A DNA stretch of 64,000 nt from Hymenobacter roseosalivarius DSM 11622 (GTDB lineage Bacteria; Bacteroidota; Bacteroidia; Cytophagales; Hymenobacteraceae). Positions 1 through 64,000 of this stretch are shown piece after piece (position 1 is the stretch's first letter; every line of letters begins with the position of its first letter). The position numbers were made by a program, and so were the translations under genes. The stretch spans positions 62,001-126,000 of the forward strand of contig NZ_FWWW01000104.1 of assembly GCF_900176135.1 (NCBI RefSeq), written 5' to 3'. The notes beneath the pieces are model-generated. The model saw only the letters and a program-made list of their open reading frames with translations, did no database searches and was not told where the DNA came from.

Positions 1-537
1 GCCCTGGTAGCCCTGGCCATGGCCGATGCCGCTATCGTGGCCTGAGATGCCAAATACAACCGCGACCTGGATTTGTGGCGGCCCGAAACGGCCATTCGCT
101 ACACCTTTCAGCCCAATCAGCCCATCCTGCGCAGCCCGCTTACGGCGGCCGACCCGTACTGGCAGCCGCTCTCGCCCCGCCCGGACGGCACCCGCTTCTC
201 GCCCAATTTTCCAGCTTATATTTCGGGTCATGCTACCTTCGGGGCGGCGCACGCGGCCATTATGCGCAACTATTTCAAGACCGACAACATCAGCTTCGAA
301 TTAACCACCGAAGACCCGCACGGCATCCGCGACCACAACGGTATCCGCAAGACGCGGCGCTTCACCAGCTTCAGCGGGGCTGCCCTCGAAAACGCCCGCA
401 GCCGCGTGTACTTGGGTGTGCATTTTCAGTGGGATGGCGACAATGGTTACTTATCAGGTACGCAATTGGCGGATTACCTTTTCAAAAACTGGCTGACTAA
501 AGTCGCTGCGCCCGCACCCGTGCCAACACCGGCGTGA
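1..537 (+). pseudogene. Vanadium haloperoxidase / PAP2-like protein, 3' part, with premature stop
   Basis: The frame is open from the left window edge and ends at 537, but contains an in-frame TGA at 43-45. The downstream part reads LWRPETAIR, then FPAYISGHATFGAAHA, then a conserved Arg-Phe-Thr-Ser stretch and SRVYLGVHFQWDGDNG, which is the C-terminal half of the PAP2/vanadium-dependent haloperoxidase fold (the phosphate/vanadate-binding Arg, SGH and R...H motifs). In this family the residues just before the first motif usually read A-x-W-D-x-K, so the TGA most likely replaces a TGG tryptophan codon. These proteins are usually secreted. The 5' end lies outside the window. A restart at TTG 73 cannot be excluded but would remove part of the active site. 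I call it a broken gene because a key part lies upstream of the stop. Confidence 0.7.
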
Positions 538-696
538 AAACCCAGCCTGGGGGGCATTTCCGGGATCCACTACGGTGCCGCTTGTCTTTCCTCGCTGAGT
601 ACCTGCGGCAACAAAAAGGGCTTTCGCGATACCTGGCACTTCTTCCGGGGTAAGCCGCTTAAAAGCAGCCGGTTTTTTTCTGATTTCAACAAAAAA

Positions 697-719
697 GGCT
701 GCCCGCGTGGGCAGCCTTT
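697..719. terminator. Bidirectional intrinsic terminator
   Basis: An 8-bp perfect stem GGCTGCCC / GGGCAGCC closes a GCGT loop, with an A run on the left and a T run on the right, so it can work in both directions. It sits between the end of the haloperoxidase-like gene and the end of the convergent subtilisin gene. Confidence 0.75.
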
Positions 720-744
720 TGTAGTATTCAAAAACCCTACGGGT

Positions 745-1986
745 TTATAAGTGGGCAATTGGATCAGCGTTACCGTCCGGGTCACTTTTCACGGCATCAA
801 GAGCAGTAAAGTTCTTACCGCGCATGAGAAGTACACCAGCCATGTGCGGCGTGGCCATTGAGGTGCCGCTGATGGTGTTGTAGCCGCCGTTCAGCCAGGT
901 AGACTGGATACTAACGCCAGGCATACAATAGTCCACCGGCGGGTTGCCGAAGTTGGAGAACGAAGCCCAAGTATCGGTGTTATCCATCGCCGAAATGGTA
1001 TAGATGTTAGCTCCATTCACCCGAGCAGGCGAGTGATTATTGGCATTATCCGTTTCGTTGCCGGCTGCCAAAGCGAAGAGGACGCCCCCTTGCGAGGCAT
1101 TCAGCACAGCCTGATCGAGAGCGGTAGATACGCCACCGCCTAAGCTCATGTTAGCTACGTCGCCGGGTGCGCCGTTGGCTCCTACATAATCCACACCAGC
1201 AATTACACCGGAGTTAGAGCCGCTTCCACGTGAGTCCAGCACGCGCACGGCTACTACGGTAGCCCCTGCTGCTACGCCCACCACGCCAATCGAGTTGTTA
1301 AGGGCCGCAATCGTGCCCGAGACGTGCGTGCCGTGGCCGTTGCCATCGTCGGCTGAGGCATAGCCTTTGCCGCTGGTAGCGCTCAGAAAGGATTTGCTAC
1401 GCCCCAGGTCCACTTTCAGATCGGGATGGTCCAGGTCAATGCCCGTGTCGATAACCCAAGCCGTGCGACCCGTGGCACTACCATCAGCGCTACCAACGCG
1501 GGTAATGCCATAAGGCGTGGTTTGAGCAGGTTGCGTAGTAGAGCCACCGCTAACGGGCTTGCCCAGCGAGATGATCCGGTCCTGCTCTACGTAGGCCACG
1601 CGGCCATCCTGGCGTAGCTCGGCGGCTTCGGCGGGGGTAAGCTCCGCCACGAAGCCTTTCAGCGCATGGCCATAGGCGCGACCTACTTTTTCAGCTTTCA
1701 TGCCGCGGCCTTTCAGAATGCCTTGCCCTACGCCTTTTACTTTATTCGCTTTCGCGTCATACGAGCCCTCGCTGTCGGTATCAACGGAGCCATCTTTTAA
1801 TACAACGATATATTGACCTTCAATCAAATCGTCAGCTGCTTTGGCGTCGGCACTGATCTGGGCTACCGATGGATCGCTGGCATCAATGGCATTGTCGGAG
1901 CAAGCGGTGAAAACGGCCGACGCGGCCACGAGCGAAGCGCTCATTACCCAGAAAGAAAGACGCGAATGTAGTTGGTTTTTCTGCAT
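745..1986 (-). CDS. S8 family subtilisin-like serine protease, lipoprotein
   Basis: The product is a secreted endopeptidase of 413 residues from the chosen start MQKNQ; the frame stays open further upstream, but a signal peptide begins naturally here. The hydrophobic stretch ends in VFTAC (lipid-modified Cys29), so it is probably anchored to the outer membrane. Residues about 50-140 form an inhibitor I9-type prodomain (GQYIVVLKDG, YVEQDR). The catalytic triad is complete: Asp180 in VIDTGIDLDHPDL, His218 in GNGHGTH, Ser376 in GTSMATPHMAG, with oxyanion Asn310 in AAGN. This is the proteinase K/fungal-type branch of S8. The protein ends soon after the catalytic domain, with no type IX secretion domain. 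It stands alone and shares a bidirectional terminator with the gene to its left. Confidence 0.93.
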   Translation of the reverse strand: MQKNQLHSRLSFWVMSASLVAASAVFTACSDNAIDASDPSVAQISADAKAADDLIEGQYIVVLKDGSVDTDSEGSYDAKANKVKGVGQGILKGRGMKAEKVGRAYGHALKGFVAELTPAEAAELRQDGRVAYVEQDRIISLGKPVSGGSTTQPAQTTPYGITRVGSADGSATGRTAWVIDTGIDLDHPDLKVDLGRSKSFLSATSGKGYASADDGNGHGTHVSGTIAALNNSIGVVGVAAGATVVAVRVLDSRGSGSNSGVIAGVDYVGANGAPGDVANMSLGGGVSTALDQAVLNASQGGVLFALAAGNETDNANNHSPARVNGANIYTISAMDNTDTWASFSNFGNPPVDYCMPGVSIQSTWLNGGYNTISGTSMATPHMAGVLLMRGKNFTALDAVKSDPDGNADPIAHL

Positions 1987-2361
1987 GCTTGTAAAATGGA
2001 GTAATGGGTGAGAAAGGACTTGTTCGCCGTCCACCGCAGAGATTCTAAGCCCTCGAGCAGTGACCAGTGGGGTGTTTGTTCAGGTAATGTATAGATTTAA
2101 ATATAGTATCTACCTCAACGCTAAGGCCTGGGGGGACAAAAGGCGCTTGTTTATTTCTATTTTAAGCTCTAAAAACGCTTTCTACATTACTACCACAGCA
2201 GTATCAGGAAAATCCCGCTGTATTTGTGACATAGAAAGAAATATATGTCTTTAGGGAGACAATTTGCTTTCTCAGTCTGTATTAACCCATTTACATATAT
2301 ATGCGTTCCTGTGCTCAGGACAGCACAACTTCAATAGCAGGAACCAAAACATTCAAACTGC
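1987..2361. other. AT-rich gap without a recognisable gene
   Basis: About 375 bases between the protease start and the RNase P RNA promoter. Composition is clearly more AT-rich than the genes. I see only short open frames without family features. It must hold the promoter of the minus-strand protease, but no convincing -7 box could be picked. Confidence 0.4.
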
Positions 2362-2369
2362 TACCTTTG
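2362..2369 (+). promoter_or_regulatory. Bacteroidota -7 box of the RNase P RNA gene
   Basis: TACCTTTG fits the Bacteroidota primary sigma -7 consensus TAnnTTTG and ends about five bases before the first base of helix P1, the expected distance to the transcription start. I see no clear TTTG -33 element at the usual spacing. Confidence 0.55.
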
Positions 2370-2370
2370 C

Positions 2371-2852
2371 CCTGTGATGGGTCGCTCCACCGCGGCGCTT
2401 TCGGGCGGCGAGGAAAGTCCGGGCAACGCAGAGCACCCTGCTTCCTAACGGGAAGGATGGGCCGCAAGGCTCAGACAGCCAGTGCCACAGAAAATTACCG
2501 CCAGACGGTGAAATGATGAGTGGTGAAATGGTGAGTTTGATGTTCAATTCGCGCAAGCGGAACGATAAACTCACAAGTTCACCATTTCACTATCTCACCA
2601 TCGGGTAAGGGTGAAAAGGTGCGGTAAGAGCGCACCAGCGGCCGGGTGACCGGGTCGGCTGGGTAAACCTCAGGGGTTGAAAGACCAAATAAGCGGGCAC
2701 GCTGTCTGGCAACAGGCGGCACCGGGCGGCTCGTCCGGCGTTCGTGGGTAGGTTGATGGAGCCTGTCGGCAACGACTGGCCTAGATAAATGGTGGAGACG
2801 CCGAGCCCTCGGGCCCGGTGGACAAAACCCGGCTTATAGACTCATCACCCCA
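2371..2852 (+). ncRNA. rnpB: RNase P RNA, bacterial class A, with enlarged P12
   Basis: This is the catalytic RNA that trims tRNA 5' leaders. Diagnostic parts in order are the P4/J3-4 core GGAAAGTCCGGGC (about 2412), the J11/12-P12 region, GGTAAGGGTGAAAAGGTG followed by GTAAGAGCGCACC (about 2604-2638), the J15/16 side, AGATAAATGGTGGAGACG (about 2783-2800) and the closing ACAAAACCCGGCTTATAGA (2822-2840). GTGATG at 2374-2379 pairs with CATCAC at 2843-2848 to form P1. At about 480 nt it is roughly 100 nt longer than usual. The excess is a palindromic repeat at 2508-2604 that extends helix P12 (see the separate entry). The core sequences look intact, so it should be functional. A strong terminator follows directly. 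Confidence 0.93.
2508..2604. repeat. Family D palindrome inserted in helix P12 of RNase P RNA
   Basis: The left arm holds ATGAGTGGTGAAATGGTGAG and the right arm its complement (CTCACAAGTTCACCATTTCA, then CTATCTCACCAT). The arms pair into a long, slightly imperfect hairpin exactly where P12 would be. A second copy lies at 54131-54246; its left arm matches this one at about 27 of 30 positions. The two copies sit in unrelated contexts, which marks this as a dispersed element and not a normal P12. Confidence 0.85.
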
Positions 2853-2856
2853 GCAT

Positions 2857-2898
2857 CATCGGTCGTCGCAGCTTCGGTTGCGGCGACCGATTTTGTTT
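2857..2898 (+). terminator. Terminator of RNase P RNA
   Basis: ATCGGTCGTCGCAGC pairs with GTTGCGGCGACCGAT around a TTCG tetraloop and is followed by TTTTGTTTTT. Confidence 0.85.
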
Positions 2899-3030
2899 TT
2901 GGTTAACTGGGGGCAAATATTGACGGCAGTGGTGTAGAAATTAGATAATTACAATTTTTCATCTGTATCGTGTTCTTTTCTCACCGAATCATTCAATAAC
3001 TTTACTCACTAAACGGGTAATGCTTTTCGT

Positions 3031-3038
3031 TACCTTCG
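3031..3038 (+). promoter_or_regulatory. Possible -7 box for the response regulator gene
   Basis: TACCTTCG resembles TAnnTTTG with one mismatch and lies about 38 bases before the ATG at 3076. No clear -33 element. Confidence 0.35.
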
Positions 3039-3075
3039 CCTACGCGTTAGTGTTACTTAATTCTGCTCTCAGGTT

Positions 3076-4233
3076 ATGCCCAAAATCCTCATTATCGACG
3101 ACGAAAAGTCGATTCGTAATACGCTAAAGGAAATTCTGGAGTACGAGAACTACGCCGTCGATCAGGCCGAAGATGGTCCGTCCGGCTTGGATATGCTTAT
3201 CAAGAATAAGTACGATGTAGTGCTTTGCGACATCAAAATGCCCAAAATGGACGGGCTGGAAGTACTGAGCCGCGCCCAGGAGTTAGCCCCAGATGCGGCC
3301 TTCATTATGATATCGGCCCACGGCAGCATCGACACGGCCGTGGATGCTACCAAGAAAGGAGCCTACGACTTCCTGCAAAAGCCCCCAGACCTGAACCGCC
3401 TGCTGGTGACGGTACGCAACGCCCTCGACCGCACCAAGCTGGTAACCGAAACCAAAACGCTCAAGAAGAAGATTGCCAAAAGCTCCGAAATGGTAGGCAC
3501 TTCGCCGGCCCTGGAGCAGGTGCGCAAAGCCATTGCCAAAGTAGCTCCCACCGATGCCCGCGTACTTATTACCGGCCCCAACGGTGCCGGTAAGGAGATG
3601 GTGGCTCGTCAGCTCCACGAGCAAAGCAGCCGTGCCCACGGACCAATGATTGAGGTAAACTGCGCTGCCATCCCATCTGAATTGATTGAAAGCGAGCTAT
3701 TCGGCCACGAAAAAGGGTCGTTTACCTCGGCCGTAAAGCAGCGCATTGGCAAGTTTGAGCAAGCGCACGGCGGCACCTTATTTCTGGACGAAATTGGCGA
3801 CATGAGCCTCTCGGCCCAGGCCAAAGTGCTGCGGGCCTTGCAGGAAAACAAAATCACACGCGTAGGGGGCGAAAAGGAGATTACGGTGGATGTGCGCGTA
3901 CTGGCCGCCACCAACAAAAACCTCCAACAGGAAATCGCGGAGCGCAATTTCCGCGAGGACTTGTATCACCGCCTCTCCGTCATTCTGATTCAGGTTCCGG
4001 CTCTCAATGACCGACGCGACGACATCGGTGACCTGGTGCAGAAGTTCCTCGACGACATCGCCCGCGACTACGGCAACAAGCCCAAAACCGTCAGCCCCGA
4101 AGCTCTCAGCTACCTGAAAAGCCTCGACTGGCGCGGCAATATCCGCGAGCTGCGCAACGTAGTAGAGCGCCTCGTGATTATGAGCGATGATACGATTACG
4201 GACGCGGACGCGAAGCTGTATTCGGGCAAATAA
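3076..4233 (+). CDS. NtrC-type response regulator without DNA-binding domain and with altered GAFTGA loop
   Basis: The 385-residue protein has a receiver domain (residues 1-120; Asp8/Asp9, phospho-acceptor Asp52, Lys102) followed by an AAA+ sigma-54-activator domain (about 138-370). Walker A is GPNGAGKE (167-174), Walker B LFLDEIGD (about 235-242), and the arginine-finger region REDLYHRL is present. Two features are unusual. The sigma-54-contacting loop, GAFTGA in the family, reads GSFTSA (214-219), and the chain stops right after the AAA+ lid with no Fis-type helix-turn-helix (typical members have 440-480 residues). It could act without specific DNA binding, or not act on sigma-54 at all. 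No cognate histidine kinase is adjacent. The ATG is preceded by an AT-rich leader with a possible -7 box. Confidence 0.88.
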   Translation: MPKILIIDDEKSIRNTLKEILEYENYAVDQAEDGPSGLDMLIKNKYDVVLCDIKMPKMDGLEVLSRAQELAPDAAFIMISAHGSIDTAVDATKKGAYDFLQKPPDLNRLLVTVRNALDRTKLVTETKTLKKKIAKSSEMVGTSPALEQVRKAIAKVAPTDARVLITGPNGAGKEMVARQLHEQSSRAHGPMIEVNCAAIPSELIESELFGHEKGSFTSAVKQRIGKFEQAHGGTLFLDEIGDMSLSAQAKVLRALQENKITRVGGEKEITVDVRVLAATNKNLQQEIAERNFREDLYHRLSVILIQVPALNDRRDDIGDLVQKFLDDIARDYGNKPKTVSPEALSYLKSLDWRGNIRELRNVVERLVIMSDDTITDADAKLYSGK

Positions 4234-4338
4234 CCCCAACCCAACCCCTCCCCACCGGGAGGGGGGCTCTAGCTTTAATCCTTTAATTTTTAGATTTTAA
4301 AACTAAAGCCCCTCTCCCGGAGGGGAGGAGTTGAGGTC
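4234..4338. repeat. GC-rich inverted repeat between convergent genes (family C-like, C1)
   Basis: CCCCTCCCCACCGGGAGGGG at the left is mirrored by CCCCTCTCCCGGAGGGGAGG at the right, with an AT-rich centre. The right end GAGGTCAATTGTTG resembles the GAGGCCAATCGTTG ends of the other family C elements. It separates two convergent genes and could end transcription from both sides. Confidence 0.6.
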
Positions 4339-4347
4339 AATTGTTGC

Positions 4348-5349
4348 TTACACCATCTGATTGCACCCGCGCACATCTGAGTTATCCAGCCGACCCAGCA
4401 CTTCGAATGACCCATCGGAGTGCTGGCGGGCCAGGTCTTTGGTTTCTATAAAGGCGCAGGAATCAATATTTGCCAAATCGATAACATTGATAGTACCTGC
4501 GGGACGTGTGGCATCAGCGGAGAAAGGATCAGATGGCTCGCGCAGCAGAATACGGAGGACTGGGGGGCAAATAAAGCGCCCGTTGCCGGTGCTATAAGCC
4601 TGGGACAGTAGCTCGGTCATGCCATATTCGGAGTGAATGCCCTGGGGGCCAAAGGCAGTCTGCAGCTCGATATGAAGCTCCTCCCGAATCATTTCACGCC
4701 GTCGACCTTTCATTCCGCCAGTTTCCAGTACCGTGAGCCCCAATAACTCTGGCGCACCCGCATAGGCAGCGACCAAATCGAGCAGGGCGTAGGATACGCC
4801 GAGCAGCATTATGTGGCGGCTGGAGTCGCACTTGGCAGTGGCTAAAGCCTGTAACAAAGCGGCGTGGTCGTGCAGGAAGAAAGCGGGCTGGGTTTGGCTT
4901 GATTCCTTGGCAAAATATTCAACCATAGCCACCAGCGAAGACTGACCTTGCTCCAGATACGAAGGCAACAAGGCTAAGAAAATCCAGTCAGTAAGCGAGC
5001 CATAGGTTTGCTCAAAAATGCGAGCCGCGTTGTGGCAGTATAGGGCAGGATCGCGCAGTAGGTGGCGGCTTCGCTGCTGCTGGGTAGTGCCACTGCTCAG
5101 GAAGGTTTCCTGCGGGGTCCAGTCGGTGGGCGCGGTGCGTACCTCGTGGGTTTTGAAAAACTCAATGGGCAGGAAAGGAATATCGATCAGCGTATTAACT
5201 GAACCTGGATTGCGGCCCAGCGCGGCGAGATAGTCGCGGTATGGGGGGCAATTTTCGGCCTGATGCCGGAACAGGCGCAGAGCCGTTTCCTCAAAATTGG
5301 CAGCTGATACAGTGGGTAAGGCACGCAGGTGCTCATCACGGAAACTCAT
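4348..5349 (-). CDS. LuxE/acyl-protein synthetase-like protein
   Basis: The 333-residue product resembles the LuxE/PaaK branch of the adenylate-forming superfamily. It has the phosphate-binding loop LSSGTTQQQRS (about residue 84), the sequence LETGGMKGRRREM (about 210), HSEYGMTELLSQAY (about 239) and, near the end, ETKDLA and GRLDNSDVRGC. LuxE in luminous bacteria activates fatty acids with ATP for reduction to aldehyde; Bacteroidota homologues are common but of unknown substrate. It stands alone, with no luxCD genes next to it. The ATG start matches the family's usual N-terminus. Function beyond acyl/carboxylate activation is not shown by the sequence. Confidence 0.82.
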   Translation of the reverse strand: MSFRDEHLRALPTVSAANFEETALRLFRHQAENCPPYRDYLAALGRNPGSVNTLIDIPFLPIEFFKTHEVRTAPTDWTPQETFLSSGTTQQQRSRHLLRDPALYCHNAARIFEQTYGSLTDWIFLALLPSYLEQGQSSLVAMVEYFAKESSQTQPAFFLHDHAALLQALATAKCDSSRHIMLLGVSYALLDLVAAYAGAPELLGLTVLETGGMKGRRREMIREELHIELQTAFGPQGIHSEYGMTELLSQAYSTGNGRFICPPVLRILLREPSDPFSADATRPAGTINVIDLANIDSCAFIETKDLARQHSDGSFEVLGRLDNSDVRGCNQMV

Positions 5350-5465
5350 TACAAAACGGTGTGGTTAACAGCTAGGTATAACAAACGCAGCACGTCTTCG
5401 TTGAGAAGTTGTATCTTCCGTTCTGGCTGAAAAGGCCGCGTTCGACCTGTCTTTTTTTCTTCTTT

Positions 5466-6023
5466 ATGAACTTACTTCGTACTCTTAGGATGGGAGCCGT
5501 GCTCCTGCTCACGGGCCTGACAGTATCTTCCTGCCTCGAGCCGCCCGATTATCCTGAAACGCCCACTATTGAGTTTCAGCGCATTACCTCGCAGCGAATC
5601 TCTGATGTTAGCGGAACCTATGATAGAGTAGTCATTACCGTAAGCTTTCGGGACGGCGACGGCGACCTTGGCCTAAACGAAGCGGACAAAACGCCTGACT
5701 CGCCTTGGGCTCGGATTATCAATGGCGTACCCAATCCGTTCTACAACAATTACTACCTCACGCCCTTCATCCGCAATGCTCGAAATGAGTTTGTGGAGTT
5801 GGAGCTGCCCGATCCCAGCTTCAACTACAACAGTACATACCCGCCACTGACTACGGACGACCGCAAAGCTCCCCTGCGCGGCGATTTAAACTTCACCTAC
5901 GATTTCTACGTGGGCTCGCCTTTCGCCCCCGGCCAGACGGTACGCTTCAACGTATCCATCTTGGACCGCGCTTTAAATCAAAGTAACACCATCACCACTG
6001 ACCCCATCACGATTCCGCGCTAA
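5466..6023 (+). CDS. Hypothetical lipoprotein
   Basis: 185 residues from the ATG at 5466 (MNLLRTLRMG); the frame is open upstream to 5409 but a signal peptide starts at 5466. The signal ends in VSSC, a lipobox, so the protein is a membrane lipoprotein. The mature part is a single beta-rich domain with an acidic Asp/Gly-rich segment (FRDGDGDLGLNEADK, about residues 62-76), similar to calcium-binding loops, and ends with a typical beta-sandwich strand (VRFNVSILDRALNQSN). I do not recognise a named family. It is divergent from the LuxE-like gene and convergent with the E1 gene. Confidence 0.7.
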   Translation: MNLLRTLRMGAVLLLTGLTVSSCLEPPDYPETPTIEFQRITSQRISDVSGTYDRVVITVSFRDGDGDLGLNEADKTPDSPWARIINGVPNPFYNNYYLTPFIRNARNEFVELELPDPSFNYNSTYPPLTTDDRKAPLRGDLNFTYDFYVGSPFAPGQTVRFNVSILDRALNQSNTITTDPITIPR

Positions 6024-6053
6024 GCAGTTTTCAAAGTGTTAATGAGAGGTAAG

Positions 6054-6088
6054 AAACCCCGACCGGACAGATTCCAGTCGGGGTTTTG
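6054..6088. terminator. Bidirectional terminator
   Basis: AAACCCCGACCGG pairs with CCAGTCGGGGTTTT around a short loop. A and T runs on either side serve both the lipoprotein gene and the convergent E1 gene. Confidence 0.8.
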
Positions 6089-6105
6089 CTTGTAAAAGTG
6101 AAGGG

Positions 6106-8526
6106 CTAATAAATCGGCAGGAAACGCTTTGGGTCAGACTCTTGCAACATTTCGTACACCGTATCGAACACATCTTCGGCGTTGGGTTTGCTGAAGTAGT
6201 CGCCATCGGAGCCGTAGGGCGGGCGGTGAGGCTGAGCCGCCAAGCAGCGAGGCTGGGAGTCGAGGTAGCGATAAGCCTGCTGCTCATCGAGCACATGCTG
6301 CATCATGTAGGCCGTGGCACCGCCGGGCACATCTTCATCGGCGAAGAGTACGCGGCTGGTTTTGCGAATACTGTCGGCAATGACGTGCTGCAAGTCGAAA
6401 GGCAACAGCGTCTGCACGTCTATCACCTCCACCGAAATGCCAACTTCACCTAATTGCTTGGCCGCATCCAGCACGATGCGGCACATCGAGCCATACGTCA
6501 CAATCGTTACATCGGTGCCCTGCTGTAATACCTCCGGCTCGCCTAGGGGCAAAGTGAACTCACCCACGTTCTGCGGAATACGCTCCTTTAGTCGGTAGCC
6601 ATTAAGTGGCTCGATAACCAAGGCCGGCTCGTCGCTGCGCAATAAAGTATTATAGAAGCCGGCGGCCTGCGTCATGTTGCGGGGCACACACACATGCATC
6701 CCCCGGATGCTGCCCAGAATCATGCCGATGGGTGAGCCGCTGTGCCAGATTCCTTCCAGCCGGTGTCCACGGGTACGCACAATGAGGGGTGCCTTCTGGC
6801 CGCCCTTGGTGCGGTACTGCAAGCAAGCCACATCATCCGACAAAATCTGGATGGCATAGAGCAGATAATCGAGATACTGAATCTCGGTGATGGGCCGCAG
6901 GCCGCGCATGGCCGCGCCGATGCCCTGCCCTACGATAGTGCACTCACGAATGCCGGTATCGGTCACGCGCAACTCCCCAAACTTCTCCTGCAAGCCGGCA
7001 AAAGCCTGGTTTACATCACCAATACGGCCCACGTCCTCGCCGATGGCGAAGATGGTAGGGTCGCGGCGGAAGTTAGCCTCAAAGCAGGCCTGCAATACCT
7101 CGCGGGCATCTACCTGGGGGGCATTTTCGGCGAACTGAACCGGCTCAACGGCAATGTTTAATGCTGCCTGCTCACTTTGGCTGTAGAGATAAGAATTATA
7201 ACGGTCAGCGTTTTCGGCCAGGGCCGCCTCCAACCATTGGGTTAGCTCGCGGCGGCTGGCGGAGCGCTGTTGGTCGCGGGTGAGGCGCAGGGCCTTGCGC
7301 ACGGTACGCACCATGTCGGCGCGGATGGGCGCAGGGTTGTGCTGCAAATGCTCCACCAGTTCGTGCAAGGCATTCTGGCGACCGGTTTCGTTTACCAGCT
7401 TTTCCAGCAACACTACTACGTCGTCGCGCTCTTGCTTAATGGGGTTGAAAAAAGCCCCCCAGGCGGCTGTGCGGGCTTCGCGCACCGTGTTCTTCGCCTC
7501 GTTTTCCAACTGGTCCAGCTCCTCAGCGGTGGCGTACTCTTCGGTGAGCAGCCACTCGCGCATTTTGAGCAGGCAGTCGTGCTCCTCCTCCCAAGTCAGG
7601 CGGTCTTTGGTTTTGTAGCGCTCATGCGAGCCGGATGTACTGTGGCCCTGGGGCTGCGTTACTTCCGTCACATGAATGAGCACGGGCACGTGCTCGCGGC
7701 GGCAGATGTCAGCCGCCCGCTGGTAGGTATCGAGCAAGGCTGGATAATCCCAGCCTTTCACCACAAAAATCTCGAAGCCTTGCTCGCCGGGGGCGTCGCG
7801 CTGAAGGCCACTCAGAATGGCACTGATGCTTTGTTTACAGGTCTGGTATTCAGCCGGAACAGAGATGCCATAATGGTCATCCCACACCGACACGAGCATT
7901 GGAATCTGCAACACGCCGGCCGCATTCAGGGCCTCAAAAAACATCCCTTCCGAAGTGCTGGCGTTGCCAATCGTACCAAAGGCTACTTCGTTGCCGTTGG
8001 TGCTGAACTGAGTCAGCTCATGCAGCTCGGGGTTTTGGCGATATAGCTTGGAAGCATAGGCCAGACCAACTAAGCGCGGCATCTGCGAAGCCGTAGGCGA
8101 CACGTCGGCCGAGGAGTTTTTCAGTTCCGCGAGGTTTCTGAAGTTGCCGTCTTCGTCGAGCAGGCGGGTGGCAAAGTGGCCATTCATAGCCCGGCCGGCG
8201 GTGGCAGGCTCGGCTTCTACATCGGGGTGAGCGTAGAGTTGGGCAAAGTATTGCTGTAAAGTCAGTTCTCCGGCCGACATCATAAAGGTTTGGTCGCGGT
8301 AGTAGCCGGAGCGAAAGTCGCCGGGCTGAAATACGCGGGCCATAGCCAATTGCGGCAGCTCTTTGCCATCACCGAAAATGCCGAATTTGGCCTTACCCAT
8401 AAACACTTCCTTCCGCCCAGCCAGGGAAGCGTGGCGGCTTTCCCAGCCCAGGCGGTAATCGTGAAGCAGGTCTTCTTTGCTGAGAGTAGCCGGGGTGGTG
8501 GCTAGAGCGGTTTCGGCAGTGGACAT
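6106..8526 (-). CDS. Fused alpha-beta 2-oxoacid (branched-chain type) dehydrogenase E1
   Basis: The thiamine-diphosphate-dependent E1 decarboxylates branched-chain 2-oxoacids (or a related 2-oxoacid) and passes the acyl group to the lipoyl E2 subunit. The 806-residue chain starts at MSTAETALATT; the open frame extends 75 codons further but without conserved sequence. The N-terminal half is the alpha subunit, with the thiamine-diphosphate region (GNASTSEGMFFEALNAAG and VWDDHYGISVP). The C-terminal half is the beta subunit (IFAIGEDVGRIGDVNQAF, VGQGIGAAMRGLRPITEIQY, VEPLNGYRLKERIP). Such fusions are usual in Bacteroidota. E2 and E3 are not in this window. Convergent with the lipoprotein gene and divergent from the DUF1573 gene. 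Confidence 0.92.
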   Translation of the reverse strand: MSTAETALATTPATLSKEDLLHDYRLGWESRHASLAGRKEVFMGKAKFGIFGDGKELPQLAMARVFQPGDFRSGYYRDQTFMMSAGELTLQQYFAQLYAHPDVEAEPATAGRAMNGHFATRLLDEDGNFRNLAELKNSSADVSPTASQMPRLVGLAYASKLYRQNPELHELTQFSTNGNEVAFGTIGNASTSEGMFFEALNAAGVLQIPMLVSVWDDHYGISVPAEYQTCKQSISAILSGLQRDAPGEQGFEIFVVKGWDYPALLDTYQRAADICRREHVPVLIHVTEVTQPQGHSTSGSHERYKTKDRLTWEEEHDCLLKMREWLLTEEYATAEELDQLENEAKNTVREARTAAWGAFFNPIKQERDDVVVLLEKLVNETGRQNALHELVEHLQHNPAPIRADMVRTVRKALRLTRDQQRSASRRELTQWLEAALAENADRYNSYLYSQSEQAALNIAVEPVQFAENAPQVDAREVLQACFEANFRRDPTIFAIGEDVGRIGDVNQAFAGLQEKFGELRVTDTGIRECTIVGQGIGAAMRGLRPITEIQYLDYLLYAIQILSDDVACLQYRTKGGQKAPLIVRTRGHRLEGIWHSGSPIGMILGSIRGMHVCVPRNMTQAAGFYNTLLRSDEPALVIEPLNGYRLKERIPQNVGEFTLPLGEPEVLQQGTDVTIVTYGSMCRIVLDAAKQLGEVGISVEVIDVQTLLPFDLQHVIADSIRKTSRVLFADEDVPGGATAYMMQHVLDEQQAYRYLDSQPRCLAAQPHRPPYGSDGDYFSKPNAEDVFDTVYEMLQESDPKRFLPIY

Positions 8527-8666
8527 AAGGAAGAGTAGAAATAAGGCAAATGGTGGCAGTCGGCAGAACTGGGGGCAAAGCCGACCTGGCTGCAAAAGTA
8601 CGTATTTGGGCGCGATGCTGAGTAAATGCCCCCCAGAGCCCCCTACGAGCCCGGACACTTTTTGTC

Positions 8667-8674
8667 TATCTTTG
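8667..8674 (+). promoter_or_regulatory. -7 box upstream of the DUF1573 gene
   Basis: TATCTTTG is a perfect match to TAnnTTTG, about 90 bases before the ATG at 8763. No clear -33 TTTG at the usual spacing. Confidence 0.45.
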
Positions 8675-8762
8675 GTGTATCCCAAAGCAATGCCTGGGTC
8701 TGGCACACTTCTGCTGAAGCCTAAAGTACGACTTCGAGTTGCCTCTTTCAACGTTATTTTTT

Positions 8763-9545
8763 ATGAGAAACATCGCCTCCCTTTTGTTCAGCGTGGCCTT
8801 GCTGCTACTCTGTTTTTCGGCCCAGGCCCAGGGCGTAATGACTTTTGAGAAAGAGCTGCACGACTTCGGCAACGTACCCGAAGGCACGATGGCTACGCAC
8901 GAATTCAAGTTCAAAAACACCGGCAATCAGCCCATCGTCATTGCCGGCGTGCAGGCCTCCTGCGGCTGCACCACGCCCGACTGGACCAAAACACCCGTAC
9001 TGCCCGGCAAATCGGGGGTGGTAAAAGCGGTTTACAGCAGCGCCGGCCGTCCCGGTGTGTTCAATAAAACCGTGACCGTCACCAGCAATTCCAGCACGCC
9101 CAATACCACCCTGACAATCAAAGGCACGGTGGTAGGCGCGGAAGAAATGAAGGCCAGTCTGACTCCTGCTCAAAAAGCTTTAGCGCCCCGTCTTGTACTT
9201 GACCGCAACACCCACGATTTTGGCAAGATGGAAGCTGGCCAGCAGCCGACGGCCCGCTTCACGGTGAAAAATATGGGTAAACAAGATCTATTGCTGGGCA
9301 TGATAACCTCCTCTTGCAACTGTGTAGGCTATAAAAAAGCCCCCCAGCCCATTAAGCCTGGCCAAAGTGCCGTGGTGGAAGTGCTGTATGCTCAACGGCA
9401 AATCGGGCAGATGACAGATGTAGCCACTTTGAACTCCAACGACGTAGAAGGCACGACCAAGCTTACGCTGAAGGCTAACGTAGTGCGTGATCTGAACGCG
9501 GCCAGCATGGTAAAGGAAAGCGCTACGGCGGTACCGTTTAAGTAG
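8763..9545 (+). CDS. DUF1573 domain protein, exported, two domains
   Basis: 260 residues from the ATG at 8763. A signal peptide (MRNIASLLFSVALLLLCFSAQAQ) is followed by two DUF1573 Ig-like repeats. Each has the hallmark D-F-G (LHDFGNVPEG, about residue 33; THDFGKMEAG, about 152) and a Cys pair (SCGCTTPDW; SSCNCVGY). This family is widespread in Bacteroidota and thought to be a periplasmic or surface beta-sandwich of unknown role. One copy of the GGGGGGC-type motif lies inside the second domain (9333-9347). Monocistronic by spacing. Confidence 0.88.
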   Translation: MRNIASLLFSVALLLLCFSAQAQGVMTFEKELHDFGNVPEGTMATHEFKFKNTGNQPIVIAGVQASCGCTTPDWTKTPVLPGKSGVVKAVYSSAGRPGVFNKTVTVTSNSSTPNTTLTIKGTVVGAEEMKASLTPAQKALAPRLVLDRNTHDFGKMEAGQQPTARFTVKNMGKQDLLLGMITSSCNCVGYKKAPQPIKPGQSAVVEVLYAQRQIGQMTDVATLNSNDVEGTTKLTLKANVVRDLNAASMVKESATAVPFK

Positions 9546-9576
9546 AGTTTGACCCAGTGGTATTATGTCAAAAAAA

Positions 9577-9664
9577 GTCGTAGTACCACTATCGTTGCGG
9601 ATGCCTGCACGGCACGAATCGTTCAGTGATAGTGGTACTACGACGAAAAAAGTCGTAGTACCCC
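9577..9664. repeat. Inverted plus direct repeat GTCGTAGTACCACTATCG upstream of alanine dehydrogenase
   Basis: GTCGTAGTACCACTATCG at about 9579 is mirrored by CTGATAGTGG-like sequence ending in TACTACGAC near 9640. A third, direct copy of AAAAAAGTCGTAGTACC follows at about 9645-9661. The array ends about 25 bases before the -7 box of the next gene, so it may be a hairpin/terminator or a regulatory site. Confidence 0.65.
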
Positions 9665-9688
9665 TCCACCTTAGCCAGCCCTATCCCC

Positions 9689-9696
9689 TATCTTTG
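9689..9696 (+). promoter_or_regulatory. -7 box of alanine dehydrogenase
   Basis: TATCTTTG, perfect TAnnTTTG, 49 bases before the ATG at 9745. Confidence 0.5.
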
Positions 9697-9744
9697 CGGC
9701 CATTTTCACCCATCGACTTCCACCCACATCTTCACTTCTCTGCC

Positions 9745-10899
9745 ATGATCATCGGCGTACCGAAAGAAATCAAGAATAACGAAAACCGCGTGGGCCTCAC
9801 GCCCGCTGGCGTAGCCGAGCTGCGCAAGCACAACCACACCGTATACGTGCAGGCCACGGCCGGGCTGGGCAGCGGTTTTCAGGATGCCGAGTACGAAACG
9901 GCTGGTGCGCTCATCCTCGCCACCATCGAGGAAGTGTACGCCCAGGCGGAGATGATCGTGAAGGTAAAGGAGCCGATTAAGGAAGAGTATTCTTTGATCA
10001 AGGAAGGCCAGCTGCTGTTCACGTATTTCCACTTTGCTAGTGGTGAGGAGCTCACCCACGCCATGATTGAGCGCAAGGCCGTGTGCCTGGCTTACGAGAC
10101 CGTGGAGCTGCCCAACCGGGCCCTGCCCCTGCTCATTCCGATGAGCGAAGTGGCTGGCCGCATGGCCCCGCAGGAAGGTGCCAAGTACCTGGAGAAGCCC
10201 CTGAAAGGCCGCGGCATTCTGCTGGGTGGCGTACCCGGCGTGAAGCCCGCCAACGTGCTCGTGCTGGGTGGCGGCATCGTCGGGACGCAGGCCGCGAAGG
10301 TAGCGGCCGGCCTCGGTGCTCAGGTAACCATCATGGACATCAGCCTGAACCGTCTGCGCGAGCTCGACGACTTCATGCCTAAGAACGTGGTGACTCAGTA
10401 TTCCAACGAGTACAACATTCGCGAGGCTATCAAAACCGTGGACCTGGTAGTAGGGGCCGTGCTGATTCCGGGGGCCAAAGCGCCTCACCTCATCACCCGC
10501 GACATGCTCAAGACCATGCGCCCCGGCACCGTGCTCGTGGATGTGGCCGTGGACCAGGGCGGCTGCATCGAAACCTGTAAGCCTACGACCCACGAAGATC
10601 CGACCTTCATCATCGACGATATCGTGCATTACTGCGTAGCCAATATGCCAGGGGCCGTGCCTTATACCTCCACACTGGCCCTGACCAACGCCACGCTGCC
10701 TTACGCCGTGCGCCTGGCTAACCTGGGCTGGCAGGAAGCCTGCCGCCGCGACCCGGCCTTGCGCCTGGGCCTGAACGTGGTAAACGGCGACGTAGTCTAC
10801 CAGGGCGTAGCCGAAGCCTGGAATCTACCGCTGGTAAGCGTGGACACTGTATTGGAAGAACCTTCGGTTTATGACAACCGTGGATTTCAAAGTTTTTAA
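9745..10899 (+). CDS. ald: Alanine dehydrogenase
   Basis: The enzyme interconverts L-alanine and pyruvate plus ammonia with NAD. 384 residues from [17 protein letters not shown], which is the family's N-terminus; the frame runs 60 codons further upstream through the repeat region. Visible signatures are IVKVKEP (substrate-binding Lys, about 74), FTYFHFAS (catalytic His, about 95), the Rossmann motif [20 protein letters not shown] (about 171-190) and VDQGGCIET (about 270). Length fits the family (about 370). A perfect -7 box precedes it and a terminator follows. The third repeat copy just upstream may influence its expression. Confidence 0.95.
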
Positions 10900-10923
10900 T
10901 TAAACATTAGTTTTCAAATAGCG

Positions 10924-10962
10924 GAAGAGCCTTTCCGGCCGTGAGGTCGGGAAGGCTTTTTG
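10924..10962 (+). terminator. Terminator of alanine dehydrogenase
   Basis: AGAGCCTTTCCGGCC pairs with GGTCGGGAAGGCTTTTT around GTGA, followed by T residues. Confidence 0.8.
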
Positions 10963-11002
10963 GTTAATACCATCACGCTTCAGCTTGGTGAATCGCTACT
11001 AC

Positions 11003-11605
11003 ATGAAAGGAATTATCTATACCGGCGCGGCACTCACTGACAAGGAGTTGCTGATTACGCTGCCTCAGGAGCTGCAGGCTTTTCTGCGGCAGCACAATGG
11101 CGTGGTAGCGTACTTCGGCGGTTTGCATATTCGGGGCTGCTGCGCGGAGCCGGCGTGGCACTCGCTGCGGGCGGTCTGGCACGGGGAGCAGGCCCTCTAC
11201 AAAACCTATGATACGGTGCTCACTACTGATATTCCGTTCGCGCAGGACTGCGTAGGCAACCAGTTTTTGCTGCGGCAGGGCGAGGTGGTTTTTCTCGATA
11301 CCGAGACCGGGGAAATAGCGCCGTTGGAAGTCGACTTCAAGCACTTCCTGATTGGGGCCGAGAAATATCCGGTCGATGCACTGGAGTTGGAGCCGCTGCG
11401 GCGCTGGCAGCAGCAGGGTGGCACGCTGACGCCCGGCCAGCTACTGCACGTATATCCGCCGGTTTGCATTGCCGCGGCCACTGATAAGGCTACTTTAGCT
11501 CCGGTTGCGGGACCGAAGCGTCTGGCTTTTCTTGCCGGTTTATACCAGCAAATCAAGCACCTGCCCGACGGTCAGGCGCTTACCATAAAGCCGCTTCAGG
11601 ATTAG
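11003..11605 (+). CDS. SMI1/KNR4 family-like protein
   Basis: 200 residues from the ATG at 11003; a TTG six codons upstream is less likely. The N-terminal part (ELLITLPQELQAFLRQHNG, GLHIRGC) and the later VGNQFLLRQGEVVFLDTETGEI with FKHFLIG resemble the SMI1/KNR4 (SUKH) fold, in which a loaded Gly-Asn-Gln and a Trp/Phe-rich cleft form a protein-binding surface. SUKH proteins are often immunity proteins of contact-dependent toxins, but no toxin gene is adjacent. It ends 10 bases before the LTA-synthase-like gene, so the two probably share a transcript. Confidence 0.65.
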   Translation: MKGIIYTGAALTDKELLITLPQELQAFLRQHNGVVAYFGGLHIRGCCAEPAWHSLRAVWHGEQALYKTYDTVLTTDIPFAQDCVGNQFLLRQGEVVFLDTETGEIAPLEVDFKHFLIGAEKYPVDALELEPLRRWQQQGGTLTPGQLLHVYPPVCIAAATDKATLAPVAGPKRLAFLAGLYQQIKHLPDGQALTIKPLQD

Positions 11606-11615
11606 ATTTCGCAGA

Positions 11616-13526
11616 ATGCCGTCACCTCTTTTGCGCCTGCTGCTCCGCCGTTTTGCCCTGCTGCTGGGCGCTTACGTGCTATTGCGCCTGGGTTTTTACC
11701 TGGCGAATCAGGCAGTATTCCGCGAGGCGTCGGCCCCGGAAATCGCTTGGGCCTTCTGGCACGGCTTCCGGTTCGATATAGCGGCGCTGCTGCTGCTGAA
11801 TCTGCCGTTTCTGCTGTTGTCGCTGGTGCCGCGGTTTGGGCGCGGGTGGCAGGGCTTTGTGCGGGGCGTGTACCTTACCCTGAATGCGGTGGGATTAGCA
11901 CTTAATATTATTGATAGTCAGTACTTTAAATTCATTGGCCGGCGCACCACCGATGAGCTTTTTACCATCACCGGCGACATTCAGCGCCAGGCGGGGCAGC
12001 TGGCCTTTCACTACTGGTTTCTGGTGCCGCCGTTCGGGGTGTTGTTTGGGCTGCTCTGGTACTTCTACCCCCTGCCGAAGACCGGCAATTTGCCCCCCAG
12101 CCCGGTTAAAAGCTCCTTGCAGCTTCGTCTGGCGCGGCAACTGCTGGAGGTGATTTTCGTGGCGGCACTCACCGTCATCGGCATTCGCGGCGGCTTGCAG
12201 CTCAAGCCGTTGCGCACGGGTCACGCTTTCGTACAGGTGCCGCCCGTGCTGGGCCATCTGGCGTTGAACAGCACCTTTACCTTTTTGCGCAGCCTGGGGT
12301 ATCAGCCCGTCGAAAGGCGCACGTATTTTCAGTCGGAGGCCCAGCTGCGGCAGGCGTTAGCGCCGCGCCTGCCCGCCGCCAACCCCACCGCCCCGCGTGA
12401 TAACGTGGTGATTATCCTGCTCGAAAGCTTTGCCTCCGAGTATACCGGCATCGAAAACGGGGGGCGCGGCTACACACCTTTCTTTAATTCGTTGGCCGCT
12501 AGGGGGCTTTTTTTTCGTGACCATTACGCCAACGGGCGGCGCTCCATTGAGGCGCTGCCCGCCGTGCTGGCCGGCATGCCCGCGCTGCTGGAAAGTCCGT
12601 TTATCACGTCCAATTTCCAGACGAACGAGCTGCACGGCCTGGGTGAGCTGCTGGGCCGCGCCGGCTACGCCACGTCGGTGTTTCACGGCGCTGAGAATGG
12701 CACGATGGGTTTCAATACCTTCGCCGGCATGGTAGGCGTGCAGCAGTATTTCGGGCTAAATGAATATCCCGGTGGCGCCAATAGCCCCGACTACGACGGG
12801 CACTGGGGCATTTTTGATGAGCCGTATCTGCAATACTTTGCCCGGCAATTAAGCCAGCAGAAACAGCCGTTTTTCTCCACGGTTTTCACGCTCACCTCCC
12901 ACGAGCCATTTCCAGTGCCGGCGAAATACAAAGACCGTTTTACACCAGGCAAATTACCTATTCACGCCTCCATCGGCTACACCGATTTTGCCCTGCGGCA
13001 ATTTTTCAAAACTGCCGCCAAACAGCCCTGGTACCGGAATACCCTCTTTATTCTGTTGGCTGACCACACCTCCCAAACCCTCACGCCCAGCTACCAGAAT
13101 ACGCTCGGCAGCTACAAAACGCCCCTGCTCCTCTTTCATCCCGGCCGAAAATTGCCCCCCGCCGACGTGCGCCGCGTCACCCAGCAGGCCGATGTGCCCG
13201 CCACCGTGCTCGACTACCTGGGTTTGCCCCCTAATGGCCAGCTGCTGCCTTTCGGCTACTCCGTATTCGATACTTCGGCCAATGGTCGCGCCCTCTTCCT
13301 GACGGGCGGCTCCTACTACCTGGTGCACCACGATTACGTGACCGAGCTGACGGCCGACGACCAGGTGCGCCTCTACCCCTACCGCCGCCACGATTTGCCC
13401 CCCACGCCCGTAAATGACCCGCTAAAAGCCCGGCAATACGGCCAGGAATTGCGGGCCAGCGTGCAGTTTCTGACCAATGGACTGTTGGATAATTCATTAT
13501 ATAAATCGCCTGAATCTAAGCGTTGA
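11616..13526 (+). CDS. LTA synthase-like membrane sulfatase/phosphoglycerol transferase family protein
   Basis: 636 residues. The first 210 hold about five membrane segments (LLRRFALLLGAYVLLRLGFY, DIAALLLLNLPFLLLSLV, and others). An extracytoplasmic alkaline-phosphatase-fold sulfatase domain follows: NVVIILLESFASEY with the metal-binding Glu (about 266), the nucleophile region YANGRRSIEALPAVLAGMP (Ser in place of the LtaS Thr), HGAENGTMGFNTFAG, TSHEPFPVP and LLADHTS (metal-binding Asp-His). This is the topology of LtaS/MdoB/EptA-type enzymes. Gram-negative Bacteroidota make no lipoteichoic acid, so the acceptor is unknown; glycan phosphoglycerol modification is one possibility. Probably cotranscribed with the gene upstream. 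Confidence 0.85.
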   Translation: MPSPLLRLLLRRFALLLGAYVLLRLGFYLANQAVFREASAPEIAWAFWHGFRFDIAALLLLNLPFLLLSLVPRFGRGWQGFVRGVYLTLNAVGLALNIIDSQYFKFIGRRTTDELFTITGDIQRQAGQLAFHYWFLVPPFGVLFGLLWYFYPLPKTGNLPPSPVKSSLQLRLARQLLEVIFVAALTVIGIRGGLQLKPLRTGHAFVQVPPVLGHLALNSTFTFLRSLGYQPVERRTYFQSEAQLRQALAPRLPAANPTAPRDNVVIILLESFASEYTGIENGGRGYTPFFNSLAARGLFFRDHYANGRRSIEALPAVLAGMPALLESPFITSNFQTNELHGLGELLGRAGYATSVFHGAENGTMGFNTFAGMVGVQQYFGLNEYPGGANSPDYDGHWGIFDEPYLQYFARQLSQQKQPFFSTVFTLTSHEPFPVPAKYKDRFTPGKLPIHASIGYTDFALRQFFKTAAKQPWYRNTLFILLADHTSQTLTPSYQNTLGSYKTPLLLFHPGRKLPPADVRRVTQQADVPATVLDYLGLPPNGQLLPFGYSVFDTSANGRALFLTGGSYYLVHHDYVTELTADDQVRLYPYRRHDLPPTPVNDPLKARQYGQELRASVQFLTNGLLDNSLYKSPESKR

Positions 13527-13536
13527 TAACCCTCCC

Positions 13537-13584
13537 GTCATGCAGAGCGGAGCGAACGAGATGCTGCGCTCCGCTCTGCATGAC
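13537..13584. repeat. Family A palindrome A1, compact
   Basis: Perfect 18-bp arms GTCATGCAGAGCGGAGCG / CGCTCCGCTCTGCATGAC around a 12-nt centre, between convergent genes. It may act as a terminator hairpin, although no T tract follows. Confidence 0.85.
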
Positions 13585-13601
13585 CACCTATTTTGAAAAA
13601 C

Positions 13602-14066
13602 TCATGAAATAATAGTCAGCGCCTCGGTATAAGCAGGGATTTCGGCCAGGCGCTGATTGGTTTTCTGCGCGAAATCGACCAGCCAGCAGTAGTGCTGCAA
13701 GCCGTTGGTGAGCAGCAGCAGAGGCGCGGCAATGGTCTGATTATACGTGGCGGCCTGGTGGGCCACGGCGGCCGTAATGGGCACCGACGTAGCTTTGCAC
13801 TCGACCAGCAGCAGCGGCGCGCCGCCGGGCCCAAAGGCGCAGATATCGGTGCGCTTCCGGCGCTGATTGTAGGCGTGGCCGCGCTCCAGACTGAGCAGGC
13901 CGCGCGGGTAGCCCAGATAACCCGTGAGGTAGTGCACTACGTGCTGGCGCACCCACTCCTCGGGCGTGAGCACCACATTTTTGCGGCGCAAGACGTCCCA
14001 GATCAGGGAGTTTGCACCCGATTTTGTAAGTTTGTGCTCGAAAGGCGGCAGGTCGAGGGCTTGCAT
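13602..14066 (-). CDS. HsdR-N-terminal-like (PD-(D/E)XK) protein
   Basis: About 155 residues from the ATG at 14066 (MQALDLPPFEHKL); the open frame reaches 14135 but the upstream part shows no family features. The core matches the type I restriction enzyme R protein N-terminal domain found as a stand-alone protein in Bacteroidota: WDVLRRKNVVLTPEEWVRQHV, then LERGHAYNQRRKRTDICAF and PLLLVECKA, giving the nuclease triad Asp (RTD) and Glu-x-Lys (ECK). It has no helicase, specificity or methylase partner here. It may be a house-cleaning nuclease; its function is not established. Flanked by family A palindromes on both sides. Confidence 0.8.
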   Translation of the reverse strand: MQALDLPPFEHKLTKSGANSLIWDVLRRKNVVLTPEEWVRQHVVHYLTGYLGYPRGLLSLERGHAYNQRRKRTDICAFGPGGAPLLLVECKATSVPITAAVAHQAATYNQTIAAPLLLLTNGLQHYCWLVDFAQKTNQRLAEIPAYTEALTIIS

Positions 14067-14178
14067 CACCTCCAAAGGTACGGCCCGGAATCCCTGCTTC
14101 CGCTTTTCAACTGCCGTACCGTCGTTCGTAAGCACGACGGTTTTTTGTTTTTAAACAGTCATCTGTTCTATTCAGAAC

Positions 14179-14274
14179 GTCATGCAGAGGCGAAGCCGAA
14201 GCATCTCGCGTGCAGTCGTTTGATTACTAATCCCGCTAAACACGCGAGATGCTTCGGCTCCGCCTTTGCATGAC
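14179..14274. repeat. Family A palindrome A2
   Basis: GTCATGCAGAGGCGAAGCCG... at the left is mirrored by ...TCCGCCTTTGCATGAC at the right. The inner arms read GCATCTCGCGTG / CACGCGAGATGC. The centre holds ATTACTAATC, a short box shared with the other family A copies. Confidence 0.88.
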
Positions 14275-14321
14275 GGGCAGAAGAAATAAGCATTTCATAA
14301 CCAACCATTTAACCCCACCCT

Positions 14322-15095
14322 ATGAAGAACAAAGCCGCCATAGTGGAGAACTGGCTGCCGCGCTACACCGGCGTGCCGCTCAAGGACTTCGGGCAGTATA
14401 TTCTGCTCACCAACTTTATCAACTACGTGAATATGTTCGCTGAGCAGTTCGATGTGGAAGTGCGCGGCCTGGACAAGCCCATGCAATCGGCGACGGCCAA
14501 TGGCATCACGATTATCAACTTTGGTATGGGCTCGCCGATGGCCGCTACGGTCATGGATTTGCTCTCGGCCATCAAGCCTAAAGCCGCGTTGTTTCTGGGC
14601 AAGTGCGGCGGCTTGAAGAGCAAGACCAAGCTGGGTGATTTGATTCTACCCATTGCCGCCATTCGCGGTGAGGGTACTTCGGATGACTATCTGCCTCCGG
14701 AAATCCCGGCCCTGCCTTCCTTCCGCTTGCAGCGGGCCGTGTCGTCGATGATCAAGAAGCACGAGAAGGACTACTGGACCGGCACCGTGTACACCACCAA
14801 CCGCCGCGTGTGGGAGCACGATGATGCGTTTAAAGAGTACCTGCGCCAAATTCGGGCCATGGCCGTGGACATGGAAACGGCCACCATTTTCGTGGTTGGC
14901 TTTATCAACGAAATTCCCCACGGTGCCCTGCTGCTGGTGAGCGACAACCCGATGACGCCCGAAGGCGTGAAAACTGCCGAAAGCGACTCTAAGGTGACGC
15001 TCGGGTACGTACACACGCACCTGCAAATTGGCATCGACTCGCTGATGGAGCTGAAAAGCTCCGGCGAATCGGTGAAGCATATGCGGTTTGAGTAA
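14322..15095 (+). CDS. amn: AMP nucleosidase
   Basis: The enzyme hydrolyses AMP to adenine and ribose-5-phosphate, a purine salvage/energy-charge step. The 257-residue form is the Bacteroidota short type with only the nucleoside-phosphorylase-like catalytic domain. Visible signatures are INFGMGSPMAATVMDLL (about 66-82), FLGKCGGLK (about 91), AIRGEGTSDDYLPPE, MAVDMETATIF (nucleoside-binding Met-Glu, about 182-192) and LLLVSDNPMTPEG (catalytic Asp, about 205). Monocistronic between two family A palindromes. Confidence 0.93.
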   Translation: MKNKAAIVENWLPRYTGVPLKDFGQYILLTNFINYVNMFAEQFDVEVRGLDKPMQSATANGITIINFGMGSPMAATVMDLLSAIKPKAALFLGKCGGLKSKTKLGDLILPIAAIRGEGTSDDYLPPEIPALPSFRLQRAVSSMIKKHEKDYWTGTVYTTNRRVWEHDDAFKEYLRQIRAMAVDMETATIFVVGFINEIPHGALLLVSDNPMTPEGVKTAESDSKVTLGYVHTHLQIGIDSLMELKSSGESVKHMRFE

Positions 15096-15124
15096 GGAGT
15101 TTGAGTAAGGAGAAGGGCTAGCAC

Positions 15125-15243
15125 GTTAAAAACAGAACGTCATGCAGAGCGGAGCGAAGCATCTCGCTCGCGGTTGTCAGAATAGTAATCCGACGACTGT
15201 GAGCGAGATGCTTCGCTCCGCTCTGCATGACGTTCTGTTTTAA
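15125..15243. repeat. Family A palindrome A3, longest copy
   Basis: Outer arms TTAAAAACAGAACGTCATGC / GCATGACGTTCTGTTTTAA, inner arms GAGCGGAGCGAAGCATCTCG and its complement. The centre contains AATAGTAATCC, the complement of the ATTACTAATC box seen in A2. Confidence 0.9.
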
Positions 15244-15308
15244 ATGAATCTAAGGCAACACCTGATAGATTTCGCGCTAAATTTTGCCGCACGCCTTAAC
15301 TTGCCCAT

Positions 15309-16973
15309 ATGATTAAACTTCTCCGCCCGCTCTCTTTGCTGCTGCCCCTGCTGGCTGGCTTCAATAGCTGCCAAAATGCCCCCCAACAGCAAGCCGCCGA
15401 CTTGGTGGTGTACAACGCCACCGTGTACACCGTCGATTCGGCGTTTTCCAAGGCGCAGGCCTTTGCCGTGCAGGATGGCAAATTTTTGGCCGTCGGGACG
15501 GCTGATGAGATTCGGCAGAAGTATAAGGGCAAGCAGGAAGTAGACGCTGGGGGGCAATTTATCTACCCCGGTTTCTACGACGCGCACTGCCACTTTTACC
15601 GCTACGCGCTGGGCCTGCGCTACGCTGATCTGGTGGGCACCACCTCGTGGGGCGACGTGGTGAGCACCTTGCAGCGCCAGCGTCAGCAGTACCCGCAGGC
15701 CGCGTGGCTGATCGGGCGCGGCTGGGACCAGAATGACTGGCCTACGAAGCAATTTCCGACCAAAGACACGCTGGACAAGCTGTTTCCCAACGTGCCCGTG
15801 CTCATCACCCGCGTAGATGGCCACGCCGCCATCGTAAATCAGAAAGCGTTGGACCTGGCCGGCATTACAACCCGCACGCCCGTGAGCGGCGGCGTTATTG
15901 GCCGCGACGCGATAGGGCAGCTGACGGGTTTATTAGTAGACAACGCCGTGGATTTGGTGTCGGCTAAGATACCCGAGCCGTCAGCCACCGAAGCGAATGC
16001 AGCCCTGCTACAAGCCCAGCAGCTGTGCGTAGCTGTGGGCCTCACCAGCCTCGCCGACGCGGGTTTGGACAAAGCCAATATTGATCAGATGGAAGCCTTG
16101 CAAAAGCAGGGAAAGCTGAAGCTGCGCCTGTATGCGATGCTCAACCCCACGGCCGCCAACAAGGAATTTTACTTCAAAAACGGCCTCATAGAAACAGATC
16201 GTCTCACGGTGCGCTCTTTCAAAGTATACGCCGATGGGGCTTTGGGTTCGCGGGGAGCTTGCTTGGTAGAACCTTACCAAGACCGACCCAAGGAAACGGG
16301 CTTTTTGCTCTCTACTGAAAAAGAGTATCGCGCCTTGGCTAAAGAAATTGCGGCCAGCAAGTTTCAGATGAACACCCACGCCATCGGCGACTCGGCCAAC
16401 CGTATCATTCTCAATATTTATGGCGAGGCGCTGAAGGGCCAGAAAGACCGACGCTGGCGCATCGAGCACGCCCAGGTTATAACGCCCGCCGACATGGGCA
16501 AGTTTGGGCAGTTTGGCATTGTGCCTTCCGTGCAGCCCACCCACGCTACCTCCGACATGTATTGGGCTGGTGAGCGGCTGGGTCCGGAGCGCGTAAAAAC
16601 AGCCTACGCCTTTGAGGAACTGCGCAAGCAATACGGGCAGGTTGCCTTAGGCAGCGACTTTCCCGTGGAAGACATCAATCCCCTCTTCGGCTTCCATTCC
16701 GCCGTGGCGCGCCAGGATGCCAAGAACTACCCAGAAGGCGGCTTCCAACCCGAAAATGCCCTTTCCCGCCCCGATGCCCTGCGTGGGATGACCACCTGGG
16801 CCGCTCACGCCGCCTTCGAGGAGAAGCAAAAAGGCAGCATTCAACCCGGTATGGCCGCCGATTTCGTAGTCTTGAACAAGGACCTGCTTACCGCCCCCGC
16901 TCCTGAGCTGCGCGGAGCGCAAGTGCAGCAAACCTGGATTGCCGGCGAGCAGGTTTTTTCGATAAAAAAATAA
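15309..16973 (+). CDS. YtcJ-like amidohydrolase, lipoprotein
   Basis: 554 residues. The signal peptide ends in FNSC (lipobox, Cys about 21), so the protein is a membrane-anchored metal-dependent hydrolase. Amidohydrolase_3 features are YPGFYDAHCHFYRYALG (metal-binding His-x-His, about 92-94), DGHAAIVNQKAL, YADGALGSRGA, NTHAIGDSAN (His, about 357), RIEHAQVITP (His about 381) and ALGSDFPVEDINP (Asp, about 450), then the usual C-terminal beta domain (GSIQPGMAADFVVLNKDLL). Substrate is unknown. It carries two copies of the GGGGGGC-type motif. The ATG is very close to AT-rich promoter-like sequence; a strong terminator follows. Confidence 0.9.
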   Translation: MIKLLRPLSLLLPLLAGFNSCQNAPQQQAADLVVYNATVYTVDSAFSKAQAFAVQDGKFLAVGTADEIRQKYKGKQEVDAGGQFIYPGFYDAHCHFYRYALGLRYADLVGTTSWGDVVSTLQRQRQQYPQAAWLIGRGWDQNDWPTKQFPTKDTLDKLFPNVPVLITRVDGHAAIVNQKALDLAGITTRTPVSGGVIGRDAIGQLTGLLVDNAVDLVSAKIPEPSATEANAALLQAQQLCVAVGLTSLADAGLDKANIDQMEALQKQGKLKLRLYAMLNPTAANKEFYFKNGLIETDRLTVRSFKVYADGALGSRGACLVEPYQDRPKETGFLLSTEKEYRALAKEIAASKFQMNTHAIGDSANRIILNIYGEALKGQKDRRWRIEHAQVITPADMGKFGQFGIVPSVQPTHATSDMYWAGERLGPERVKTAYAFEELRKQYGQVALGSDFPVEDINPLFGFHSAVARQDAKNYPEGGFQPENALSRPDALRGMTTWAAHAAFEEKQKGSIQPGMAADFVVLNKDLLTAPAPELRGAQVQQTWIAGEQVFSIKK

Positions 16974-17016
16974 CCACTGCTTGATTATTTCAGAATACTT
17001 CCAAGCATTGAAGTAT

Positions 17017-17055
17017 GAAAAAAGCCCCCCAGAAACGTTTCTGGGGGGCTTTTTC
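17017..17055. terminator. Bidirectional terminator built from the GCCCCCCAG motif
   Basis: AAAAAAGCCCCCCAGAAAC pairs with GTTTCTGGGGGGCTTTTT. It separates the amidohydrolase gene from the convergent DinB gene. Each half is a copy of the motif that is dispersed through the genes. Confidence 0.9.
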
Positions 17056-17072
17056 GGCGTTATCGTTAGCTA

Positions 17073-17591
17073 TTAACCCCAACCTTGCTCATCGGCGCTG
17101 GGGCCGTACATGGCCGGCACCGGAATATCGAGCAGGCGCAGGTACACGCTAAGCTGGCCGCGGTGGTGAATGCTGTGGTTGAGGCCCATAATGCGCAGGG
17201 CTGCACCTTTGGGGCGCTCCATAAACACCTGGTCGCCGGCATGCAGCTTGAACGGATGCGTGAGCTTCTCGTCATCCGAGTCGCTCAGGGCTTTGCGCAG
17301 CGTGGCCGAGTACTCGTCGAAGCGGGCCAGCAGTTCATCTTTGGAGGTTGGTGTTGGGCCCGGCTTCGGGGCGTTTTTGTCGAGGAAGTCACGCGAATCG
17401 TGCTGCACGAAAAGGGTTTTAAACGCCAGCAGATTTACAACGTGTGATGCCAACTGCACCAGTTTCATGCTCTTGGGATGAGGCTGGTAATCGGCATTCT
17501 CGAAAGGCACCCGCTCGAGTATTTTGCGGGTAGTAATCAATTCGTGGTCAAGCTCGGCGAGGATGTTTTGCTGGAGAGAAGAAGTGTGCAT
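17073..17591 (-). CDS. DinB family protein
   Basis: 172 residues forming a DinB/YfiT four-helix bundle: TSSLQQNILAELDHELITTR (helix 1), MKLVQLASHVVNLL with the first metal-binding His (about 48), and NHSIHHRGQLSVYLRLL (about 137-153), which supplies the other two His ligands. The family binds a divalent metal; many members are thiol-dependent transferases, others have no known activity. Start ATG at 17591 as translated. A family B palindrome follows upstream of it. Not to be confused with the polymerase IV gene at 29.2 kb, which carries the symbol dinB. Confidence 0.88.
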   Translation of the reverse strand: MHTSSLQQNILAELDHELITTRKILERVPFENADYQPHPKSMKLVQLASHVVNLLAFKTLFVQHDSRDFLDKNAPKPGPTPTSKDELLARFDEYSATLRKALSDSDDEKLTHPFKLHAGDQVFMERPKGAALRIMGLNHSIHHRGQLSVYLRLLDIPVPAMYGPSADEQGWG

Positions 17592-17620
17592 GGGGTGGAT
17601 TGAAAACAGAAAAGAAAAAT

Positions 17621-17735
17621 TGTAGAGACGCGTATTAGCGTCTAATAATTAAACCGAAGGTCAGCGCAGCTAACGACTGGAACTACATTTAAACAACCTC
17701 AGCAACGATTGAGACGCGAATACGCGTCTCTACAG
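17621..17735. repeat. Family B palindrome B1
   Basis: TGTAGAGACGCGTATTAGCG at the left, mirrored by GAGACGCGAATACGCGTCTC TACA at the right. The right end supplies the TAG stop codon of the UMF1 transporter gene (minus strand). A short fragment of the same sequence (CGACGCGTATTCGCGTTTTA) lies at about 60703-60722. Confidence 0.85.
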
Positions 17736-19112
17736 GGCAGCCGGTTTCATCTGTGGTTCTTCAGCGGTTGCATTAGAGCGCAGGCTCTGGCCGCGCATTC
17801 TGAACAGGAAAATCAGGCCTAGAATAAAGAACACAATGAGGGCCAGAATGCTGTTGCGCATACTGCCTGTGACCTGGGAGATGATGCCGAAAACGGCCGT
17901 ACCAATCACGATGCTGAGCTTCTCCGTTACATCAAAAAAGCTGAAGTAGGAAGCCGTATCGGGCGTGTTTTCGGGGATTATTTTGGAATACGTGGAGCGG
18001 GAGAGCGACTGGATACCACCCATGGTCAGACCAATGACGGAAGCCAGCGCATAAAAGCTCCACCCAGCCTGCACGAAGTAGCCCGCCACGCAGATCAGCG
18101 CCCAGATAGCCACCGACCAGCTCAGGGCCCGCGTATTGCCAATGGCCTCCGATAAGCGGGCGAATAAATAGGCCCCCAGAATGGCCACTACCTGCAACAG
18201 CAGAATGGTGATAATCAGGGCCTGCGACTCCAGCTTGAGCACTTTATCGCCGAAAACAGTGGCTACGTACATCACCGTTTGCACGCCCATGTTATAGGTG
18301 AAATAGGCCAGCAGAAAGCGCTTAAGCATAGGCAGTTGCTTGATCTGCTGCCATACATTGCTCAATTCGTGAAAGCCGTTGAGCAGAAAGTTGCCCTGCG
18401 CAGCGGGCATGTGGTCGGGGCGACCAGTATCGGCGGGCAGGCGGGAGAGGGCAAACTGCCCGAATATGGCCCACCACAGGCCCGTAAAGAGAAAGGAGAT
18501 ACGCGGCGGCAAGGCCTTATTGGCCGGATCAATACCGACCAGATCGGGCTTGAGCACAATTACCAGACTCAGCACCAACAGAATAACGCTGCCCACGTAG
18601 CCCAGCGAAAATCCCTTGGCTGAGAGCCGGTCGTACTGGTCTTCGGTGGCAATAAGAGGCAAGTAAGAATTATAAAACACAATGCTGCCCGCCCAGCCAA
18701 TCGTGGCCAGCATCAGCAGCCCTACCGACAGCACGAAGGTTTCCTGGGTAAAGAAGAACAAGCCCGCGCACGAGGCCGCTCCCAGAAAGCAGAAGAACCG
18801 CAGAAACAGCTTCTTGCGGCCTGAGAAGTCGGCAATGGCGGTAAGAATGGGGCTAAGCGCCGCAATAATGAGAAACGACGCGGAAATGGCGTAGGTGTAC
18901 AGCGAGGAACCCGGCAGATTGAAGCCCAGGAAGTTAACCATATCCTGGCCCTGTTCATTCACGGCCACCGATCCGTAATAAATGGGAAAAATAGTGCTGG
19001 TAATCACCAGCGGGTACACCGAGTTGGCCCAATCGTACATGGCCCAACCATTGGTAATGCGAGGATTATTCTTCTCGACGGGGGCCGAAGTAGCCACGGC
19101 AGCTTGCTGCAT
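17730..19112 (-). CDS. MFS transporter, UMF1 (Atg22/YxiO-like) family
   Basis: 460 residues with about 12 predicted membrane segments in the inner membrane. The N-terminal signature is NGWAMYDWANSVYPLVITSTIFPIYY (about 20-45), with a conserved Asp-Trp-Ala-Asn, then ADFSGRKKLFLRFF after helix 3 and GGIQSLSRSTYSKIIPENTPDTASYFSFFDV (about 365-395), all typical of the UMF1/Atg22 family. The fungal relative exports amino acids from the vacuole; the bacterial substrate is unknown. Its last codons run into family B palindrome B1, which provides the stop codon. A gap of about 85 bases separates it from the MocA-like gene; it may or may not be in that operon. Confidence 0.88.
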   Translation of the reverse strand: MQQAAVATSAPVEKNNPRITNGWAMYDWANSVYPLVITSTIFPIYYGSVAVNEQGQDMVNFLGFNLPGSSLYTYAISASFLIIAALSPILTAIADFSGRKKLFLRFFCFLGAASCAGLFFFTQETFVLSVGLLMLATIGWAGSIVFYNSYLPLIATEDQYDRLSAKGFSLGYVGSVILLVLSLVIVLKPDLVGIDPANKALPPRISFLFTGLWWAIFGQFALSRLPADTGRPDHMPAAQGNFLLNGFHELSNVWQQIKQLPMLKRFLLAYFTYNMGVQTVMYVATVFGDKVLKLESQALIITILLLQVVAILGAYLFARLSEAIGNTRALSWSVAIWALICVAGYFVQAGWSFYALASVIGLTMGGIQSLSRSTYSKIIPENTPDTASYFSFFDVTEKLSIVIGTAVFGIISQVTGSMRNSILALIVFFILGLIFLFRMRGQSLRSNATAEEPQMKPAAL

Positions 19113-19198
19113 ACAAACAAGGAAAGTAGGAGGTGGCAGGCAAGATAACGGGTTTTCGGGCAGGTGGTGTTAAGCTGGCATTAAGCTAAAATCCGGGC

Positions 19199-19858
19199 CT
19201 ACGAATTTGAGCCAGCTGTATCCTTTTCGCCTTCGCTATTCCTCACCAAAGCCGCGTACTGTGCGGGCGTATCTACATCAAAAATGCCCCCCGGAAAAGG
19301 GACGCTGCCCACGGCTTCGCCGTAGCGGGCAATGAGCTGACGGGCGCCCTCCGCGCCGCCCTGCTGGCGCAGGGCAGGAAAGGTAGCCGCGCCGAAAACG
19401 GCCGGCACGCCCAGCGTATCGCCGTAGGCGGCTGCCACCACCGGCACCTGAGTCAGGCGCTGCTGCTCAAGGAGCTTCCGTAATAGCGCGGGCGTCACGA
19501 GGGGCTGGTCGCAGAGCATGATGAGTACGGCGGCGGGCGGCTGGGGGGCTTTTTCCGCCGCGGCCAGCCCTGCCCGCAGGGACGAGCCCATACCAGTGTT
19601 CCAGTCGGAATTATGAGTGGTGAGAAACGGTAAACCTGCTACTTCCGCAACCAGTGACTCATGCAAAGCCCCCGTTACTAGCACCAAAGGCTGGCAGCCG
19701 GTAGCCACGGCGGTTTCGGCCGCGCGGCGTAGTAGGGTCTGGCCCTGATAGCTCAATAGCTGCTTGGCCTGCCCCATCCGAGCCGACGCGCCGGCGGCCA
19801 ATAGGATCAGGGCTACGGGCCCTGCCACGGCGGAAGCGTCATTTAGCTCAGGGAACAT
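19199..19858 (-). CDS. MocA-like molybdenum cofactor nucleotidyltransferase
   Basis: 219 residues with the MobA-like NTP-transferase fold: LILLAAGASARMGQAKQLL (about 18-36, NTP-binding loop with the LAAGxSxRMGxxK pattern), MLCDQPLVTPALL (about 113-125, metal-binding Asp) and FDVDTPAQY near the end. MocA transfers CMP to molybdopterin, giving the cytosine dinucleotide cofactor used by xanthine-dehydrogenase-family enzymes. It is the last gene of the molybdenum hydroxylase operon and overlaps the preceding XdhC gene by 16 bases, so the two are translationally coupled. That context favours a cofactor role for the enzyme encoded upstream. Confidence 0.88.
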   Translation of the reverse strand: MFPELNDASAVAGPVALILLAAGASARMGQAKQLLSYQGQTLLRRAAETAVATGCQPLVLVTGALHESLVAEVAGLPFLTTHNSDWNTGMGSSLRAGLAAAEKAPQPPAAVLIMLCDQPLVTPALLRKLLEQQRLTQVPVVAAAYGDTLGVPAVFGAATFPALRQQGGAEGARQLIARYGEAVGSVPFPGGIFDVDTPAQYAALVRNSEGEKDTAGSNS

Positions 19859-21036
19859 GAGGCCGCAACCGTCGAATTTGCCCCCTGCGTGAGGGACGAG
19901 TTTAGTACGGGCGTTTGTTCGTGAATAGGGCCGTCGAGGTGGTGCAAAAAACCCGCGGAGCGGCCCCGCAGCACTGCCTGCATTTCAGCCACGATGGACA
20001 GCGCGATTTCCTCGGCCGTTTCCGCCCCAATATTCAGGCCTACCGGACTATACAGGCGCGGCACGAGGTGTTCATCGGTTTGCCAGCCTTCCGCTTGCAG
20101 CTCAGCCAGCAGTCGGTCGGCCTTTTTGCGCGGGCCAAGCAGGCCGACATAGGGCGTGGCGGTGGGCAACAAGTAGCGCAGGACGGCCAGGTCGTAGTGG
20201 TAATTGTGGGTCATGAGCACCGCAAACTCCTGGCTGGGGGGCAAATCGGCGAGCTGGTCGAAGCGTATAACCCGAACTTCTTCGGCCTCCGGGAATCGGG
20301 CGGCGGTGGCCTGGGCTGGCCGCCCGTCGAGGACACGCACCCGCCAGCCCAGGCCCGCGGCCAGGCGCACCAGCGGCTGCACGTCGTTGCCCGCGCCAAA
20401 CACCGTGACGCGCACGGGCGGCCGGATGACCTCCAAAAACACGCGCAGCGTCCCGGCCACGGTATCGTAGTCGGCCGTGGCGGATCGGCCATGTTGCAGG
20501 GCCTGGCGGGCGTGCTCCCAGATGCGGGCCGCCACGGAGGCTTCTGCCATCAGCGTACCCTGGCGGGTTCCGTCGGGCAGCACCACCAGACGCTCGCCTA
20601 GCTGTACTTCGGTGCTGGTAGTGAGGCTGAAAGCCGTTACCAGGACGGACGGCTGCTCGTGCCGCGCGCAGGCGCGCAGCAACTCTACCGGGTTGGTCAG
20701 ATCCAGAAAATCCAGGGGCTCCAGCAGAATCTGAATCACACCCTGACAGCCCAGGCTCACGCCGTTTTCCCTGTCCTCTTCCTCATCCATGGAGTCATAG
20801 GTAACCAGCGCCGGACGCTGGCGCACGATGGCCTGCCGGGCGCGCCGACGGGCGTCACCCTCCAGGCAGCCGCCGCTGATAGCGCCCGTCAGTTGTCCAT
20901 CTTCCGTCACCAGCATGCGAGCTCCCGGCCGACGATAGGCCGAGCCACTTACATGCACCACCGTGGCCAGCGCACACGCCCGACCAGCCGCGCGGTGCGC
21001 GTCGTAGGCAGCAAGTAAGTAGCGTATTTCACTCAT
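19843..21036 (-). CDS. XdhC family maturation factor
   Basis: 397 residues from the ATG at 21036 (MSEIRYLLAAYDAH); the longer open frame overlaps the preceding gene. XdhC/CoxI features are ATVVHVSGSAYRRPGARMLV (about 23-42), AISGGCLEGDARRRA (about 51-65), then a C-terminal Rossmann domain with VTVFGAGNDVQPLVRLAAGL and GLLGPRKKADRLL, ending in IGAETAEEIALSIVAEM. Family members bind the molybdenum cofactor, promote its sulfuration and insert it into xanthine dehydrogenase-type enzymes. Encoded between the small Cys-rich gene (8-base gap) and the MocA-like gene (overlap). Confidence 0.92.
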   Translation of the reverse strand: MSEIRYLLAAYDAHRAAGRACALATVVHVSGSAYRRPGARMLVTEDGQLTGAISGGCLEGDARRRARQAIVRQRPALVTYDSMDEEEDRENGVSLGCQGVIQILLEPLDFLDLTNPVELLRACARHEQPSVLVTAFSLTTSTEVQLGERLVVLPDGTRQGTLMAEASVAARIWEHARQALQHGRSATADYDTVAGTLRVFLEVIRPPVRVTVFGAGNDVQPLVRLAAGLGWRVRVLDGRPAQATAARFPEAEEVRVIRFDQLADLPPSQEFAVLMTHNYHYDLAVLRYLLPTATPYVGLLGPRKKADRLLAELQAEGWQTDEHLVPRLYSPVGLNIGAETAEEIALSIVAEMQAVLRGRSAGFLHHLDGPIHEQTPVLNSSLTQGANSTVAASCSLS

Positions 21037-21044
21037 AAAATAGC

Positions 21045-21287
21045 TTATTGCTCTGGATCGGCGGCCTCGTAGCAAACCCGGCCCACGCGGCACTCCGCCG
21101 CCTCCGCCACCTCCTCATCCGGGCCGAACGCTTCCATTGTACGCAAACACCAGCAGGTAGCAGTCATTCCATCGACTAAAAGCCAGGGCTGCTCCCCGCC
21201 TTCACTGGTGCCCAGGCCCGTTTTGCTACGCAAAAAACGACAGATCCCGGCGTGGGGCTCGAGGGAAATGGGGATGTACGTGGGCAT
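21045..21287 (-). CDS. Small Cys-rich hypothetical protein in the Mo-hydroxylase operon
   Basis: 80 residues from the ATG at 21287 (MPTYIPISLE); the frame extends upstream into a palindromic repeat and is unlikely to be coding there. It contains five cysteines (16, 45, 47, 66, 72), with a Cys-Trp-Cys at 45-47, and a strongly acidic C-terminal third. I recognise no family. Its place between the FAD subunit and XdhC, 8 bases from the latter, suggests a role in cofactor assembly, metal binding or redox, but that is inference from position only. No signal peptide is seen. Confidence 0.55.
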   Translation of the reverse strand: MPTYIPISLEPHAGICRFLRSKTGLGTSEGGEQPWLLVDGMTATCWCLRTMEAFGPDEEVAEAAECRVGRVCYEAADPEQ

Positions 21288-21309
21288 ATGAATAACTGAT
21301 AGTTGGCTG

Positions 21310-21501
21310 AGCAACGCTTGACCGCAACCCCTAGCCCCAGTTCGCTTCATGCGCGAAGTCCGCGGGGAGAAAGGGAACTAGATTTCAGCTTTTCTAGCTG
21401 CTAGTTTATTCTAGCCCTCTATCTTTTTAAAGTTCGTTCCCCTTCTCCCGCGGACTTCGCGCATGAAGCGAACCGGGGCTAGGGGTTGCGGTCAAGCGTT
21501 G
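21310..21501. repeat. Long inverted repeat inside the Mo-hydroxylase operon (family C, C2)
   Basis: Two arms of about 65-70 bases, nearly perfect: GCAACGCTTGACCGCAACCC, then CTAGCCCC and TTCGCTTCATGCGCGAAGTC, mirrored at 21432-21501. The centre is AT-rich. It occupies the gap between the FAD-subunit gene and the small Cys-rich gene. The TTCGCTTCAnGCGCGAAGTC core also occurs in C4 at 52.6 kb. Confidence 0.85.
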
Positions 21502-21506
21502 CCCTC

Positions 21507-22529
21507 TTACGCCTCCCTAGCCTTCAAAATAGCCCGCTTCACAATAGCAGCAAAAATCGGTACCTTGTATGCATTCTGCTCCAGAGGCGTCGCTCCGGCA
21601 GTAGCTGCTTGGCCGGCAGCGCGGGCGGTTTCTTCGGTGATGGGCTTGCCTAGTAAGGCTGCTTCGGCGGCCGTAGCGCGCAGCGGAACCGGGGCAGCAG
21701 CACCCAGCACAATACTCGCCTTGGTGCAGCGGCCATCACGCTGCTCCAATACTACGGCTACGTCAGCCAGCGCCCAGTCGTAGCTTTCCCGCTCCCCAAA
21801 TTTGATGTACCAGGAACCCGTGCCGGCGGCCGGCGCGGGCAGCAGCACGTCGGTAATCAGCTCGTTAGGCTGAATGGAGTTTTCGCGCTGCACATCCTTT
21901 TCCGGCGTCACGAAGAACTGCTCCAGCGGCACGCGCCGCACACCTTGCGGACCAGTCAATTCCAATTGAGCACCAAAAGCCACCAGGGCCGTGCTGATGC
22001 TGGAGCCGTGTACCGCCGAACAAGTCTGATTGCCCATGATGGCATGATACTTATTCTCGGCCCCCGCTTGGTTGGCGAAGCACACGGTGCCGCCTTTTTT
22101 CAGGCACTTAAAATTTTCGTTGCGGAAGTACCAGCAGTGCGGACGCTGCATAATATTGCCCCCCAGCGTGGCCGCGTTGCGCACCTGTGGGGTGGCCGCG
22201 TGGCTGGCCGCTTCGGTGAGGGCCCGGTAGCTCTTTTGCAGGCCACCATCGTGCTCCAGCTGGGCTATAGTGACTAGGGCACCGAGGTGAGTACCCTCTT
22301 TACCGTCGGCGCGAATCGCGTTCAGCTTGGGCAGGTTACCGATACCGACGATGCGGCCGGGAGCCAATACGTGTTCCTTCATCAAATCCAGCACATCCAC
22401 GCCACCGGCTTTGAAGATGGTGGCCGACTCTGGCTTGGCATTCACCAGCATAGCGTCGGCTACCGGCGTAGTCTGCTGGCCCGTAGCCTGCTTAACGCTT
22501 GTGGCGTCGGTCCATTGAAAGGCATTCAT
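21507..22529 (-). CDS. Molybdenum hydroxylase FAD-binding subunit (PaoB/YagS type)
   Basis: The subunit passes electrons between the iron-sulfur and FAD centres of a xanthine-dehydrogenase-family aldehyde oxidoreductase. 340 residues in the CO-dehydrogenase flavoprotein fold: IFKAGGVDVLDLMKE (about 38-52), VGIGNLPKLNAI (FAD pyrophosphate binding), and ATPQVRNAATLGGNIMQRPHC (about 112-132). The extra segment with Cys132, 142, 150 and 170 matches the 4Fe-4S insertion that marks PaoB/YagS and 4-hydroxybenzoyl-CoA reductase, and is absent from ordinary xanthine dehydrogenases. Third gene of the operon, 57 bases after the catalytic subunit gene. Confidence 0.92.
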   Translation of the reverse strand: MNAFQWTDATSVKQATGQQTTPVADAMLVNAKPESATIFKAGGVDVLDLMKEHVLAPGRIVGIGNLPKLNAIRADGKEGTHLGALVTIAQLEHDGGLQKSYRALTEAASHAATPQVRNAATLGGNIMQRPHCWYFRNENFKCLKKGGTVCFANQAGAENKYHAIMGNQTCSAVHGSSISTALVAFGAQLELTGPQGVRRVPLEQFFVTPEKDVQRENSIQPNELITDVLLPAPAAGTGSWYIKFGERESYDWALADVAVVLEQRDGRCTKASIVLGAAAPVPLRATAAEAALLGKPITEETARAAGQAATAGATPLEQNAYKVPIFAAIVKRAILKAREA

Positions 22530-22586
22530 CGTGCTAGGTCGTTAAGTAGGCAGTATTTACTGATCAAGTATTTAGAATAACCTGAG

Positions 22587-25085
22587 CTATATTTTGCCTA
22601 GTTTCTGTTTGGATTTGGCCAGCGCGTTCAGGACTCGCTCGGGCGTAATGGGCAGCTCATAAATGCGTACGCCAATGGCGTTGTACACGGCGTTGGCCAC
22701 GGCGGCGGCCGTGGCCACATTGGCCGATTCGGCAATGCCCAAGGCATCGGTCGAGCTGGTGGCGGTGTACTCTTCTACCATAATAATGTCGATTTGCGGC
22801 ACCTCGCGGGAGCCCAGAATCTTGTACTGATCGAGGTTGGCGTTCATCATATGGCCGTGGTTGCGGTCCATGTGGCGATTCTCGTACAGCGCCCAGCTGA
22901 TTCCCTGCAATATTCCTCCGTTGATCTGGCTTTCCAGCGCCAGCGGATTGATGGGCCGGCCGCAGTCGTGGGCACCTACTACTCGCTCGACTTTCACGTA
23001 GCCTGTCTCGGTATCCACGCTCACTTCTACAAACTGAATGCCGCCCGATTGCCCGAAAGAAACCCCCGGCCGGAAGAAGCCGCCGTAGTCATCCTTGCGC
23101 TTTTCTGTAGCTGATATTTGCGCGGAGGGAAGCTTTTGGACAGCTTCGCGGAAGCTGAGGCTTTTGCCTGGGTTATTTTTAACCACAATTTTGCCCCCCA
23201 CAAACGCCAGCTCGCTTGGCGCTACCCCCAGAGCAGGCGCTACGGCTGCCAATAGCTCCTGCCCAACCTTATAGGTGGCCGTGCGGGCCGGAGGTGTAAT
23301 AGAACCCGTGGTTTTGCTACCGCCCGAGCCGGGGCCGGGCGGATAGTTCGTGTCGCCGATGCGTACGGTTACGTCGGTGGGTTGCAGGCCCAGCTCTTCG
23401 GCCACCACCTGCGCCAGCACGGTGCGGATACCCGTACCCAGGTCCTGCACGCTCGACCTAATTTCCACGGAGCCATCCTGGTGCAGGCGCACCTCGCACG
23501 ACGAATCCATATCAATAAAGCGCCCCCATTCGCTTTGGGCCGCGCCCACGCCGCGCTTTACCACCCCCGGCGAAGCGCCGGGCGCCTGGCGCTTGCTCCA
23601 GCCAAAGCGCTCAGCTCCCACGCGGCGCTGCTCGCGGCGCATCTCGCTCTTGTCAATTTTATCGCGCAGAGCTAAGGCATCCACGCCTACTTTTTCGGCC
23701 AGCTCATCAATGAGCTGCTCCAGGGCAAATGCCCCCTGGGGCGCGCCGGGCGCGCGGAAGGCCGCGCCGGGGCCGGCGTTGGTCAGCACGTCGTACTGCT
23801 CGCCCTTAAAGTTGGGGTTGGTCAGGTACATGGTTTCGGCAATCCAGCCGACGCCCGCGCCCAGGCCCACGCCGGCCGTGCCGTGACTGACGAGCTGCAT
23901 GGCGGTGAGGGTACCGTCCTTTTTGGCCCCGATACGCAGGGTTTGCACCGAGTTGGGACGGTTGCCGACTGCTATATGCTCCTCTCGCCGATCCAGCATC
24001 AGGCGCACGGGCACGCCGGTTTTCTTGGATAAGTTCGTCGCGGCCACGCCGTAGTTTCCGGCCCCGTATTTGGCCCCAAAACCACCACCCATAAACTCCG
24101 TGATGACCCGCACCTCGGTTTTGGGCAGCTTAAACAGCTCGGCCAGCTCGCTGCGGGCCCCGGCCGTATCCTGGGTCGAGAGGTAAACGGTCAAGCCGTC
24201 GGGGCGGTAGTCGGCTACCATGCCGTGGGTTTCTAGCGGGGCGTGGGTTTGCACCTGCGTTCTGAACTCGCCCTCCACGATGATTTCGGCTTCCTTGAAG
24301 CCTTTCTCCACGTCGCCGCGCGCGCCCCCAAACATGCTCTTGGTCGCGGGGCCGCGCACGTTGCCCTTCTGCGTCAGACCCTTGGCCGCGCCGCCCCCGC
24401 CGCCGGTTTCGCCCATGCTTACTTCTTTGCCCCCGTACACCAGCGGCGCGTCGGGCTTCATAGCCGCGTCCAGGTCCGTCACGAAGGGCAGTACCTCGTA
24501 CTCTACTTTGATGAGGCGGGCAGCCTCGTCGGCGGCCTGCTGGGTAGTAGCGGCCACGGCCGCGATGGGCTGGCCGGCGTAGCGCACCTTCGGAAATTTG
24601 CCCCCCGTGGATACCACTTTGGGGTTTTTATGGTTGGGGTCGCGCTCCACGGCCGAGCCCACAACAGTTTCAATAATATACACCGCCTTCACGCCGGGGT
24701 AGCGCTCGGCGGCGCTGGTATCCACGCTGCGTACGTTGGCGTGCGGGTGCGGCGAGCGGTACATGCGCCCAAATAGCATACCCGGCAGGTTCACATCGTA
24801 GGTGTACTTGGCCTGGCCAGTTACCTTCAAATGCGCATCCAGCCGACGAGTGGGCTTGCCCAACACGTTCAGCTTGTCATTCGTAACCAGTGCGGGCGGC
24901 TCATCGGCCGGCACGTCGCGACTGATAGTTTTGAGATTGACGCCGACAATCCCGTGCGGCATCGTCAGCGACCTGGTAGCACCCGGCGCGGCCGCGCCGA
25001 TAGCCGGGGCGGCCAGCGCGGCAGCAAGTGCGGCGAACTTGCCCTCCTTTTTCGCTGATTTCTTGAGTTTGCGGTAGCTGGCCAT
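22587..25085 (-). CDS. Molybdenum hydroxylase catalytic (Mo-cofactor-binding) subunit
   Basis: 832 residues holding the aldehyde oxidase/xanthine dehydrogenase a/b hammerhead domain (about 75-190, KVTGQAKYTYDVNLPGMLFG) and the two Mo-cofactor-binding domains. Visible signatures are FMGGGFGAKYGAGNYGVAA (about 336-354), NAGPGAAFRAPGAPQGAFALE (about 437-457), SVQDLGTGIRTVLAQVVAEE (about 552-571), GSGGSKTTGS and DCGRPINPLALESQINGGILQG, ending with GIAESANVATAAAVANAVYNA containing the catalytic Glu. The N-terminal Ala-rich stretch before residue 45 may be a hydrophobic export segment co-translocated with the Tat-signal subunit. Oxidises aldehydes or N-heterocycles; the substrate cannot be read from the sequence. 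Starts 3 bases after the 2Fe-2S subunit gene. Confidence 0.93.
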   Translation of the reverse strand: MASYRKLKKSAKKEGKFAALAAALAAPAIGAAAPGATRSLTMPHGIVGVNLKTISRDVPADEPPALVTNDKLNVLGKPTRRLDAHLKVTGQAKYTYDVNLPGMLFGRMYRSPHPHANVRSVDTSAAERYPGVKAVYIIETVVGSAVERDPNHKNPKVVSTGGKFPKVRYAGQPIAAVAATTQQAADEAARLIKVEYEVLPFVTDLDAAMKPDAPLVYGGKEVSMGETGGGGGAAKGLTQKGNVRGPATKSMFGGARGDVEKGFKEAEIIVEGEFRTQVQTHAPLETHGMVADYRPDGLTVYLSTQDTAGARSELAELFKLPKTEVRVITEFMGGGFGAKYGAGNYGVAATNLSKKTGVPVRLMLDRREEHIAVGNRPNSVQTLRIGAKKDGTLTAMQLVSHGTAGVGLGAGVGWIAETMYLTNPNFKGEQYDVLTNAGPGAAFRAPGAPQGAFALEQLIDELAEKVGVDALALRDKIDKSEMRREQRRVGAERFGWSKRQAPGASPGVVKRGVGAAQSEWGRFIDMDSSCEVRLHQDGSVEIRSSVQDLGTGIRTVLAQVVAEELGLQPTDVTVRIGDTNYPPGPGSGGSKTTGSITPPARTATYKVGQELLAAVAPALGVAPSELAFVGGKIVVKNNPGKSLSFREAVQKLPSAQISATEKRKDDYGGFFRPGVSFGQSGGIQFVEVSVDTETGYVKVERVVGAHDCGRPINPLALESQINGGILQGISWALYENRHMDRNHGHMMNANLDQYKILGSREVPQIDIIMVEEYTATSSTDALGIAESANVATAAAVANAVYNAIGVRIYELPITPERVLNALAKSKQKLGKI

Positions 25086-25088
25086 AAC

Positions 25089-25760
25089 TTATCCTTTGGC
25101 GGCCTGAGCCTGGGTTTGGGAGTAGGCAATACCGGCTGCGGCCAGCGTCGCCTCAAATACTTTCGGGTAAGTCCCGCACCGGCATAGGTTGCCGCTGGTG
25201 GCCGTTTTCACGTCGTCGAGCGTGGGCTTGGGGTTGCGCTGGAGCAGGCTCGCGCAACTCATCACCATGCCCGGCGTGCAGAACCCGCACATGCTGGCAT
25301 CGTGGGCCACAAAAGCCTCCTGCACGGGGTGTAGCTTGCCATTTTTGGCCAAGCCTTCGATGGTCGTTATTTCGCGCTTGCCTACTTCAATGGCCAGCGT
25401 CATGCAGGAGTTGACGGGCACGTTATCCAGCCACACGGTGCAGGCCGAGCAAGCACCCCGGTCGCAGACGACCTTGGTGCCCGTTAGGTTCAACTCGGTG
25501 CGCAGCACTTCGGCCAAGGTTTGGCGGGGCTCAACAGCAACTTTTTTCTTGTCGCCGTTAATTTTGAGCGTGACCGTGGAACGGCCCGGCCCAACCGTGT
25601 CGGGAGCCGGGGCCGCTTCGGCTTCGGCCAGGCCGGCAATACCGCTGGTCATCAGTACGCCCCCGGCCGCCGTGATGCCGGCGCCCTTCAGGAAGCCACG
25701 CCGCGATAAGCCCCAGCCCGCATCGGTGCCATCCTCAGGGTTGTGTTCGGAATTTTTCAT
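25089..25760 (-). CDS. Molybdenum hydroxylase 2Fe-2S subunit with Tat signal (PaoA/YagT type)
   Basis: 223 residues, first gene of the operon. The N-terminus carries a twin-arginine signal SRRGFLKG (19-26) followed by a hydrophobic stretch to about residue 50, so the assembled enzyme is exported folded to the periplasm, as for E. coli PaoABC. The plant-ferredoxin-type cluster uses Cys99, 104, 107 and 119 (CDRGACSACTVWLDNVPVNSC is the region); the second 2Fe-2S cluster uses MCGFCTPGMVMS and CRCGTY. The start ATG at 25760 gives a normal Tat n-region. The gap upstream holds a perfect palindrome. Confidence 0.94.
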   Translation of the reverse strand: MKNSEHNPEDGTDAGWGLSRRGFLKGAGITAAGGVLMTSGIAGLAEAEAAPAPDTVGPGRSTVTLKINGDKKKVAVEPRQTLAEVLRTELNLTGTKVVCDRGACSACTVWLDNVPVNSCMTLAIEVGKREITTIEGLAKNGKLHPVQEAFVAHDASMCGFCTPGMVMSCASLLQRNPKPTLDDVKTATSGNLCRCGTYPKVFEATLAAAGIAYSQTQAQAAKG

Positions 25761-25838
25761 CTGACTCTGAATTAATCAAGGAAATCGCCTGCCCTCGTCC
25801 ATGACTAAGCCCTGGGAGGCATTTTCAGCTGGCAGGTG

Positions 25839-25892
25839 CGCGGCTGCAGTCAACTTCGCAGCTGCTGGGCCGCGAAGTTGACTGCAGCCGCG
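25839..25892. repeat. Perfect 21-bp inverted repeat upstream of the Mo-hydroxylase operon
   Basis: CGCGGCTGCAGTCAACTTCG C at 25839-25859 is perfectly mirrored at 25872-25892 around a 12-nt loop. It lies about 80 bases upstream of the 2Fe-2S subunit ATG and downstream of the YceI gene. It could be a terminator without a T tract, or an operator. The rest of this 290-base gap shows nothing further. Confidence 0.8.
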
Positions 25893-26054
25893 GAACTTAT
25901 GCATACGATGTTTTGGCAGCTTATGACTAAGATAAGCAGATTCGTTCTTAAATAGTGACGACGCTTCCTACCTGGTTAGCGCGGGCGCGAATCGCTACAG
26001 AACGCGGGCAAGCGCGTGGGGGGCTTTTCTGGCCCCGCCCCACCGTAGCCGCGC

Positions 26055-26645
26055 CTACTGCTTTGCCTCGGAGGCCGGGGCGGCGGTGGGCGTCAGGGTG
26101 CCTTCCACGGTGATGTCGATGGTTTCGGCAATCTTGTTGAAAACGATGGTGGGCACCTCGATACGGTGGTCGGCGAGCCTGGCGGCAAACCGGCTGCTGA
26201 CGGTGCAGATGCCGTTGCGCACGATAAGGGTACACGGAATGGTACGCGCCACGGCCACGCCGTGAATAGTTAGCTCGCCGGTGGCCGCCACGGGATAAGT
26301 GCCATCCTGGGTCAGGCTAAGTAGGTCGGGCAGCTGGCCTCTGAAGGTAGCGTACGGGTATCTGGTGCTTTCCAGGTAGTTCTCGTTGAAGTGGGTCTGC
26401 ATCAGCGTGGAGGGAAACTTGAACGAGGCGATGGGCACCCGGAACACGAAGCGGCGGGCGGCGGGGTCAAGTATTCCTTTCAGCTCGGTGCTGCGGGCCT
26501 CAATGTTTTCGAGCGGGGCCGCGGAGAAAAAGCGCACCGAGCCGGTGGTGAGCGTGTACTTGCTCTGTGCCAGCGCCAACTGCCCCCCGGCCCCGCTCAG
26601 CAGCCAGAAAGTAAGCGCAGCGGCACGAAGCAGGGCCAGGGGCAT
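26055..26645 (-). CDS. YceI family periplasmic protein
   Basis: 196 residues with a signal peptide ending in LALAQ. The mature part is a lipocalin-like beta barrel of the YceI family: KYTLTTGSVRFFSAAPLENIEA (about 28-50), FKFPSTLMQTHFNENYLESTRYPYATFRG (about 78-106) and GELTIHGVAVARTIPCTL (about 122-139). YceI proteins bind isoprenoid or lipid-like ligands. It is the last gene of the Rieske/cytochrome/DUF5777/YceI cassette, 24 bases after the DUF5777 gene. Confidence 0.9.
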   Translation of the reverse strand: MPLALLRAAALTFWLLSGAGGQLALAQSKYTLTTGSVRFFSAAPLENIEARSTELKGILDPAARRFVFRVPIASFKFPSTLMQTHFNENYLESTRYPYATFRGQLPDLLSLTQDGTYPVAATGELTIHGVAVARTIPCTLIVRNGICTVSSRFAARLADHRIEVPTIVFNKIAETIDITVEGTLTPTAAPASEAKQ

Positions 26646-26669
26646 AAGGAGGAGGAAAGCCGAGCCGCG

Positions 26670-27611
26670 CTAGCGCGGACGGGGGTGAAAGTTGAAGTCG
26701 CGGGAGATGTTGAAGCCCAAGTGAATGCCACCATTGGCCCAGGAGTCGGTGGTTTCGGTTACGAAGCCCTTCTCAATCATGGACAGCGAGTTGCTCAGGT
26801 GAAACTGAAACACGTGCCCGCCGGTCTCAATGTCAAAGCCCACCGACAGCGAGTTGTAGAACATAGCGTAGCTGGCCGCCTGCGGATAGCGGGGCGGCAC
26901 CCGGTAGATGTACTCCGCATTCAGCGACGTGCGCTTGGTAAGCTTCAGGCGGCCACCCACGCCCACGGCGTACACAATATTGGCGTCCTGCTCGGTGGCC
27001 ACCAGGTTGCGGTGGACTACGGTGGGGGCAATTTGCAGTGACAAACGCTCATTGAACTTGCGCGCCACCAGCAGCTGGTTGACGTACACCAGGCGCGAGG
27101 AGAAGTAGTTTCGGCGGGTGGGGTCTTCGAATTTCAGCGTGTTGACGGCCACGCTGCTAAAGTAGCTCACCGATACGGGCGCGCTGCCCGCCCCGCCCGT
27201 GGACTGGCGCAGCAGGCTTGCCTTGGCGAAGCCGTCGTAGGCCTTCTGGAAGGAGCTGCGCCCCACGCCCACGGCCAGAAACCGCGTGATGCCGTACTGC
27301 AGCCCGATGCGAATCGTGCTCTGATCAAGCCCCCACAGCTGGTAGGCACCACTGTCAAGGGTCCCGAAGCGGTGAGAAATCAGGAACTCCAGCGTACCCG
27401 GCTGCACTTGCTCCACCGATTGCAGGTTGATGATGCGCGAGCCCTTGAAGGTGCCCGTGACGAGCTGCCGCCGCGGCACCTCCGCCTCGTCGAGCAGCTG
27501 CTCCAGGTCCTCCGGTGGGGCGGGCGCGGCGGGTGTGGTCTGCGCCCGCAGAGGAGCCGATAAAGCCAGCCCCAGCAGCAGGGCAGCAGTGAAAATAGCG
27601 CTTGCCATCAT
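26670..27611 (-). CDS. DUF5777 family outer-membrane beta-barrel-like protein
   Basis: 313 residues with a signal peptide ending in LRAQ. The mature part shows alternating strands typical of a beta barrel: TGTFKGSRIINLQSVEQVQPGTLEFLISHRFG (about 52-83), IGLQYGITRFLAVGVGRSSFQKAYDGFAK, and a C-terminal strand ending in GFNISRDFNFHPRPR. This matches the DUF5777 proteins encoded beside YceI and cytochrome lipoproteins in many Bacteroidota; the molecular function is not known. Six bases separate it from the cytochrome gene, so they are cotranscribed. Confidence 0.85.
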   Translation of the reverse strand: MMASAIFTAALLLGLALSAPLRAQTTPAAPAPPEDLEQLLDEAEVPRRQLVTGTFKGSRIINLQSVEQVQPGTLEFLISHRFGTLDSGAYQLWGLDQSTIRIGLQYGITRFLAVGVGRSSFQKAYDGFAKASLLRQSTGGAGSAPVSVSYFSSVAVNTLKFEDPTRRNYFSSRLVYVNQLLVARKFNERLSLQIAPTVVHRNLVATEQDANIVYAVGVGGRLKLTKRTSLNAEYIYRVPPRYPQAASYAMFYNSLSVGFDIETGGHVFQFHLSNSLSMIEKGFVTETTDSWANGGIHLGFNISRDFNFHPRPR

Positions 27612-27617
27612 AAAACG

Positions 27618-28001
27618 TTAGTTATCAGGCATACCAGCGGCCACCCACCGTTGCAGTACGTCCAGGTTGCAGGCGCTGAGCTGCGGCGCGTTTTTGGGCA
27701 TGGGCGAGGCCCCAGGCTGGTGCAGCACGCTTTTGAGCAGCAGGCCGTTGGCGGCCACTGCCCGCAGGTTGGTGTAGCCTTCCAGGGGTATATTGCCCCC
27801 CAGAGTGCGGTAGCTGCCATTGCCATGGCAGGCCGAGCAGTTAAACTGAATGATGGGCTCGACGGCGCTCAAGTACGTAGCGCTGCCAGTAGCACAGGCA
27901 GCGGCCGGGCCGTAGAGGCTCTCCTCGTTGTTCGTGTAGCAGGCCGTGAGCAGGAGCAAGGCGGCGCACAAGGCCGTCGGGCGGGGTAAAGACGATTGCA
28001 T
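27618..28001 (-). CDS. c-type cytochrome lipoprotein
   Basis: 127 residues. The signal ends in LLTAC (lipid-modified Cys21). One haem-binding site, CSACH at 55-59, is present, with Met101 (SPMPKN) as the likely second axial ligand; the C-terminal helix CNLDVLQRWVAAGMPDN is typical of small cytochromes of the planctomycete-type/YP_006 family. It should carry one covalently bound haem on the periplasmic face. Part of the cassette with the Rieske protein upstream. Confidence 0.88.
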   Translation of the reverse strand: MQSSLPRPTALCAALLLLTACYTNNEESLYGPAAACATGSATYLSAVEPIIQFNCSACHGNGSYRTLGGNIPLEGYTNLRAVAANGLLLKSVLHQPGASPMPKNAPQLSACNLDVLQRWVAAGMPDN

Positions 28002-28096
28002 AGGCAGCAGAAGCGGAAGATGAAGTCAGGGCTGCGAACCTGGGCCGGTGGAAAGAATGAGCCGGTCCTGGTCCCATAGCAGCCTTTTTCTGGCCC

Positions 28097-28540
28097 CTAC
28101 GAGCTTTTTATCAGCAGCGTAGTGCCCTGAATGGACAACACATACTGCTCCAGCGGCCGGGCCGCGGGGCCATTGAGCACCATGCCATCCGCGCTGAACC
28201 TACTGCCGTGGCAGGGGCAATGAAACTCCCCGTTGGCGGCCTGATGCGACACCAGGCAGGCGGCGTGGGTACAGGTGAGGGAGAAATGCTTAAAAGCGCT
28301 CGGGGTGTTGCCCGCGGCCGTGCGCTGCACGAAAGCCCGCTTACCGGCATCCTGCTTGTTGCTGCCAACCGTCAGCAGTTCCTGGGTCAGATCGGCGGTC
28401 AGGTAAGTAGTGACCGGACTGGTGCCCGGTGCGGTGGGCGTGGGCGTAGAAGCAGGGGTCTGCGGCTTTTCGTCGCTTTTCTCGCAGGAGGTGACCAAGA
28501 AGCCGCCGCCCGCCAGAAGTAGAAATTCTTTTCTATCCAT
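28097..28540 (-). CDS. Rieske 2Fe-2S lipoprotein
   Basis: 147 residues. The signal ends in VTSC (Cys19), followed by a Pro/Thr-rich linker (about 25-45). The Rieske fold has Cys90-Thr-His92 and Cys108-Pro-Cys110-His111 as cluster ligands; Cys95 and Cys110 can form the disulfide. It resembles the small stand-alone Rieske proteins of Bacteroidota and is not part of a bc1 complex here. First gene of a four-gene cassette (Rieske, cytochrome c, DUF5777, YceI) that looks like a small periplasmic electron-transfer unit; its partner and substrate are not known. Confidence 0.92.
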   Translation of the reverse strand: MDRKEFLLLAGGGFLVTSCEKSDEKPQTPASTPTPTAPGTSPVTTYLTADLTQELLTVGSNKQDAGKRAFVQRTAAGNTPSAFKHFSLTCTHAACLVSHQAANGEFHCPCHGSRFSADGMVLNGPAARPLEQYVLSIQGTTLLIKSS

Positions 28541-28907
28541 GATCAGAGAGGAAATTTGAACAATGAAAAATACGCATTATAAAGCAATTACGGAGTGAGT
28601 AGGCCCGGTGGTTTGAGTCGGCTTCAATTGATAAGAAACTCGTGATAAAGGCTGATAGACGTACGTTGACCAGACGCTGGCATCAGGATCACAACGTGAC
28701 CCACAACCCGAATGCCCACCGCCAGCCGCTAACGCCTGACGGCTGGGCGCGATAACCAGCAAGCCCCAGCGGAGCGACCAGTCACGATGCGCTGGCTTCC
28801 GTCGCTCCGCCGGGACTTATGAGAAGGTCCTTTTGCTGCCACCAGCCGCGGGGCGGACGGCGGCCAGCGGACCCCGGCCAGCTGGGCGGGCTACGCTGCC
28901 CCGTCCT

Positions 28908-29000
28908 TCAGCCGCGCAGGGTGCGACGGTGGTAGTCGCGCCGGGCCTGTGGGTCGCCGGCGACCTGGGCATTCTGAAAGGTGTCAAACGTGTAAGGACG
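28908..29000 (-). pseudogene. Remnant resembling the C-terminus of Tal-Pgi
   Basis: Translated on the minus strand this reads RPYTFDTFQNAQVAGDPQA, then RRDYHRRTLRG and a stop. The intact Tal-Pgi at 44.6-47.5 kb has RSYTFGTFMNAQAQGDLEA followed by LQSFDRRTLRV near its C-terminus: about 15 identities over 31 residues, and the DNA is also similar. No further upstream part is recognisable. It is probably a leftover of an old duplicate or of a related isomerase gene. Confidence 0.45.
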
Positions 29001-29204
29001 GCGGGGCTAACACGGGCCGCCTAGGCTGGCGTTTGCAACACCCCGGCCGCGCCATGTGGGGTCGTGTTACCTCCCGCCTACGTCGTTTCAACGGCCGCGT
29101 CGCACACGCGCGCCAGCATCCAGCGTTCAGCTTCCCGGAACGCGGCAGTTGCAGCCATCCACCATTCCCCTTTTTTCCTGGCATACTCCGGGTGCGCCCA
29201 GCCG

Positions 29205-29212
29205 TATCTTCG
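29205..29212 (+). promoter_or_regulatory. Possible -7 box of polymerase IV gene
   Basis: TATCTTCG, one mismatch to TAnnTTTG, 22 bases before the GTG start. A T run at 29171-29176 is a weak -33 candidate. Confidence 0.35.
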
Positions 29213-29234
29213 CGTTAGCCAAAGAACCGACGCC

Positions 29235-30314
29235 GTGGAGCCCCAGCCCGAATATCGCAGAATCATTCACCTCGACATGGATGCCTTCTACGCCTCTGTG
29301 GAGCAGCGCGACGACCCTGCCCTGCGTGGTCGGCCTGTGGCTGTAGGTGGCTCGCGACAGCGGGGCGTGGTAGCGGCCGCCAGCTACGAGGCGCGGGAGT
29401 TCGGCGTACGCTCGGCCATGGCTTCGTCGGTGGCGCTGCGCAAATGCCCGGAGCTGGTGTTTGTCAAGCCTCGCTTTGAGGTCTATAAAACCGTGTCGCG
29501 GCAGATACGTGCCATCTTCGCCGAATATACACCGCTTATCGAGCCGGTTTCCCTGGATGAAGCCTACCTGGACGTAACCCACAATCTCAAGCAGATAGCC
29601 TCAGCTACGCAAGTAGCTCAACAGATACGGGCGGCTATTCTGGCGGAAACCCAATTGACAGCCTCGGCGGGCATTTCCTACAATAAGTTTCTGGCCAAGC
29701 TAGCCTCCAACTACCGCAAGCCCAATGGGCAGTTCGTTATTCGGCCGCATCAAGGCTTGGCTTTGGTGGCGGAATTGGCTGTGGGGCAGTTTCACGGCAT
29801 CGGCCCCGTAACCGCAGCCCGCATGAACCAGCTGGGCATCTTTACCGGCCTGGATTTGCGGCAGCAGTCAGAGGCATTTTTGCGTCAGCACTTTGGCAAA
29901 GCCGGCAGCTACTATTACGCCATTGCCCGCGCCCAGGACAACCGCCCCGTGGTAGCCGACCGGGTTCGCAAGTCCATCGGCTCCGAAACGACTTTCGAGC
30001 AGGACCTGGCTACCTATGACGACTTGGTAGCCGGACTGGCACCCGGTCTGGAATCCGTGTGGGGCTACTGTCAGCGTACCGAAACACGGGGCCGAACCAT
30101 CACGGTGAAGGTGAAATACGCTGACTTTCAGCAAATCACGCGTAGCCGTACGAGCCTAACATCTGTTGATGATAAAGCGATGCTGGAAAAGACAAGCCTG
30201 GAGTTACTAGCCGGGCTGTTACCTCTGGCCCAGGGCGTACGCTTATTAGGCGTTGCTTTATCTAATCTGGAGACGGAGGAAGTTGCCGGCCGACAATTAG
30301 TCCTAATTTTTTAG
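29235..30314 (+). CDS. dinB: DNA polymerase IV (Y family)
   Basis: A translesion DNA polymerase. 359 residues from the GTG at 29235 (VEPQPEYRRIIHLDMDAFYASVEQ); the longer frame upstream has no conserved sequence, and the length then fits the family (about 350). Catalytic residues are visible: the first Asp in HLDMDAFYASVEQRDDP, the Asp-Glu pair in SLDEAYLDVT (about 97-106), and the ISYNKFLAKLASNYRKPNG palm motif. Helix-hairpin-helix (FHGIGPVTAARMNQLGI) and the little-finger domain follow. It ends in LVLIF, with no obvious beta-clamp motif except possibly this tail. Stands alone. Confidence 0.94.
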   Translation: MEPQPEYRRIIHLDMDAFYASVEQRDDPALRGRPVAVGGSRQRGVVAAASYEAREFGVRSAMASSVALRKCPELVFVKPRFEVYKTVSRQIRAIFAEYTPLIEPVSLDEAYLDVTHNLKQIASATQVAQQIRAAILAETQLTASAGISYNKFLAKLASNYRKPNGQFVIRPHQGLALVAELAVGQFHGIGPVTAARMNQLGIFTGLDLRQQSEAFLRQHFGKAGSYYYAIARAQDNRPVVADRVRKSIGSETTFEQDLATYDDLVAGLAPGLESVWGYCQRTETRGRTITVKVKYADFQQITRSRTSLTSVDDKAMLEKTSLELLAGLLPLAQGVRLLGVALSNLETEEVAGRQLVLIF

Positions 30315-30474
30315 GATGCTTAGTAAGTAGCGAAAAGACGTAATGTGCGGAGATCAAAAAGCAGAATAGCCTGAAAAATGCACGCTCTGCAAGCAAATCA
30401 CTCGCGCTAGACCTACCTCAAACGGTTTAGATAGGCCTCGCTTTTCCTATAGATGTTGGGAGGACACATAATTT

Positions 30475-30737
30475 TATTTGCAATTTGTTGGAGTTGTCAG
30501 CATCTATCCTGTTCCGGCCATCCGAGGCAGCTTCATGGTGGAGTTGGGGGGCAAAAAAACGGGGGGGGCACCGTAATGATACAGATCTTTAACCTCCAGG
30601 GCCGGTCGGTGTACCGGCAGCAATTTGCCCCCCGGCAGGGCAAGGTAGCCGTAAAGGCCGCTTTGGCACCGGGCGTTTACTTAGTGCAGGTGCGACAGGA
30701 TGGTAAGCTGCTGAATCAGAGGGTAACGGTGGAGTAG
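30475..30737 (+). pseudogene. Type IX secretion C-terminal domain remnant, frameshifted in a G8 tract
   Basis: YPVPAIRGSFMVELGGKKTG in one frame (from 30505) joins IQIFNLQGRSVYRQQFAPRQ and ...GVYLVQVRQDGKLLNQRVTVE in another. Together they form a complete T9SS sorting domain. The switch falls in a run of eight G residues (30561-30568); nine would restore one frame. A stop codon lies just before the domain, so no passenger protein is left. It is either a relic or the end of a lost secreted protein, possibly an arabinan-degrading enzyme given the locus. Confidence 0.7.
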
Positions 30738-30766
30738 CCAGGGGTTGCGAGGTGGAAAGCAAAATA

Positions 30767-30782
30767 CACAAACGATTGTGTA
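30767..30782. promoter_or_regulatory. LacI-type operator O1 before galM-ara operon
   Basis: ACACAAACGATTGTGT, an imperfect palindrome. It matches four other sites in this locus (38292, 44464, 47743, 48631). It lies about 220 bases upstream of the galM ATG and in front of the arabinose operon. Confidence 0.75.
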
Positions 30783-31000
30783 ATTCAGGAACTCTTTCTA
30801 CTTTACATACCAAATCCGGCTAATTTACCCCCGGCGCGCTATCTATCTAATTGTTTCAAGAGCTTCACCTCTAACTATTTAGACGCAAACTGACGTCGTA
30901 GTAACCTTACTTGCGCAAGCATTTTGACCAGTCTTTCTACTACCTTACTGGCCTTTCACCCACGGCTATTGACCGCTTACAGCCCCTTTTTCTCCTCGCT

Positions 31001-32203
31001 ATGACAACTTTTTCCCGCGCCTCTTCCCTGGGTGCCAACCTGGCCGGCGTCCTTCTCTTGGCGGCCTGCAACCAGCAGCCCGCCAGCGAAAACGCCAACT
31101 CCGCCGCCGCCGACTCCACCCAAACAGCCACTACCACTATGACAGCACCAGCTGCCACCTCCTTCGGCAAAACGACCGACGGGACGGAAGTTCAACTCTA
31201 CACGCTCACCAACGCCCACGGCCTGCAGGCCAAAATCACCAACTACGGCGGCACGCTGACCAGCCTGATGGTGCCGGACAAAAACGGCCAGCTGGGCGAC
31301 ATCGTACTGGGCTTCGACAGCGTGAGCGGCTACCAGAGCCCGGCGTACGTAAAATCAGGCCCTTATTTCGGCGCGCTCATCGGGCGCTACGGCAACCGCA
31401 TCGCGGGGGGCAAATTTACCCTCGATGGCAAGGAGTACAAGCTGGCTACGAACAACGGCGCGAACCACCTGCACGGCGGGGTAAAAGGCTTTGATAAAGT
31501 CGTGTGGCAGGCTAAGCCTGGCACCTCGGCCGATGGCCAAAACCTGACCTTGACTTACACCAGCAAAGACGGGGAGGAAGGCTACCCCGGCAACCTGCAA
31601 GTGCAGGTAGTCTACACGCTCACCAACGACGACGCGCTGCGCATCGACTACACGGCTACTACCGATAAGGCCACGCCCGTCAATCTGACCAACCATAGCT
31701 ACTTCAACCTCAACCACGGCACGGCCAAAGATATTCTGGGTCATCAGGTAACGTTGAATGCCGACCGCTACACCGTGGTAGATGCCGGCCTGATCCCGAC
31801 CGGCGAACTGCGCCTGGTGCAGAATACGCCTTTCGACTTTACTACGCCCCACACCATCGGCGAGCGGATTGGGCAGGTAGAAGGCGGTTACGACCACAAC
31901 TGGGTGCTAAAATCCAGCGGAAGTGGTATGCACCAAGCGGCTATGGTGTACGAGCCGACCTCGGGCCGCACCCTCACCATCAGCACCGACCAGCCCGGCG
32001 TGCAGTTCTACACCGGCAACTTCCTCGATGGCACTCTCACCGGCAAAGGCGGCACGCGGTACGTTAAAAACGGCGGTTTCTGCCTGGAAACCCAGCATTT
32101 CCCCGATTCGCCCAACCAGCCCAAGTTTCCCACGACCATCCTGAAGCCAGGCGAAACTCTGCGCTCCTCGACGGTGCATCAGTTTGGGGTTAAAAGAGAT
32201 TAG
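31001..32203 (+). CDS. galM: Aldose 1-epimerase, lipoprotein
   Basis: Interconverts the alpha and beta anomers of aldoses such as arabinose or galactose. 400 residues from the ATG at 31001 (MTTFSRASSLG); the frame is open upstream to 30911 but the signal peptide begins at 31001. The signal ends in LLAAC, so the enzyme is a periplasm-facing or surface lipoprotein, with a Ser/Thr/Ala-rich linker to about residue 50. GalM signatures: NYGGTLTSLMVPDKNG, FGALIGRYGNRIAGGKF (about 125-141, with catalytic Arg/Asn), NHLHGGVKGFDKVVW (His), LTNHSYFNLN (catalytic His) and FCLETQHFPDSPNQPKFP (catalytic Glu). First intact gene of the arabinose operon, behind operator O1. Confidence 0.93.
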   Translation: MTTFSRASSLGANLAGVLLLAACNQQPASENANSAAADSTQTATTTMTAPAATSFGKTTDGTEVQLYTLTNAHGLQAKITNYGGTLTSLMVPDKNGQLGDIVLGFDSVSGYQSPAYVKSGPYFGALIGRYGNRIAGGKFTLDGKEYKLATNNGANHLHGGVKGFDKVVWQAKPGTSADGQNLTLTYTSKDGEEGYPGNLQVQVVYTLTNDDALRIDYTATTDKATPVNLTNHSYFNLNHGTAKDILGHQVTLNADRYTVVDAGLIPTGELRLVQNTPFDFTTPHTIGERIGQVEGGYDHNWVLKSSGSGMHQAAMVYEPTSGRTLTISTDQPGVQFYTGNFLDGTLTGKGGTRYVKNGGFCLETQHFPDSPNQPKFPTTILKPGETLRSSTVHQFGVKRD

Positions 32204-32331
32204 GGATTAGGGATGAAAGGCGGGATGGATTGCAGGATAATAAGGCTATTCTTTTTCCACTCACCCGTCCTTCAGCCCCCTGGCATTCCTAATCCTTCAC
32301 CCCTAATCTTTTATCCTTCATCCTTCCCATC

Positions 32332-34077
32332 GTGCAAGATTCTCAATCCGTTGATTCCGGGGCAGATGCCTATGTTATCGGGGTCGATTTTGGCACTGAT
32401 TCCGTGCGCGCTTTGCTGGTGAATGCCCGTACCGGGGCCGAGGTGGCCCAGGCCGTGCATTATTACGCCCGCTGGAAAAAGCTGCTTTACTGCAAGCCCG
32501 CCCGCAACCAGTTTCGCCAGCACCCGCTGGACTATATCGAGGGGCTGGAAGCCACCATCCGCCAGGTAGCGCAGCAGGTGCCTGCCGGGCAAATCGTGGG
32601 CATAGCCGTGGATACCACCGGCTCCACGCCCTGCGCCGTGGACGCGCACGGCACCGCCCTGGCCCTGACCCCCGGCTTTGCGGAAAACCCCAACGCCATG
32701 TTCGTGCTCTGGAAAGACCACACGGCCCTGGAAGAAGCCGCCGAAATCAACCACAAAGCCCGCACCTGGGGCGGCGAGGATTACACTAAATACGAGGGCG
32801 GCGTCTATTCCTCGGAGTGGTTCTGGGCCAAGATCATGCACGTCGTGCGCGAGGACGAGGCCGTGGCCCAGGCCGCGCACTCCTGGATGGAGCACTGCGA
32901 CTGGGTGACGCTGCTGCTCACGGGGGGCAATTTGCATGACTTTAAGCGCAGCCGCTGCGCCGCCGGCCATAAGGCCCTGTGGCACGAGAGCTGGGGCGGC
33001 CTGCCACTCGAGCAGTTTATCGTGCATCTGGAGCCCAAGCTAACCTTGCTGCGCGGGCACTTGTATCAGGATACATTTACCGCTGACCAAGTTGCCGGCA
33101 ACCTATCGGCTGAATGGGCTGAGCGGCTGGGGCTGACCACGAGTACAGTAGTGGCCGTGGGCTCGTTTGATGCCCACGCCGGGGCCGTGGCCGGCGGGAT
33201 TGAGGCTTACTCTATGGTGAAAGTCATGGGCACTTCCACCTGCGACATCGTGGTAGCCCCGACTGCGGAAGTTGGCAATAAGCTGGTGCAGGGCATTTGC
33301 GGGCAGGTAGATGGCTCCGTAATTCCGGGCATGCTGGGTCTGGAAGCTGGCCAATCAGCTTTCGGCGATATGCTGGCCTGGTTCCGGCAGATTATCGAGT
33401 GGCCGTTGCAAACAGTATTGACTACATCAACGGTGCTCACGCCGGAGCAGCAGGAAGCCTTGCGCGCAGAAATGAGTAACCGGCTGCTGATTGAACTAAC
33501 CAAAGCCGCCGCCGAAGTAAATCCCGAAGAGTCGGCTGTTCTGGCGCTGGACTGGGTAAACGGCCGCCGCACGCCTGATGCCAACCAGGGGCTGAAAGGC
33601 GCCATCATGGGCCTGACCATGGGCACAAATGCCCCCCAGATCTTCCGGGCACTGGTAGAAGCCATCTGCTACGGCTCTAAGCAAATCGTAGAGCGCTTTG
33701 AGCAGGAAGGCATTCCGATCAGGCAGGTGATTGGTATTGGCGGCGTGGCAAAAAAGTCGCAGTTCGTAATGCAAACCCTAGCCGACGTGCTCGACCGGCC
33801 CATCAGGATTGCTACCTCTGAGCAGGCCCCGGCCCTGGGCTCGGCCATGTACGCGGCCGTAGCCGCTGGCATCCACCCCGACGTGCTGACCGCTCAAAAA
33901 GTAATGGGTAGCGGCTTTGCCGAAACCTACCACCCCAACCCCACCCGCGTGGCCGATTACCAGCGCCGCTACGCGCAGTACCAGGCTTTCGGCCAGTTCG
34001 TGGAAACGGCGACGCCGGGGGGCAAAATAGAAGGAGCCGCCGAAAGCGTTGAACCTACAGTAGCCGCCCACGCATGA
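32332..34077 (+). CDS. araB: Ribulokinase
   Basis: Phosphorylates L-ribulose to L-ribulose-5-phosphate. 581 residues from a GTG start at 32332, near E. coli AraB in length (566). FGGY kinase signatures: YVIGVDFGTDSVRALLVN (phosphate 1), DTTGSTPCAVD, AENPNAMFVLWKDHTALEEA, EWFWAKIMHV, GSFDAHAGAVAGG (about 278-290), MGTSTCDI and GIGGVAKKSQFVMQTLADVL with the phosphate-2 loop. A gap of about 130 bases separates it from galM, and it overlaps araD by four bases (ATGA), so the two are translationally coupled. Confidence 0.95.
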   Translation: MQDSQSVDSGADAYVIGVDFGTDSVRALLVNARTGAEVAQAVHYYARWKKLLYCKPARNQFRQHPLDYIEGLEATIRQVAQQVPAGQIVGIAVDTTGSTPCAVDAHGTALALTPGFAENPNAMFVLWKDHTALEEAAEINHKARTWGGEDYTKYEGGVYSSEWFWAKIMHVVREDEAVAQAAHSWMEHCDWVTLLLTGGNLHDFKRSRCAAGHKALWHESWGGLPLEQFIVHLEPKLTLLRGHLYQDTFTADQVAGNLSAEWAERLGLTTSTVVAVGSFDAHAGAVAGGIEAYSMVKVMGTSTCDIVVAPTAEVGNKLVQGICGQVDGSVIPGMLGLEAGQSAFGDMLAWFRQIIEWPLQTVLTTSTVLTPEQQEALRAEMSNRLLIELTKAAAEVNPEESAVLALDWVNGRRTPDANQGLKGAIMGLTMGTNAPQIFRALVEAICYGSKQIVERFEQEGIPIRQVIGIGGVAKKSQFVMQTLADVLDRPIRIATSEQAPALGSAMYAAVAAGIHPDVLTAQKVMGSGFAETYHPNPTRVADYQRRYAQYQAFGQFVETATPGGKIEGAAESVEPTVAAHA

Positions 34078-34775
34078 GCCAGTATCAAGAGCTAAAACAG
34101 GCCTGCTACGCGGCCAACATGCAGCTGCCCCAGCTCGGGCTGGTGCTGTTCACCTTCGGCAACGCTAGCGTGGTCGACCGGGAAAAAGGCGTGTTTGCCA
34201 TCAAGCCCAGCGGCGTTCCCTACGCCACCCTGCGGCCTGAAGACATCGTGATTATGAGTCTGGGGGGCAAAATCGTGGAAGGCGACAAGCGACCCTCCTC
34301 GGACACGAAAACGCACGCCGTGCTTTTCAATCACTGGGACCACATCGGCGGCATCGTGCACACGCACTCCACCTACGCCACTGCCTGGGCCCAGGCGCAG
34401 CTGGATATTCCCCTCCTAGGCACTACCCACGCCGACCACCTCACGGCCGACATTCCCTGCGCCCCGCCCATGTCCGACGCCATGATTGCCGGCGACTACG
34501 AACACCAGACCGGCTGGCAGATTCTCAACGAGTTTCAGCGCCGCGGCCTCTCCCCGCGGGAGGCAGAAATGGTGCTGCTCAGCAACCACGCCCCTTTTAC
34601 CTGGGGCAGCACCGTGGAAAAAGCTGTCTACAACAGCGCCGTGCTGGAAGAAATAGCCCGTATGGCCTACCTCAGCTCTACGCTGCGCCCCGGCGTACCG
34701 CGCCTGAAAGATGCCCTGATTCAGAAACACTACGACCGTAAGCACGGCGCGAATTCTTATTACGGACAGTCATAA
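34074..34775 (+). CDS. araD: L-ribulose-5-phosphate 4-epimerase
   Basis: Converts L-ribulose-5-phosphate to D-xylulose-5-phosphate. 233 residues, a class II aldolase fold. Visible: LFTFGNASVVDREKGVFAIKPSGVPY (phosphate binding, about 26-50), SSDTKTHAVLFNHW (about 75-88) and the zinc ligands His96 and His98 in VHTHSTYATAWAQ, with a third in LSNHAPFTWG. Its start overlaps the araB stop by four bases. A family A palindrome lies between it and araA. Confidence 0.95.
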   Translation: MSQYQELKQACYAANMQLPQLGLVLFTFGNASVVDREKGVFAIKPSGVPYATLRPEDIVIMSLGGKIVEGDKRPSSDTKTHAVLFNHWDHIGGIVHTHSTYATAWAQAQLDIPLLGTTHADHLTADIPCAPPMSDAMIAGDYEHQTGWQILNEFQRRGLSPREAEMVLLSNHAPFTWGSTVEKAVYNSAVLEEIARMAYLSSTLRPGVPRLKDALIQKHYDRKHGANSYYGQS

Positions 34776-34799
34776 GCTGCTGCCCACAACCTCTAGAAC

Positions 34800-34893
34800 G
34801 TCATGCAGAGGCAGAGCCGAAGCATCTCGCGTGCTGATGCTAGGTTACTAATCTAACGGGGCGAGCGAGATGCTTCGCGCTGTTCAGCATGAC
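34800..34893. repeat. Family A palindrome A4 between araD and araA
   Basis: GTCATGCAGAGGCAGAGCCG and the complement TGCTTCGCGCTGTTCAGCAT GAC with inner arms GCATCTCGCGTG / GCGAGCGAGATGC and a central GTTACTAATC. The element occupies most of the gap inside an operon, so it may act as an mRNA stabiliser or attenuator. Confidence 0.88.
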
Positions 34894-34919
34894 AAACCTC
34901 CCTAAGATTCCTTTCTCTC

Positions 34920-36410
34920 ATGATTGACCTCTCCCACTCCGAAGCTTGGTTTATCACTGGTAGCCAACACCTCTACGGCCCCGAAACGCTGGAGCAGGTG
35001 GCTAAGCATTCTCAGCAAATTGCGACTGCCTTGGATACTGAGCTGCCCATAAAAATCGTATTTAAGCCCGTCCTAACTGGCCCTGATGAGATTTACCAAC
35101 TCATGCAGGAAGCCAACACCACCAAAAACTGTGTGGGCCTGATTGCGTGGATGCATACCTTCTCGCCGGCCAAAATGTGGATCAACGGCCTGAAGATTCT
35201 GCACAAGCCGCTGGCCCATCTGCACACCCAGTTCAACCGCGACATTCCGTGGGCTGACATCGACATGAACTTCATGAACACCAACCAATCGGCGCACGGC
35301 GACCGGGAGTTTGGGTTCATCGGCACCCGCATGCGGCTGAACCGCAAGGTGATAGTGGGCCACTGGCAGGATGCGGCCGTGCACCAGAGCCTAAATGTGT
35401 GGGCCCGCGTGGCCTGCGCCTGGGCCGACTGGCAGGGGGCAAAATTCATCCGCTTCGGCGACAACATGCGCTACGTAGCCGTTACCGAAGGCGATAAAGT
35501 AGAGGCCGAAATCAAGTTTGGCTACTCCGTGAACGGCTACGGCATCGGCGATTTGGTAGCCGTTATCAATACCGTGAGCAATGCGCAAATTGATGAGCTA
35601 ATTGCCACGTACGAGCAGGAATACGAGCTGGCTGACACGCTGCGCGAAGGCGGCAGTCAGCGCGAGTCGTTGCGCGAGGCAGCCCGCATTGAGGCTGGCA
35701 TGCGCAAGTTTTTGCAGGACACCGGTGCTAAAGGCTTCACCGACACCTTCGAGGACTTACATGGCATGGCCCAGCTGCCCGGCATCGCTACCCAGCGCCT
35801 GATGGCGGAAGGCTACGGCTTTGGTGGCGAAGGCGACTGGAAAACGGCCGCCCTGGTGCGTGCCATGAAAGTGATGGGCACCGGCCTGCCGGGGGGCAAT
35901 TCTTTCATGGAGGACTACACCTACCACTTCGCGCCCGACAACCACCAGGTGCTTGGCTCCCATATGCTCGAAATCTGCCCCACCATCGCCACGGGCAAAG
36001 TGCGTTGCGAAGTACACCCCCTCGGAATTGGCGGCAAAGCTGACCCGGTGCGCCTGGTGTTTAACTGCCCCGCTGGCCCGGCCCTGAACGCTACGCTGGT
36101 AGATATGGGCAACCGTTTCCGGTTGCTGGTGAATGAAGTGGAAGCCGTGGAGCCGGAGCAGGACCTGCCCAAGCTCCCCGTGGCCCGTGTGCTTTGGAAA
36201 GTAAAACCAAGCCTGACGGTGGGCGCGGCCGCCTGGATTCTGGCCGGCGGCGCTCACCACACGGGCTACAGTCAGAATTTGACGGCCGAATACCTGGAAG
36301 ATTTCGCCGAAATGGCAGGTATTGAATATATTCTTATTGACGACGACACAAAATTGCGCACCTTTAAAAACGAGTTACGCTACAATGAAGTCGCGTTCGG
36401 CAGCCGATAA
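34920..36410 (+). CDS. araA: L-arabinose isomerase
   Basis: Converts L-arabinose to L-ribulose. 496 residues, near the family's usual 500. Visible: [18 protein letters not shown] (N-terminus), [16 protein letters not shown] (about 79-94), [30 protein letters not shown] (about 107-136), [20 protein letters not shown] with the first catalytic Glu (about 304) and [11 protein letters not shown] with the second (about 330), then [10 protein letters not shown] (His metal ligand). Zinc/manganese-dependent enzyme of the arabinose operon. Confidence 0.96.
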
Positions 36411-36467
36411 TTTCGCTACTTTCCCAAATCCTTTACATCCGTCAGCCAAAAGCCCTACTCCTTTCAA

Positions 36468-38150
36468 ATGAACCAGCTCGCAACGATTGACTACATCGTT
36501 TTCATTGTTTATTTCATCATTGTTGCCAGCTATGGCATCTGGATTTATCGGCGCAAGAACACGCACGATGGCACGATAGACGGCGACTCCAAGGATTACT
36601 TCCTTGCCGAAGGCTCCCTAACGTGGTGGGCCATTGGCTCTTCCCTTATTGCCTCCAACATCTCGGCTGAGCAGTTTGTGGGCATGTCGGGCTCTGGGTT
36701 TAAAATGGGCCTGGCCATTGCCACCTACGAGTGGATGGCGTCTATCACGCTGATTATCGTGGCTGTGTTTTTCATTCCGGTGTACCTGAAAAACAACATT
36801 GCCACCATGCCGCAGTTCCTGAGCCAGCGCTATAACAGCACGGTAGCCATGATTATGGCCATTTTCTGGCTCATGCTCTATGTGGTCGTAAACCTGACTT
36901 CTATTCTCTATCTGGGGGCTATTGCCATCAGCAGCATCTCGGGTTTCGACCTCACGCTCTGCATGTACCTGCTGGCCATATTCGCTATTTTCATTACCCT
37001 GGGTGGTATGAAAGTAATCGGCTACACCGACGTAATTCAGGTGTTCTTCCTGATTCTGGGTGGTTTGGCGACTACGTATCTGGCCTTGAATCTGGTGGCT
37101 GAGCACTACGGCAGCACGGGCGTGCTCAAGGGCTTCTCGCTGATGACGAACCAAGCGAACGACCACTTCCACATGATTTTCAATCGTGACAATCCGAACT
37201 ACCTCGATCTGCCCGGCCTGACGGTGCTACTCGGTGGTATGTGGATTGTGAACCTGAACTACTGGGGTTGCAACCAGTACATCACCCAGCGCGCCCTCGG
37301 TGCCGACCTGCCAACGGCTCGCGCTGGCCTGTTGTTCGCTGCTTTCCTGAAGATGCTGATGCCTGTAATCGTGGTGCTGCCAGGTATTGCCGCGTATGTA
37401 CTGTTCAAGGCCGACGTATTCGGGGCGGAGATGATGCAGGATGGCTCCGTCAATCCTGACCGCGCGTATCCCGTGCTGCTCAACATCCTGCCCATAGGTC
37501 TAAAAGGCTTGTCATTTGCGGCCCTGACAGCGGCAGTGGTGGCTTCCCTGGCCGGCAAAGCCAACAGTATTGCCACCATCTTTACTCTCGACGTGTACAA
37601 GAAGGTATTCAACGAGAGCGCCTCAGAGAAGCAGCTGGTACGAGTGGGTAAAATCTCGGTGGTAGTAGCCATGATTCTGGGTGTGCTCATTGCTCCCTTC
37701 CTGGGCATCGACAAGAAAGGCGGCTTCCAGTACATTCAGGAGTACACGGGCTTCGTGTCGCCGGGTATTTTCGCCATGTTTATTCTGGGCTTTTTCTGGA
37801 AAAAAACCACCTCTACGGCAGCTCTATTTGCTACTATCGGCGGCTTCCTGCTATCGGTTCTGCTTAAGTTCCTGCCGAACATGATGGACCTGTCGTTCCT
37901 GGCTCCTATTGGCTTTGCGGTAAAAAATGCGGCGGGCGTTTACGAAATTCCCTTCCTCGACCGCATGGGCATCGTGTTCATTATCTGCGTACTGGCGATG
38001 ATAATCATCAGCATGATTGAGAACAGCCGCGGCGTGAAAACCAACGGGCTGGAAATTGACCGAAGCATGTTCAAAACCAACCGCAGCTTCGCCATCGGGT
38101 CCATTATAGTATTCGTGCTCATCACTACGCTCTACACCGTTTATTGGTAG
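36468..38150 (+). CDS. SLC5-type sodium/sugar symporter, probable arabinose transporter
   Basis: 560 residues with about 14 membrane segments. Sodium:solute symporter features include FLAEGSLTWWAIGSSLIASNISAEQFVGMSGSGFKMGLAIATYEWMA-like sequence near residues 45-90, the QVFFLILGG segment, RDNPNYLDLPGLTVLLGGMWIVNLNYWGCNQYITQRAL region (sugar-binding side) and CitT-like QEYTGFVSPGIFAMFILGFFWKK. Inner membrane; likely carries L-arabinose by sodium gradient. It is 57 bases after araA and followed by a strong terminator, so it is the last gene of the operon. Confidence 0.9.
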   Translation: MNQLATIDYIVFIVYFIIVASYGIWIYRRKNTHDGTIDGDSKDYFLAEGSLTWWAIGSSLIASNISAEQFVGMSGSGFKMGLAIATYEWMASITLIIVAVFFIPVYLKNNIATMPQFLSQRYNSTVAMIMAIFWLMLYVVVNLTSILYLGAIAISSISGFDLTLCMYLLAIFAIFITLGGMKVIGYTDVIQVFFLILGGLATTYLALNLVAEHYGSTGVLKGFSLMTNQANDHFHMIFNRDNPNYLDLPGLTVLLGGMWIVNLNYWGCNQYITQRALGADLPTARAGLLFAAFLKMLMPVIVVLPGIAAYVLFKADVFGAEMMQDGSVNPDRAYPVLLNILPIGLKGLSFAALTAAVVASLAGKANSIATIFTLDVYKKVFNESASEKQLVRVGKISVVVAMILGVLIAPFLGIDKKGGFQYIQEYTGFVSPGIFAMFILGFFWKKTTSTAALFATIGGFLLSVLLKFLPNMMDLSFLAPIGFAVKNAAGVYEIPFLDRMGIVFIICVLAMIIISMIENSRGVKTNGLEIDRSMFKTNRSFAIGSIIVFVLITTLYTVYW

Positions 38151-38153
38151 CTT

Positions 38154-38206
38154 AAAAAGCCCCCCAGGTGCCCATATTACCGCTGTCGCACCTGGGGGCT
38201 TTTTTA
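38154..38206 (+). terminator. Terminator of the arabinose operon
   Basis: AAAAAGCCCCCCAGGTG pairs with CACCTGGGGGCTTTTTT around a loop of about 17 nt. It again uses the dispersed GCCCCCCAG motif. Confidence 0.88.
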
Positions 38207-38263
38207 GAAGCTGAATCTACCTTCTTGAACTCAAATGTCTACCTCCCACCTAAAAACGTACCC

Positions 38264-39511
38264 ATGGAGACGCATTTTATTTCTCATAAAGCACAATCGA
38301 TTGTGTCCAGTCTGGCTCTCTTGTGAGTGCTGGTTGGCAACTCGGCTCAAGCGCAAACAACCAGCGCCCCTAGTACCATCACGGTGCAGGTAAACAAGCC
38401 CGGCGCACCCATCGCCAAAACCATGTACGGCTTCTTTTTCGAGGATATCAACTTTGGGGCCGATGGCGGACTCTACCCGGAGCTGGTCAAGAACAAGTCG
38501 TTTGAAACCGACGACCGCTTAATTGGCTGGAAAGGTATTAAGGGGGCGTCGGCCCTGTCTACTTATACAGTTTCCAGCCAGCAGCCCATCAGCACTACCA
38601 ACAAGAACTTCCTGCGCCTGACGGTGGCCACGGCCAGGCCGGACGCTGGCTTCGTGAACGAGGGCTTTCGGAGCATGGGCCTAAAGCAGGGAGCCGACTA
38701 TACGTTTTCGGTGTACGCCCGCCGTGGCCCCGGCGAGGTGAGCGCCATTAATATAACCCTGGAGGAGCCCGGAGCACAGGGGGCTGGCCCGGAAGCGCCC
38801 GCATCGGGGCGCGTATTGGCTCAGGCCCAGATTACGGGTCTCGCCGGGGAGTGAAAAAAACACACAGCCGTGCTTAAGCCTTCAGCTATGGCCACTCAGG
38901 TCAGCCTTAAGATAATCGTGGCCGGAGCCGGTACGGTTGACCTGGATGTAGTTTCCCTGTTTCCAATAACTAAAGATTGCGCCCTCTCGGAAGCCGCCTT
39001 CATGACGGGCCTGGAGCGCAACGCCGACGTGGTAACCATGGCCTCCTACGCTCCTCTCTTCGCCCACGTCGATGCCTGGCAGTGGACGCCGGACCTCATC
39101 TGGTTTGACAACCTGAAAGCGTACGGCACGCCCAACTACTACGTGCAGAAGCTATTTGCCACCAATCCCGGCACTACCATGCTGCCCGTGCAGCTAGGCA
39201 ACAATGCCAAGAATGGCCAGGATAACCTATTCACCAGCGCCGTAGCCGACGACAAAGCCGGTGAGGTAGTGATAAAGCTGGTGAACTACTCCCCCCAGCC
39301 CCGTACCGTAACCTTGAATTTAGCAGGCGCGAAGAAACTAGGCAAGTCGGGCAGGGCTATCATTCTAGCCAGCAACGATTTGAAAGCCGTAAACAGTATT
39401 GAGCAGCCAACGAACATCGCGCCTAAAGAAGAGAAGTTTGCGGTAAAGTCTTCGACTATCAGCTACGCCCTAGCGCCAAATTCCTTCACGGTTCTACGCG
39501 TTCCTATGTAA
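38264..39511 (+). pseudogene. Alpha-L-arabinofuranosidase (GH51), catalytic core deleted, two in-frame stops
   Basis: One reading frame from the ATG at 38264 to 39511, interrupted twice. Codon 21 is TGA (38324-38326) in the signal peptide LALL*VLVGNSAQAQ. A second TGA (38852-38854) sits in LAGE*KKHTAV, where GH51 enzymes have Trp. Recognisable parts are the N-terminal domain (MYGFFFEDINFGADGGLYPELVKNKSFE, about 47-74) and the C-terminal part (ALSEAAFMTGLERNADVV, then MASYAPLFAHVDAWQW). In a full GH51 enzyme (about 650 residues) some 250-270 residues carrying the catalytic glutamates lie between VSLFP and CALSEAAF; here they are absent. The gene starts just after the ara operon and carries operator O2 inside its signal-peptide codons. 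Confidence 0.85.
38292..38305. promoter_or_regulatory. LacI-type operator O2, inside the coding sequence of GH51
   Basis: CACAATCGATTGTG, a perfect palindrome. It lies at codons 10-14 of the GH51 pseudogene, encoding Gln-Ser-Ile-Val after Ala. Confidence 0.7.
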
Positions 39512-39520
39512 GCGCTAAGA

Positions 39521-39657
39521 AGCTGTTTGAGTTAACCAAAGCGCGGTAGAGACGCCAGAGTTGGAGTCTCCTCGTTCCAGCCGATTGTGCAGCGAGGAGA
39601 CTCCAACTCTGGCGTCTCTACCGCGCTTAGACAGTCTATAACCTAATTCAAACAGCT
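39521..39657. repeat. Family B palindrome B2 with 34-bp perfect arms
   Basis: Inner arms 39541-39574 and 39593-39626 are perfect complements (GCGCGGTAGAGACGCCAGAG, then TTGGAGTCTCCTCG). Outer, imperfect ends AGCTGTTTGAGTTA at 39521 and TAATTCAAACAGCT at 39657 enlarge the palindrome. It shares TAGAGACGC with B1. Confidence 0.9.
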
Positions 39658-39779
39658 TTTAATTCTTCTGTTAGGTCGCCTTTCGTGGGTGTAGCGTTAT
39701 ATTGCCGTGCCTGTTTTCGGAACCCAAGGGCGCTGATGCCTGGCTGCGCGCCATTCACTAGCTCTATTTCCGCCTGCCC

Positions 39780-41147
39780 ATGAATCTGGTTTTCTTCCGG
39801 TGGCTGCGCCAGCGCTTCGACCTCTCCCACGACATGGCCGAGCCGGCCGATATCGTTGCCGCCGTAAAGGAAGGCATGTCGTTTAAGGGCACCAACCTGT
39901 GGGTGCTTATCTTCGCTATTCTGGTGGCTTCGGTGGGGCTGAACGTCAACTCCACGGCCGTTATCATCGGGGCCATGCTCATCTCGCCGCTGATGGGGCC
40001 CATCGTGGGCATCGGCTTCGGGGCGGCCACGGTGGAGCTGGAGCTGATTGAGCGCGGCATCAAGAACCTGCTCATTGCGGCCGGCATCAGCCTGCTCGTG
40101 TCGGCACTGTATTTCTGGCTCACGCCCCTCACCGATGCCGGCTCGGAGCTGCTGGGCCGCACCCAGCCCACCACCTGGGACGTACTCATCGCCCTGTTTG
40201 GCGGGGCCGCCGGGGCGGTGGGCCTTACCCGCCGGGCGCGGGGCAACACGGTACCTGGCGTAGCCATTGCCACCGCCCTTATGCCGCCGCTGTGCACGGC
40301 CGGCTATGGGCTGGCCACGGCGCATTGGTCGTATATGCTCGGGGCGCTGTACCTGTTCTTCATCAACTGCGTGTTCATCAGCCTGGCCACGTTTCTGGTC
40401 AGCCGCATTCTGCCCTTGCCCCGCCACACCTTCGCCAGCCGTCGGCGGGCCCAGCGGGTGCAGCTCAGCATCTGGGCCGTGGCTCTGCTCACGGGCGTGC
40501 CCAGCGTGTATTTGGCGGCCCGCATCGTGCAGCGCACCGTGTTTGCCCACAACGCCCAGCGCTTCGTAGACGAGCAACTGAACCTGCCCGGCTCCTACGT
40601 AGTGACGCGCCGCATCGAGGTCGATACACGCTCCATCAACGTGCTGCTGGCCGGCCAGCGCCTCTCGCGGGCCCAGCTGCGGGTGGCTCGTGGCGCCCTG
40701 CCCCGCTACCGGCTGCCGGAGGCGCGACTTACCGTGCGCCAGGGCCTGGCCCAGCTGGATTCGGCCGATGCCCAGACCATGCGCAACAGCCTGCTGGAGG
40801 ACATTCGCAGCCGTAACGAGCAAACCCTGGCCGGCTACGATGCCCGCCTGGCTCAGCTTCAGCAGGTGCTCACGCAGTCCGATAATCCGGCCCTCACGGG
40901 CCTGCCCGCTGCCCCGGTCCTGCTGCGCGAAGTGCAGGCCGAGCACCCCGCCGTGCGCCAGCTGGGCCTGAGCCGCCTGGTGCGCCCCGCCGCCGACTCG
41001 CTCCGGGCCGATACCACGGTAGTAGTGGCCATGCGCACGGCGGGTCCGCTGCCGGCTGCCGAGCAGCAGCGTCTGCGCCAGTGGCTGCAAGTGCGCGCCG
41101 GCAACCGAGCGGTGCAGCTACTGGTAGAGGCGACTTCAGAAAAATAG
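39780..41147 (+). CDS. DUF389 (TIGR00341-like) membrane protein
   Basis: 455 residues. The N-terminal half has about six membrane segments with the family signature FKGTNLWVLIFAILVASVGLNVNSTAVIIGAMLISPLMGPIVGIGFG (about 35-80) and later RGNTVPGVAIATALMPPLCTAGYGLA (about 156-181). The C-terminal half (about 240-455) is soluble, Ala/Leu/Gln-rich and likely helical. DUF389 proteins are common, with no proven function; some are proposed transporters or channel-like proteins. The ATG at 39780 matches the family. It is intact, in contrast to its broken neighbours, and probably monocistronic. Confidence 0.85.
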   Translation: MNLVFFRWLRQRFDLSHDMAEPADIVAAVKEGMSFKGTNLWVLIFAILVASVGLNVNSTAVIIGAMLISPLMGPIVGIGFGAATVELELIERGIKNLLIAAGISLLVSALYFWLTPLTDAGSELLGRTQPTTWDVLIALFGGAAGAVGLTRRARGNTVPGVAIATALMPPLCTAGYGLATAHWSYMLGALYLFFINCVFISLATFLVSRILPLPRHTFASRRRAQRVQLSIWAVALLTGVPSVYLAARIVQRTVFAHNAQRFVDEQLNLPGSYVVTRRIEVDTRSINVLLAGQRLSRAQLRVARGALPRYRLPEARLTVRQGLAQLDSADAQTMRNSLLEDIRSRNEQTLAGYDARLAQLQQVLTQSDNPALTGLPAAPVLLREVQAEHPAVRQLGLSRLVRPAADSLRADTTVVVAMRTAGPLPAAEQQRLRQWLQVRAGNRAVQLLVEATSEK

Positions 41148-41259
41148 TGCGGGCAGAAAGTGTCGAAAGCTTTGCGGACCTTGCCGCCCGGCCACTGTCT
41201 TTCGATAAGCTGAACCGTTCGTACGGGGTAGTGCAACCAGCTCTGCCCTATTTATTCTG

Positions 41260-42054
41260 ATGCCAACATTCTACCCGACCACTTCTCTGCATGGGACCTT
41301 ACGCAAGCTGCTGCTCACTCTCAGCCTGTAGGCCAGCTTCGGCGCTTCGGCTTTGGCCCAAACGCCCACGCCGGCCGCCCTACCCGACTCCGCCCGCGAC
41401 CCGGCGCTGGCTTCGGAAAAAGAGGCGGCGTGGTCGAGCGGCCTCATCACCCGCCAGACGCCCGGCCATAGCAAAACCGTCGATGTTGACATTCAGGGGG
41501 CAAAAAAGCTGTATCTGAATGTGCGCAACGGCGGCGGCGATATTGCCTGGGACCATGCCAACTGGCTGGAACCGACCCTGACTAACGGGCAAAAAAGTAT
41601 CGCGCTGAGTAGCTTATCGTGGAAGCAGGCGTCGGCGGGCTGGGGCAAGGCAACGGTTAATAAAAGCGTATCGGGCGCTGAACTGCTGGTGGGGGGCAAA
41701 AAATACACGCATGGCATCGGCACGCATTCCAACTTCTTGATTGAGTATGAGCTGCCGGCGGGCTTTACCCGATTCAAGGCCACTGTCAGGCTCGACAACG
41801 CGGGCGCGGCGCAGAATACAGGCGGCACGGTGCAGTTTCTGGTGTTTACCAAGAATCCCTTTAAGCCCGTGCCCGCCGACTCGGTGCGGGTAGAAGTAGC
41901 GTTACAGCAATTGGGATTCAACTCCGCCTGCACCATTCGCAATCTGTGGACGGGCAAAGAAGTCGGCACGTTTACCGGCAAATTTGCCCCCCCCCATGTA
42001 CGCCGACACGGGGGCAAGCTGTACCGAGTATCGGCGCAGCGAAATGTCAGGTAG
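41260..42054 (+). pseudogene. NPCBM/NEW2 domain glycosidase remnant with in-frame TAG
   Basis: The frame starts at the ATG at 41260 and reads a signal peptide RKLLLTLSL*ASFGASALAQ; codon 24 is TAG (41329-41331), most likely replacing Trp. The remainder (to 42054) is one NPCBM-like galactose-binding beta-sandwich: KTVDVDIQGAKKLYLNVRNGG (about 71-91), LLVGGKKYTHGIGTHSNFLIEYELP (about 144-168) and VRLDNAG. In intact glycosidases this domain accompanies a catalytic domain (for example GH27 or a sialidase-type enzyme); none is present here, so the catalytic part is probably lost. It belongs to the decayed set of extracellular polysaccharide genes. Confidence 0.6.
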
Positions 42055-42160
42055 CATTGCTGCTCACAACAGTAGGAGTATCCATACTAAACGCCAGGTG
42101 TCTGGCATCCTGACGCTCGGCCTTCAACGACGAGACTCCACCTATTGCGGCTCTACAGTA

Positions 42161-43295
42161 TTACAGTGTTACCGGCGCAACGGCCGGTACAGCCACCCCA
42201 GGTCGTTTGACGACAATACCAGCGGCCAGCACGCCAATGGCAACCCCCATCACGGCCACCAGGGCAAACGAAATCCGTAAATCGAATACCTCGGCTATCA
42301 TTCCGATCAGCGGCGGACCGAGCAGAAACCCGAAATAGCCGATGGTGGAAACCAGGGCCAGCGCCACGCCCGGCGATACGCTGCCCGCTCGTCCGGCCGC
42401 ACTATAGGCCAGCGGCGTGACCGACGCAATACCGAACCCAACCAATAAAAAACCCACGATGGCTGGCCCCAGATAAGGCAGCAGGATAGCTGTTAAAAGC
42501 CCCCCGGCGATAAGCGCGCTACTGATTTGCAGCATCCGGGCCGGGCCCCAGCGATGGGTAAAGTAATCGGAGATGAAGCGCCCCAGCGCCATGGTGCTCA
42601 TGCAGGCCACGTAGCCACTGGTCACCAGCGCGGCATCGGGGCGCACCACAACTGAAAGTACACGCCGCTCCAATCGAACATGCAGCCTTCACAGAGCATT
42701 CCGCAGAAGGCAATAATTCCAATGCGCAGCAGGTACGGATCGGGGCGGCGCAGGGTAAGCTGCCTTCATCCTGGCGCGGCGTATGCCGATGAGCCAGTAG
42801 AATCAGGAGCAGCCCCACGCCCATAATCAGCAGAAAATGCGTGAGTGGGGTCTGCTGCCAGCCGATAAGCAGGGCACCCAGGGCCCCACCCAGAAAGCCG
42901 GCCAGACTCCAGAGCCCGTGAAAGGAGGCCATAATTGTCTGACCATAGTGTGCCTGCACCCCTATAGCCTGCGTGTTGACCGCAATGTTGAGCAGATTGC
43001 CGGCGAAACCAAAGAGCGCCAGCGCGGGAGCCAGCGTCCAGAAGTGTTCGGCCCAGCCCAGCAGGGGCAAAAACACCGCGTACATTCCAGCCGATAGCAG
43101 CACTACCTGCCGGCTGCCCCAGCTATGCACCAACCAGCCGGCCAAGGGCATCGCCAGCAGGAGCTGCCCTAGCTGGCCCTCACTCAACCCCAGCTTCAGA
43201 CTAATATCCGGGATGCGCGAGGCCCAGCTGGCAAAGCACATCCCGCTCAGAAAAAATACGGCGGCAACGGCCATTCTGGTTCTCTGCTTTTGCAT
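42161..43295 (-). pseudogene. MFS permease (YbjJ/FucP-like), two frameshifts
   Basis: From the ATG at 43295 (MQKQRTRMAV) the first frame reads well to RHTPRQDEG near 42770. The continuation LTLRRPDPYLLRIGIIAFCG and ...GCMFDWSGVYFQ lies in a second frame, and VVVRPDAALVTSGYVACMSTM onward in a third, to 42161. Both breaks are explained by single-base deletions (A in an AA pair, G in a GG pair). The pieces together form a 12-helix sugar or multidrug MFS permease of the YbjJ type: ASWASRIPDISLKLGLSEGQLGQ, GWLVHSWGSRQVV, and HGLWSLAGFLGGALGALLI. Given the surroundings it may have carried an arabinose-related sugar. Confidence 0.8.
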
Positions 43296-43343
43296 GTATA
43301 AAAGTGGGTTAGCCAAATAGCTAAACAGTTAAAACCTCAAGGC

Positions 43344-43380
43344 GGTCATGCAGAGCAGAGCATCTCGCGTGCTGATGCTG
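43344..43380. repeat. Family A half element A5
   Basis: GTCATGCAGAGCAGAGCATC and TCGCGTGCTGATG, followed by AAAGTAACC; only the left arm and part of the centre remain. Confidence 0.7.
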
Positions 43381-43430
43381 CCAAAGTAACCCTTAAGACT
43401 TATTCCTGAATTAGAAAAGACGGATAGAAC

Positions 43431-43524
43431 GTCATGCAGAGCAGTGGCGAAGCATCTCGCGTGTCTAGTAGGATTAGTAACCAGACATCAGCACGCGAGA
43501 TGCTTCGCTCTGCTCTGCATGACC
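43431..43524. repeat. Family A palindrome A6
   Basis: GTCATGCAGAGCAGTGGCGA and its mirror TCGCTCTGCTCTGCATGAC, inner arms GCATCTCGCGTG / CACGCGAGATGC, centre GGATTAGTAACC. It directly follows half element A5. Confidence 0.88.
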
Positions 43525-43555
43525 GTCTTTCTTAAGCATATCAGCCAAATTCTTG

Positions 43556-44540
43556 CTACTTAGCCGGCTCCACCCCTTCCGTCGTCATCACCACGCGCTT
43601 GATGGTGCCGTCTTTGTTATAGTACATATTATCAATTCAGACGGAGCGGCGGAAGCTGCCCCATCCGTCTGAATCGCGCCGTTGTGGTAGATGAAGTACG
43701 ATTGGCCTTTAAAGTCGATAATGGCCTGGTGGTTGGTGTTAGAATTGCCCGCCAGCTCATTCAGAATGCCTTTATACTCCCAGGGGCCTTCAATTTTGCG
43801 GCTTATGGCATACACTATCTTCTCCGGGAAGCCGGAGGCGTAGGACAGGTAATACCAGTCGCCGCGCTTATGAATCCAGGGGGCCTCGGTGAAGTTGGGC
43901 AGGTTCACGGTCTGGATGGGGCCATCCAGCTCGGTCATGTTGGGCTTGAGCCTGGCGTAGTAGCAGGCCGTATTACCCCAAAACAGGTAAGCCTGCCCCT
44001 TTTCGTCTATCCAAACAGTGGGGTCGGTGTCGTCCCAGCGAATCTTGGCGGCGGTGGTCATGTCGTTGGTAATCAGGGCAGAGCCGCGCGCGTCCTTGAA
44101 CAGCCCCAGCGGATTGTCGGCCACTGCCACACCGATGGCTTTGCCCTCAATGCTGCCATGCTCCACGGCCACGTACCAGTAAAACTTCCCGTTGCGCTCC
44201 ACGGCCTGCGAGGCCCAGGCATCGCCCTTGGCCCAGGCAAAATCAGTGACTTTTAAGGGTACCGGGTGCTCCATCCAGTTCACCATGTCGGAGGAGGAAA
44301 AGCATAGCCACTCATTCATCACGTAGCGCTCCTGCCGGGGCGGCGCTTCGTCGTGGCCGGTGTAGATGTAGACTTTATCCTTATACACCAAAGCCGCCGG
44401 GTCGGCGGTGTACTTGTTTTTGATAATAGGATTGCCCCCCAGGACTACGCCCGGCGCAGGTTTCACAATCGATTGTGCATCAGCAGAAAAAAAGTCAATA
44501 CTCCGAGGCAGGTCGCCGCAATTATCTGGTTTACTCTCAT
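43556..44540 (-). pseudogene. GH43 family glycosidase, two frameshifts and one stop
   Basis: From the ATG at 44540 the signal peptide MRVNQIIAATCLGVLTFF runs in one frame; one T missing from a T7 tract moves the rest (SADAQSIVKPAPGVVLGGNP) to another. The core is intact for a long stretch: TADPAALVY (catalytic base Asp), WDDTDPTVWI (Asp modulator) and NFTEAPWIHK (catalytic acid Glu), typical of the five-bladed GH43 arabinofuranosidase/arabinanase group. Near the end one G is missing (GATGGGGCAGC where five G are expected), and the restored frame GSFRRSV*IDNMYYNKDG has a TGA (43637-43639), probably from a Cys codon. The end is at 43556. Operator O3 lies in the signal-peptide region. Confidence 0.83.
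44464..44477. promoter_or_regulatory. LacI-type operator O3, inside the GH43 coding sequence
   Basis: CACAATCGATTGTG, identical to O2. Encodes Gln-Ser-Ile-Val (after Ala) in the frame of the mature GH43 protein. Confidence 0.7.
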
Positions 44541-44581
44541 ACGGATTAGATTAAAAGAATCAGAGTTAAAACGCAGATTAT

Positions 44582-44616
44582 CAAAGGCCTGCTCTATTCA
44601 CAGAGCAGGCCTTTGA
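44582..44616. terminator. Hairpin at the end of tal-pgi
   Basis: CAAAGGCCTGCTCT pairs with AGAGCAGGCCTTTG around an 8-nt loop. It lies 10 bases beyond the tal-pgi stop and upstream of the GH43 pseudogene, so it probably ends tal-pgi transcription. Confidence 0.75.
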
Positions 44617-44626
44617 CTCTCTTACG

Positions 44627-47473
44627 CTATGCCTCCTGTACGCTTAATGACGCGGTGGCCAGGGCGGCCAGCATCGTCTTGACTCCCTGCTCCGCATCAG
44701 GACCCAGATGTACCCGCAGCGTGCGACGGTCGAATGATTGCAGGGCTTCCAGGTCGCCCTGGGCCTGGGCATTCATAAAGGTGCCGAACGTGTAGGAGCG
44801 GCCGGGCAGCGGCAAATCCTGGGGATGATCGGCAGTGAACTGCACAAACAGGCCCGTGTTTGGGCCGCCCTTGTGGTACTGCCCCGTGGAGTGTAGAAAG
44901 CGCGGCCCGTAGCCCGAAGTAGTAGCTAGGTGAAGCTGCTCCTGCACCTGATTGCGCAGCTTTTGCAAACTCTCATTCAGCACCGGCGACTCCGTCAGGT
45001 ACGCCTGAATATTCAGGAAGTCGCCGGGCCGGGCCTGGGCGAAGAAGTTTTGTAAAACGTCGGCGGCGTCATTGCCGCTCACGGCGGAATAATAAGCCAC
45101 GCCGTTCTCGGTTACTTTCGGCTCCTCTTTCCGCGGAATCTGGCCTTCCTGCTCCACCACCTTCATCAGGCGGTCGGTGGCCGTTTTGGCGGCCTGCACG
45201 TTGGGCTGATCGAAGGGGTTGATGCCAAATACGGCGCTGGCTACGGCCGTGGCAACTTCCCAACGGTAGAATTCGGCCCCCAGATCCAGGGCGTCGTTCA
45301 TCAGGATTGTAATGACGGGGTGGCCAGCTTTCTGCAAGGCTTGCAGCTTGCTTTGGTTGGCTTCGTCGGCTTCGCTTTGGTAGCCCACGTACACAAACAC
45401 ACGGTCGTGGCCGTAGAGGCCGGGCTCGCGCAGGGGCTCGCCCGCCACGGGCAGAATGCCTTTGCCTTCTTTACCGGTGCTTTCGGCCAGCAGCTGCTCC
45501 AGCCACAAACCCAGATCGCTCAGCGACTCGGGCACGATGAGCGTGAGCTTGTCGCGGCCCTGCTCGGCCAGTACACCCAGCGCCACGCCCAGCTCCAGAC
45601 CCGGATTTTGCCCCCCAGCGCTGCCATAGGCCCCGCAGGCCCGCATCATCCCGATGGCCCGCGCCAGCAGCTCACCGATGCTTATTCCGTACAGCGCGGC
45701 CGGCACCAGCCCGAAGTAGGTCAGCGCCGAAAAACGCCCCCCAACCTCCGGGAAGTTGAGGAAAATGCGCCGGTAGCCCTGCTCCGTGGCCGAAGTCACG
45801 AATTTGGAGCCGGGGTCGGTAATGGCCACGAAATTTTCGCCGGCCTTCTCCCCTTTCAGCTGCTTTACGCGGTCGTAGAAATAGTCGCCAAAAGCCAGTG
45901 GCTCAGCCGTCGTGCCCGATTTGCTGGCCACGATAAACAACGTCTCGGCCAGCGGAATCGACTCTTCAATCTGCCGCACTGTGCTAGGATCAGTGGTGTC
46001 GAGTACCGATATCGGCAGGCCATTTTCGCCCTGCGGAAATGACTCTTTGAATACGATGGGCGCCATCGTGCTGCCGCCCATGCCCATTACCACGACGTGT
46101 CTGAAGCCGGCGGCCTTTACCTCGTGCACAAACTGCTCGATTTCGGGCACGGCCCGCACCATGGTTTCGGCCACGCGCAGCCAGCCCATAAAGCTGCGAA
46201 TGCTCTGCTGGGCTTCCGCATCCTGGGTCCAGAGCGTAGCCTCTTTCTGCCAGAAGCCTTCGGTAAAATTCTTACTGTTAAACTCCTCAATTTTAGCATC
46301 AACAGCGGCCTGAGCCTCGCCCAGCTGCATGGTTGCCCGCGTCGCCGTGATGGCCAGGGCCTGCTGCCGCTTCTTTTCCAGCGACTCCATCAGCTTACCG
46401 AAAGGCTCGTTGAATTTCTTCGCGCCGTCTATCTCTAAGTGGTTGGTCAACTCCTCCAGATTGAGGCCCAATTCGGGCAGGCGGCGCAACACTTCCTGAG
46501 CTTTGTCGAGGCCTTCTTCCAAATGGTCAGCGGGCTGGCCTTTTTCGCGGAAAATATCCAGTGTTTCCACGGGCACCGTGTTCACCGTACGCGGGCCAAT
46601 GAGGTTGGTGATGTACTTGAGGTCGTCGTACTTGGGGTTTTTGTTGCCGGTGCTGGCCCAAAGCAAGCGCTGGGTATTCGCGCCTTTGGCTTCCAACGCG
46701 GCCCAACGCGGCCCAACGAAGATTTCTTTGTACAGCTGATACGCCTGCTTGGCGCTGGCCAGGGCTACTTCACCCACCATACGCTGCGCCAGCTCGCCTT
46801 TCTCGCCGCCTTCAGCCGCCAGCTTTTCCAGCATCGGGTCAATCAGCACGTCGATGCGGCTGAGGAAAAAGCTGGCCACGGAGGCAATCTTATCAATCGG
46901 CTGCCCGGCTTTTACCCGGTCTTCCAGGCCAGCTATAAAGGCTTCGGCTACAAGCTTGTAGCGCTCCAGACCAAAAATCAGCGTCACGTTTATGTTGATG
47001 CCTTCGGCGATGAGGCGGCGAATAGCGGGCAGGCCCTCCAGCGTCGCGGGCACCTTGATCATCACATTGGGGCGGTCGACGGCTTTCCAGAAGCGCAACC
47101 CTTCCTCAATGGTGCCTTCCGTATCGTTGACCAGCGCCGGCGATACCTCCAGGCTCACGTAGCCGTCGCCGGAGTTGTCGTGGCTTTCATACACGGGCTT
47201 AAACAGGTCGCAGGCGTGCTGCACGTCGGCAATAACCAGCTCGGTATAGATTTGATCCACCGATTTATTCTGCAAGGCCAGGCTGCGAATAGCTGCGTCG
47301 TAGTCGTCGCTGCCGCCGATGGCTTTCTCGAAAATGGCCGGATTGGACGTGACGCCGCGTAGCGCCTCGTCGGTGATACGCCGCTGCAACTCCCCGTTAA
47401 TCAGGATTTTGCGCCGGATAAAGTCCAGCCAGATACTTTGGTCGAACTCGCGAATGGCTACTAATGGATTCAT
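44627..47473 (-). CDS. Bifunctional transaldolase / glucose-6-phosphate isomerase
   Basis: 948 residues. The N-terminal transaldolase (about 1-370) shows QSIWLDFIRRKIL, GVTSNPAIFEKAI (about 39-51), MIKVPATLEGLPAI with the Schiff-base Lys (about 137) and INVTLIFGLERY. The C-terminal isomerase (about 400-940) shows VVMGMGGSTMAPIVF, DTTDPSTVRQIEESIP, FIVASKSGTTAEPLAF (about 505-520) and TPLMKV-like ATDRLMKVVEQEGQIP. The protein links xylulose-5-phosphate from arabinose, through the pentose phosphate cycle, to glycolysis. Start ATG at 47473 as for homologues. Operator O4 is about 270 bases upstream, consistent with coregulation with arabinose genes. Fusions of this kind are known in several bacterial groups. 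Confidence 0.94.
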   Translation of the reverse strand: MNPLVAIREFDQSIWLDFIRRKILINGELQRRITDEALRGVTSNPAIFEKAIGGSDDYDAAIRSLALQNKSVDQIYTELVIADVQHACDLFKPVYESHDNSGDGYVSLEVSPALVNDTEGTIEEGLRFWKAVDRPNVMIKVPATLEGLPAIRRLIAEGININVTLIFGLERYKLVAEAFIAGLEDRVKAGQPIDKIASVASFFLSRIDVLIDPMLEKLAAEGGEKGELAQRMVGEVALASAKQAYQLYKEIFVGPRWAALEAKGANTQRLLWASTGNKNPKYDDLKYITNLIGPRTVNTVPVETLDIFREKGQPADHLEEGLDKAQEVLRRLPELGLNLEELTNHLEIDGAKKFNEPFGKLMESLEKKRQQALAITATRATMQLGEAQAAVDAKIEEFNSKNFTEGFWQKEATLWTQDAEAQQSIRSFMGWLRVAETMVRAVPEIEQFVHEVKAAGFRHVVVMGMGGSTMAPIVFKESFPQGENGLPISVLDTTDPSTVRQIEESIPLAETLFIVASKSGTTAEPLAFGDYFYDRVKQLKGEKAGENFVAITDPGSKFVTSATEQGYRRIFLNFPEVGGRFSALTYFGLVPAALYGISIGELLARAIGMMRACGAYGSAGGQNPGLELGVALGVLAEQGRDKLTLIVPESLSDLGLWLEQLLAESTGKEGKGILPVAGEPLREPGLYGHDRVFVYVGYQSEADEANQSKLQALQKAGHPVITILMNDALDLGAEFYRWEVATAVASAVFGINPFDQPNVQAAKTATDRLMKVVEQEGQIPRKEEPKVTENGVAYYSAVSGNDAADVLQNFFAQARPGDFLNIQAYLTESPVLNESLQKLRNQVQEQLHLATTSGYGPRFLHSTGQYHKGGPNTGLFVQFTADHPQDLPLPGRSYTFGTFMNAQAQGDLEALQSFDRRTLRVHLGPDAEQGVKTMLAALATASLSVQEA

Positions 47474-47821
47474 GCGAAAGTTGGTTTTAGAACGTAGGTG
47501 TTAGTGCTTTGAAGCGGCTGAAGATAAATGCCCCCCGGCAGACTTTTGGTTTACGTGCGAAGCCGTAGAAACGAAGTAGTAAAAATGGCAGCTTTATTTA
47601 GTGGTGCTTAGCTGAATTGACACTCTTGCTCTCGGTATACGGCTTAGCTGCCCTCTGCGTGCCTCTGCGCTTTCCTCCGCGAAACTCTGCGGGAACTTAC
47701 ACCAGCACTCTTATAGTACCCTGAAGTGCCAGTTTAATTTTTAACAATCGTTTGTGTAAATAAGAGAAAGCAATGCTTTTCCTGTTATAAGAAGCGACCT
47801 GTACGCAGGTGTAACCTTCTA
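47474..47821. other. Regulatory gap between tal-pgi and GH43
   Basis: 350 bases. It contains operator O4, one GGGGGGC-type motif (about 47529) and a CTCTGCG/CCGCGAAACTCTGCGG-rich stretch (about 47652-47692) that may be a small palindrome. No gene seen. Confidence 0.5.
47743..47758. promoter_or_regulatory. LacI-type operator O4 upstream of tal-pgi
   Basis: AACAATCGTTTGTGTA; the complement ACACAAACGATTGTT closely matches O1. Confidence 0.7.
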
Positions 47822-48610
47822 CTACTTCTGTCCGGGCAATGGCCACCCATCTTTATCCCAGGCCAGCTTTTCCATCCGCAGCTTCGACCGGCCCTTTTCG
47901 GCCGCATCGTAGCCGTGAAAAACCAGATAGTCCTGCTTATCAAAGGTATAAACGGAGTTATGGCCGACCCCGAACTAGTCCTTATTGCCTTCCATTACCA
48001 GTGTACCTCCACCCTGCTCCAGTCCTACCCCGGCCTTATCCACGTACGGCCTAATCAACTCCTTAGCCCGACCAACCACCATTTTATAGGTGCTCTGCGG
48101 ACCACGGCAGCAGTAGTCAAAGGAAGTAAACAAGTAATAATAAGCGCCTTTTTTGAAAATAAAGGGCTCTTCAATGGCCGCGTCGCCCGGCATCGAGTCG
48201 GCCAACTGAGCGTTGCGGGGGCGGCTGGCGATGGTGCGCCACTGCTCGGGTTGGGCCACGCCGATGCAGGAAGTGTTTTTACCGAAGGCCGAAATCGAGT
48301 AATACAGGTAGTAATGGCCATTCTGAGAAGAAATGTCGGGGGCCCAGGTGTGATTATTCTTAAATCCCGGCACGGCCTTCACGGCCCACTCCGGCGCTTG
48401 GCTGAACACGGGTTTCTCCCGCTTCCACTGCTTCGTATTCTTCGATGACCACTTGGCAATGCCCGGCCCGGTGCAGAACATATAATACGTATCGCCCTGC
48501 TGAATCATGACCGGGTCGTGGGCCGGAACCAACTCCTTGTTTTCCTGCATTTGGGCCTGCGCTCACGGCGTTGCTATTAGCAGCAGGCAGAGGTAGAGAA
48601 GTTTTTTCAT
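47822..48610 (-). pseudogene. GH43 family glycosidase (arabinanase-like), two stops and an internal deletion
   Basis: From the ATG at 48610 the signal peptide reads KLLYLCLLLIATP*AQAQ; codon 16 is TGA (48563-48565), where Trp is the natural choice. The mature part starts MQENKELVPAHDPVMIQQGDTYYMF with the catalytic base Asp. The chain jumps from SCIGVAQPEQ to IASRPRNAQLADS, whereas full-length relatives have some 45-55 more residues here, including the NAIDPN Asp, so an internal deletion is likely. AIEEPFIFKKGAYYYLFTSFDYCCRG (catalytic Glu) follows. A TAG in GNKD*FGVGHNSVYTFD replaces another Trp. The end is at 47822. It lies divergent from the regulator, with operator O5 16 bases from its start. 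Confidence 0.85.
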
Positions 48611-48625
48611 AGCAGCAACTGGATT

Positions 48626-48648
48626 ACATAAACGATTGTGTAATTTAT
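48626..48648. promoter_or_regulatory. LacI-type operator O5 between GH43 and the regulator
   Basis: TACATAAACGATTGTGTAAT matches O1 and O4. It lies in the divergent region of the regulator and the GH43 pseudogene, so the regulator may control its own gene. Confidence 0.72.
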
Positions 48649-48757
48649 GCTAATTAAGTAAAATTGTGCATATCCGTTGTTAGCTGTTAGCTTACATCGG
48701 CAAGCACGGATCAAACAGTAGGCAGCAACCTACCCGTCGCGTCACAGCAAAGCATTT

Positions 48758-49819
48758 ATGAATTCACGCAACAAAAAGACGGCGGAAGTATCCGACGGCC
48801 CGGTATCGATGGCCGATCTGGCCAAGGAGCTCGGTGTTTCGATGACTACTGTTTCCCGCGCCCTCAGCGACCATTACAGCATCGGGCCGGCCACCAAACA
48901 AAAGGTGTTGAAGCTGGCTAAAAAGCTTAATTATCAGCCCAACCAGATGGCGGCGGCTTTGCGCAAGGGCAAGAGCAAGCTGATTGGCGTCATTGTTCCT
49001 TACATCGAAGGCCGCTTTTTTCCGTCGGTGGTGCATGGCATTGAAACGGCGGCCCGCAAGGCAGGCTTTAGCGTTATTATTTGCCAGTCGAATGAGGATG
49101 TAGCGCACGAGCGCAAGAACATTGAAACCCTGCTCAACGCGCAGGTAGCCGGTATTCTGGTGTCGCTGTCGCGCAATACCCGCGACTTCAAGCACTTCGA
49201 GAAAGTGCAGAAGCGAGGGGTTCCACTGGTGTTTTTCGACCGCATTCTGGAGGGCGACAACGTAAATGCCGTGGTGCTCAACGACCGGGAAGGCGCCTAT
49301 CAAACCACCAGACACTTACTCGAGCAGGGCTGCCGACGCGTGGCGCACTTTGCCGGCTTGCAGCACCTGAACATTTACAAAAACCGCCGCCAAGGCTACC
49401 TCGACGCCTTACGCAGCTTCGATTTGCCGCTAGACGAGGAGCTGATCATTTATTCTGACATGACGTTGGAGCAGGGCGTAGCAGGCATGAAGCAGCTGCT
49501 GGCGCTGCCAAACCCACCCGATGGCGTCTTTGCCGCCGGCGACTCCTCCATTCTGGGCGCGCTTCAACTGCTTAAAAGTCGCGGCATTCGGGTGCCCCAG
49601 GATATTGCCCTGGCAGGCTTCAGCAACGAGGGCTTTACGGCCATCACCGAACCAATGCTGACTTCTGTAGATCAGCGCTGCGAGGAAATGGGCCAGGCTA
49701 CGGTCCGGCTGTTTATGGAGCTGGTGGAGGCGAAAGGCACGCCGTTTTACCAGCGCCAGGTGGTGCTGCAACCGCAGCTGTTTATTCGGGAGTCGTCGTT
49801 GCATTCGGGGAAACGGTAA
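48758..49819 (+). CDS. LacI-family transcriptional regulator, probable arabinose repressor
   Basis: 353 residues. The N-terminal helix-turn-helix is MADLAKELGVSMTTVSRALSDHYSIGPATK (about 18-47), followed by the hinge helix QMAAALRKGKS (about 63-73). The periplasmic-binding-like ligand domain has IGVIVPYIEGRFFPSVVHGIE, ILVSLSRNTRDFKHFEKVQKRGVPLVFFDR and VFAAGDSSILGALQLLKSRGIRVPQDIALAGFSNE. GXXIPXDXXXXGF-type end blocks confirm LacI/GalR membership. Position at the edge of the arabinose locus and five palindromic sites of LacI type (core CAATCGATTG) suggest it represses the arabinose genes, functionally like AraR of Firmicutes. The effector sugar is inferred, not shown. Confidence 0.9.
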   Translation: MNSRNKKTAEVSDGPVSMADLAKELGVSMTTVSRALSDHYSIGPATKQKVLKLAKKLNYQPNQMAAALRKGKSKLIGVIVPYIEGRFFPSVVHGIETAARKAGFSVIICQSNEDVAHERKNIETLLNAQVAGILVSLSRNTRDFKHFEKVQKRGVPLVFFDRILEGDNVNAVVLNDREGAYQTTRHLLEQGCRRVAHFAGLQHLNIYKNRRQGYLDALRSFDLPLDEELIIYSDMTLEQGVAGMKQLLALPNPPDGVFAAGDSSILGALQLLKSRGIRVPQDIALAGFSNEGFTAITEPMLTSVDQRCEEMGQATVRLFMELVEAKGTPFYQRQVVLQPQLFIRESSLHSGKR

Positions 49820-49839
49820 ATTTGCCCCCCAGGCCTGTT

Positions 49840-49926
49840 CAACGATTGGCCTCACCCCCCGGCCCCCTCTCCCTTAGGCTTCGCGCCTCAAGCGAATCGG
49901 GGGCCGGGAGGTGAGGCCAATCGTTG
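49840..49926. repeat. Family C palindrome C3
   Basis: CAACGATTGGCCTCACCCCC at the left, mirrored by GTGAGGCCAATCGTTG at the right, with CCCCGGCCCCC / GGGGGCCGGG and GCTTCGCGCC inside. It follows the regulator gene. Confidence 0.88.
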
Positions 49927-49953
49927 CGTAATGATCACCTAAGCAGAGCAAAC

Positions 49954-50667
49954 GTGAGAGACTATCTGCTTTTTGTGGATACCGAAACCTCCGGCATCCC
50001 GCAGGACTGGAACAAGCCGTATTCGAGCCGCGACAACTGGCCCCACATCGCCCAGCTGGCGTGGGTAGTGTACACGCGCGACGGGCAGGAAGTGAAGGCC
50101 GAAAACCACTATGTTCTGGCCAGCGACTACGATATGAGTCCGGCTTCGACGACCATTCATGGCCTGACGCCAGAGTTTCTGCGCGAAAATGGCAGACCCC
50201 GGCATGAGGTAATGCGGCGGCTGTACGACGATTTGCTGCAATACAAGCCCTTGGTAGTCGCGCATTTTATGCAGCTCGATTATCACATGATGGGCGTGGG
50301 CTTTTACCGGGCTGGGCTGGACAATCCGGTAAGCGAACTGCCCACTTTCTGCACTCTGATTACCTCCTCCCGCTTTATGCAGCATTCGCGACAGCCGCCG
50401 CGCGGCCTGCGGCTGGGTGAGCTGCACGAGCGGCTCTTTGATGAGCCGTTAGCGCGTGAGCATGATGCCCTGACCGATGCGTACGCCACGGCCCGCTGCT
50501 TTTTCGCCCTTTGGCAGCGTGGCGACATCAACGAACAGATCATCAGGGCCCAACGCCCCCTCAGTGAGCCCGGAAAGTCCGTTTCGCGACGCTGGCGGCC
50601 TTCCCTACCTCACTTTATCGTACTGTTGGCCCTGGCTGCCCTGGTGGCTTTGCTATTTTTTTTCTGA
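49954..50667 (+). CDS. DnaQ-like 3'-5' exonuclease with C-terminal membrane anchor
   Basis: About 237 residues from a GTG at 49954 (VRDYLLFVDTETSG); a TTG at 49924 would add ten residues. Exonuclease motifs: FVDTETSGIPQDW (Asp-x-Glu), TTIHGLTPEFL, HFMQLDYHMMG (Asp) and HDALTDAYATARCFFAL (His and Asp, the DEDDh arrangement). A C-terminal membrane segment LPHFIVLLALAALVALLFFF (about 218-237) is unusual for the family. It ends one base before the DUF294 gene. Such a nuclease/DUF294 pair recurs in Bacteroidota and Proteobacteria, often beside acetyl-CoA synthetase genes, not seen here. Confidence 0.85.
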   Translation: MRDYLLFVDTETSGIPQDWNKPYSSRDNWPHIAQLAWVVYTRDGQEVKAENHYVLASDYDMSPASTTIHGLTPEFLRENGRPRHEVMRRLYDDLLQYKPLVVAHFMQLDYHMMGVGFYRAGLDNPVSELPTFCTLITSSRFMQHSRQPPRGLRLGELHERLFDEPLAREHDALTDAYATARCFFALWQRGDINEQIIRAQRPLSEPGKSVSRRWRPSLPHFIVLLALAALVALLFFF

Positions 50668-50668
50668 T

Positions 50669-52579
50669 ATGAACGACCGCCTGGAGTTTCTCAAAAAGGC
50701 AACGCCTTTCAATCGCTTGCCCGATAATGTGCTGGAGGAAGTAGCTGAGCTGCTGCAGGAAGTGACGCACCCCAGGGAAGCCGTTATTTATCTACAGGAT
50801 GTGTCGAAGCTGCGCGGCCTGGACCTGCTCGTGGAGGGCGAATACGAAACGTTTTTCTACGATAGCCAGCAGAATAAGCGCCTGATCGAAATTTGCCCCC
50901 CAGGTACCTGCTACGGCGGCGTATCGGTGCTCCTGAACAAAAAAAGGTCGTTGCGGACCGTTATTGCCCGCAAAGGCACGCGGGTGTATTTCCTGCACCG
51001 CCGCGACTTCAGGGCCTTATGCCAGGCGTACGACGACTTTTTTCAATACTTTACGCACCGGTACGGGCAGCAGATGCTCAATCCCGAGTACGCCCATTTT
51101 CTGCGGCCCGATCATAAGGCCGGGGGGCAAAATTATATCCTCTCCGATCAGCTTTATTCGCGCCGCCTGGAAACCGTGGAGCTGCGCGACATCGTAGCCT
51201 GCCCCGGCAGCACGCCCATTCATGAAGTGGCCCGCCGCATGGCCGCCGCGCGCACCAGCTGCTACTTCATCACCAACGACGGGCCCGAGGCTTCCATCGT
51301 GGGCTACGTGACCGACATTACCCTGCGCGACAAGGTGGTAGCCGGCCTGCTCGATGCGAATCAGCCGGTAGCCAGTATCATCGACGCGCCCGTGGTTGAT
51401 ATTGACAGCCAGGCGTTTGTATATGAAGCGGTGCTTCGGATGTTCAGGACCAAAACCCGGTATCTGCTGGTAAAAAAGGCCGGCGAATACAGTGGCTTTA
51501 TCAGCCGCAACAAGCTGCTCAGCGACCAGGCGCAGTCGCCGTTCGTGTTTATTCAGGCCGTAAAGCAGACGCTCTCGGTGCGGGAGCTGAAGCGGCGCTG
51601 GGGGCAGGTGCCGGAGATGGTGTATCAGCTGCTGGACCGCGGCGTGAAGCCGGAAATCGTCAATCAGATTATCTCCAACGTGTCCGATACCATCGCGCTC
51701 AAGGTCATTGAGGGCGTGATTCAGGAACAGGGGCCACCGCCCGCCAAATTCGCGTTTATGGTGCTGGGCAGCGAGGGCCGCAAAGAGCAAACCCTGCTTA
51801 CCGACCAGGATAACGCCATCATTTATGAAGACAAAGCCAACGAGCAGCGCGAGGCGGTGCGGGAGTATTTCCTGGAGTTTGCCCGCATCGTATCGGAGCG
51901 CCTGAATAGTATCGGCTTTTCCTTTTGCGAAGGCGGCCTGATGGCCATGAATCCGAAGTGGACCCACTCGCTCTCCCACTGGAAACGCAACTACTCGGCC
52001 TGGATGAATGAGTCGAATCAGGAAACGGTGATGAAGTTCTCCGCTTTCTTCGACTGCCGCTACCTCTACGGCGAGGAGAGTTTGGTAACGGAGCTACAGG
52101 AGCATCTGCGCACCGAATTGCAGGGGCCGCTTGGTCGGTTTTTGCACCTCATGGCCAGCAACGCCCTGCAATACGAGCCGCCGCTCACATTTTTCCGCAA
52201 CATTCGCACGTTCACGCAAGGCTCCCAGCAGGTTTTCGACCTGAAGAAAACCATGACGCCCATCGTGGACCTGGTACGGGTGTACGCCCTGCGCCAGCAG
52301 GTTTTCACCACCAATACCGGCGAGCGAATGGCCTTGCTCAATGAGCAAAACGTGTTTACCGATAAAGAATATCAGGAGCTGCTGCACGCCTACTATTACC
52401 TGATGGGCATCCGCCTTAAAAAGCAAGCCCAGCAGATTATCAACGACCGCACGCCGCCCACCAACTACCTCGACCCGCGCACGCTCACGCAAGTGGAGCA
52501 GGTTACGCTGAAGGAAACCTTCAAAGTGATATCCGATTTTCAGGTGAAGATTCGGGTAAGCTTTACGAAGACGCTTTAA
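50669..52579 (+). CDS. DUF294 putative nucleotidyltransferase with cNMP and CBS domains
   Basis: 636 residues from the ATG at 50669 (MNDRLEFLKKATPFNRLPDN); the longer frame upstream overlaps the exonuclease gene. Order of domains: cyclic-nucleotide-binding-like (about 1-140), two CBS motifs (about 175-305, VGYVTDITLRDKVVAGLL and FVYEAVLRMF), then the DUF294 nucleotidyltransferase core MVLGSEGRKEQTLLTDQDNAIIY (about 363-386, GSEGRxEQ and Asp-x-Asp) and the DUF294 C-terminal helical domain. It resembles GlnD-like signalling nucleotidyltransferases and probably senses a nucleotide. One base separates it from the exonuclease gene, so they are cotranscribed. Confidence 0.9.
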   Translation: MNDRLEFLKKATPFNRLPDNVLEEVAELLQEVTHPREAVIYLQDVSKLRGLDLLVEGEYETFFYDSQQNKRLIEICPPGTCYGGVSVLLNKKRSLRTVIARKGTRVYFLHRRDFRALCQAYDDFFQYFTHRYGQQMLNPEYAHFLRPDHKAGGQNYILSDQLYSRRLETVELRDIVACPGSTPIHEVARRMAAARTSCYFITNDGPEASIVGYVTDITLRDKVVAGLLDANQPVASIIDAPVVDIDSQAFVYEAVLRMFRTKTRYLLVKKAGEYSGFISRNKLLSDQAQSPFVFIQAVKQTLSVRELKRRWGQVPEMVYQLLDRGVKPEIVNQIISNVSDTIALKVIEGVIQEQGPPPAKFAFMVLGSEGRKEQTLLTDQDNAIIYEDKANEQREAVREYFLEFARIVSERLNSIGFSFCEGGLMAMNPKWTHSLSHWKRNYSAWMNESNQETVMKFSAFFDCRYLYGEESLVTELQEHLRTELQGPLGRFLHLMASNALQYEPPLTFFRNIRTFTQGSQQVFDLKKTMTPIVDLVRVYALRQQVFTTNTGERMALLNEQNVFTDKEYQELLHAYYYLMGIRLKKQAQQIINDRTPPTNYLDPRTLTQVEQVTLKETFKVISDFQVKIRVSFTKTL

Positions 52580-52585
52580 CGTACA

Positions 52586-52913
52586 CCTCTCCCGGCCGTT
52601 CAACGCGGGCCTCACCCCCCGGCCCCGGTTCGCTTCAAGCGCGAAGTCCCAAAAAGAGGGGGAGCCAGCTGCTCGGCCTACGCGGCTGCGTTGGCTGCCG
52701 CCTCCGCAACCGCTACCGTGTTATCTAAAAAGAAAAAGCCCCCCAGCAACAAGTTGGGGGGCTCTTTTAGTGTTAAGTTTAGTAGATGAAGCTGGTAGCC
52801 GTTCTGGAGGCGCCAGCCGACAGGGCGATGTAAGCCGAGCGCCTGGCGCCCCTCTTTTTGGGACTTCGCGCTTGAAGCGAACCGGGGCCGGGGGGTGAGG
52901 CCAACGGGAGAGG
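52586..52913. repeat. Family C palindrome C4, about 330 bp, with a central terminator
   Basis: The left arm has CCTCTCCCGGCCGTT, CGCGGGCCTCACCCCC, GGTTCGCTTCAAGCGCGAAG and AAAAAGAGGGG; the right arm is its complement, ending in GGTGAGGCCAACGGGAGAGG. The middle contains GGCTGCGTTGGCTGCCGCCTCC and, on the other side, GGAGGCGCCAGCCGAC. A GCCCCCCAGCAACAAGTTGGGGGGC terminator lies at the centre (52733-52769). No open frame of note. It fills the gap between the DUF294 gene and the aldolase gene. Confidence 0.85.
52733..52769. terminator. Terminator inside palindrome C4
   Basis: AGAAAAAGCCCCCCAGCAAC / TTGGGGGGCTCTTTT; stem of about 9 bp, flanked by A and T runs on both sides. Confidence 0.8.
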
Positions 52914-52954
52914 CAAATCGGGGGGGTGAGGCCTCACCAGAACGACTAACAAAG

Positions 52955-54037
52955 CTACGGCCGACGATTAACCGCGTTCAAATCTTCAAACGCTTGCTTC
53001 AAGCGCGCCGCAAATGTCTCTTCACCTTTACGCAGCCACACGCGCGGGTCGTAGTACTTCTTGTTGGGCGAATCCGCGCCATCGGGGTTGCCGATCTGGC
53101 CTTGCAGGTAGTCTTCGTTCTTCTTGTAGTAGTCCTTAATGCCTTCCCACAGTGCCCACTGCAAATCCGTGTCGATGTTCATCTTGATGGCACCGTAGCT
53201 GATGGCCTCGCGAATTTCCTCCTGGCTGGAGCCTGAGCCGCCGTGGAACACAAAGTCGATGGGCAGGGCCTCGGTGATGTTATGCTTCTGGCGCAGAAAC
53301 TCCTGCGAATTGTGCAGAATTTTGGGTTGCAGCTTCACGTTGCCGGGTTTGTAGACGCCGTGCACGTTGCCGAATGCTGCCGCGATGGTAAAGCGCGGGC
53401 TGATGGCGCTCAGTTGTTCGTAGGCGTAGGCCACTTCCTCGGGTTGGGTATACAGCTTGGAGCTATCGACGTCGGAGTTGTCGACGCCGTCTTCCTCGCC
53501 GCCGGTTACGCCCAGTTCGATTTCCAGGGTCATCCCGATCTTGCTCATGCGCTCCAGGTAGCGCTTGCAAATTTCGATGTTCTCTTCAATCGGCTCTTCC
53601 GATAAGTCGAGCATGTGGGAGCTGTAGAGCGGCTGGCCATATTGGGCGAAATGCTTCTCGCCAGCTTCCAGCAAGCCATCAATCCAGGTGAGCAGCTTTT
53701 TGGCGGCGTGGTCGGTGTGCAGCACAACGGGCACATCGTACAGCTCAGCCATGAGGTGTACGTGCTGGGCGCCCGAAATGCCCCCCGCGATGCTGGCGCG
53801 CTGGTCGCCATTAGCTATGGACTTGCCGGCAAAGAACTGCGCGCCACCGTTCGAGAACTGAATCATAACCGGCGAATTCACCGCTTTGGCCGTTTCCAGC
53901 ACGGCATTCACCGTGTTGGTACCCGTTACGTTTACGGCCGGCATCGCGTAGGCATTGGCCTTGGCATGACGGAAAAGTGCCTGGATTTCGTCGCCGTGCA
54001 GTACGCCGGCCCGCAGTGCGGTGAGTTGGTCAGTCAT
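52955..54037 (-). CDS. fbaA: Class II fructose-bisphosphate aldolase
   Basis: Splits fructose-1,6-bisphosphate to glyceraldehyde-3-phosphate and dihydroxyacetone phosphate. 360 residues from MTDQLTALRAG (start at 54037; the preceding ATG is adjacent). Zinc ligands and active-site blocks visible: MPAVNVTGTNTVNAVLETA, VVLHTDHAAKKLL with the catalytic Asp and zinc His (about 107-119), ELGVTGGEEDGVDN (about 176-190), AAFGNVHGVYKPGNVKL (zinc His) and FVFHGGSGSSQEEIREAI (zinc His, phosphate loop). It is preceded on its 5' side by the family D palindrome D2 and followed by palindrome C4. Confidence 0.95.
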   Translation of the reverse strand: MTDQLTALRAGVLHGDEIQALFRHAKANAYAMPAVNVTGTNTVNAVLETAKAVNSPVMIQFSNGGAQFFAGKSIANGDQRASIAGGISGAQHVHLMAELYDVPVVLHTDHAAKKLLTWIDGLLEAGEKHFAQYGQPLYSSHMLDLSEEPIEENIEICKRYLERMSKIGMTLEIELGVTGGEEDGVDNSDVDSSKLYTQPEEVAYAYEQLSAISPRFTIAAAFGNVHGVYKPGNVKLQPKILHNSQEFLRQKHNITEALPIDFVFHGGSGSSQEEIREAISYGAIKMNIDTDLQWALWEGIKDYYKKNEDYLQGQIGNPDGADSPNKKYYDPRVWLRKGEETFAARLKQAFEDLNAVNRRP

Positions 54038-54130
54038 CATAAGTAGTGGTGTAAGATCAAAAGATATCGGGTGTGAAGTAGGTGCGGCAATTTCCAATAT
54101 TTTACCGACGAACCAAACCTGAAGGCAAAG

Positions 54131-54246
54131 GTGAGTTGGTGAGTGGTGAAATAGTGAGTTTAACGTTCTGTGTGCGACACTAACGCAGTATGCTCCTCAA
54201 AAACGTCAAACTCACCATTTCACTGGTTCACTACTCACCACTTACT
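54131..54246. repeat. Family D palindrome D2
   Basis: Left arm GTGAGTTGGTGAGTGGTGAA and ATAGTGAGTTTAACG; right arm AACGTCAAACTCACCATTTC, ACTGGTTCACTACTCACCAC. The left arm matches the P12 insertion in RNase P RNA. The right arm includes the stop codon and last residues of the neighbouring glycosidase gene. Confidence 0.85.
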
Positions 54247-56957
54247 CGTGTCAGGCGCAGATAATCCAGCATGGCCTGATTCACCGCGCCGTTCATATTT
54301 TCATTTGCCGGCTCAAACGCCAACGTGAGCGTCTGGGGGCCATTTTCGAGGCGTACCAGCACCGAGTTGGAGAAGCCCCAGTTCGACCACTCTGCTACTC
54401 CGCGCTGGGGCATTACGATGGTTCCCAGCTGTTGCTGACCGTTGCGCAGGGTGCGAATAGCGCATTTGTTCTCCGTATTGATAGGTCCGTTGCCGTTGGA
54501 GTAGCGGAAGTCAACAGCATACAAACCCGCTTCCGGCACCGTCACAGGAATAGCCAGCACCTTATTTTTCGTTTTGCTGATTTCCACGAAACCCTGACCC
54601 GCAAAGCCTTTGTACGGTAAAGTCGCCTTCGGAGCGACAGACTCCAGCTGATAGAGCTGGCTGAACCTCTCGCCATTCACGACCAGCGGCTCGCTGGCAA
54701 ATGATTCGAGGCCCGCTGCATCCACGGCTACCACCTGATACTCAGCGTACGCGGTGGCATCAGCCGGCGATTCTAGCGCCGTGGTAGTGGCTATGGCCTG
54801 GCCATTTTTCAGCACACGGTAGCTCCTTACCCCTTCCTGCTTGGTCCAGGTGAGGCGGTTGCTGGCAAAAGTAACTTCGGGCGTTGCGGGTGAGAATCGG
54901 TTCGCTACCTGATTCACCGGGGCCGTCTGGGGGGCTTTTCCGGCTAATAGAATGCGCACCTTATGGCGGCCGGTAAGCGTAGCCGGGATGGTGGCATTAG
55001 CCAGTGGCTTGTCATCTAAGGTGATGGTCGTTATTTCATTGCCGTAGCCTTCCATCTCCAAGTCCAGCACCGCCCCCCGATACTTGAAGTTTGAAAGCTT
55101 ACGTGGGCCGGCAAATGCCTTCGGCACAAACGGCCGGAATACGAGCTTATCCGCCTGAAAATCCATTCCAAACAGCACCTTGTACACCAGGCTAAGGCTA
55201 CCTGAAAGGCTCCAGAGCATGTTGCTGGAGTTGATTTGGGTGCCGGCAAAGTCGCCGTTCTCGGCCACGAAGTTTTCCTTGTTGGTCAGGAATAAGGCGG
55301 CAGGTCGGTAAATGGCGGAAATGCTTTCCGTCAGGGAGGCATCGTTGCCGACTTTGGCCGCCGCCAGGGCCCAATAGCTTTGCACGAAGGGCCACACCGC
55401 GTTATTATGATAAGGCGGAATGCCCGGTATCTGCGGGTAGATGCAGCTGATGCCGTAGGCCGTGGTGGGCGTTTTTTGCACCACTTGCTGCGCCCGCTCG
55501 CCCTCGGCCACGCCATACAGTACGCTTAGCGCCTCGCCCAGCGCCTCCGCCCGCGGCGACAGTATTTTGTAAGTACGGCCATACAGAAACTGCCCATAAT
55601 AACCCTTGTCAGCCTGCCACAGATGCTTGTTTATGCCTTGCTTGATTTGCTGGGCCAGCTGCTGGTGCTTGCTGGCCACGGCCGGCTCGCCGAGTATCTC
55701 GGCCATCTGGCTTAGCACTACGTTGGCGTGGTAATGCACGACATTCGTGCCCAGCGCCTCCGACTCATAAATATCCACGGGCTGCATCCACTTGGGGTAG
55801 GTTTGCTCGCGCCAATCCAGAAACGACGACTCGCCGCGCACCATGCCAGTCTGGGGGTTGTAAGCGTTCTGCACATCATCCTCAATCGACTTTTTGATAA
55901 TAGGATACACCGTGCGCAGCCACTGCTCATCGCCGGCCACTTTATAGATTTCCCAGGCGGCGGTGGCCCAAATCATCCGATCAGTGGAGCACGGATACGC
56001 GCCGCCCGTGCCCGTATCCTGAATAATACGGCCATCCTTGGATACTTTGCGCAGCAGGCTTTTCATCGCCACATCAGGCTGCAACATGGCCATCGACAGG
56101 ATGATGCTGTAACTGATATCGCGGGTCCAGACGCCGGCCCACTCCTTACCGGTGCGGAAGGTGCTGTCCGGCTCCACGGCCCGCCGCGCTTCCTCCAGCG
56201 CCAGATTATACAGCGCGTCGGCAATCGGATACGCGGAAGTGTATCGCGGCAAGTCATCGGTGTTAATTGACTTCTCCCACTTCCCGGCGGTGGTTTTGGC
56301 GGCCTGGGGGGCATTTAGAGTCAGCGTAACTTCGTAGATGCCATTGCCATCGGGGTCTTTCAGCTCCAGCTCGGGCTTATTCACCAGGTTGTCAAAATCC
56401 CAGCTAAGCGGGGCCGTATTGCCGGCCACGAATACCTGCTTGAAGTCTTCCTTATAAATTTTTTCGCCTTTGAATGTGGTGTAGTAGCCTTGCTTCTTAA
56501 ATGCCGCCAGCACCGGCCGCATGTCCAGCCGAATCTTCATGGGTGTATTGGGGGGCAAATATTTATTGGCCGGCACCGCCCCAGGATCCACGTAGCGCTG
56601 CCCAAACACGATAACCGGCAATTCAGCGGCACTCGCCCCCGCCCGCGGCACGGCAATAAACCGGTGGTCCTGGCCCGGCGCCAGCTCGTTATCCTTGCCG
56701 TTTATACTAAACTTAAAGTTGATTTCCGGGCTCTGAAACGCGTTGGCCGGGCTCTGGTAGTTCGACGTAAGCGACGTGGGCGACAGCACCCGCGCTACGT
56801 GCTTGCCCTGTACCACACTATCGCGATACACGGCGTACGCCTCCGACTTCCATACCGCCCCGGAACTGTCACCCGTATCAGTCGATTGCTGCATCTGACA
56901 AGCACTTAAGAGAGAACAAGCGAGCGCAAAGCCCGCTGGATAGGATAGTTGCTTCAT
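54231..56957 (-). CDS. Six-hairpin (MGH1/GH63-like) glycosidase lipoprotein
   Basis: 908 residues. The signal ends in LLSAC (lipobox, Cys20), placing it at the cell surface or periplasmic face. An N-terminal beta domain (about 25-240) has a NPE-type carbohydrate-module look. The (alpha/alpha)6 catalytic domain (about 250-660) contains EWAGVWTRDISYSIILSMAML (about 265-285), STDRMIWATAAWEIY, GMVRGESSFLDWREQTYPKWMQ (with Glu and Asp candidates), GISCIYPQIPGIPPYHNNAVWPFVQSYWALA (about 485-515) and MLWSLSGSLSLVYKVLFGMDF. A Fn3-like module (about 690-770) and a lectin-like C-terminal domain follow. The substrate is not evident. Its C-terminal VSGE and stop codon come from palindrome D2. Confidence 0.8.
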   Translation of the reverse strand: MKQLSYPAGFALACSLLSACQMQQSTDTGDSSGAVWKSEAYAVYRDSVVQGKHVARVLSPTSLTSNYQSPANAFQSPEINFKFSINGKDNELAPGQDHRFIAVPRAGASAAELPVIVFGQRYVDPGAVPANKYLPPNTPMKIRLDMRPVLAAFKKQGYYTTFKGEKIYKEDFKQVFVAGNTAPLSWDFDNLVNKPELELKDPDGNGIYEVTLTLNAPQAAKTTAGKWEKSINTDDLPRYTSAYPIADALYNLALEEARRAVEPDSTFRTGKEWAGVWTRDISYSIILSMAMLQPDVAMKSLLRKVSKDGRIIQDTGTGGAYPCSTDRMIWATAAWEIYKVAGDEQWLRTVYPIIKKSIEDDVQNAYNPQTGMVRGESSFLDWREQTYPKWMQPVDIYESEALGTNVVHYHANVVLSQMAEILGEPAVASKHQQLAQQIKQGINKHLWQADKGYYGQFLYGRTYKILSPRAEALGEALSVLYGVAEGERAQQVVQKTPTTAYGISCIYPQIPGIPPYHNNAVWPFVQSYWALAAAKVGNDASLTESISAIYRPAALFLTNKENFVAENGDFAGTQINSSNMLWSLSGSLSLVYKVLFGMDFQADKLVFRPFVPKAFAGPRKLSNFKYRGAVLDLEMEGYGNEITTITLDDKPLANATIPATLTGRHKVRILLAGKAPQTAPVNQVANRFSPATPEVTFASNRLTWTKQEGVRSYRVLKNGQAIATTTALESPADATAYAEYQVVAVDAAGLESFASEPLVVNGERFSQLYQLESVAPKATLPYKGFAGQGFVEISKTKNKVLAIPVTVPEAGLYAVDFRYSNGNGPINTENKCAIRTLRNGQQQLGTIVMPQRGVAEWSNWGFSNSVLVRLENGPQTLTLAFEPANENMNGAVNQAMLDYLRLTRVSGE

Positions 56958-57217
56958 ACTGGAAATTTGGAAACAAGTCTTCCTGAATTGGTTCAGCCAA
57001 CGGCTTACTCAACCGCAGGGCTCCTCAGGCAAGGTGACGAAAGATAGAGCAGAATCGGCATCCACACAGGCATTTACTGGCGCAATAGCCTCGCTTAGCA
57101 CGGTTAGTTTCTACACAAGATAAGAATGCTGCAAAATGGCCGGCCTAAACCGTAGGAGAATGGGTATACTTTACTTACTTAGCAGTAGGCTTTTCCCTCT
57201 TGCATTTCCGCTCCGCT

Positions 57218-57985
57218 ATGCAGCTTCTACTCTATTGGCGTCGTTGCTCACTCCTGCTGACTTGCCTGCTGGGCCTGAGCGTAGGCGCCACTGCTCAGAA
57301 AAAGCCATTGCCGGGTTACGTCATCACCACAGGTGGCGACACGCTGCTGGGGGCCATCTATCCCACCGACCCGCTGACGCAGCAGTACAAGGTGGAATTT
57401 GTTCCACTGCAAGGCACCCAAAGACACTCGCTGGACGGCTATCAGCTTACCTCCTACACCTATTTTAAGGATCTGGATACGGTGCGCTTCATTTCACTGC
57501 CCTTTCAGAAACGTGGCAGTACGATAAGCCGTGGGTTTTTGCAGCAGGTAGCGGCCGGGGAAGCCCAGCTGTACTACTACAATTCGTCGATTACGTTGCA
57601 ATGGCAGCTGCCCTATACTCCTGTTCCTAGTATTACTAATCTTACTACTCCTAGCCGCGGTATCCCTACTTATTTCAACCCTGGCTACTATACGTATACC
57701 ATGTATAGCACCGCCCCACCCCACGCAAAGTATCCTACGTTTAGTCCGCTGAAACGGCGCGGATTTGGCCGAAACCCCGCACGCACCCTCGTTATTTATC
57801 GGGAAAACGAGAACCACGTGGCCCAGGTTAGCACCTGGAAATTTCCGCAGGATGCCGTCACTTATTTCAGCGACTGTCCGGAGTTGGTTGCCGATTTAAA
57901 AGCCGGCCGCTACCGGTACCGCGACATTCCGCAAATTGTGCGGCGCTACAACACTTGGCATCTTACGCAAAAACCAACGCCCTAG
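57218..57985 (+). CDS. Hypothetical exported protein
   Basis: 255 residues from the ATG at 57218 (MQLLLYWRRCS). A signal peptide ends in GATAQ. The mature N-terminus KKPLPGYVITTGGDTLLGAIYPTDPLTQQYKVEFV (about 29-63) resembles small Bacteroidota exported proteins with a repeated D-T-L/G-x-I pattern, common in proteins of unknown function. The middle is rich in Tyr, Thr and Pro (NLTTPSRGIPTYFNPGYYTY, about 138-157). No recognised family. It precedes the FAD dehydrogenase gene by 40 bases and could be cotranscribed. Confidence 0.7.
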   Translation: MQLLLYWRRCSLLLTCLLGLSVGATAQKKPLPGYVITTGGDTLLGAIYPTDPLTQQYKVEFVPLQGTQRHSLDGYQLTSYTYFKDLDTVRFISLPFQKRGSTISRGFLQQVAAGEAQLYYYNSSITLQWQLPYTPVPSITNLTTPSRGIPTYFNPGYYTYTMYSTAPPHAKYPTFSPLKRRGFGRNPARTLVIYRENENHVAQVSTWKFPQDAVTYFSDCPELVADLKAGRYRYRDIPQIVRRYNTWHLTQKPTP

Positions 57986-58025
57986 GTAAGCCGGAAAGCC
58001 AATTTGTACCTGTTCCCTTCTGCGT

Positions 58026-59678
58026 ATGGAAGCTGATGTTATTGTCATTGGGGCCGGACTGGCGGGGCTGGTAGCGGCCGCAGAGCTTGCCGATGCCGGT
58101 AAGCGCGTACTGCTGCTCGATCAGGAGCCCGAGCAGAGCCTGGGCGGGCAGGCATTCTGGTCGCTGGGGGGCATTTTTCTGGTCGATTCACCCGAGCAGC
58201 GCCGTCTCGGCATTCATGATTCGCACGCCCTGGCCCTGGAAGACTGGCTCGGCACCGCCGCCTTCGACCGCCCCGAGGACAAGTGGCCCCGGCGTTGGGC
58301 TGAGGCCTACGTAGACTTTGCGGCCGGCGAAAAGCGCTCCTGGCTCCATCAGCAGGGCCTGCGTTTTTTTCCGGTGGTAGGCTGGGCCGAACGGGGCGGA
58401 TATGGCGCCATCGGGCACGGCAATTCGGTGCCGCGCTTCCACGTTACGTGGGGCACCGGGCCGGGCGTGGTAGCGCCGTTTGCGCGCCGCGTGCGCGAAG
58501 GGGTAAAACGAGGCTTCATCACTTTCAAATTTCGCCATCGGGTAGAAGAGTTAGTTCTAACCAATGGCGTCGTGAATGGCGTGCTGGGCGAAATCCTGGA
58601 GCCCAGCGACGTGCTGCGCGGGCAGAAAAGCTCCCGCCTGGCCGTCGGCGACTTCGCGTTTTATGCGCAGGCCGTTATCGTAACCTCGGGCGGTATTGGG
58701 GCCAATCATGCGCTGGTGCGGCAGAACTGGCCCACGCGCCTCGGCGAGCCGCCTAAAAGCATGCTGTCGGGCGTGCCGGCCCACGTCGATGGGCTCATGC
58801 TGGGCGTTAGCGCCGCGGCTGGGGGGCATTTAATTAATCAGGACCGCATGTGGCACTACCCGGAAGGCATTCAGAACTGGAACTCCATCTGGCCCAATCA
58901 CGGCATCCGCGTTCTGCTGGGTCCTTCGTCGCTGTGGCTCGATGCCCACGGCAACCGCCTGCCGGTGCCCCTGTTCCCCGGCTTCGACTCGCTGGGCACG
59001 CTGCGGCACCTGCGCCAAACGGGCCACGACTACAGCTGGTTTGTACTTACGCAGAGCATTCTGCGCAAAGAATTTGCCCTTTCCGGCTCGGAGCAGAACC
59101 CTGATCTGACTAATAAAGACTGGCGCCAAACTCTTGGGCGCGCCTTTGGCAAAGCCGCGCCTGCGCCCGTCGAAGCCTTCAAAGAACACGGTGCCGACTT
59201 TGTGGTACGCGACAACCTCGCCGACCTGGTGCGGGGCATGAACGCCCTGACAGAGCAGCCACTCATCGACTTTACATTACTGGAGCGCGAAATCCGGGCC
59301 CGCGACCGGCAGTTGGACAATCCATTCAGCAAAGACAGCCAGATTACGGCTATTCGGGGGGCACGCAAGTACCTGGGGGACAAACTTATCCGCACGGCCA
59401 AACCCCATCGTCTGCTTGATCCGGCGGCTGGGCCGCTCATAGCGGTGCGCCTGCACATCATCACCCGCAAAACGCTGGGCGGCCTGGAAACGGACCTTTC
59501 CGGCCGGGTGCTCAACACGGAGGGCAACCCCGTGCGCGGCCTGTACGCGGCGGGTGAAGTAGCGGGCTTCGGCGGCGGCGGTATGCATGGCTACCGGGCC
59601 CTGGAGGGCACTTTTCTGGGCGGCTGCCTTTTTTCGGGCCGCGTAGCCGGCCGGGCCGCCGCGCAAGCGGTTATTTAG
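58026..59678 (+). CDS. FAD-binding dehydrogenase (KstD/fumarate-reductase-like)
   Basis: 550 residues, a flavoprotein oxidoreductase. N-terminal FAD-binding loop VIVIGAGLAGLVAAAELADAGKRVLLLDQE (about 5-34), followed by LGGQAFWSLGGIF, then HGNSVPRFHVTWGTG (about 138-152), VTSGGIGANHALVRQNWP (about 217-234) and a C-terminal GLYAAGEVAGFGGGGMHGYRALEGTFLGG (about 508-536), the second dinucleotide-binding block. It belongs to the FAD-dependent dehydrogenase group that includes 3-ketosteroid dehydrogenase and fumarate reductase flavoproteins; the substrate is unknown. No electron-transfer partner is adjacent. Cytoplasmic by sequence. Confidence 0.88.
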   Translation: MEADVIVIGAGLAGLVAAAELADAGKRVLLLDQEPEQSLGGQAFWSLGGIFLVDSPEQRRLGIHDSHALALEDWLGTAAFDRPEDKWPRRWAEAYVDFAAGEKRSWLHQQGLRFFPVVGWAERGGYGAIGHGNSVPRFHVTWGTGPGVVAPFARRVREGVKRGFITFKFRHRVEELVLTNGVVNGVLGEILEPSDVLRGQKSSRLAVGDFAFYAQAVIVTSGGIGANHALVRQNWPTRLGEPPKSMLSGVPAHVDGLMLGVSAAAGGHLINQDRMWHYPEGIQNWNSIWPNHGIRVLLGPSSLWLDAHGNRLPVPLFPGFDSLGTLRHLRQTGHDYSWFVLTQSILRKEFALSGSEQNPDLTNKDWRQTLGRAFGKAAPAPVEAFKEHGADFVVRDNLADLVRGMNALTEQPLIDFTLLEREIRARDRQLDNPFSKDSQITAIRGARKYLGDKLIRTAKPHRLLDPAAGPLIAVRLHIITRKTLGGLETDLSGRVLNTEGNPVRGLYAAGEVAGFGGGGMHGYRALEGTFLGGCLFSGRVAGRAAAQAVI

Positions 59679-60162
59679 CCGTGACAGGAATGATAGTCCC
59701 TGCTGATTAACTTACACAGCATCATGAGCGCGCTAGCAACGCGTAGTTGCGGATGTTATAAGGGTAACCGACGCTGTTTAGCCTGTTATCCTTATCCTGA
59801 CGACGAAAGGACCCTCTCACTGCGGGGCGGCCAGCGTATCTAGGTCATGTTTTTCAGCAAGCAGATCCTCTCGTTGTCGGGATGACAAATGAACGATAAA
59901 GGCATAAGCAGGCGTTTCTACCGCTGCACGGGCTTTTTGCAGCCCTGGGTTAACTGGTTCTTACAGTTGAGTAGCGTACCTTAGCAGGTGGGCGAGCAGA
60001 AAAACAGAGGCGGCGAGGCAATACTAAGATCATTACAACACCTCACTAACTAAGGCAAAGCAAACGCGTAAGCAGGCCAATACCCGGGTATGATTCTGGT
60101 ACGAAGACTCCCGACACTTGCCCCCAGACACTCTTTTCAAATTAACTTCTCAGTACAGATTT
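59679..60162. other. Gap of about 480 bases with a family E palindrome
   Basis: No gene seen. A degenerate palindrome lies at 59792-59886; the rest has no clear promoter. A -7-like TACCTTAG near 59978 is weak. Confidence 0.4.
59792..59886. repeat. Family E degenerate palindrome
   Basis: TTATCCTGACGACGAAAGGA at the left; complement of the right end reads TCATCCCGACAACGAGAGGA (about 18 of 23 matches). The ends CCTGACGACGA/CGTTGTCGGGATGAC are a distinct motif from families A-D. Confidence 0.6.
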
Positions 60163-60702
60163 ATGCACGGTCATATTTTCATGCTGCTAAAACGCTACGT
60201 TCAAACGCAGTACGACCATAGCACCTGGCTTAAGCTTATGAACAATGCTGGCCTGGAAAAGCTGGAATTTGATCATAAAACAGTATACCCCGACAAACAC
60301 ATTTACGATCTTGTGGGTCAGGCTGCTGAGATGACAGGCCTCTCGGCTGGTGAGCTGCAAGAGAAGTTTGGCGAGTACCTCGTGCCCGATCTGATGTTTA
60401 TGTATCAGAAGCACATACAGCCCGAGTGGAAAACGCTCGACATGATTGAGAATACGGAGATGACAATGCACAAGCAGGTGCGCAGTGAGCACACCGAGAA
60501 TAGTCCGCCTGTACTCAAAGTGCAGCGCCTGGGTGAAAACGAGCTGGTCATCGATTATGTATCGTCGCGGCGCATGAGCGGCTTGGCGGTGGGCATCGTG
60601 CGCGGTTTGGCCACGTATTTCGACGAGGCCGACCGGATTGACGTGCTGCCCACCACCAGCGAGGACGGCGAGCAGGTAAGCATTCATGTGCGGCGGCGGT
60701 AG
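60163..60702 (+). CDS. Stand-alone H-NOX (HNOB) haem sensor
   Basis: 179 residues from the ATG at 60163 (MHGHIFMLLKRYVQTQYD), the family's N-terminus; the frame is open 15 codons upstream. The haem pocket has His103 (MTMHKQVRSEH) as proximal ligand and the propionate-binding Tyr132-x-Ser134-x-Arg136 (DYVSSRRMSG). These identify a haem domain that binds NO and, in some relatives, O2. Typical H-NOX proteins work with a histidine kinase or diguanylate cyclase; none is adjacent here, so its partner must be elsewhere or it acts alone. Length (about 180) fits a single-domain H-NOX. Confidence 0.92.
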   Translation: MHGHIFMLLKRYVQTQYDHSTWLKLMNNAGLEKLEFDHKTVYPDKHIYDLVGQAAEMTGLSAGELQEKFGEYLVPDLMFMYQKHIQPEWKTLDMIENTEMTMHKQVRSEHTENSPPVLKVQRLGENELVIDYVSSRRMSGLAVGIVRGLATYFDEADRIDVLPTTSEDGEQVSIHVRRR

Positions 60703-60895
60703 CGACGCGTATTCGCGTTTTACTATTGGGTAATTCGCCGCGTATGTTTCCTGAGCAAGCTCAACGCTAGTGAAAGTAGCTGGGGAGATAAATATCTTTT
60801 TTGCCTGCATGCACGTTCTAGGGTCCTTGATGTACCGACTGTACTATTCCGCAACGGCTTGCACTCAGGTTATTTCTGATCCTAAAACCAGCTTC

Positions 60896-61648
60896 ATGTC
60901 TATAAAAATCACCGCCCGCAGCTTTCTTTTTGCTCTTTCATTTAGTCTGTTAGGTTGTAGCTCCGGCAGCTCCAATGCTGATCCGGAACCTACGCCTGCA
61001 CCAGCCCCCGCTCCTACTCCAGCGGCTCCCATCACCTACAAAATCACCTACGCCGGCAACAGTCTGCTTTCCGGCTACCTGGGCTTCGTCATCGACAATA
61101 AGATCATGGCGGAGGTCAAGGCCCAGGGTGGCACCAGTTTAGGGGCGGGCACCATGGAAAACTTCTCGGTAGCTAACTACGTCACCCCGCAGGTACTGGA
61201 TCAGATGCCGAAAATCAATGCTGCCTTCGACCCCACCAAGGACGTGAACGTGCTGGTGCTGTGGGAAGGCACCAACCATATTTACTACGGTGCCACGGCC
61301 AAGCAAGCCGAGGAGTCACTGCTGGAAGTATCCCGCCGGGCGCGGGCCGCGCATCCTCAGTGGAAAATCGTGGTGGGCACCTTGTTGCCTCGTTCAGAAG
61401 ATGACTACCCCGCCACCCAGGAGCGCGACCGTCTGGCCGTGAATGTTGCCCTACGGGCCACCAAAGCTAGTGGCAACACCCTGTTTCATGAGCTGGCCGA
61501 CGTAGCGCTGGATAACCGCGTAGGCCCAGGTGGCACCGAGAAAGACAAAACCTACTACGCCGACCTGGTGCACCTAAACGACGCCGGGCAACAAGTAGTA
61601 GCCCCCATTTTCGCTAAGTCAATTGTAGCCGCCATCAAGCAGAAGTAG
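60896..61648 (+). CDS. SGNH/GDSL hydrolase-like lipoprotein
   Basis: 250 residues from the ATG at 60896 (MSIKITARSFLFAL). The signal ends in LLGC (Cys20), followed by a Pro/Ala-rich linker (about 30-47). The rest follows the SGNH fold in a relaxed form: TYAGNSLLSGYLGFVIDNK (Ser position, block I-like), VLVLWEGTNHIYYGATAKQ (block III-like with Gly-x-Asn), and the terminal YYADLVHLNDAGQQVVAPIFA with Asp-x-x-His (block V), so a lipase/esterase-type activity on a sugar ester or cell-wall substrate is likely. The substrate is unknown. Family C palindrome C5 follows. Confidence 0.85.
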   Translation: MSIKITARSFLFALSFSLLGCSSGSSNADPEPTPAPAPAPTPAAPITYKITYAGNSLLSGYLGFVIDNKIMAEVKAQGGTSLGAGTMENFSVANYVTPQVLDQMPKINAAFDPTKDVNVLVLWEGTNHIYYGATAKQAEESLLEVSRRARAAHPQWKIVVGTLLPRSEDDYPATQERDRLAVNVALRATKASGNTLFHELADVALDNRVGPGGTEKDKTYYADLVHLNDAGQQVVAPIFAKSIVAAIKQK

Positions 61649-61654
61649 AGGCGC

Positions 61655-61985
61655 GCCGGCCGTCCAACGCGGGCCTCCCTCCCCAGCCCCCTCCAACGAT
61701 GGGCCTCCCCCCCGGCCCCCTCTCCCAAAAAGAGGGGGAGCCTGACGCCCGGCCTACGCAGCCCCTTCGGCTCTCGCCTCAGGCACTGCTACCATATTAG
61801 CCGTAGAACTATCTTCTTCTACATAGAGAAGCCCACGACACTCAGTCGTGGGCTTTTTGCTGTTAATCGAGATGCGGTAGCGGTTGAGGAGGCGGCAGCC
61901 GACGCAGCCGCGTAGGCCGAGCGGCTGGCTCCCCCTCTTTTTGGGAGAGGGGGCCAGGGGGTGAGGCCCATCGTTGGAGAGGGCC
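61655..61985. repeat. Family C palindrome C5, about 330 bp
   Basis: Left arm: CCAACGATGGGCCTCCCCCC, GGCCCCCTCTCCCAAAAAGAGGGGGAGCC (in parts); right arm: the complement ending in GTGAGGCCCATCGTTGG. The middle has a hairpin AGCCCACGACACTCAGTCGTGGGCTTTTT. The structure parallels C4. It lies immediately before the restriction-modification gene. Confidence 0.85.
61829..61860. terminator. Terminator inside palindrome C5
   Basis: AAGCCCACGACACTCAGTCGTGGGCTTTTTGC: stem GCCCACGAC / GTCGTGGGC with a 4-nt loop, followed by T residues. On the complementary strand the A run gives it a weaker T tract. Confidence 0.8.
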
Positions 61986-62080
61986 GAGGGAATCGTTGAA
62001 CCAAAGCCAAGGAATCAAGCCCACATCACCCAAACCCCCTTATCTTCCCGCCCCCATTCCTGCTACCAAATTATCCCTGC

Positions 62081-64000
62081 GTGACCTATCCCGAATTTGA
62101 AGCCCGCTGGCGCCCGGCGGGTGGCGCGGAGCGGGCCAACTACGGCCTTTTCCTCCAGGACCTTTGCGAATTATTAGAAGTTCCGAAGCCCGACCCTACC
62201 ACCGACGACCCCGCCCAGGATGCCTACGTACTGGAACGGGCCGTGCAGTTCAACGACGGCGCCAAGAAAAGCACCGGCCGCATCGACCTGTATAAGCGCG
62301 GCTGCTTCGTGCTCGAAACCAAGCAGGGCACCGACACCCCCGACCAGCAGCAGCGCCTCGACCGCGCCGAGCTGGGCCTGCCCGCCGCCACCCGCCGCAA
62401 GGGCCACGCCGTGCGCGGCTCCGCCAAGTGGGCCGAAATGATGCAGGCCGCCCGCCAGCAGGCTCTCGGCTACGTGCGCGCTTTGCCCCCCGACGAGCCC
62501 CGCCCCCTGTTTGTGCTGGTGGCCGACGTGGGCTACTGCCTCGATGTGTACTCCAACTTTGCCGGCGTCGGCGACTCGTTTGTGCCGTTTCCCGATCAGT
62601 CGCGCTTTCGGCTGCCGCTCTTGGCCCTGGCCGATGCGGGCACCCGCGCCATGCTGCGCCAGCTCTTCACCGAGCCCCGCGAGCTGGACCCCAGCCGTCG
62701 CGCCGCCCGCGTCACGCGGGAGCTGGCCGGCTACCTGGCCGGCGTATCGGCCCAGCTGGAGCGGGCCGGGCACGCGCCCGACGTGGTGGCGCAGTTTCTG
62801 ATGCGCTGCCTGTTTACCATGTTCTCTGAGGATGTGGGGCTCATTCCCAAAACCTCCTTCACGGGCATGCTGCGCACCTACTCCACCCCCGAGATGCGCG
62901 AGTTTCTGCCCGATGCGCTGGCTGGCCTGTGGCGCACCATGGACCTGGGGGGCTTTTCGCCCGACCTCAAGGCCCGCCTGCGCCGCTTTAATGGCAAGCT
63001 CTTTCACGATGCCACCGCCCTGCCCCTCACCGAAGGCCAGATGGCCCTGCTGCTCAAAGCCGCCGAAGCCGACTGGACCGAGGTGGAGCCCGCCATCTTC
63101 GGTACCCTGCTTGAACGCGCCCTCGACCCCAAGGAGCGCCACAGCCTGGGCGCCCACTACACCCCGCGCCGCTACGTGGAGCGCCTGGTGCTGCCCACGG
63201 TGCTGGAGCCGCTGCGCCGCGAGTGGGCGGCAGCCCAGGCCGCCGGTGCCCGCCGCCTCGCCGAAAATCAGCCCAAAGAAGCCCGCGCCGAGCTGGTCCG
63301 CTTCCTCCAGCGCCTCACTTCCATCCGCATTCTGGACCCGGCCTGCGGCTCCGGCAACTTCCTCTACGTGACCCTGGAGCACCTCAAGCGCCTGGAGGGC
63401 GAAGTGTTGGCCGCCATCAACAGCTACGGGCACACGGGCCTGCTCGACCTCGGGGGCGGCACCACCGTGAGTCCGCGCCAATTGCTGGGCCTGGAGCTAA
63501 ACCCGCGCGCCGCCGCCATTGCCGACGTGGTGCTGCGCATCGGCTACCTGCAATGGCACCTGCGCACCCACGGCGTCACGCAATTGGCCGAGCCCCTGCT
63601 TGATGAGTACCAGAACATCCGCCAGCAGGATGCCGCCCTCCGCCACGACCCGCCCGTGCCCCGCCTCGATGCCCACGGCCTGCCCGTCACGCGCTGGGAT
63701 GGCACCACCCGCCTCCACCCCGCCACCGGCCAGCCCATCCCCGACGAAACCGCCCGCACGCCGGTTCTCGATTATCCCAACCCCCAGCCCGCCGCGTGGC
63801 CGGAAGCCGATTTTATCGTGGGCAATCCGCCGTTTGTGGGGAATAAGCGAATGCGGGACTTGCTTGGTGATGGCTATGCAGATGCTTTGCGGAAAGCCTA
63901 TGCGAAGCGCGTTCCTGAATCAGCCGACTTGGTAATGTATTGGTGGGACAATGCTGCGGAAGCTTTGAGAAGCGGCAAGACAGAACGGTTTGGTTTCATA
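62081..64000 (+). CDS. Type IIG/MmeI-like restriction-modification enzyme, 5' part
   Basis: The gene starts at GTG 62081 (VTYPEFEARW) and runs off the right edge (640 codons so far, no stop). The N-terminal nuclease region has Asp69 and Glu79-x-Lys81 (GRIDLYKRGCFVLETKQ), the PD-(D/E)XK pattern. A long helical spacer is followed by LLERALDPKERHSLGAHYTPRRYVERLV (about 345-372), the methylase motif I DPACGSGNFLY (about 419-429) and NPPF motif IV (IVGNPPFVGNKRM, about 580-592), with LLGDGYADALRKAYAKRVPES following. This is the fused nuclease/adenine-methyltransferase layout of MmeI-type enzymes; the C-terminal specificity domain would lie beyond the window. A DISARM-like methylase is an alternative, but the nuclease motif favours MmeI. 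Family C palindrome C5 precedes it. Confidence 0.87.
   Translation, partial: MTYPEFEARWRPAGGAERANYGLFLQDLCELLEVPKPDPTTDDPAQDAYVLERAVQFNDGAKKSTGRIDLYKRGCFVLETKQGTDTPDQQQRLDRAELGLPAATRRKGHAVRGSAKWAEMMQAARQQALGYVRALPPDEPRPLFVLVADVGYCLDVYSNFAGVGDSFVPFPDQSRFRLPLLALADAGTRAMLRQLFTEPRELDPSRRAARVTRELAGYLAGVSAQLERAGHAPDVVAQFLMRCLFTMFSEDVGLIPKTSFTGMLRTYSTPEMREFLPDALAGLWRTMDLGGFSPDLKARLRRFNGKLFHDATALPLTEGQMALLLKAAEADWTEVEPAIFGTLLERALDPKERHSLGAHYTPRRYVERLVLPTVLEPLRREWAAAQAAGARRLAENQPKEARAELVRFLQRLTSIRILDPACGSGNFLYVTLEHLKRLEGEVLAAINSYGHTGLLDLGGGTTVSPRQLLGLELNPRAAAIADVVLRIGYLQWHLRTHGVTQLAEPLLDEYQNIRQQDAALRHDPPVPRLDAHGLPVTRWDGTTRLHPATGQPIPDETARTPVLDYPNPQPAAWPEADFIVGNPPFVGNKRMRDLLGDGYADALRKAYAKRVPESADLVMYWWDNAAEALRSGKTERFGFI

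Follow-up and report, generated by a model that had tools for sequence, protein, structure and literature searches.

In the window, the 64-kb stretch of DNA analysed here, the distal part of hairpin P12 in the RNase P RNA gene (rnpB) has probably been replaced by a dispersed, non-coding palindrome made of degenerate 7-8 nt words, P12 being a recurrent site for such elements in the family and the ribozyme remaining functional. About half of the relatives hold a similarly styled repeat in P12, often a different one, so that this hairpin is exchanged unusually often.

The window gene matches RF00010 over the entire model (cmscan; window 2374-2852, plus strand; model positions 1-367 of 367; E 1.5e-78), and its score of 245.1 bits lies far above the gathering score of 100. 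This confirms the class A core proposed in an earlier interpretation made from the letters of the window without database searches (hereafter the sequence-only reading). By its top tblastn protein neighbours, the source genome belongs to Bacteroidota, and perhaps to Hymenobacter (Hymenobacteraceae). No other RNase P RNA match is present in this 4.95-Mb genome, and each of the 100 family genomes searched likewise yields one match. In the covariance-model alignment, 85 inserted nucleotides fall into the hairpin that the ACAGAAA and AAGGGTGAAA boxes enclose, and this hairpin we take to be P12 after established RNase P nomenclature; the proposed enlargement of this helix, by about 97 nt, is thereby borne out. 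The gene, its palindrome, and an intergenic relative of the latter are arranged as follows.

2374..2852, plus strand: rnpB, RNase P RNA of bacterial class A, single copy (RF00010 full-model match).
2485..2494, plus strand: conserved box CCACAGAAAA on the 5' side of P12, the anchor for locating P12 in relatives (sequence reading and cmscan alignment).
2497..2504, plus strand: 5' base of P12 (ACCGCCAG; cmscan structure line and comparison with relatives).
2505..2545, plus strand: left arm of the palindrome with GGTGAAAT/GGTGAGT words; 2507-2545 is 85% identical to 54130-54168.
2550..2559, plus strand: palindrome apex CGC-GCAA-GCG, with GCAA at 2553-2556 (fold).
2560..2602, plus strand: right arm of the palindrome with TCACC words (sequence reading, repeat comparison and fold).
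2603..2616, plus strand: 3' base of P12 and conserved box TAAGGGTGAAA, the box at 2606-2616 (sequence reading and cmscan).
2860..2900, plus strand: GC-rich hairpin and T-run downstream of rnpB, terminator-like (sequence reading only).
54130..54246, no strand assigned: intergenic member of the palindrome family (repeat comparison and genome search; 54120-54260 folds with z -4.2).

The P12 palindrome is imperfect but folds strongly. Window 2490-2620 reaches -51.5 kcal/mol compared with -28.65 +/- 3.57 for shuffled sequences (z -6.4), and 0 of 200 shuffles fold as well. Its kinship with the element at 54131-54246, for which the sequence-only reading had counted about 27 of 30 matching positions, holds at 85% identity over 39 positions. 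A genome search with 2508-2604 as query returned 26 matching pieces at E <= 1e-3, merged by hand into 17 places, 16 of them besides the query; six further places match up to E 0.12. Since the arm match and the genome-wide matches lie far above chance, the repeat family is real. The dispersed copies, excised by hand, span 89-131 nt and carry arms of GGTGAAAT/GGTGAGT-like words, most of them with an inner part around TTTGACGTTC...GAACGTCAAA; matches to them sometimes include the non-repetitive apex, e.g. at G000:C51:34565 over query positions 1-91. No open reading frame spans 13 of the 16 extracted copies, whereas open frames of 59, 166, and 291 codons, only putative genes, enclose the remaining three. 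The insert thus belongs to a dispersed and mainly intergenic family, as had been supposed. By eye, fixed ends of the kind that a MITE would share with a transposase element were not seen in any of the 17 own-genome loci, P12 included, nor was a target-site duplication discerned, and an Rfam search of the 17 dispersed-copy loci gave no match at gathering score.

The window P12 scores higher against the P12 of two other genomes (103 bits for G041, 96 bits for G090) than against any dispersed copy of its own genome (at most 66 bits); elsewhere, certain dispersed copies of other genomes score 80-89 bits, the best listed being in G076 (89 bits). Thus, the element may have landed long ago or been transferred, and the window copy may have been inherited from an ancestor of several species. 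Of the landing in rnpB envisaged earlier, the dispersed element in P12 stands, whereas a recent arrival in this strain gains no support from these scores.

Other palindromic repeats are found in the window as well. A second dispersed family (CGTCATGCAGAGC...GAAGCATCTCGC) occupies five places in the 64 kb (13533-13597, 14171-14282, 15126-15244, 34795-34906, and 43426-43546); it also adjoins rnpB in several relatives and lies inside word-armed palindromes in G096. Large inverted repeats of the GGCCTCACCCCCCGGCCCC/CCCCTCTTTTTGGGA type, with arms of up to 86 nt and complementarity of up to 100%, are located at 52608-52902, 61681-61989, 49826-49926, and 21311-21502. Further, CCCCCCAG/CTGGGGGGC word hairpins beside T-runs recur at 17019-17055 and 52732-52768 and have a terminator-like look.

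Across the family, P12 exists in two length classes. After one of the 100 genomes was dropped (G039; 78% complete, partial match), the distance between the two boxes was readable in 99: 49 have a P12 of 17-37 nt and the other 50 one of 60-115 nt, the gap from 37 to 60 nt being empty. All six genera include long forms (18 of 33 genomes in the window's genus; 1 of 2, 8 of 33, 5 of 7, 6 of 8, and 12 of 16 in the others). The sequence-only reading had named, as the outcome that would speak against it, one fixed insert in all relatives combined with a lack of other genomic copies; instead, P12 varies and copies are present. Almost all long P12s (47 of 50) fold at z < -3 with a median of -6.2, the weakest three reaching -1.4, -2.0, and -2.5. 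Their arms are composed of words with a period of 7-8 nt, the word sequence varying between genomes. Arm self-matches peak at lags 7 (0.50), 14 (0.47), and 8 (0.41) compared with about 0.30 in shuffles; when lags 3-14 are compared, lag 7 wins in 21 genomes, lag 8 in 16, lag 14 in 12, and lag 13 in one, so that 7, 8, or 14 prevails in 49 of 50 long P12s versus about a quarter of shuffles.

Short P12s are not simple empty sites. Their entire distal stem differs from the long forms, and the comparison thus reveals replacement rather than insertion into a loop. In many genomes, the palindrome, as judged by eye, runs on from the P12 base without a break. As clustering of P12 by global identity gave no separation (shuffled mean 0.55, all sequences joined at 0.62), word types were assigned by hand.

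The rnpB core is equally conserved with long or short P12 in three genera. Median identities for long-long, short-short, and long-short comparisons are 0.767, 0.761, and 0.766 in the window's genus, and 0.869/0.866/0.869 and 0.915/0.914/0.906 in two others. Because the gene is single-copy and its core conserved, the window RNase P RNA is, to judge from its sequence, very probably active, in line with the earlier expectation.

The two P12 states interchange often. An rpoB tree was computed for 80 genomes, comprising all 50 with long and 30 of the 49 with short P12 (19 short ones of one genus being omitted). On it, the short/long state requires at least 25 changes, of which starred branches force 21; the tree is a quick search on one gene, with 57 of the 80 rows flagged for base composition. 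Shuffled labels need 24.2 changes on average, and the state is therefore without phylogenetic signal. Ten hand-assigned word types together with "short" need 38 changes, and the long forms alone 19 word-type changes compared with 9 if each type had arisen once. Near pairs illustrate this turnover. G053 and G082 have rnpB cores of 98.9% identity and P12s of 17 versus 98 nt; G085 and G099, also at 98.9%, have 60 versus 23 nt. In G019 and G024 (core 96.8%), both P12s are long and unrelated (0.60), and in G059 and G084, whose rpoB is 96.3% identical and whose rnpB cores are not nearest neighbours, P12 identity (0.64) is within the shuffled range (maximum 0.69). Other near pairs have similar P12s (G020/G040 0.96 and G020/G035 0.89 identical), and these look inherited.

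Each P12 word type that was tested also recurs at dispersed places within its own genome. Seventeen genomes, which are related and hence not independent, were compared for the window word type: all seven with this type in P12, including G076 as a mixed type assigned by hand, hold 19-32 pieces among the matches listed. Of the other ten, likewise among the matches listed, eight hold none, G062 holds 2, and G065 holds 25 pieces together with a short P12; carrying the family therefore does not force occupation of P12. Four other P12 types, searched against 16 genomes, gave at least 14, 15, 41, and 67 matches in their own genomes, counted as pieces rather than copies and with P12 itself included. 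These types are not exclusive to one genome: the first query finds more in G096 (at least 70) and G082 (at least 24) than in its own genome, and the second does so in G082 (at least 23).

Several word-armed loci were seen elsewhere in these genomes. In three species, the G082 word type has matches no more than about 350 bases away from rpoB (L277 at G016:C1:2834112, G036:C29:28372, and G053:C1:2884203). In G096, octamer (GTGAATGA)n arms surround a shared palindrome (CCCCGGAGGGGC...) at L446, L448, L450, and L451, forming nested palindromes. At L257, on contig C10 of G059 near 748292-749128, two word-armed elements flank a hisF-like ORF in opposite orientation; the surroundings are presumably a histidine operon, the gene names being taken from reading.

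A second site within rnpB is affected in rare cases. With P12 subtracted, the gene measures 357-389 nt in 96 of the 99 genomes, as against 411-416 nt in three of one genus (G003, G014, and G029; L092, L097, and L107). There, the block that we take to be P15-P17 spans 130-135 nt compared with a median of 88, and its enlarged hairpin consists of GGTAAATG/TTGGTAA words, the genomes' own P12 word type. In G009, which the rpoB tree places as sister to G003, this block contains a short TTCG hairpin and no second insert. Thus, repeats of P12 style can enter another peripheral RNase P helix, far more rarely. Not every structured RNA is affected, since tmRNA carries no insert: each of the 100 family genomes gives a single full match, 369-374 nt long (cut-off matches only).

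In the phylum at large, 247 genomes were searched, 244 of which contain an RNase P RNA match. Fifty genes from outside the family were read, the 30 best-scoring and 20 chosen mainly for length: P12 measures 22-50 nt in 47 and 65, 68, and 150 nt in three, in which the short-word style was not seen by eye. The 150-nt P12 belongs to a distant member of the Bacteroidota (L425, G242) and holds a AAATTCCAAAT-type palindrome, by eye apparently an independent insertion into the same helix.

A transposase or other mover for the P12 elements was not identified in a Y1_Tnp search of 10 genomes and 17 loci. The RAYT domain Y1_Tnp (PF01797) has matches in nine of the 10 genomes and none in G065, which nevertheless carries the repeat. 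When both strands are scanned for pairs of repeat words (the GGTGA type plus 12 others), one of 17 Y1_Tnp loci has them (L370, 2 matches). This is background level: 4 of 20 rpoB control stretches hold 1 match, while 18 of 19 positive-control regions hold 2-11, and the simple GGTGA pattern recovers 22 of 30 own-copy loci. RAYT was rejected as the mover because G065 lacks Y1_Tnp and word pairs near the 17 genes stay at background; a Y1 transposase flanked by repeats, the hallmark of REP/REPIN-RAYT systems, was not found. An autonomous element between the arms was also rejected, as no common ORF was evident among the 19 paired-arm regions, of 20 fetched, that were read by eye.

What the arms enclose bears on where the elements land. 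Nine of 13 arm interiors, chosen for wide spacing, are palindromic (z < -3 against mononucleotide shuffles) and four are not. The interior palindrome of L449 has counterparts in the window near 14175, 15135, 34796, and 43427, and at L257 the two arms are separate elements around one ORF. Word arms enclosing other palindromes suggest that hairpins are preferred landing places for word-armed elements. However, the other palindromes close to rnpB have not entered the gene, and where the 3' flank was read, in four cases, the terminator-like hairpin is intact and the palindrome follows after it; that this hairpin is spared counts against hairpins as a general target.

We propose that a dispersed palindromic repeat has replaced the distal P12 hairpin. 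Because the element is itself palindromic, its transcript would fold as one long hairpin, extending P12 outward from the catalytic core. As this would merely prolong a peripheral hairpin, the element may be tolerated in P12 with the ribozyme keeping its function, and such harmlessness may be the reason for its retention. Different lineages hold different word types in P12, the tested types being dispersed in the same genome too, and P12 forms with and without an element interchange often; the elements themselves are presumably mobile.

The strong folding of the long P12s, and their unbroken continuation from the P12 base in many genomes, would also be expected of a selected helix that serves protein binding, stability, or regulation, and the sequence-only reading had suggested a gain of function of this kind. 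We consider this very improbable: about half of the genomes do without the long form, with no phylogenetic pattern, and base pairing within P12 copies does not exceed that within dispersed copies. Between 11 P12 copies of the window word type, taken from several genomes, and 16 dispersed copies of the own genome, whose spans were set by hand, the median paired fraction is 0.71 versus 0.73 and the median energy per nucleotide -0.433 versus -0.519, P12 being the weaker (p 0.009). The palindrome is thus most readily explained as a feature of the element itself, with no sign of selection on the helix. As a long and almost continuously double-stranded extension of a peripheral helix, the hairpin also resembles the intervening sequences of rRNA, which are excised by RNase III. 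By this analogy, the insert would be cut out and the mature RNase P RNA would consist of two pieces, which we regard as improbable. A broader model appears unlikely to us as well, if less so: P12, and rarely a second helix, would act as an active exchange socket in Bacteroidota for hairpin-seeking word-armed palindromes that insert into or replace hairpins, word types would turn over faster than species, and the RNA hairpin may be excised as an intervening sequence.

Two further explanations deserve more weight, although we doubt both. P12 cassettes or whole rnpB genes could be exchanged between strains by recombination across the conserved flanks, so that many changes on the tree would be transfers. 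Highly conserved boxes indeed border P12 on both sides, and similar P12s occur in separate branches (e.g. G000, G041, and G090). Moreover, the nearest genome by rnpB core is the rpoB-nearest in only 28 of 80 cases and among the three rpoB-nearest in 54 of 80, and in the sister pair G059/G084 the partner's core ranks 12th. The core is, however, a short and noisy marker of about 370 nt, and in five of six pairs (G082/G053, G085/G099, G041/G065, G054/G042, and G019/G024) the core partner is the nearest, with rpoB rank 1-2, while P12 differs. Transfer alone also does not predict that the P12 word type follows the dispersed type of the same genome. Alternatively, P12 might lengthen and shorten in place by slippage and template switching, its likeness to dispersed repeats stemming from the same words genome-wide or from gene conversion; this, too, is conceivable rather than likely. 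The tandem 7-8 nt words of the arms, near-perfect octamer arrays in G096, and the replacement of distal P12 as a whole would fit, and the portion of PMC4692102 consulted proposes polymerase slippage for bacterial heptamer repeats. Stepwise slippage should, however, give intermediates, which the bimodal lengths lack, and some dispersed matches span the non-repetitive apex, as at the G000 locus mentioned above.

Replacement of distal P12 by a dispersed element, the reading we prefer, has its closest precedent in the STRR repeats in P12 of heterocystous cyanobacteria, and the present case extends that kind to Bacteroidota. STRRs, which Vioque described in 1997 (NAR 25:3471) in heterocyst-forming cyanobacteria, reportedly make P12 longer, show no relationship between close strains, and are dispensable in vitro. 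Both systems have repeats of 7-nt type inside rnpB, a lengthened P12, and unrelated repeats in close relatives; here, the long P12s are lengthened by tandem repetition of short words, and unrelated repeats are seen in G059/G084 and G019/G024. Judged by description, they differ in the host phylum, here Bacteroidota, in the degenerate 7- or 8-nt words, and in palindromes with their own apex that occur as whole units at scattered sites. The small dispersed repeats of Nostoc, reportedly described by Elhai and colleagues in 2008, are likewise hairpin repeats, often within heptamer arrays and with nested insertions; by description, they differ in their reported length of 21-27 nt. Rickettsia palindromic elements of about 100-150 nt land in genes without destroying them. 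In this they resemble, by description, the present palindromes, which belong to another phylum. REP/REPIN elements with RAYT are also dispersed non-coding palindromes in intergenic DNA; unlike these, the present elements have worded arms of about 40 nt and no RAYT association (G065 has 25 pieces among the matches listed and no Y1_Tnp).

The excerpt of PMC4692102 describes heptamer repeats of Xanthomonas and Nostoc as intergenic and greatly different between close relatives. They share with the present repeats the intergenic position, the 7-nt unit, and the variability between relatives, but are G-rich and of quadruplex type, and RNase P is absent from that excerpt. PMC2858038 cites Vioque 1997 (STRR in heterocyst-forming cyanobacterial RNase P RNA) on the point that P12 can sometimes be dispensed with, and PMC5771137, in the passages seen, merely annotates rnpB. 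A literature search that covered few subscription journals found no paper on P12 repeats in Bacteroidota.

Taken together, our analysis indicates that invasion of P12 by short-word repeats, known from one cyanobacterial group, also occurs in a distant phylum, and often, and it suggests that distal P12 is replaceable in nature. Consequently for this family, rnpB length and P12 sequence are unreliable markers, and rnpB offers one constant, alignable position where bacterial repeats that are otherwise hard to align can be scored for gain, loss, and replacement.
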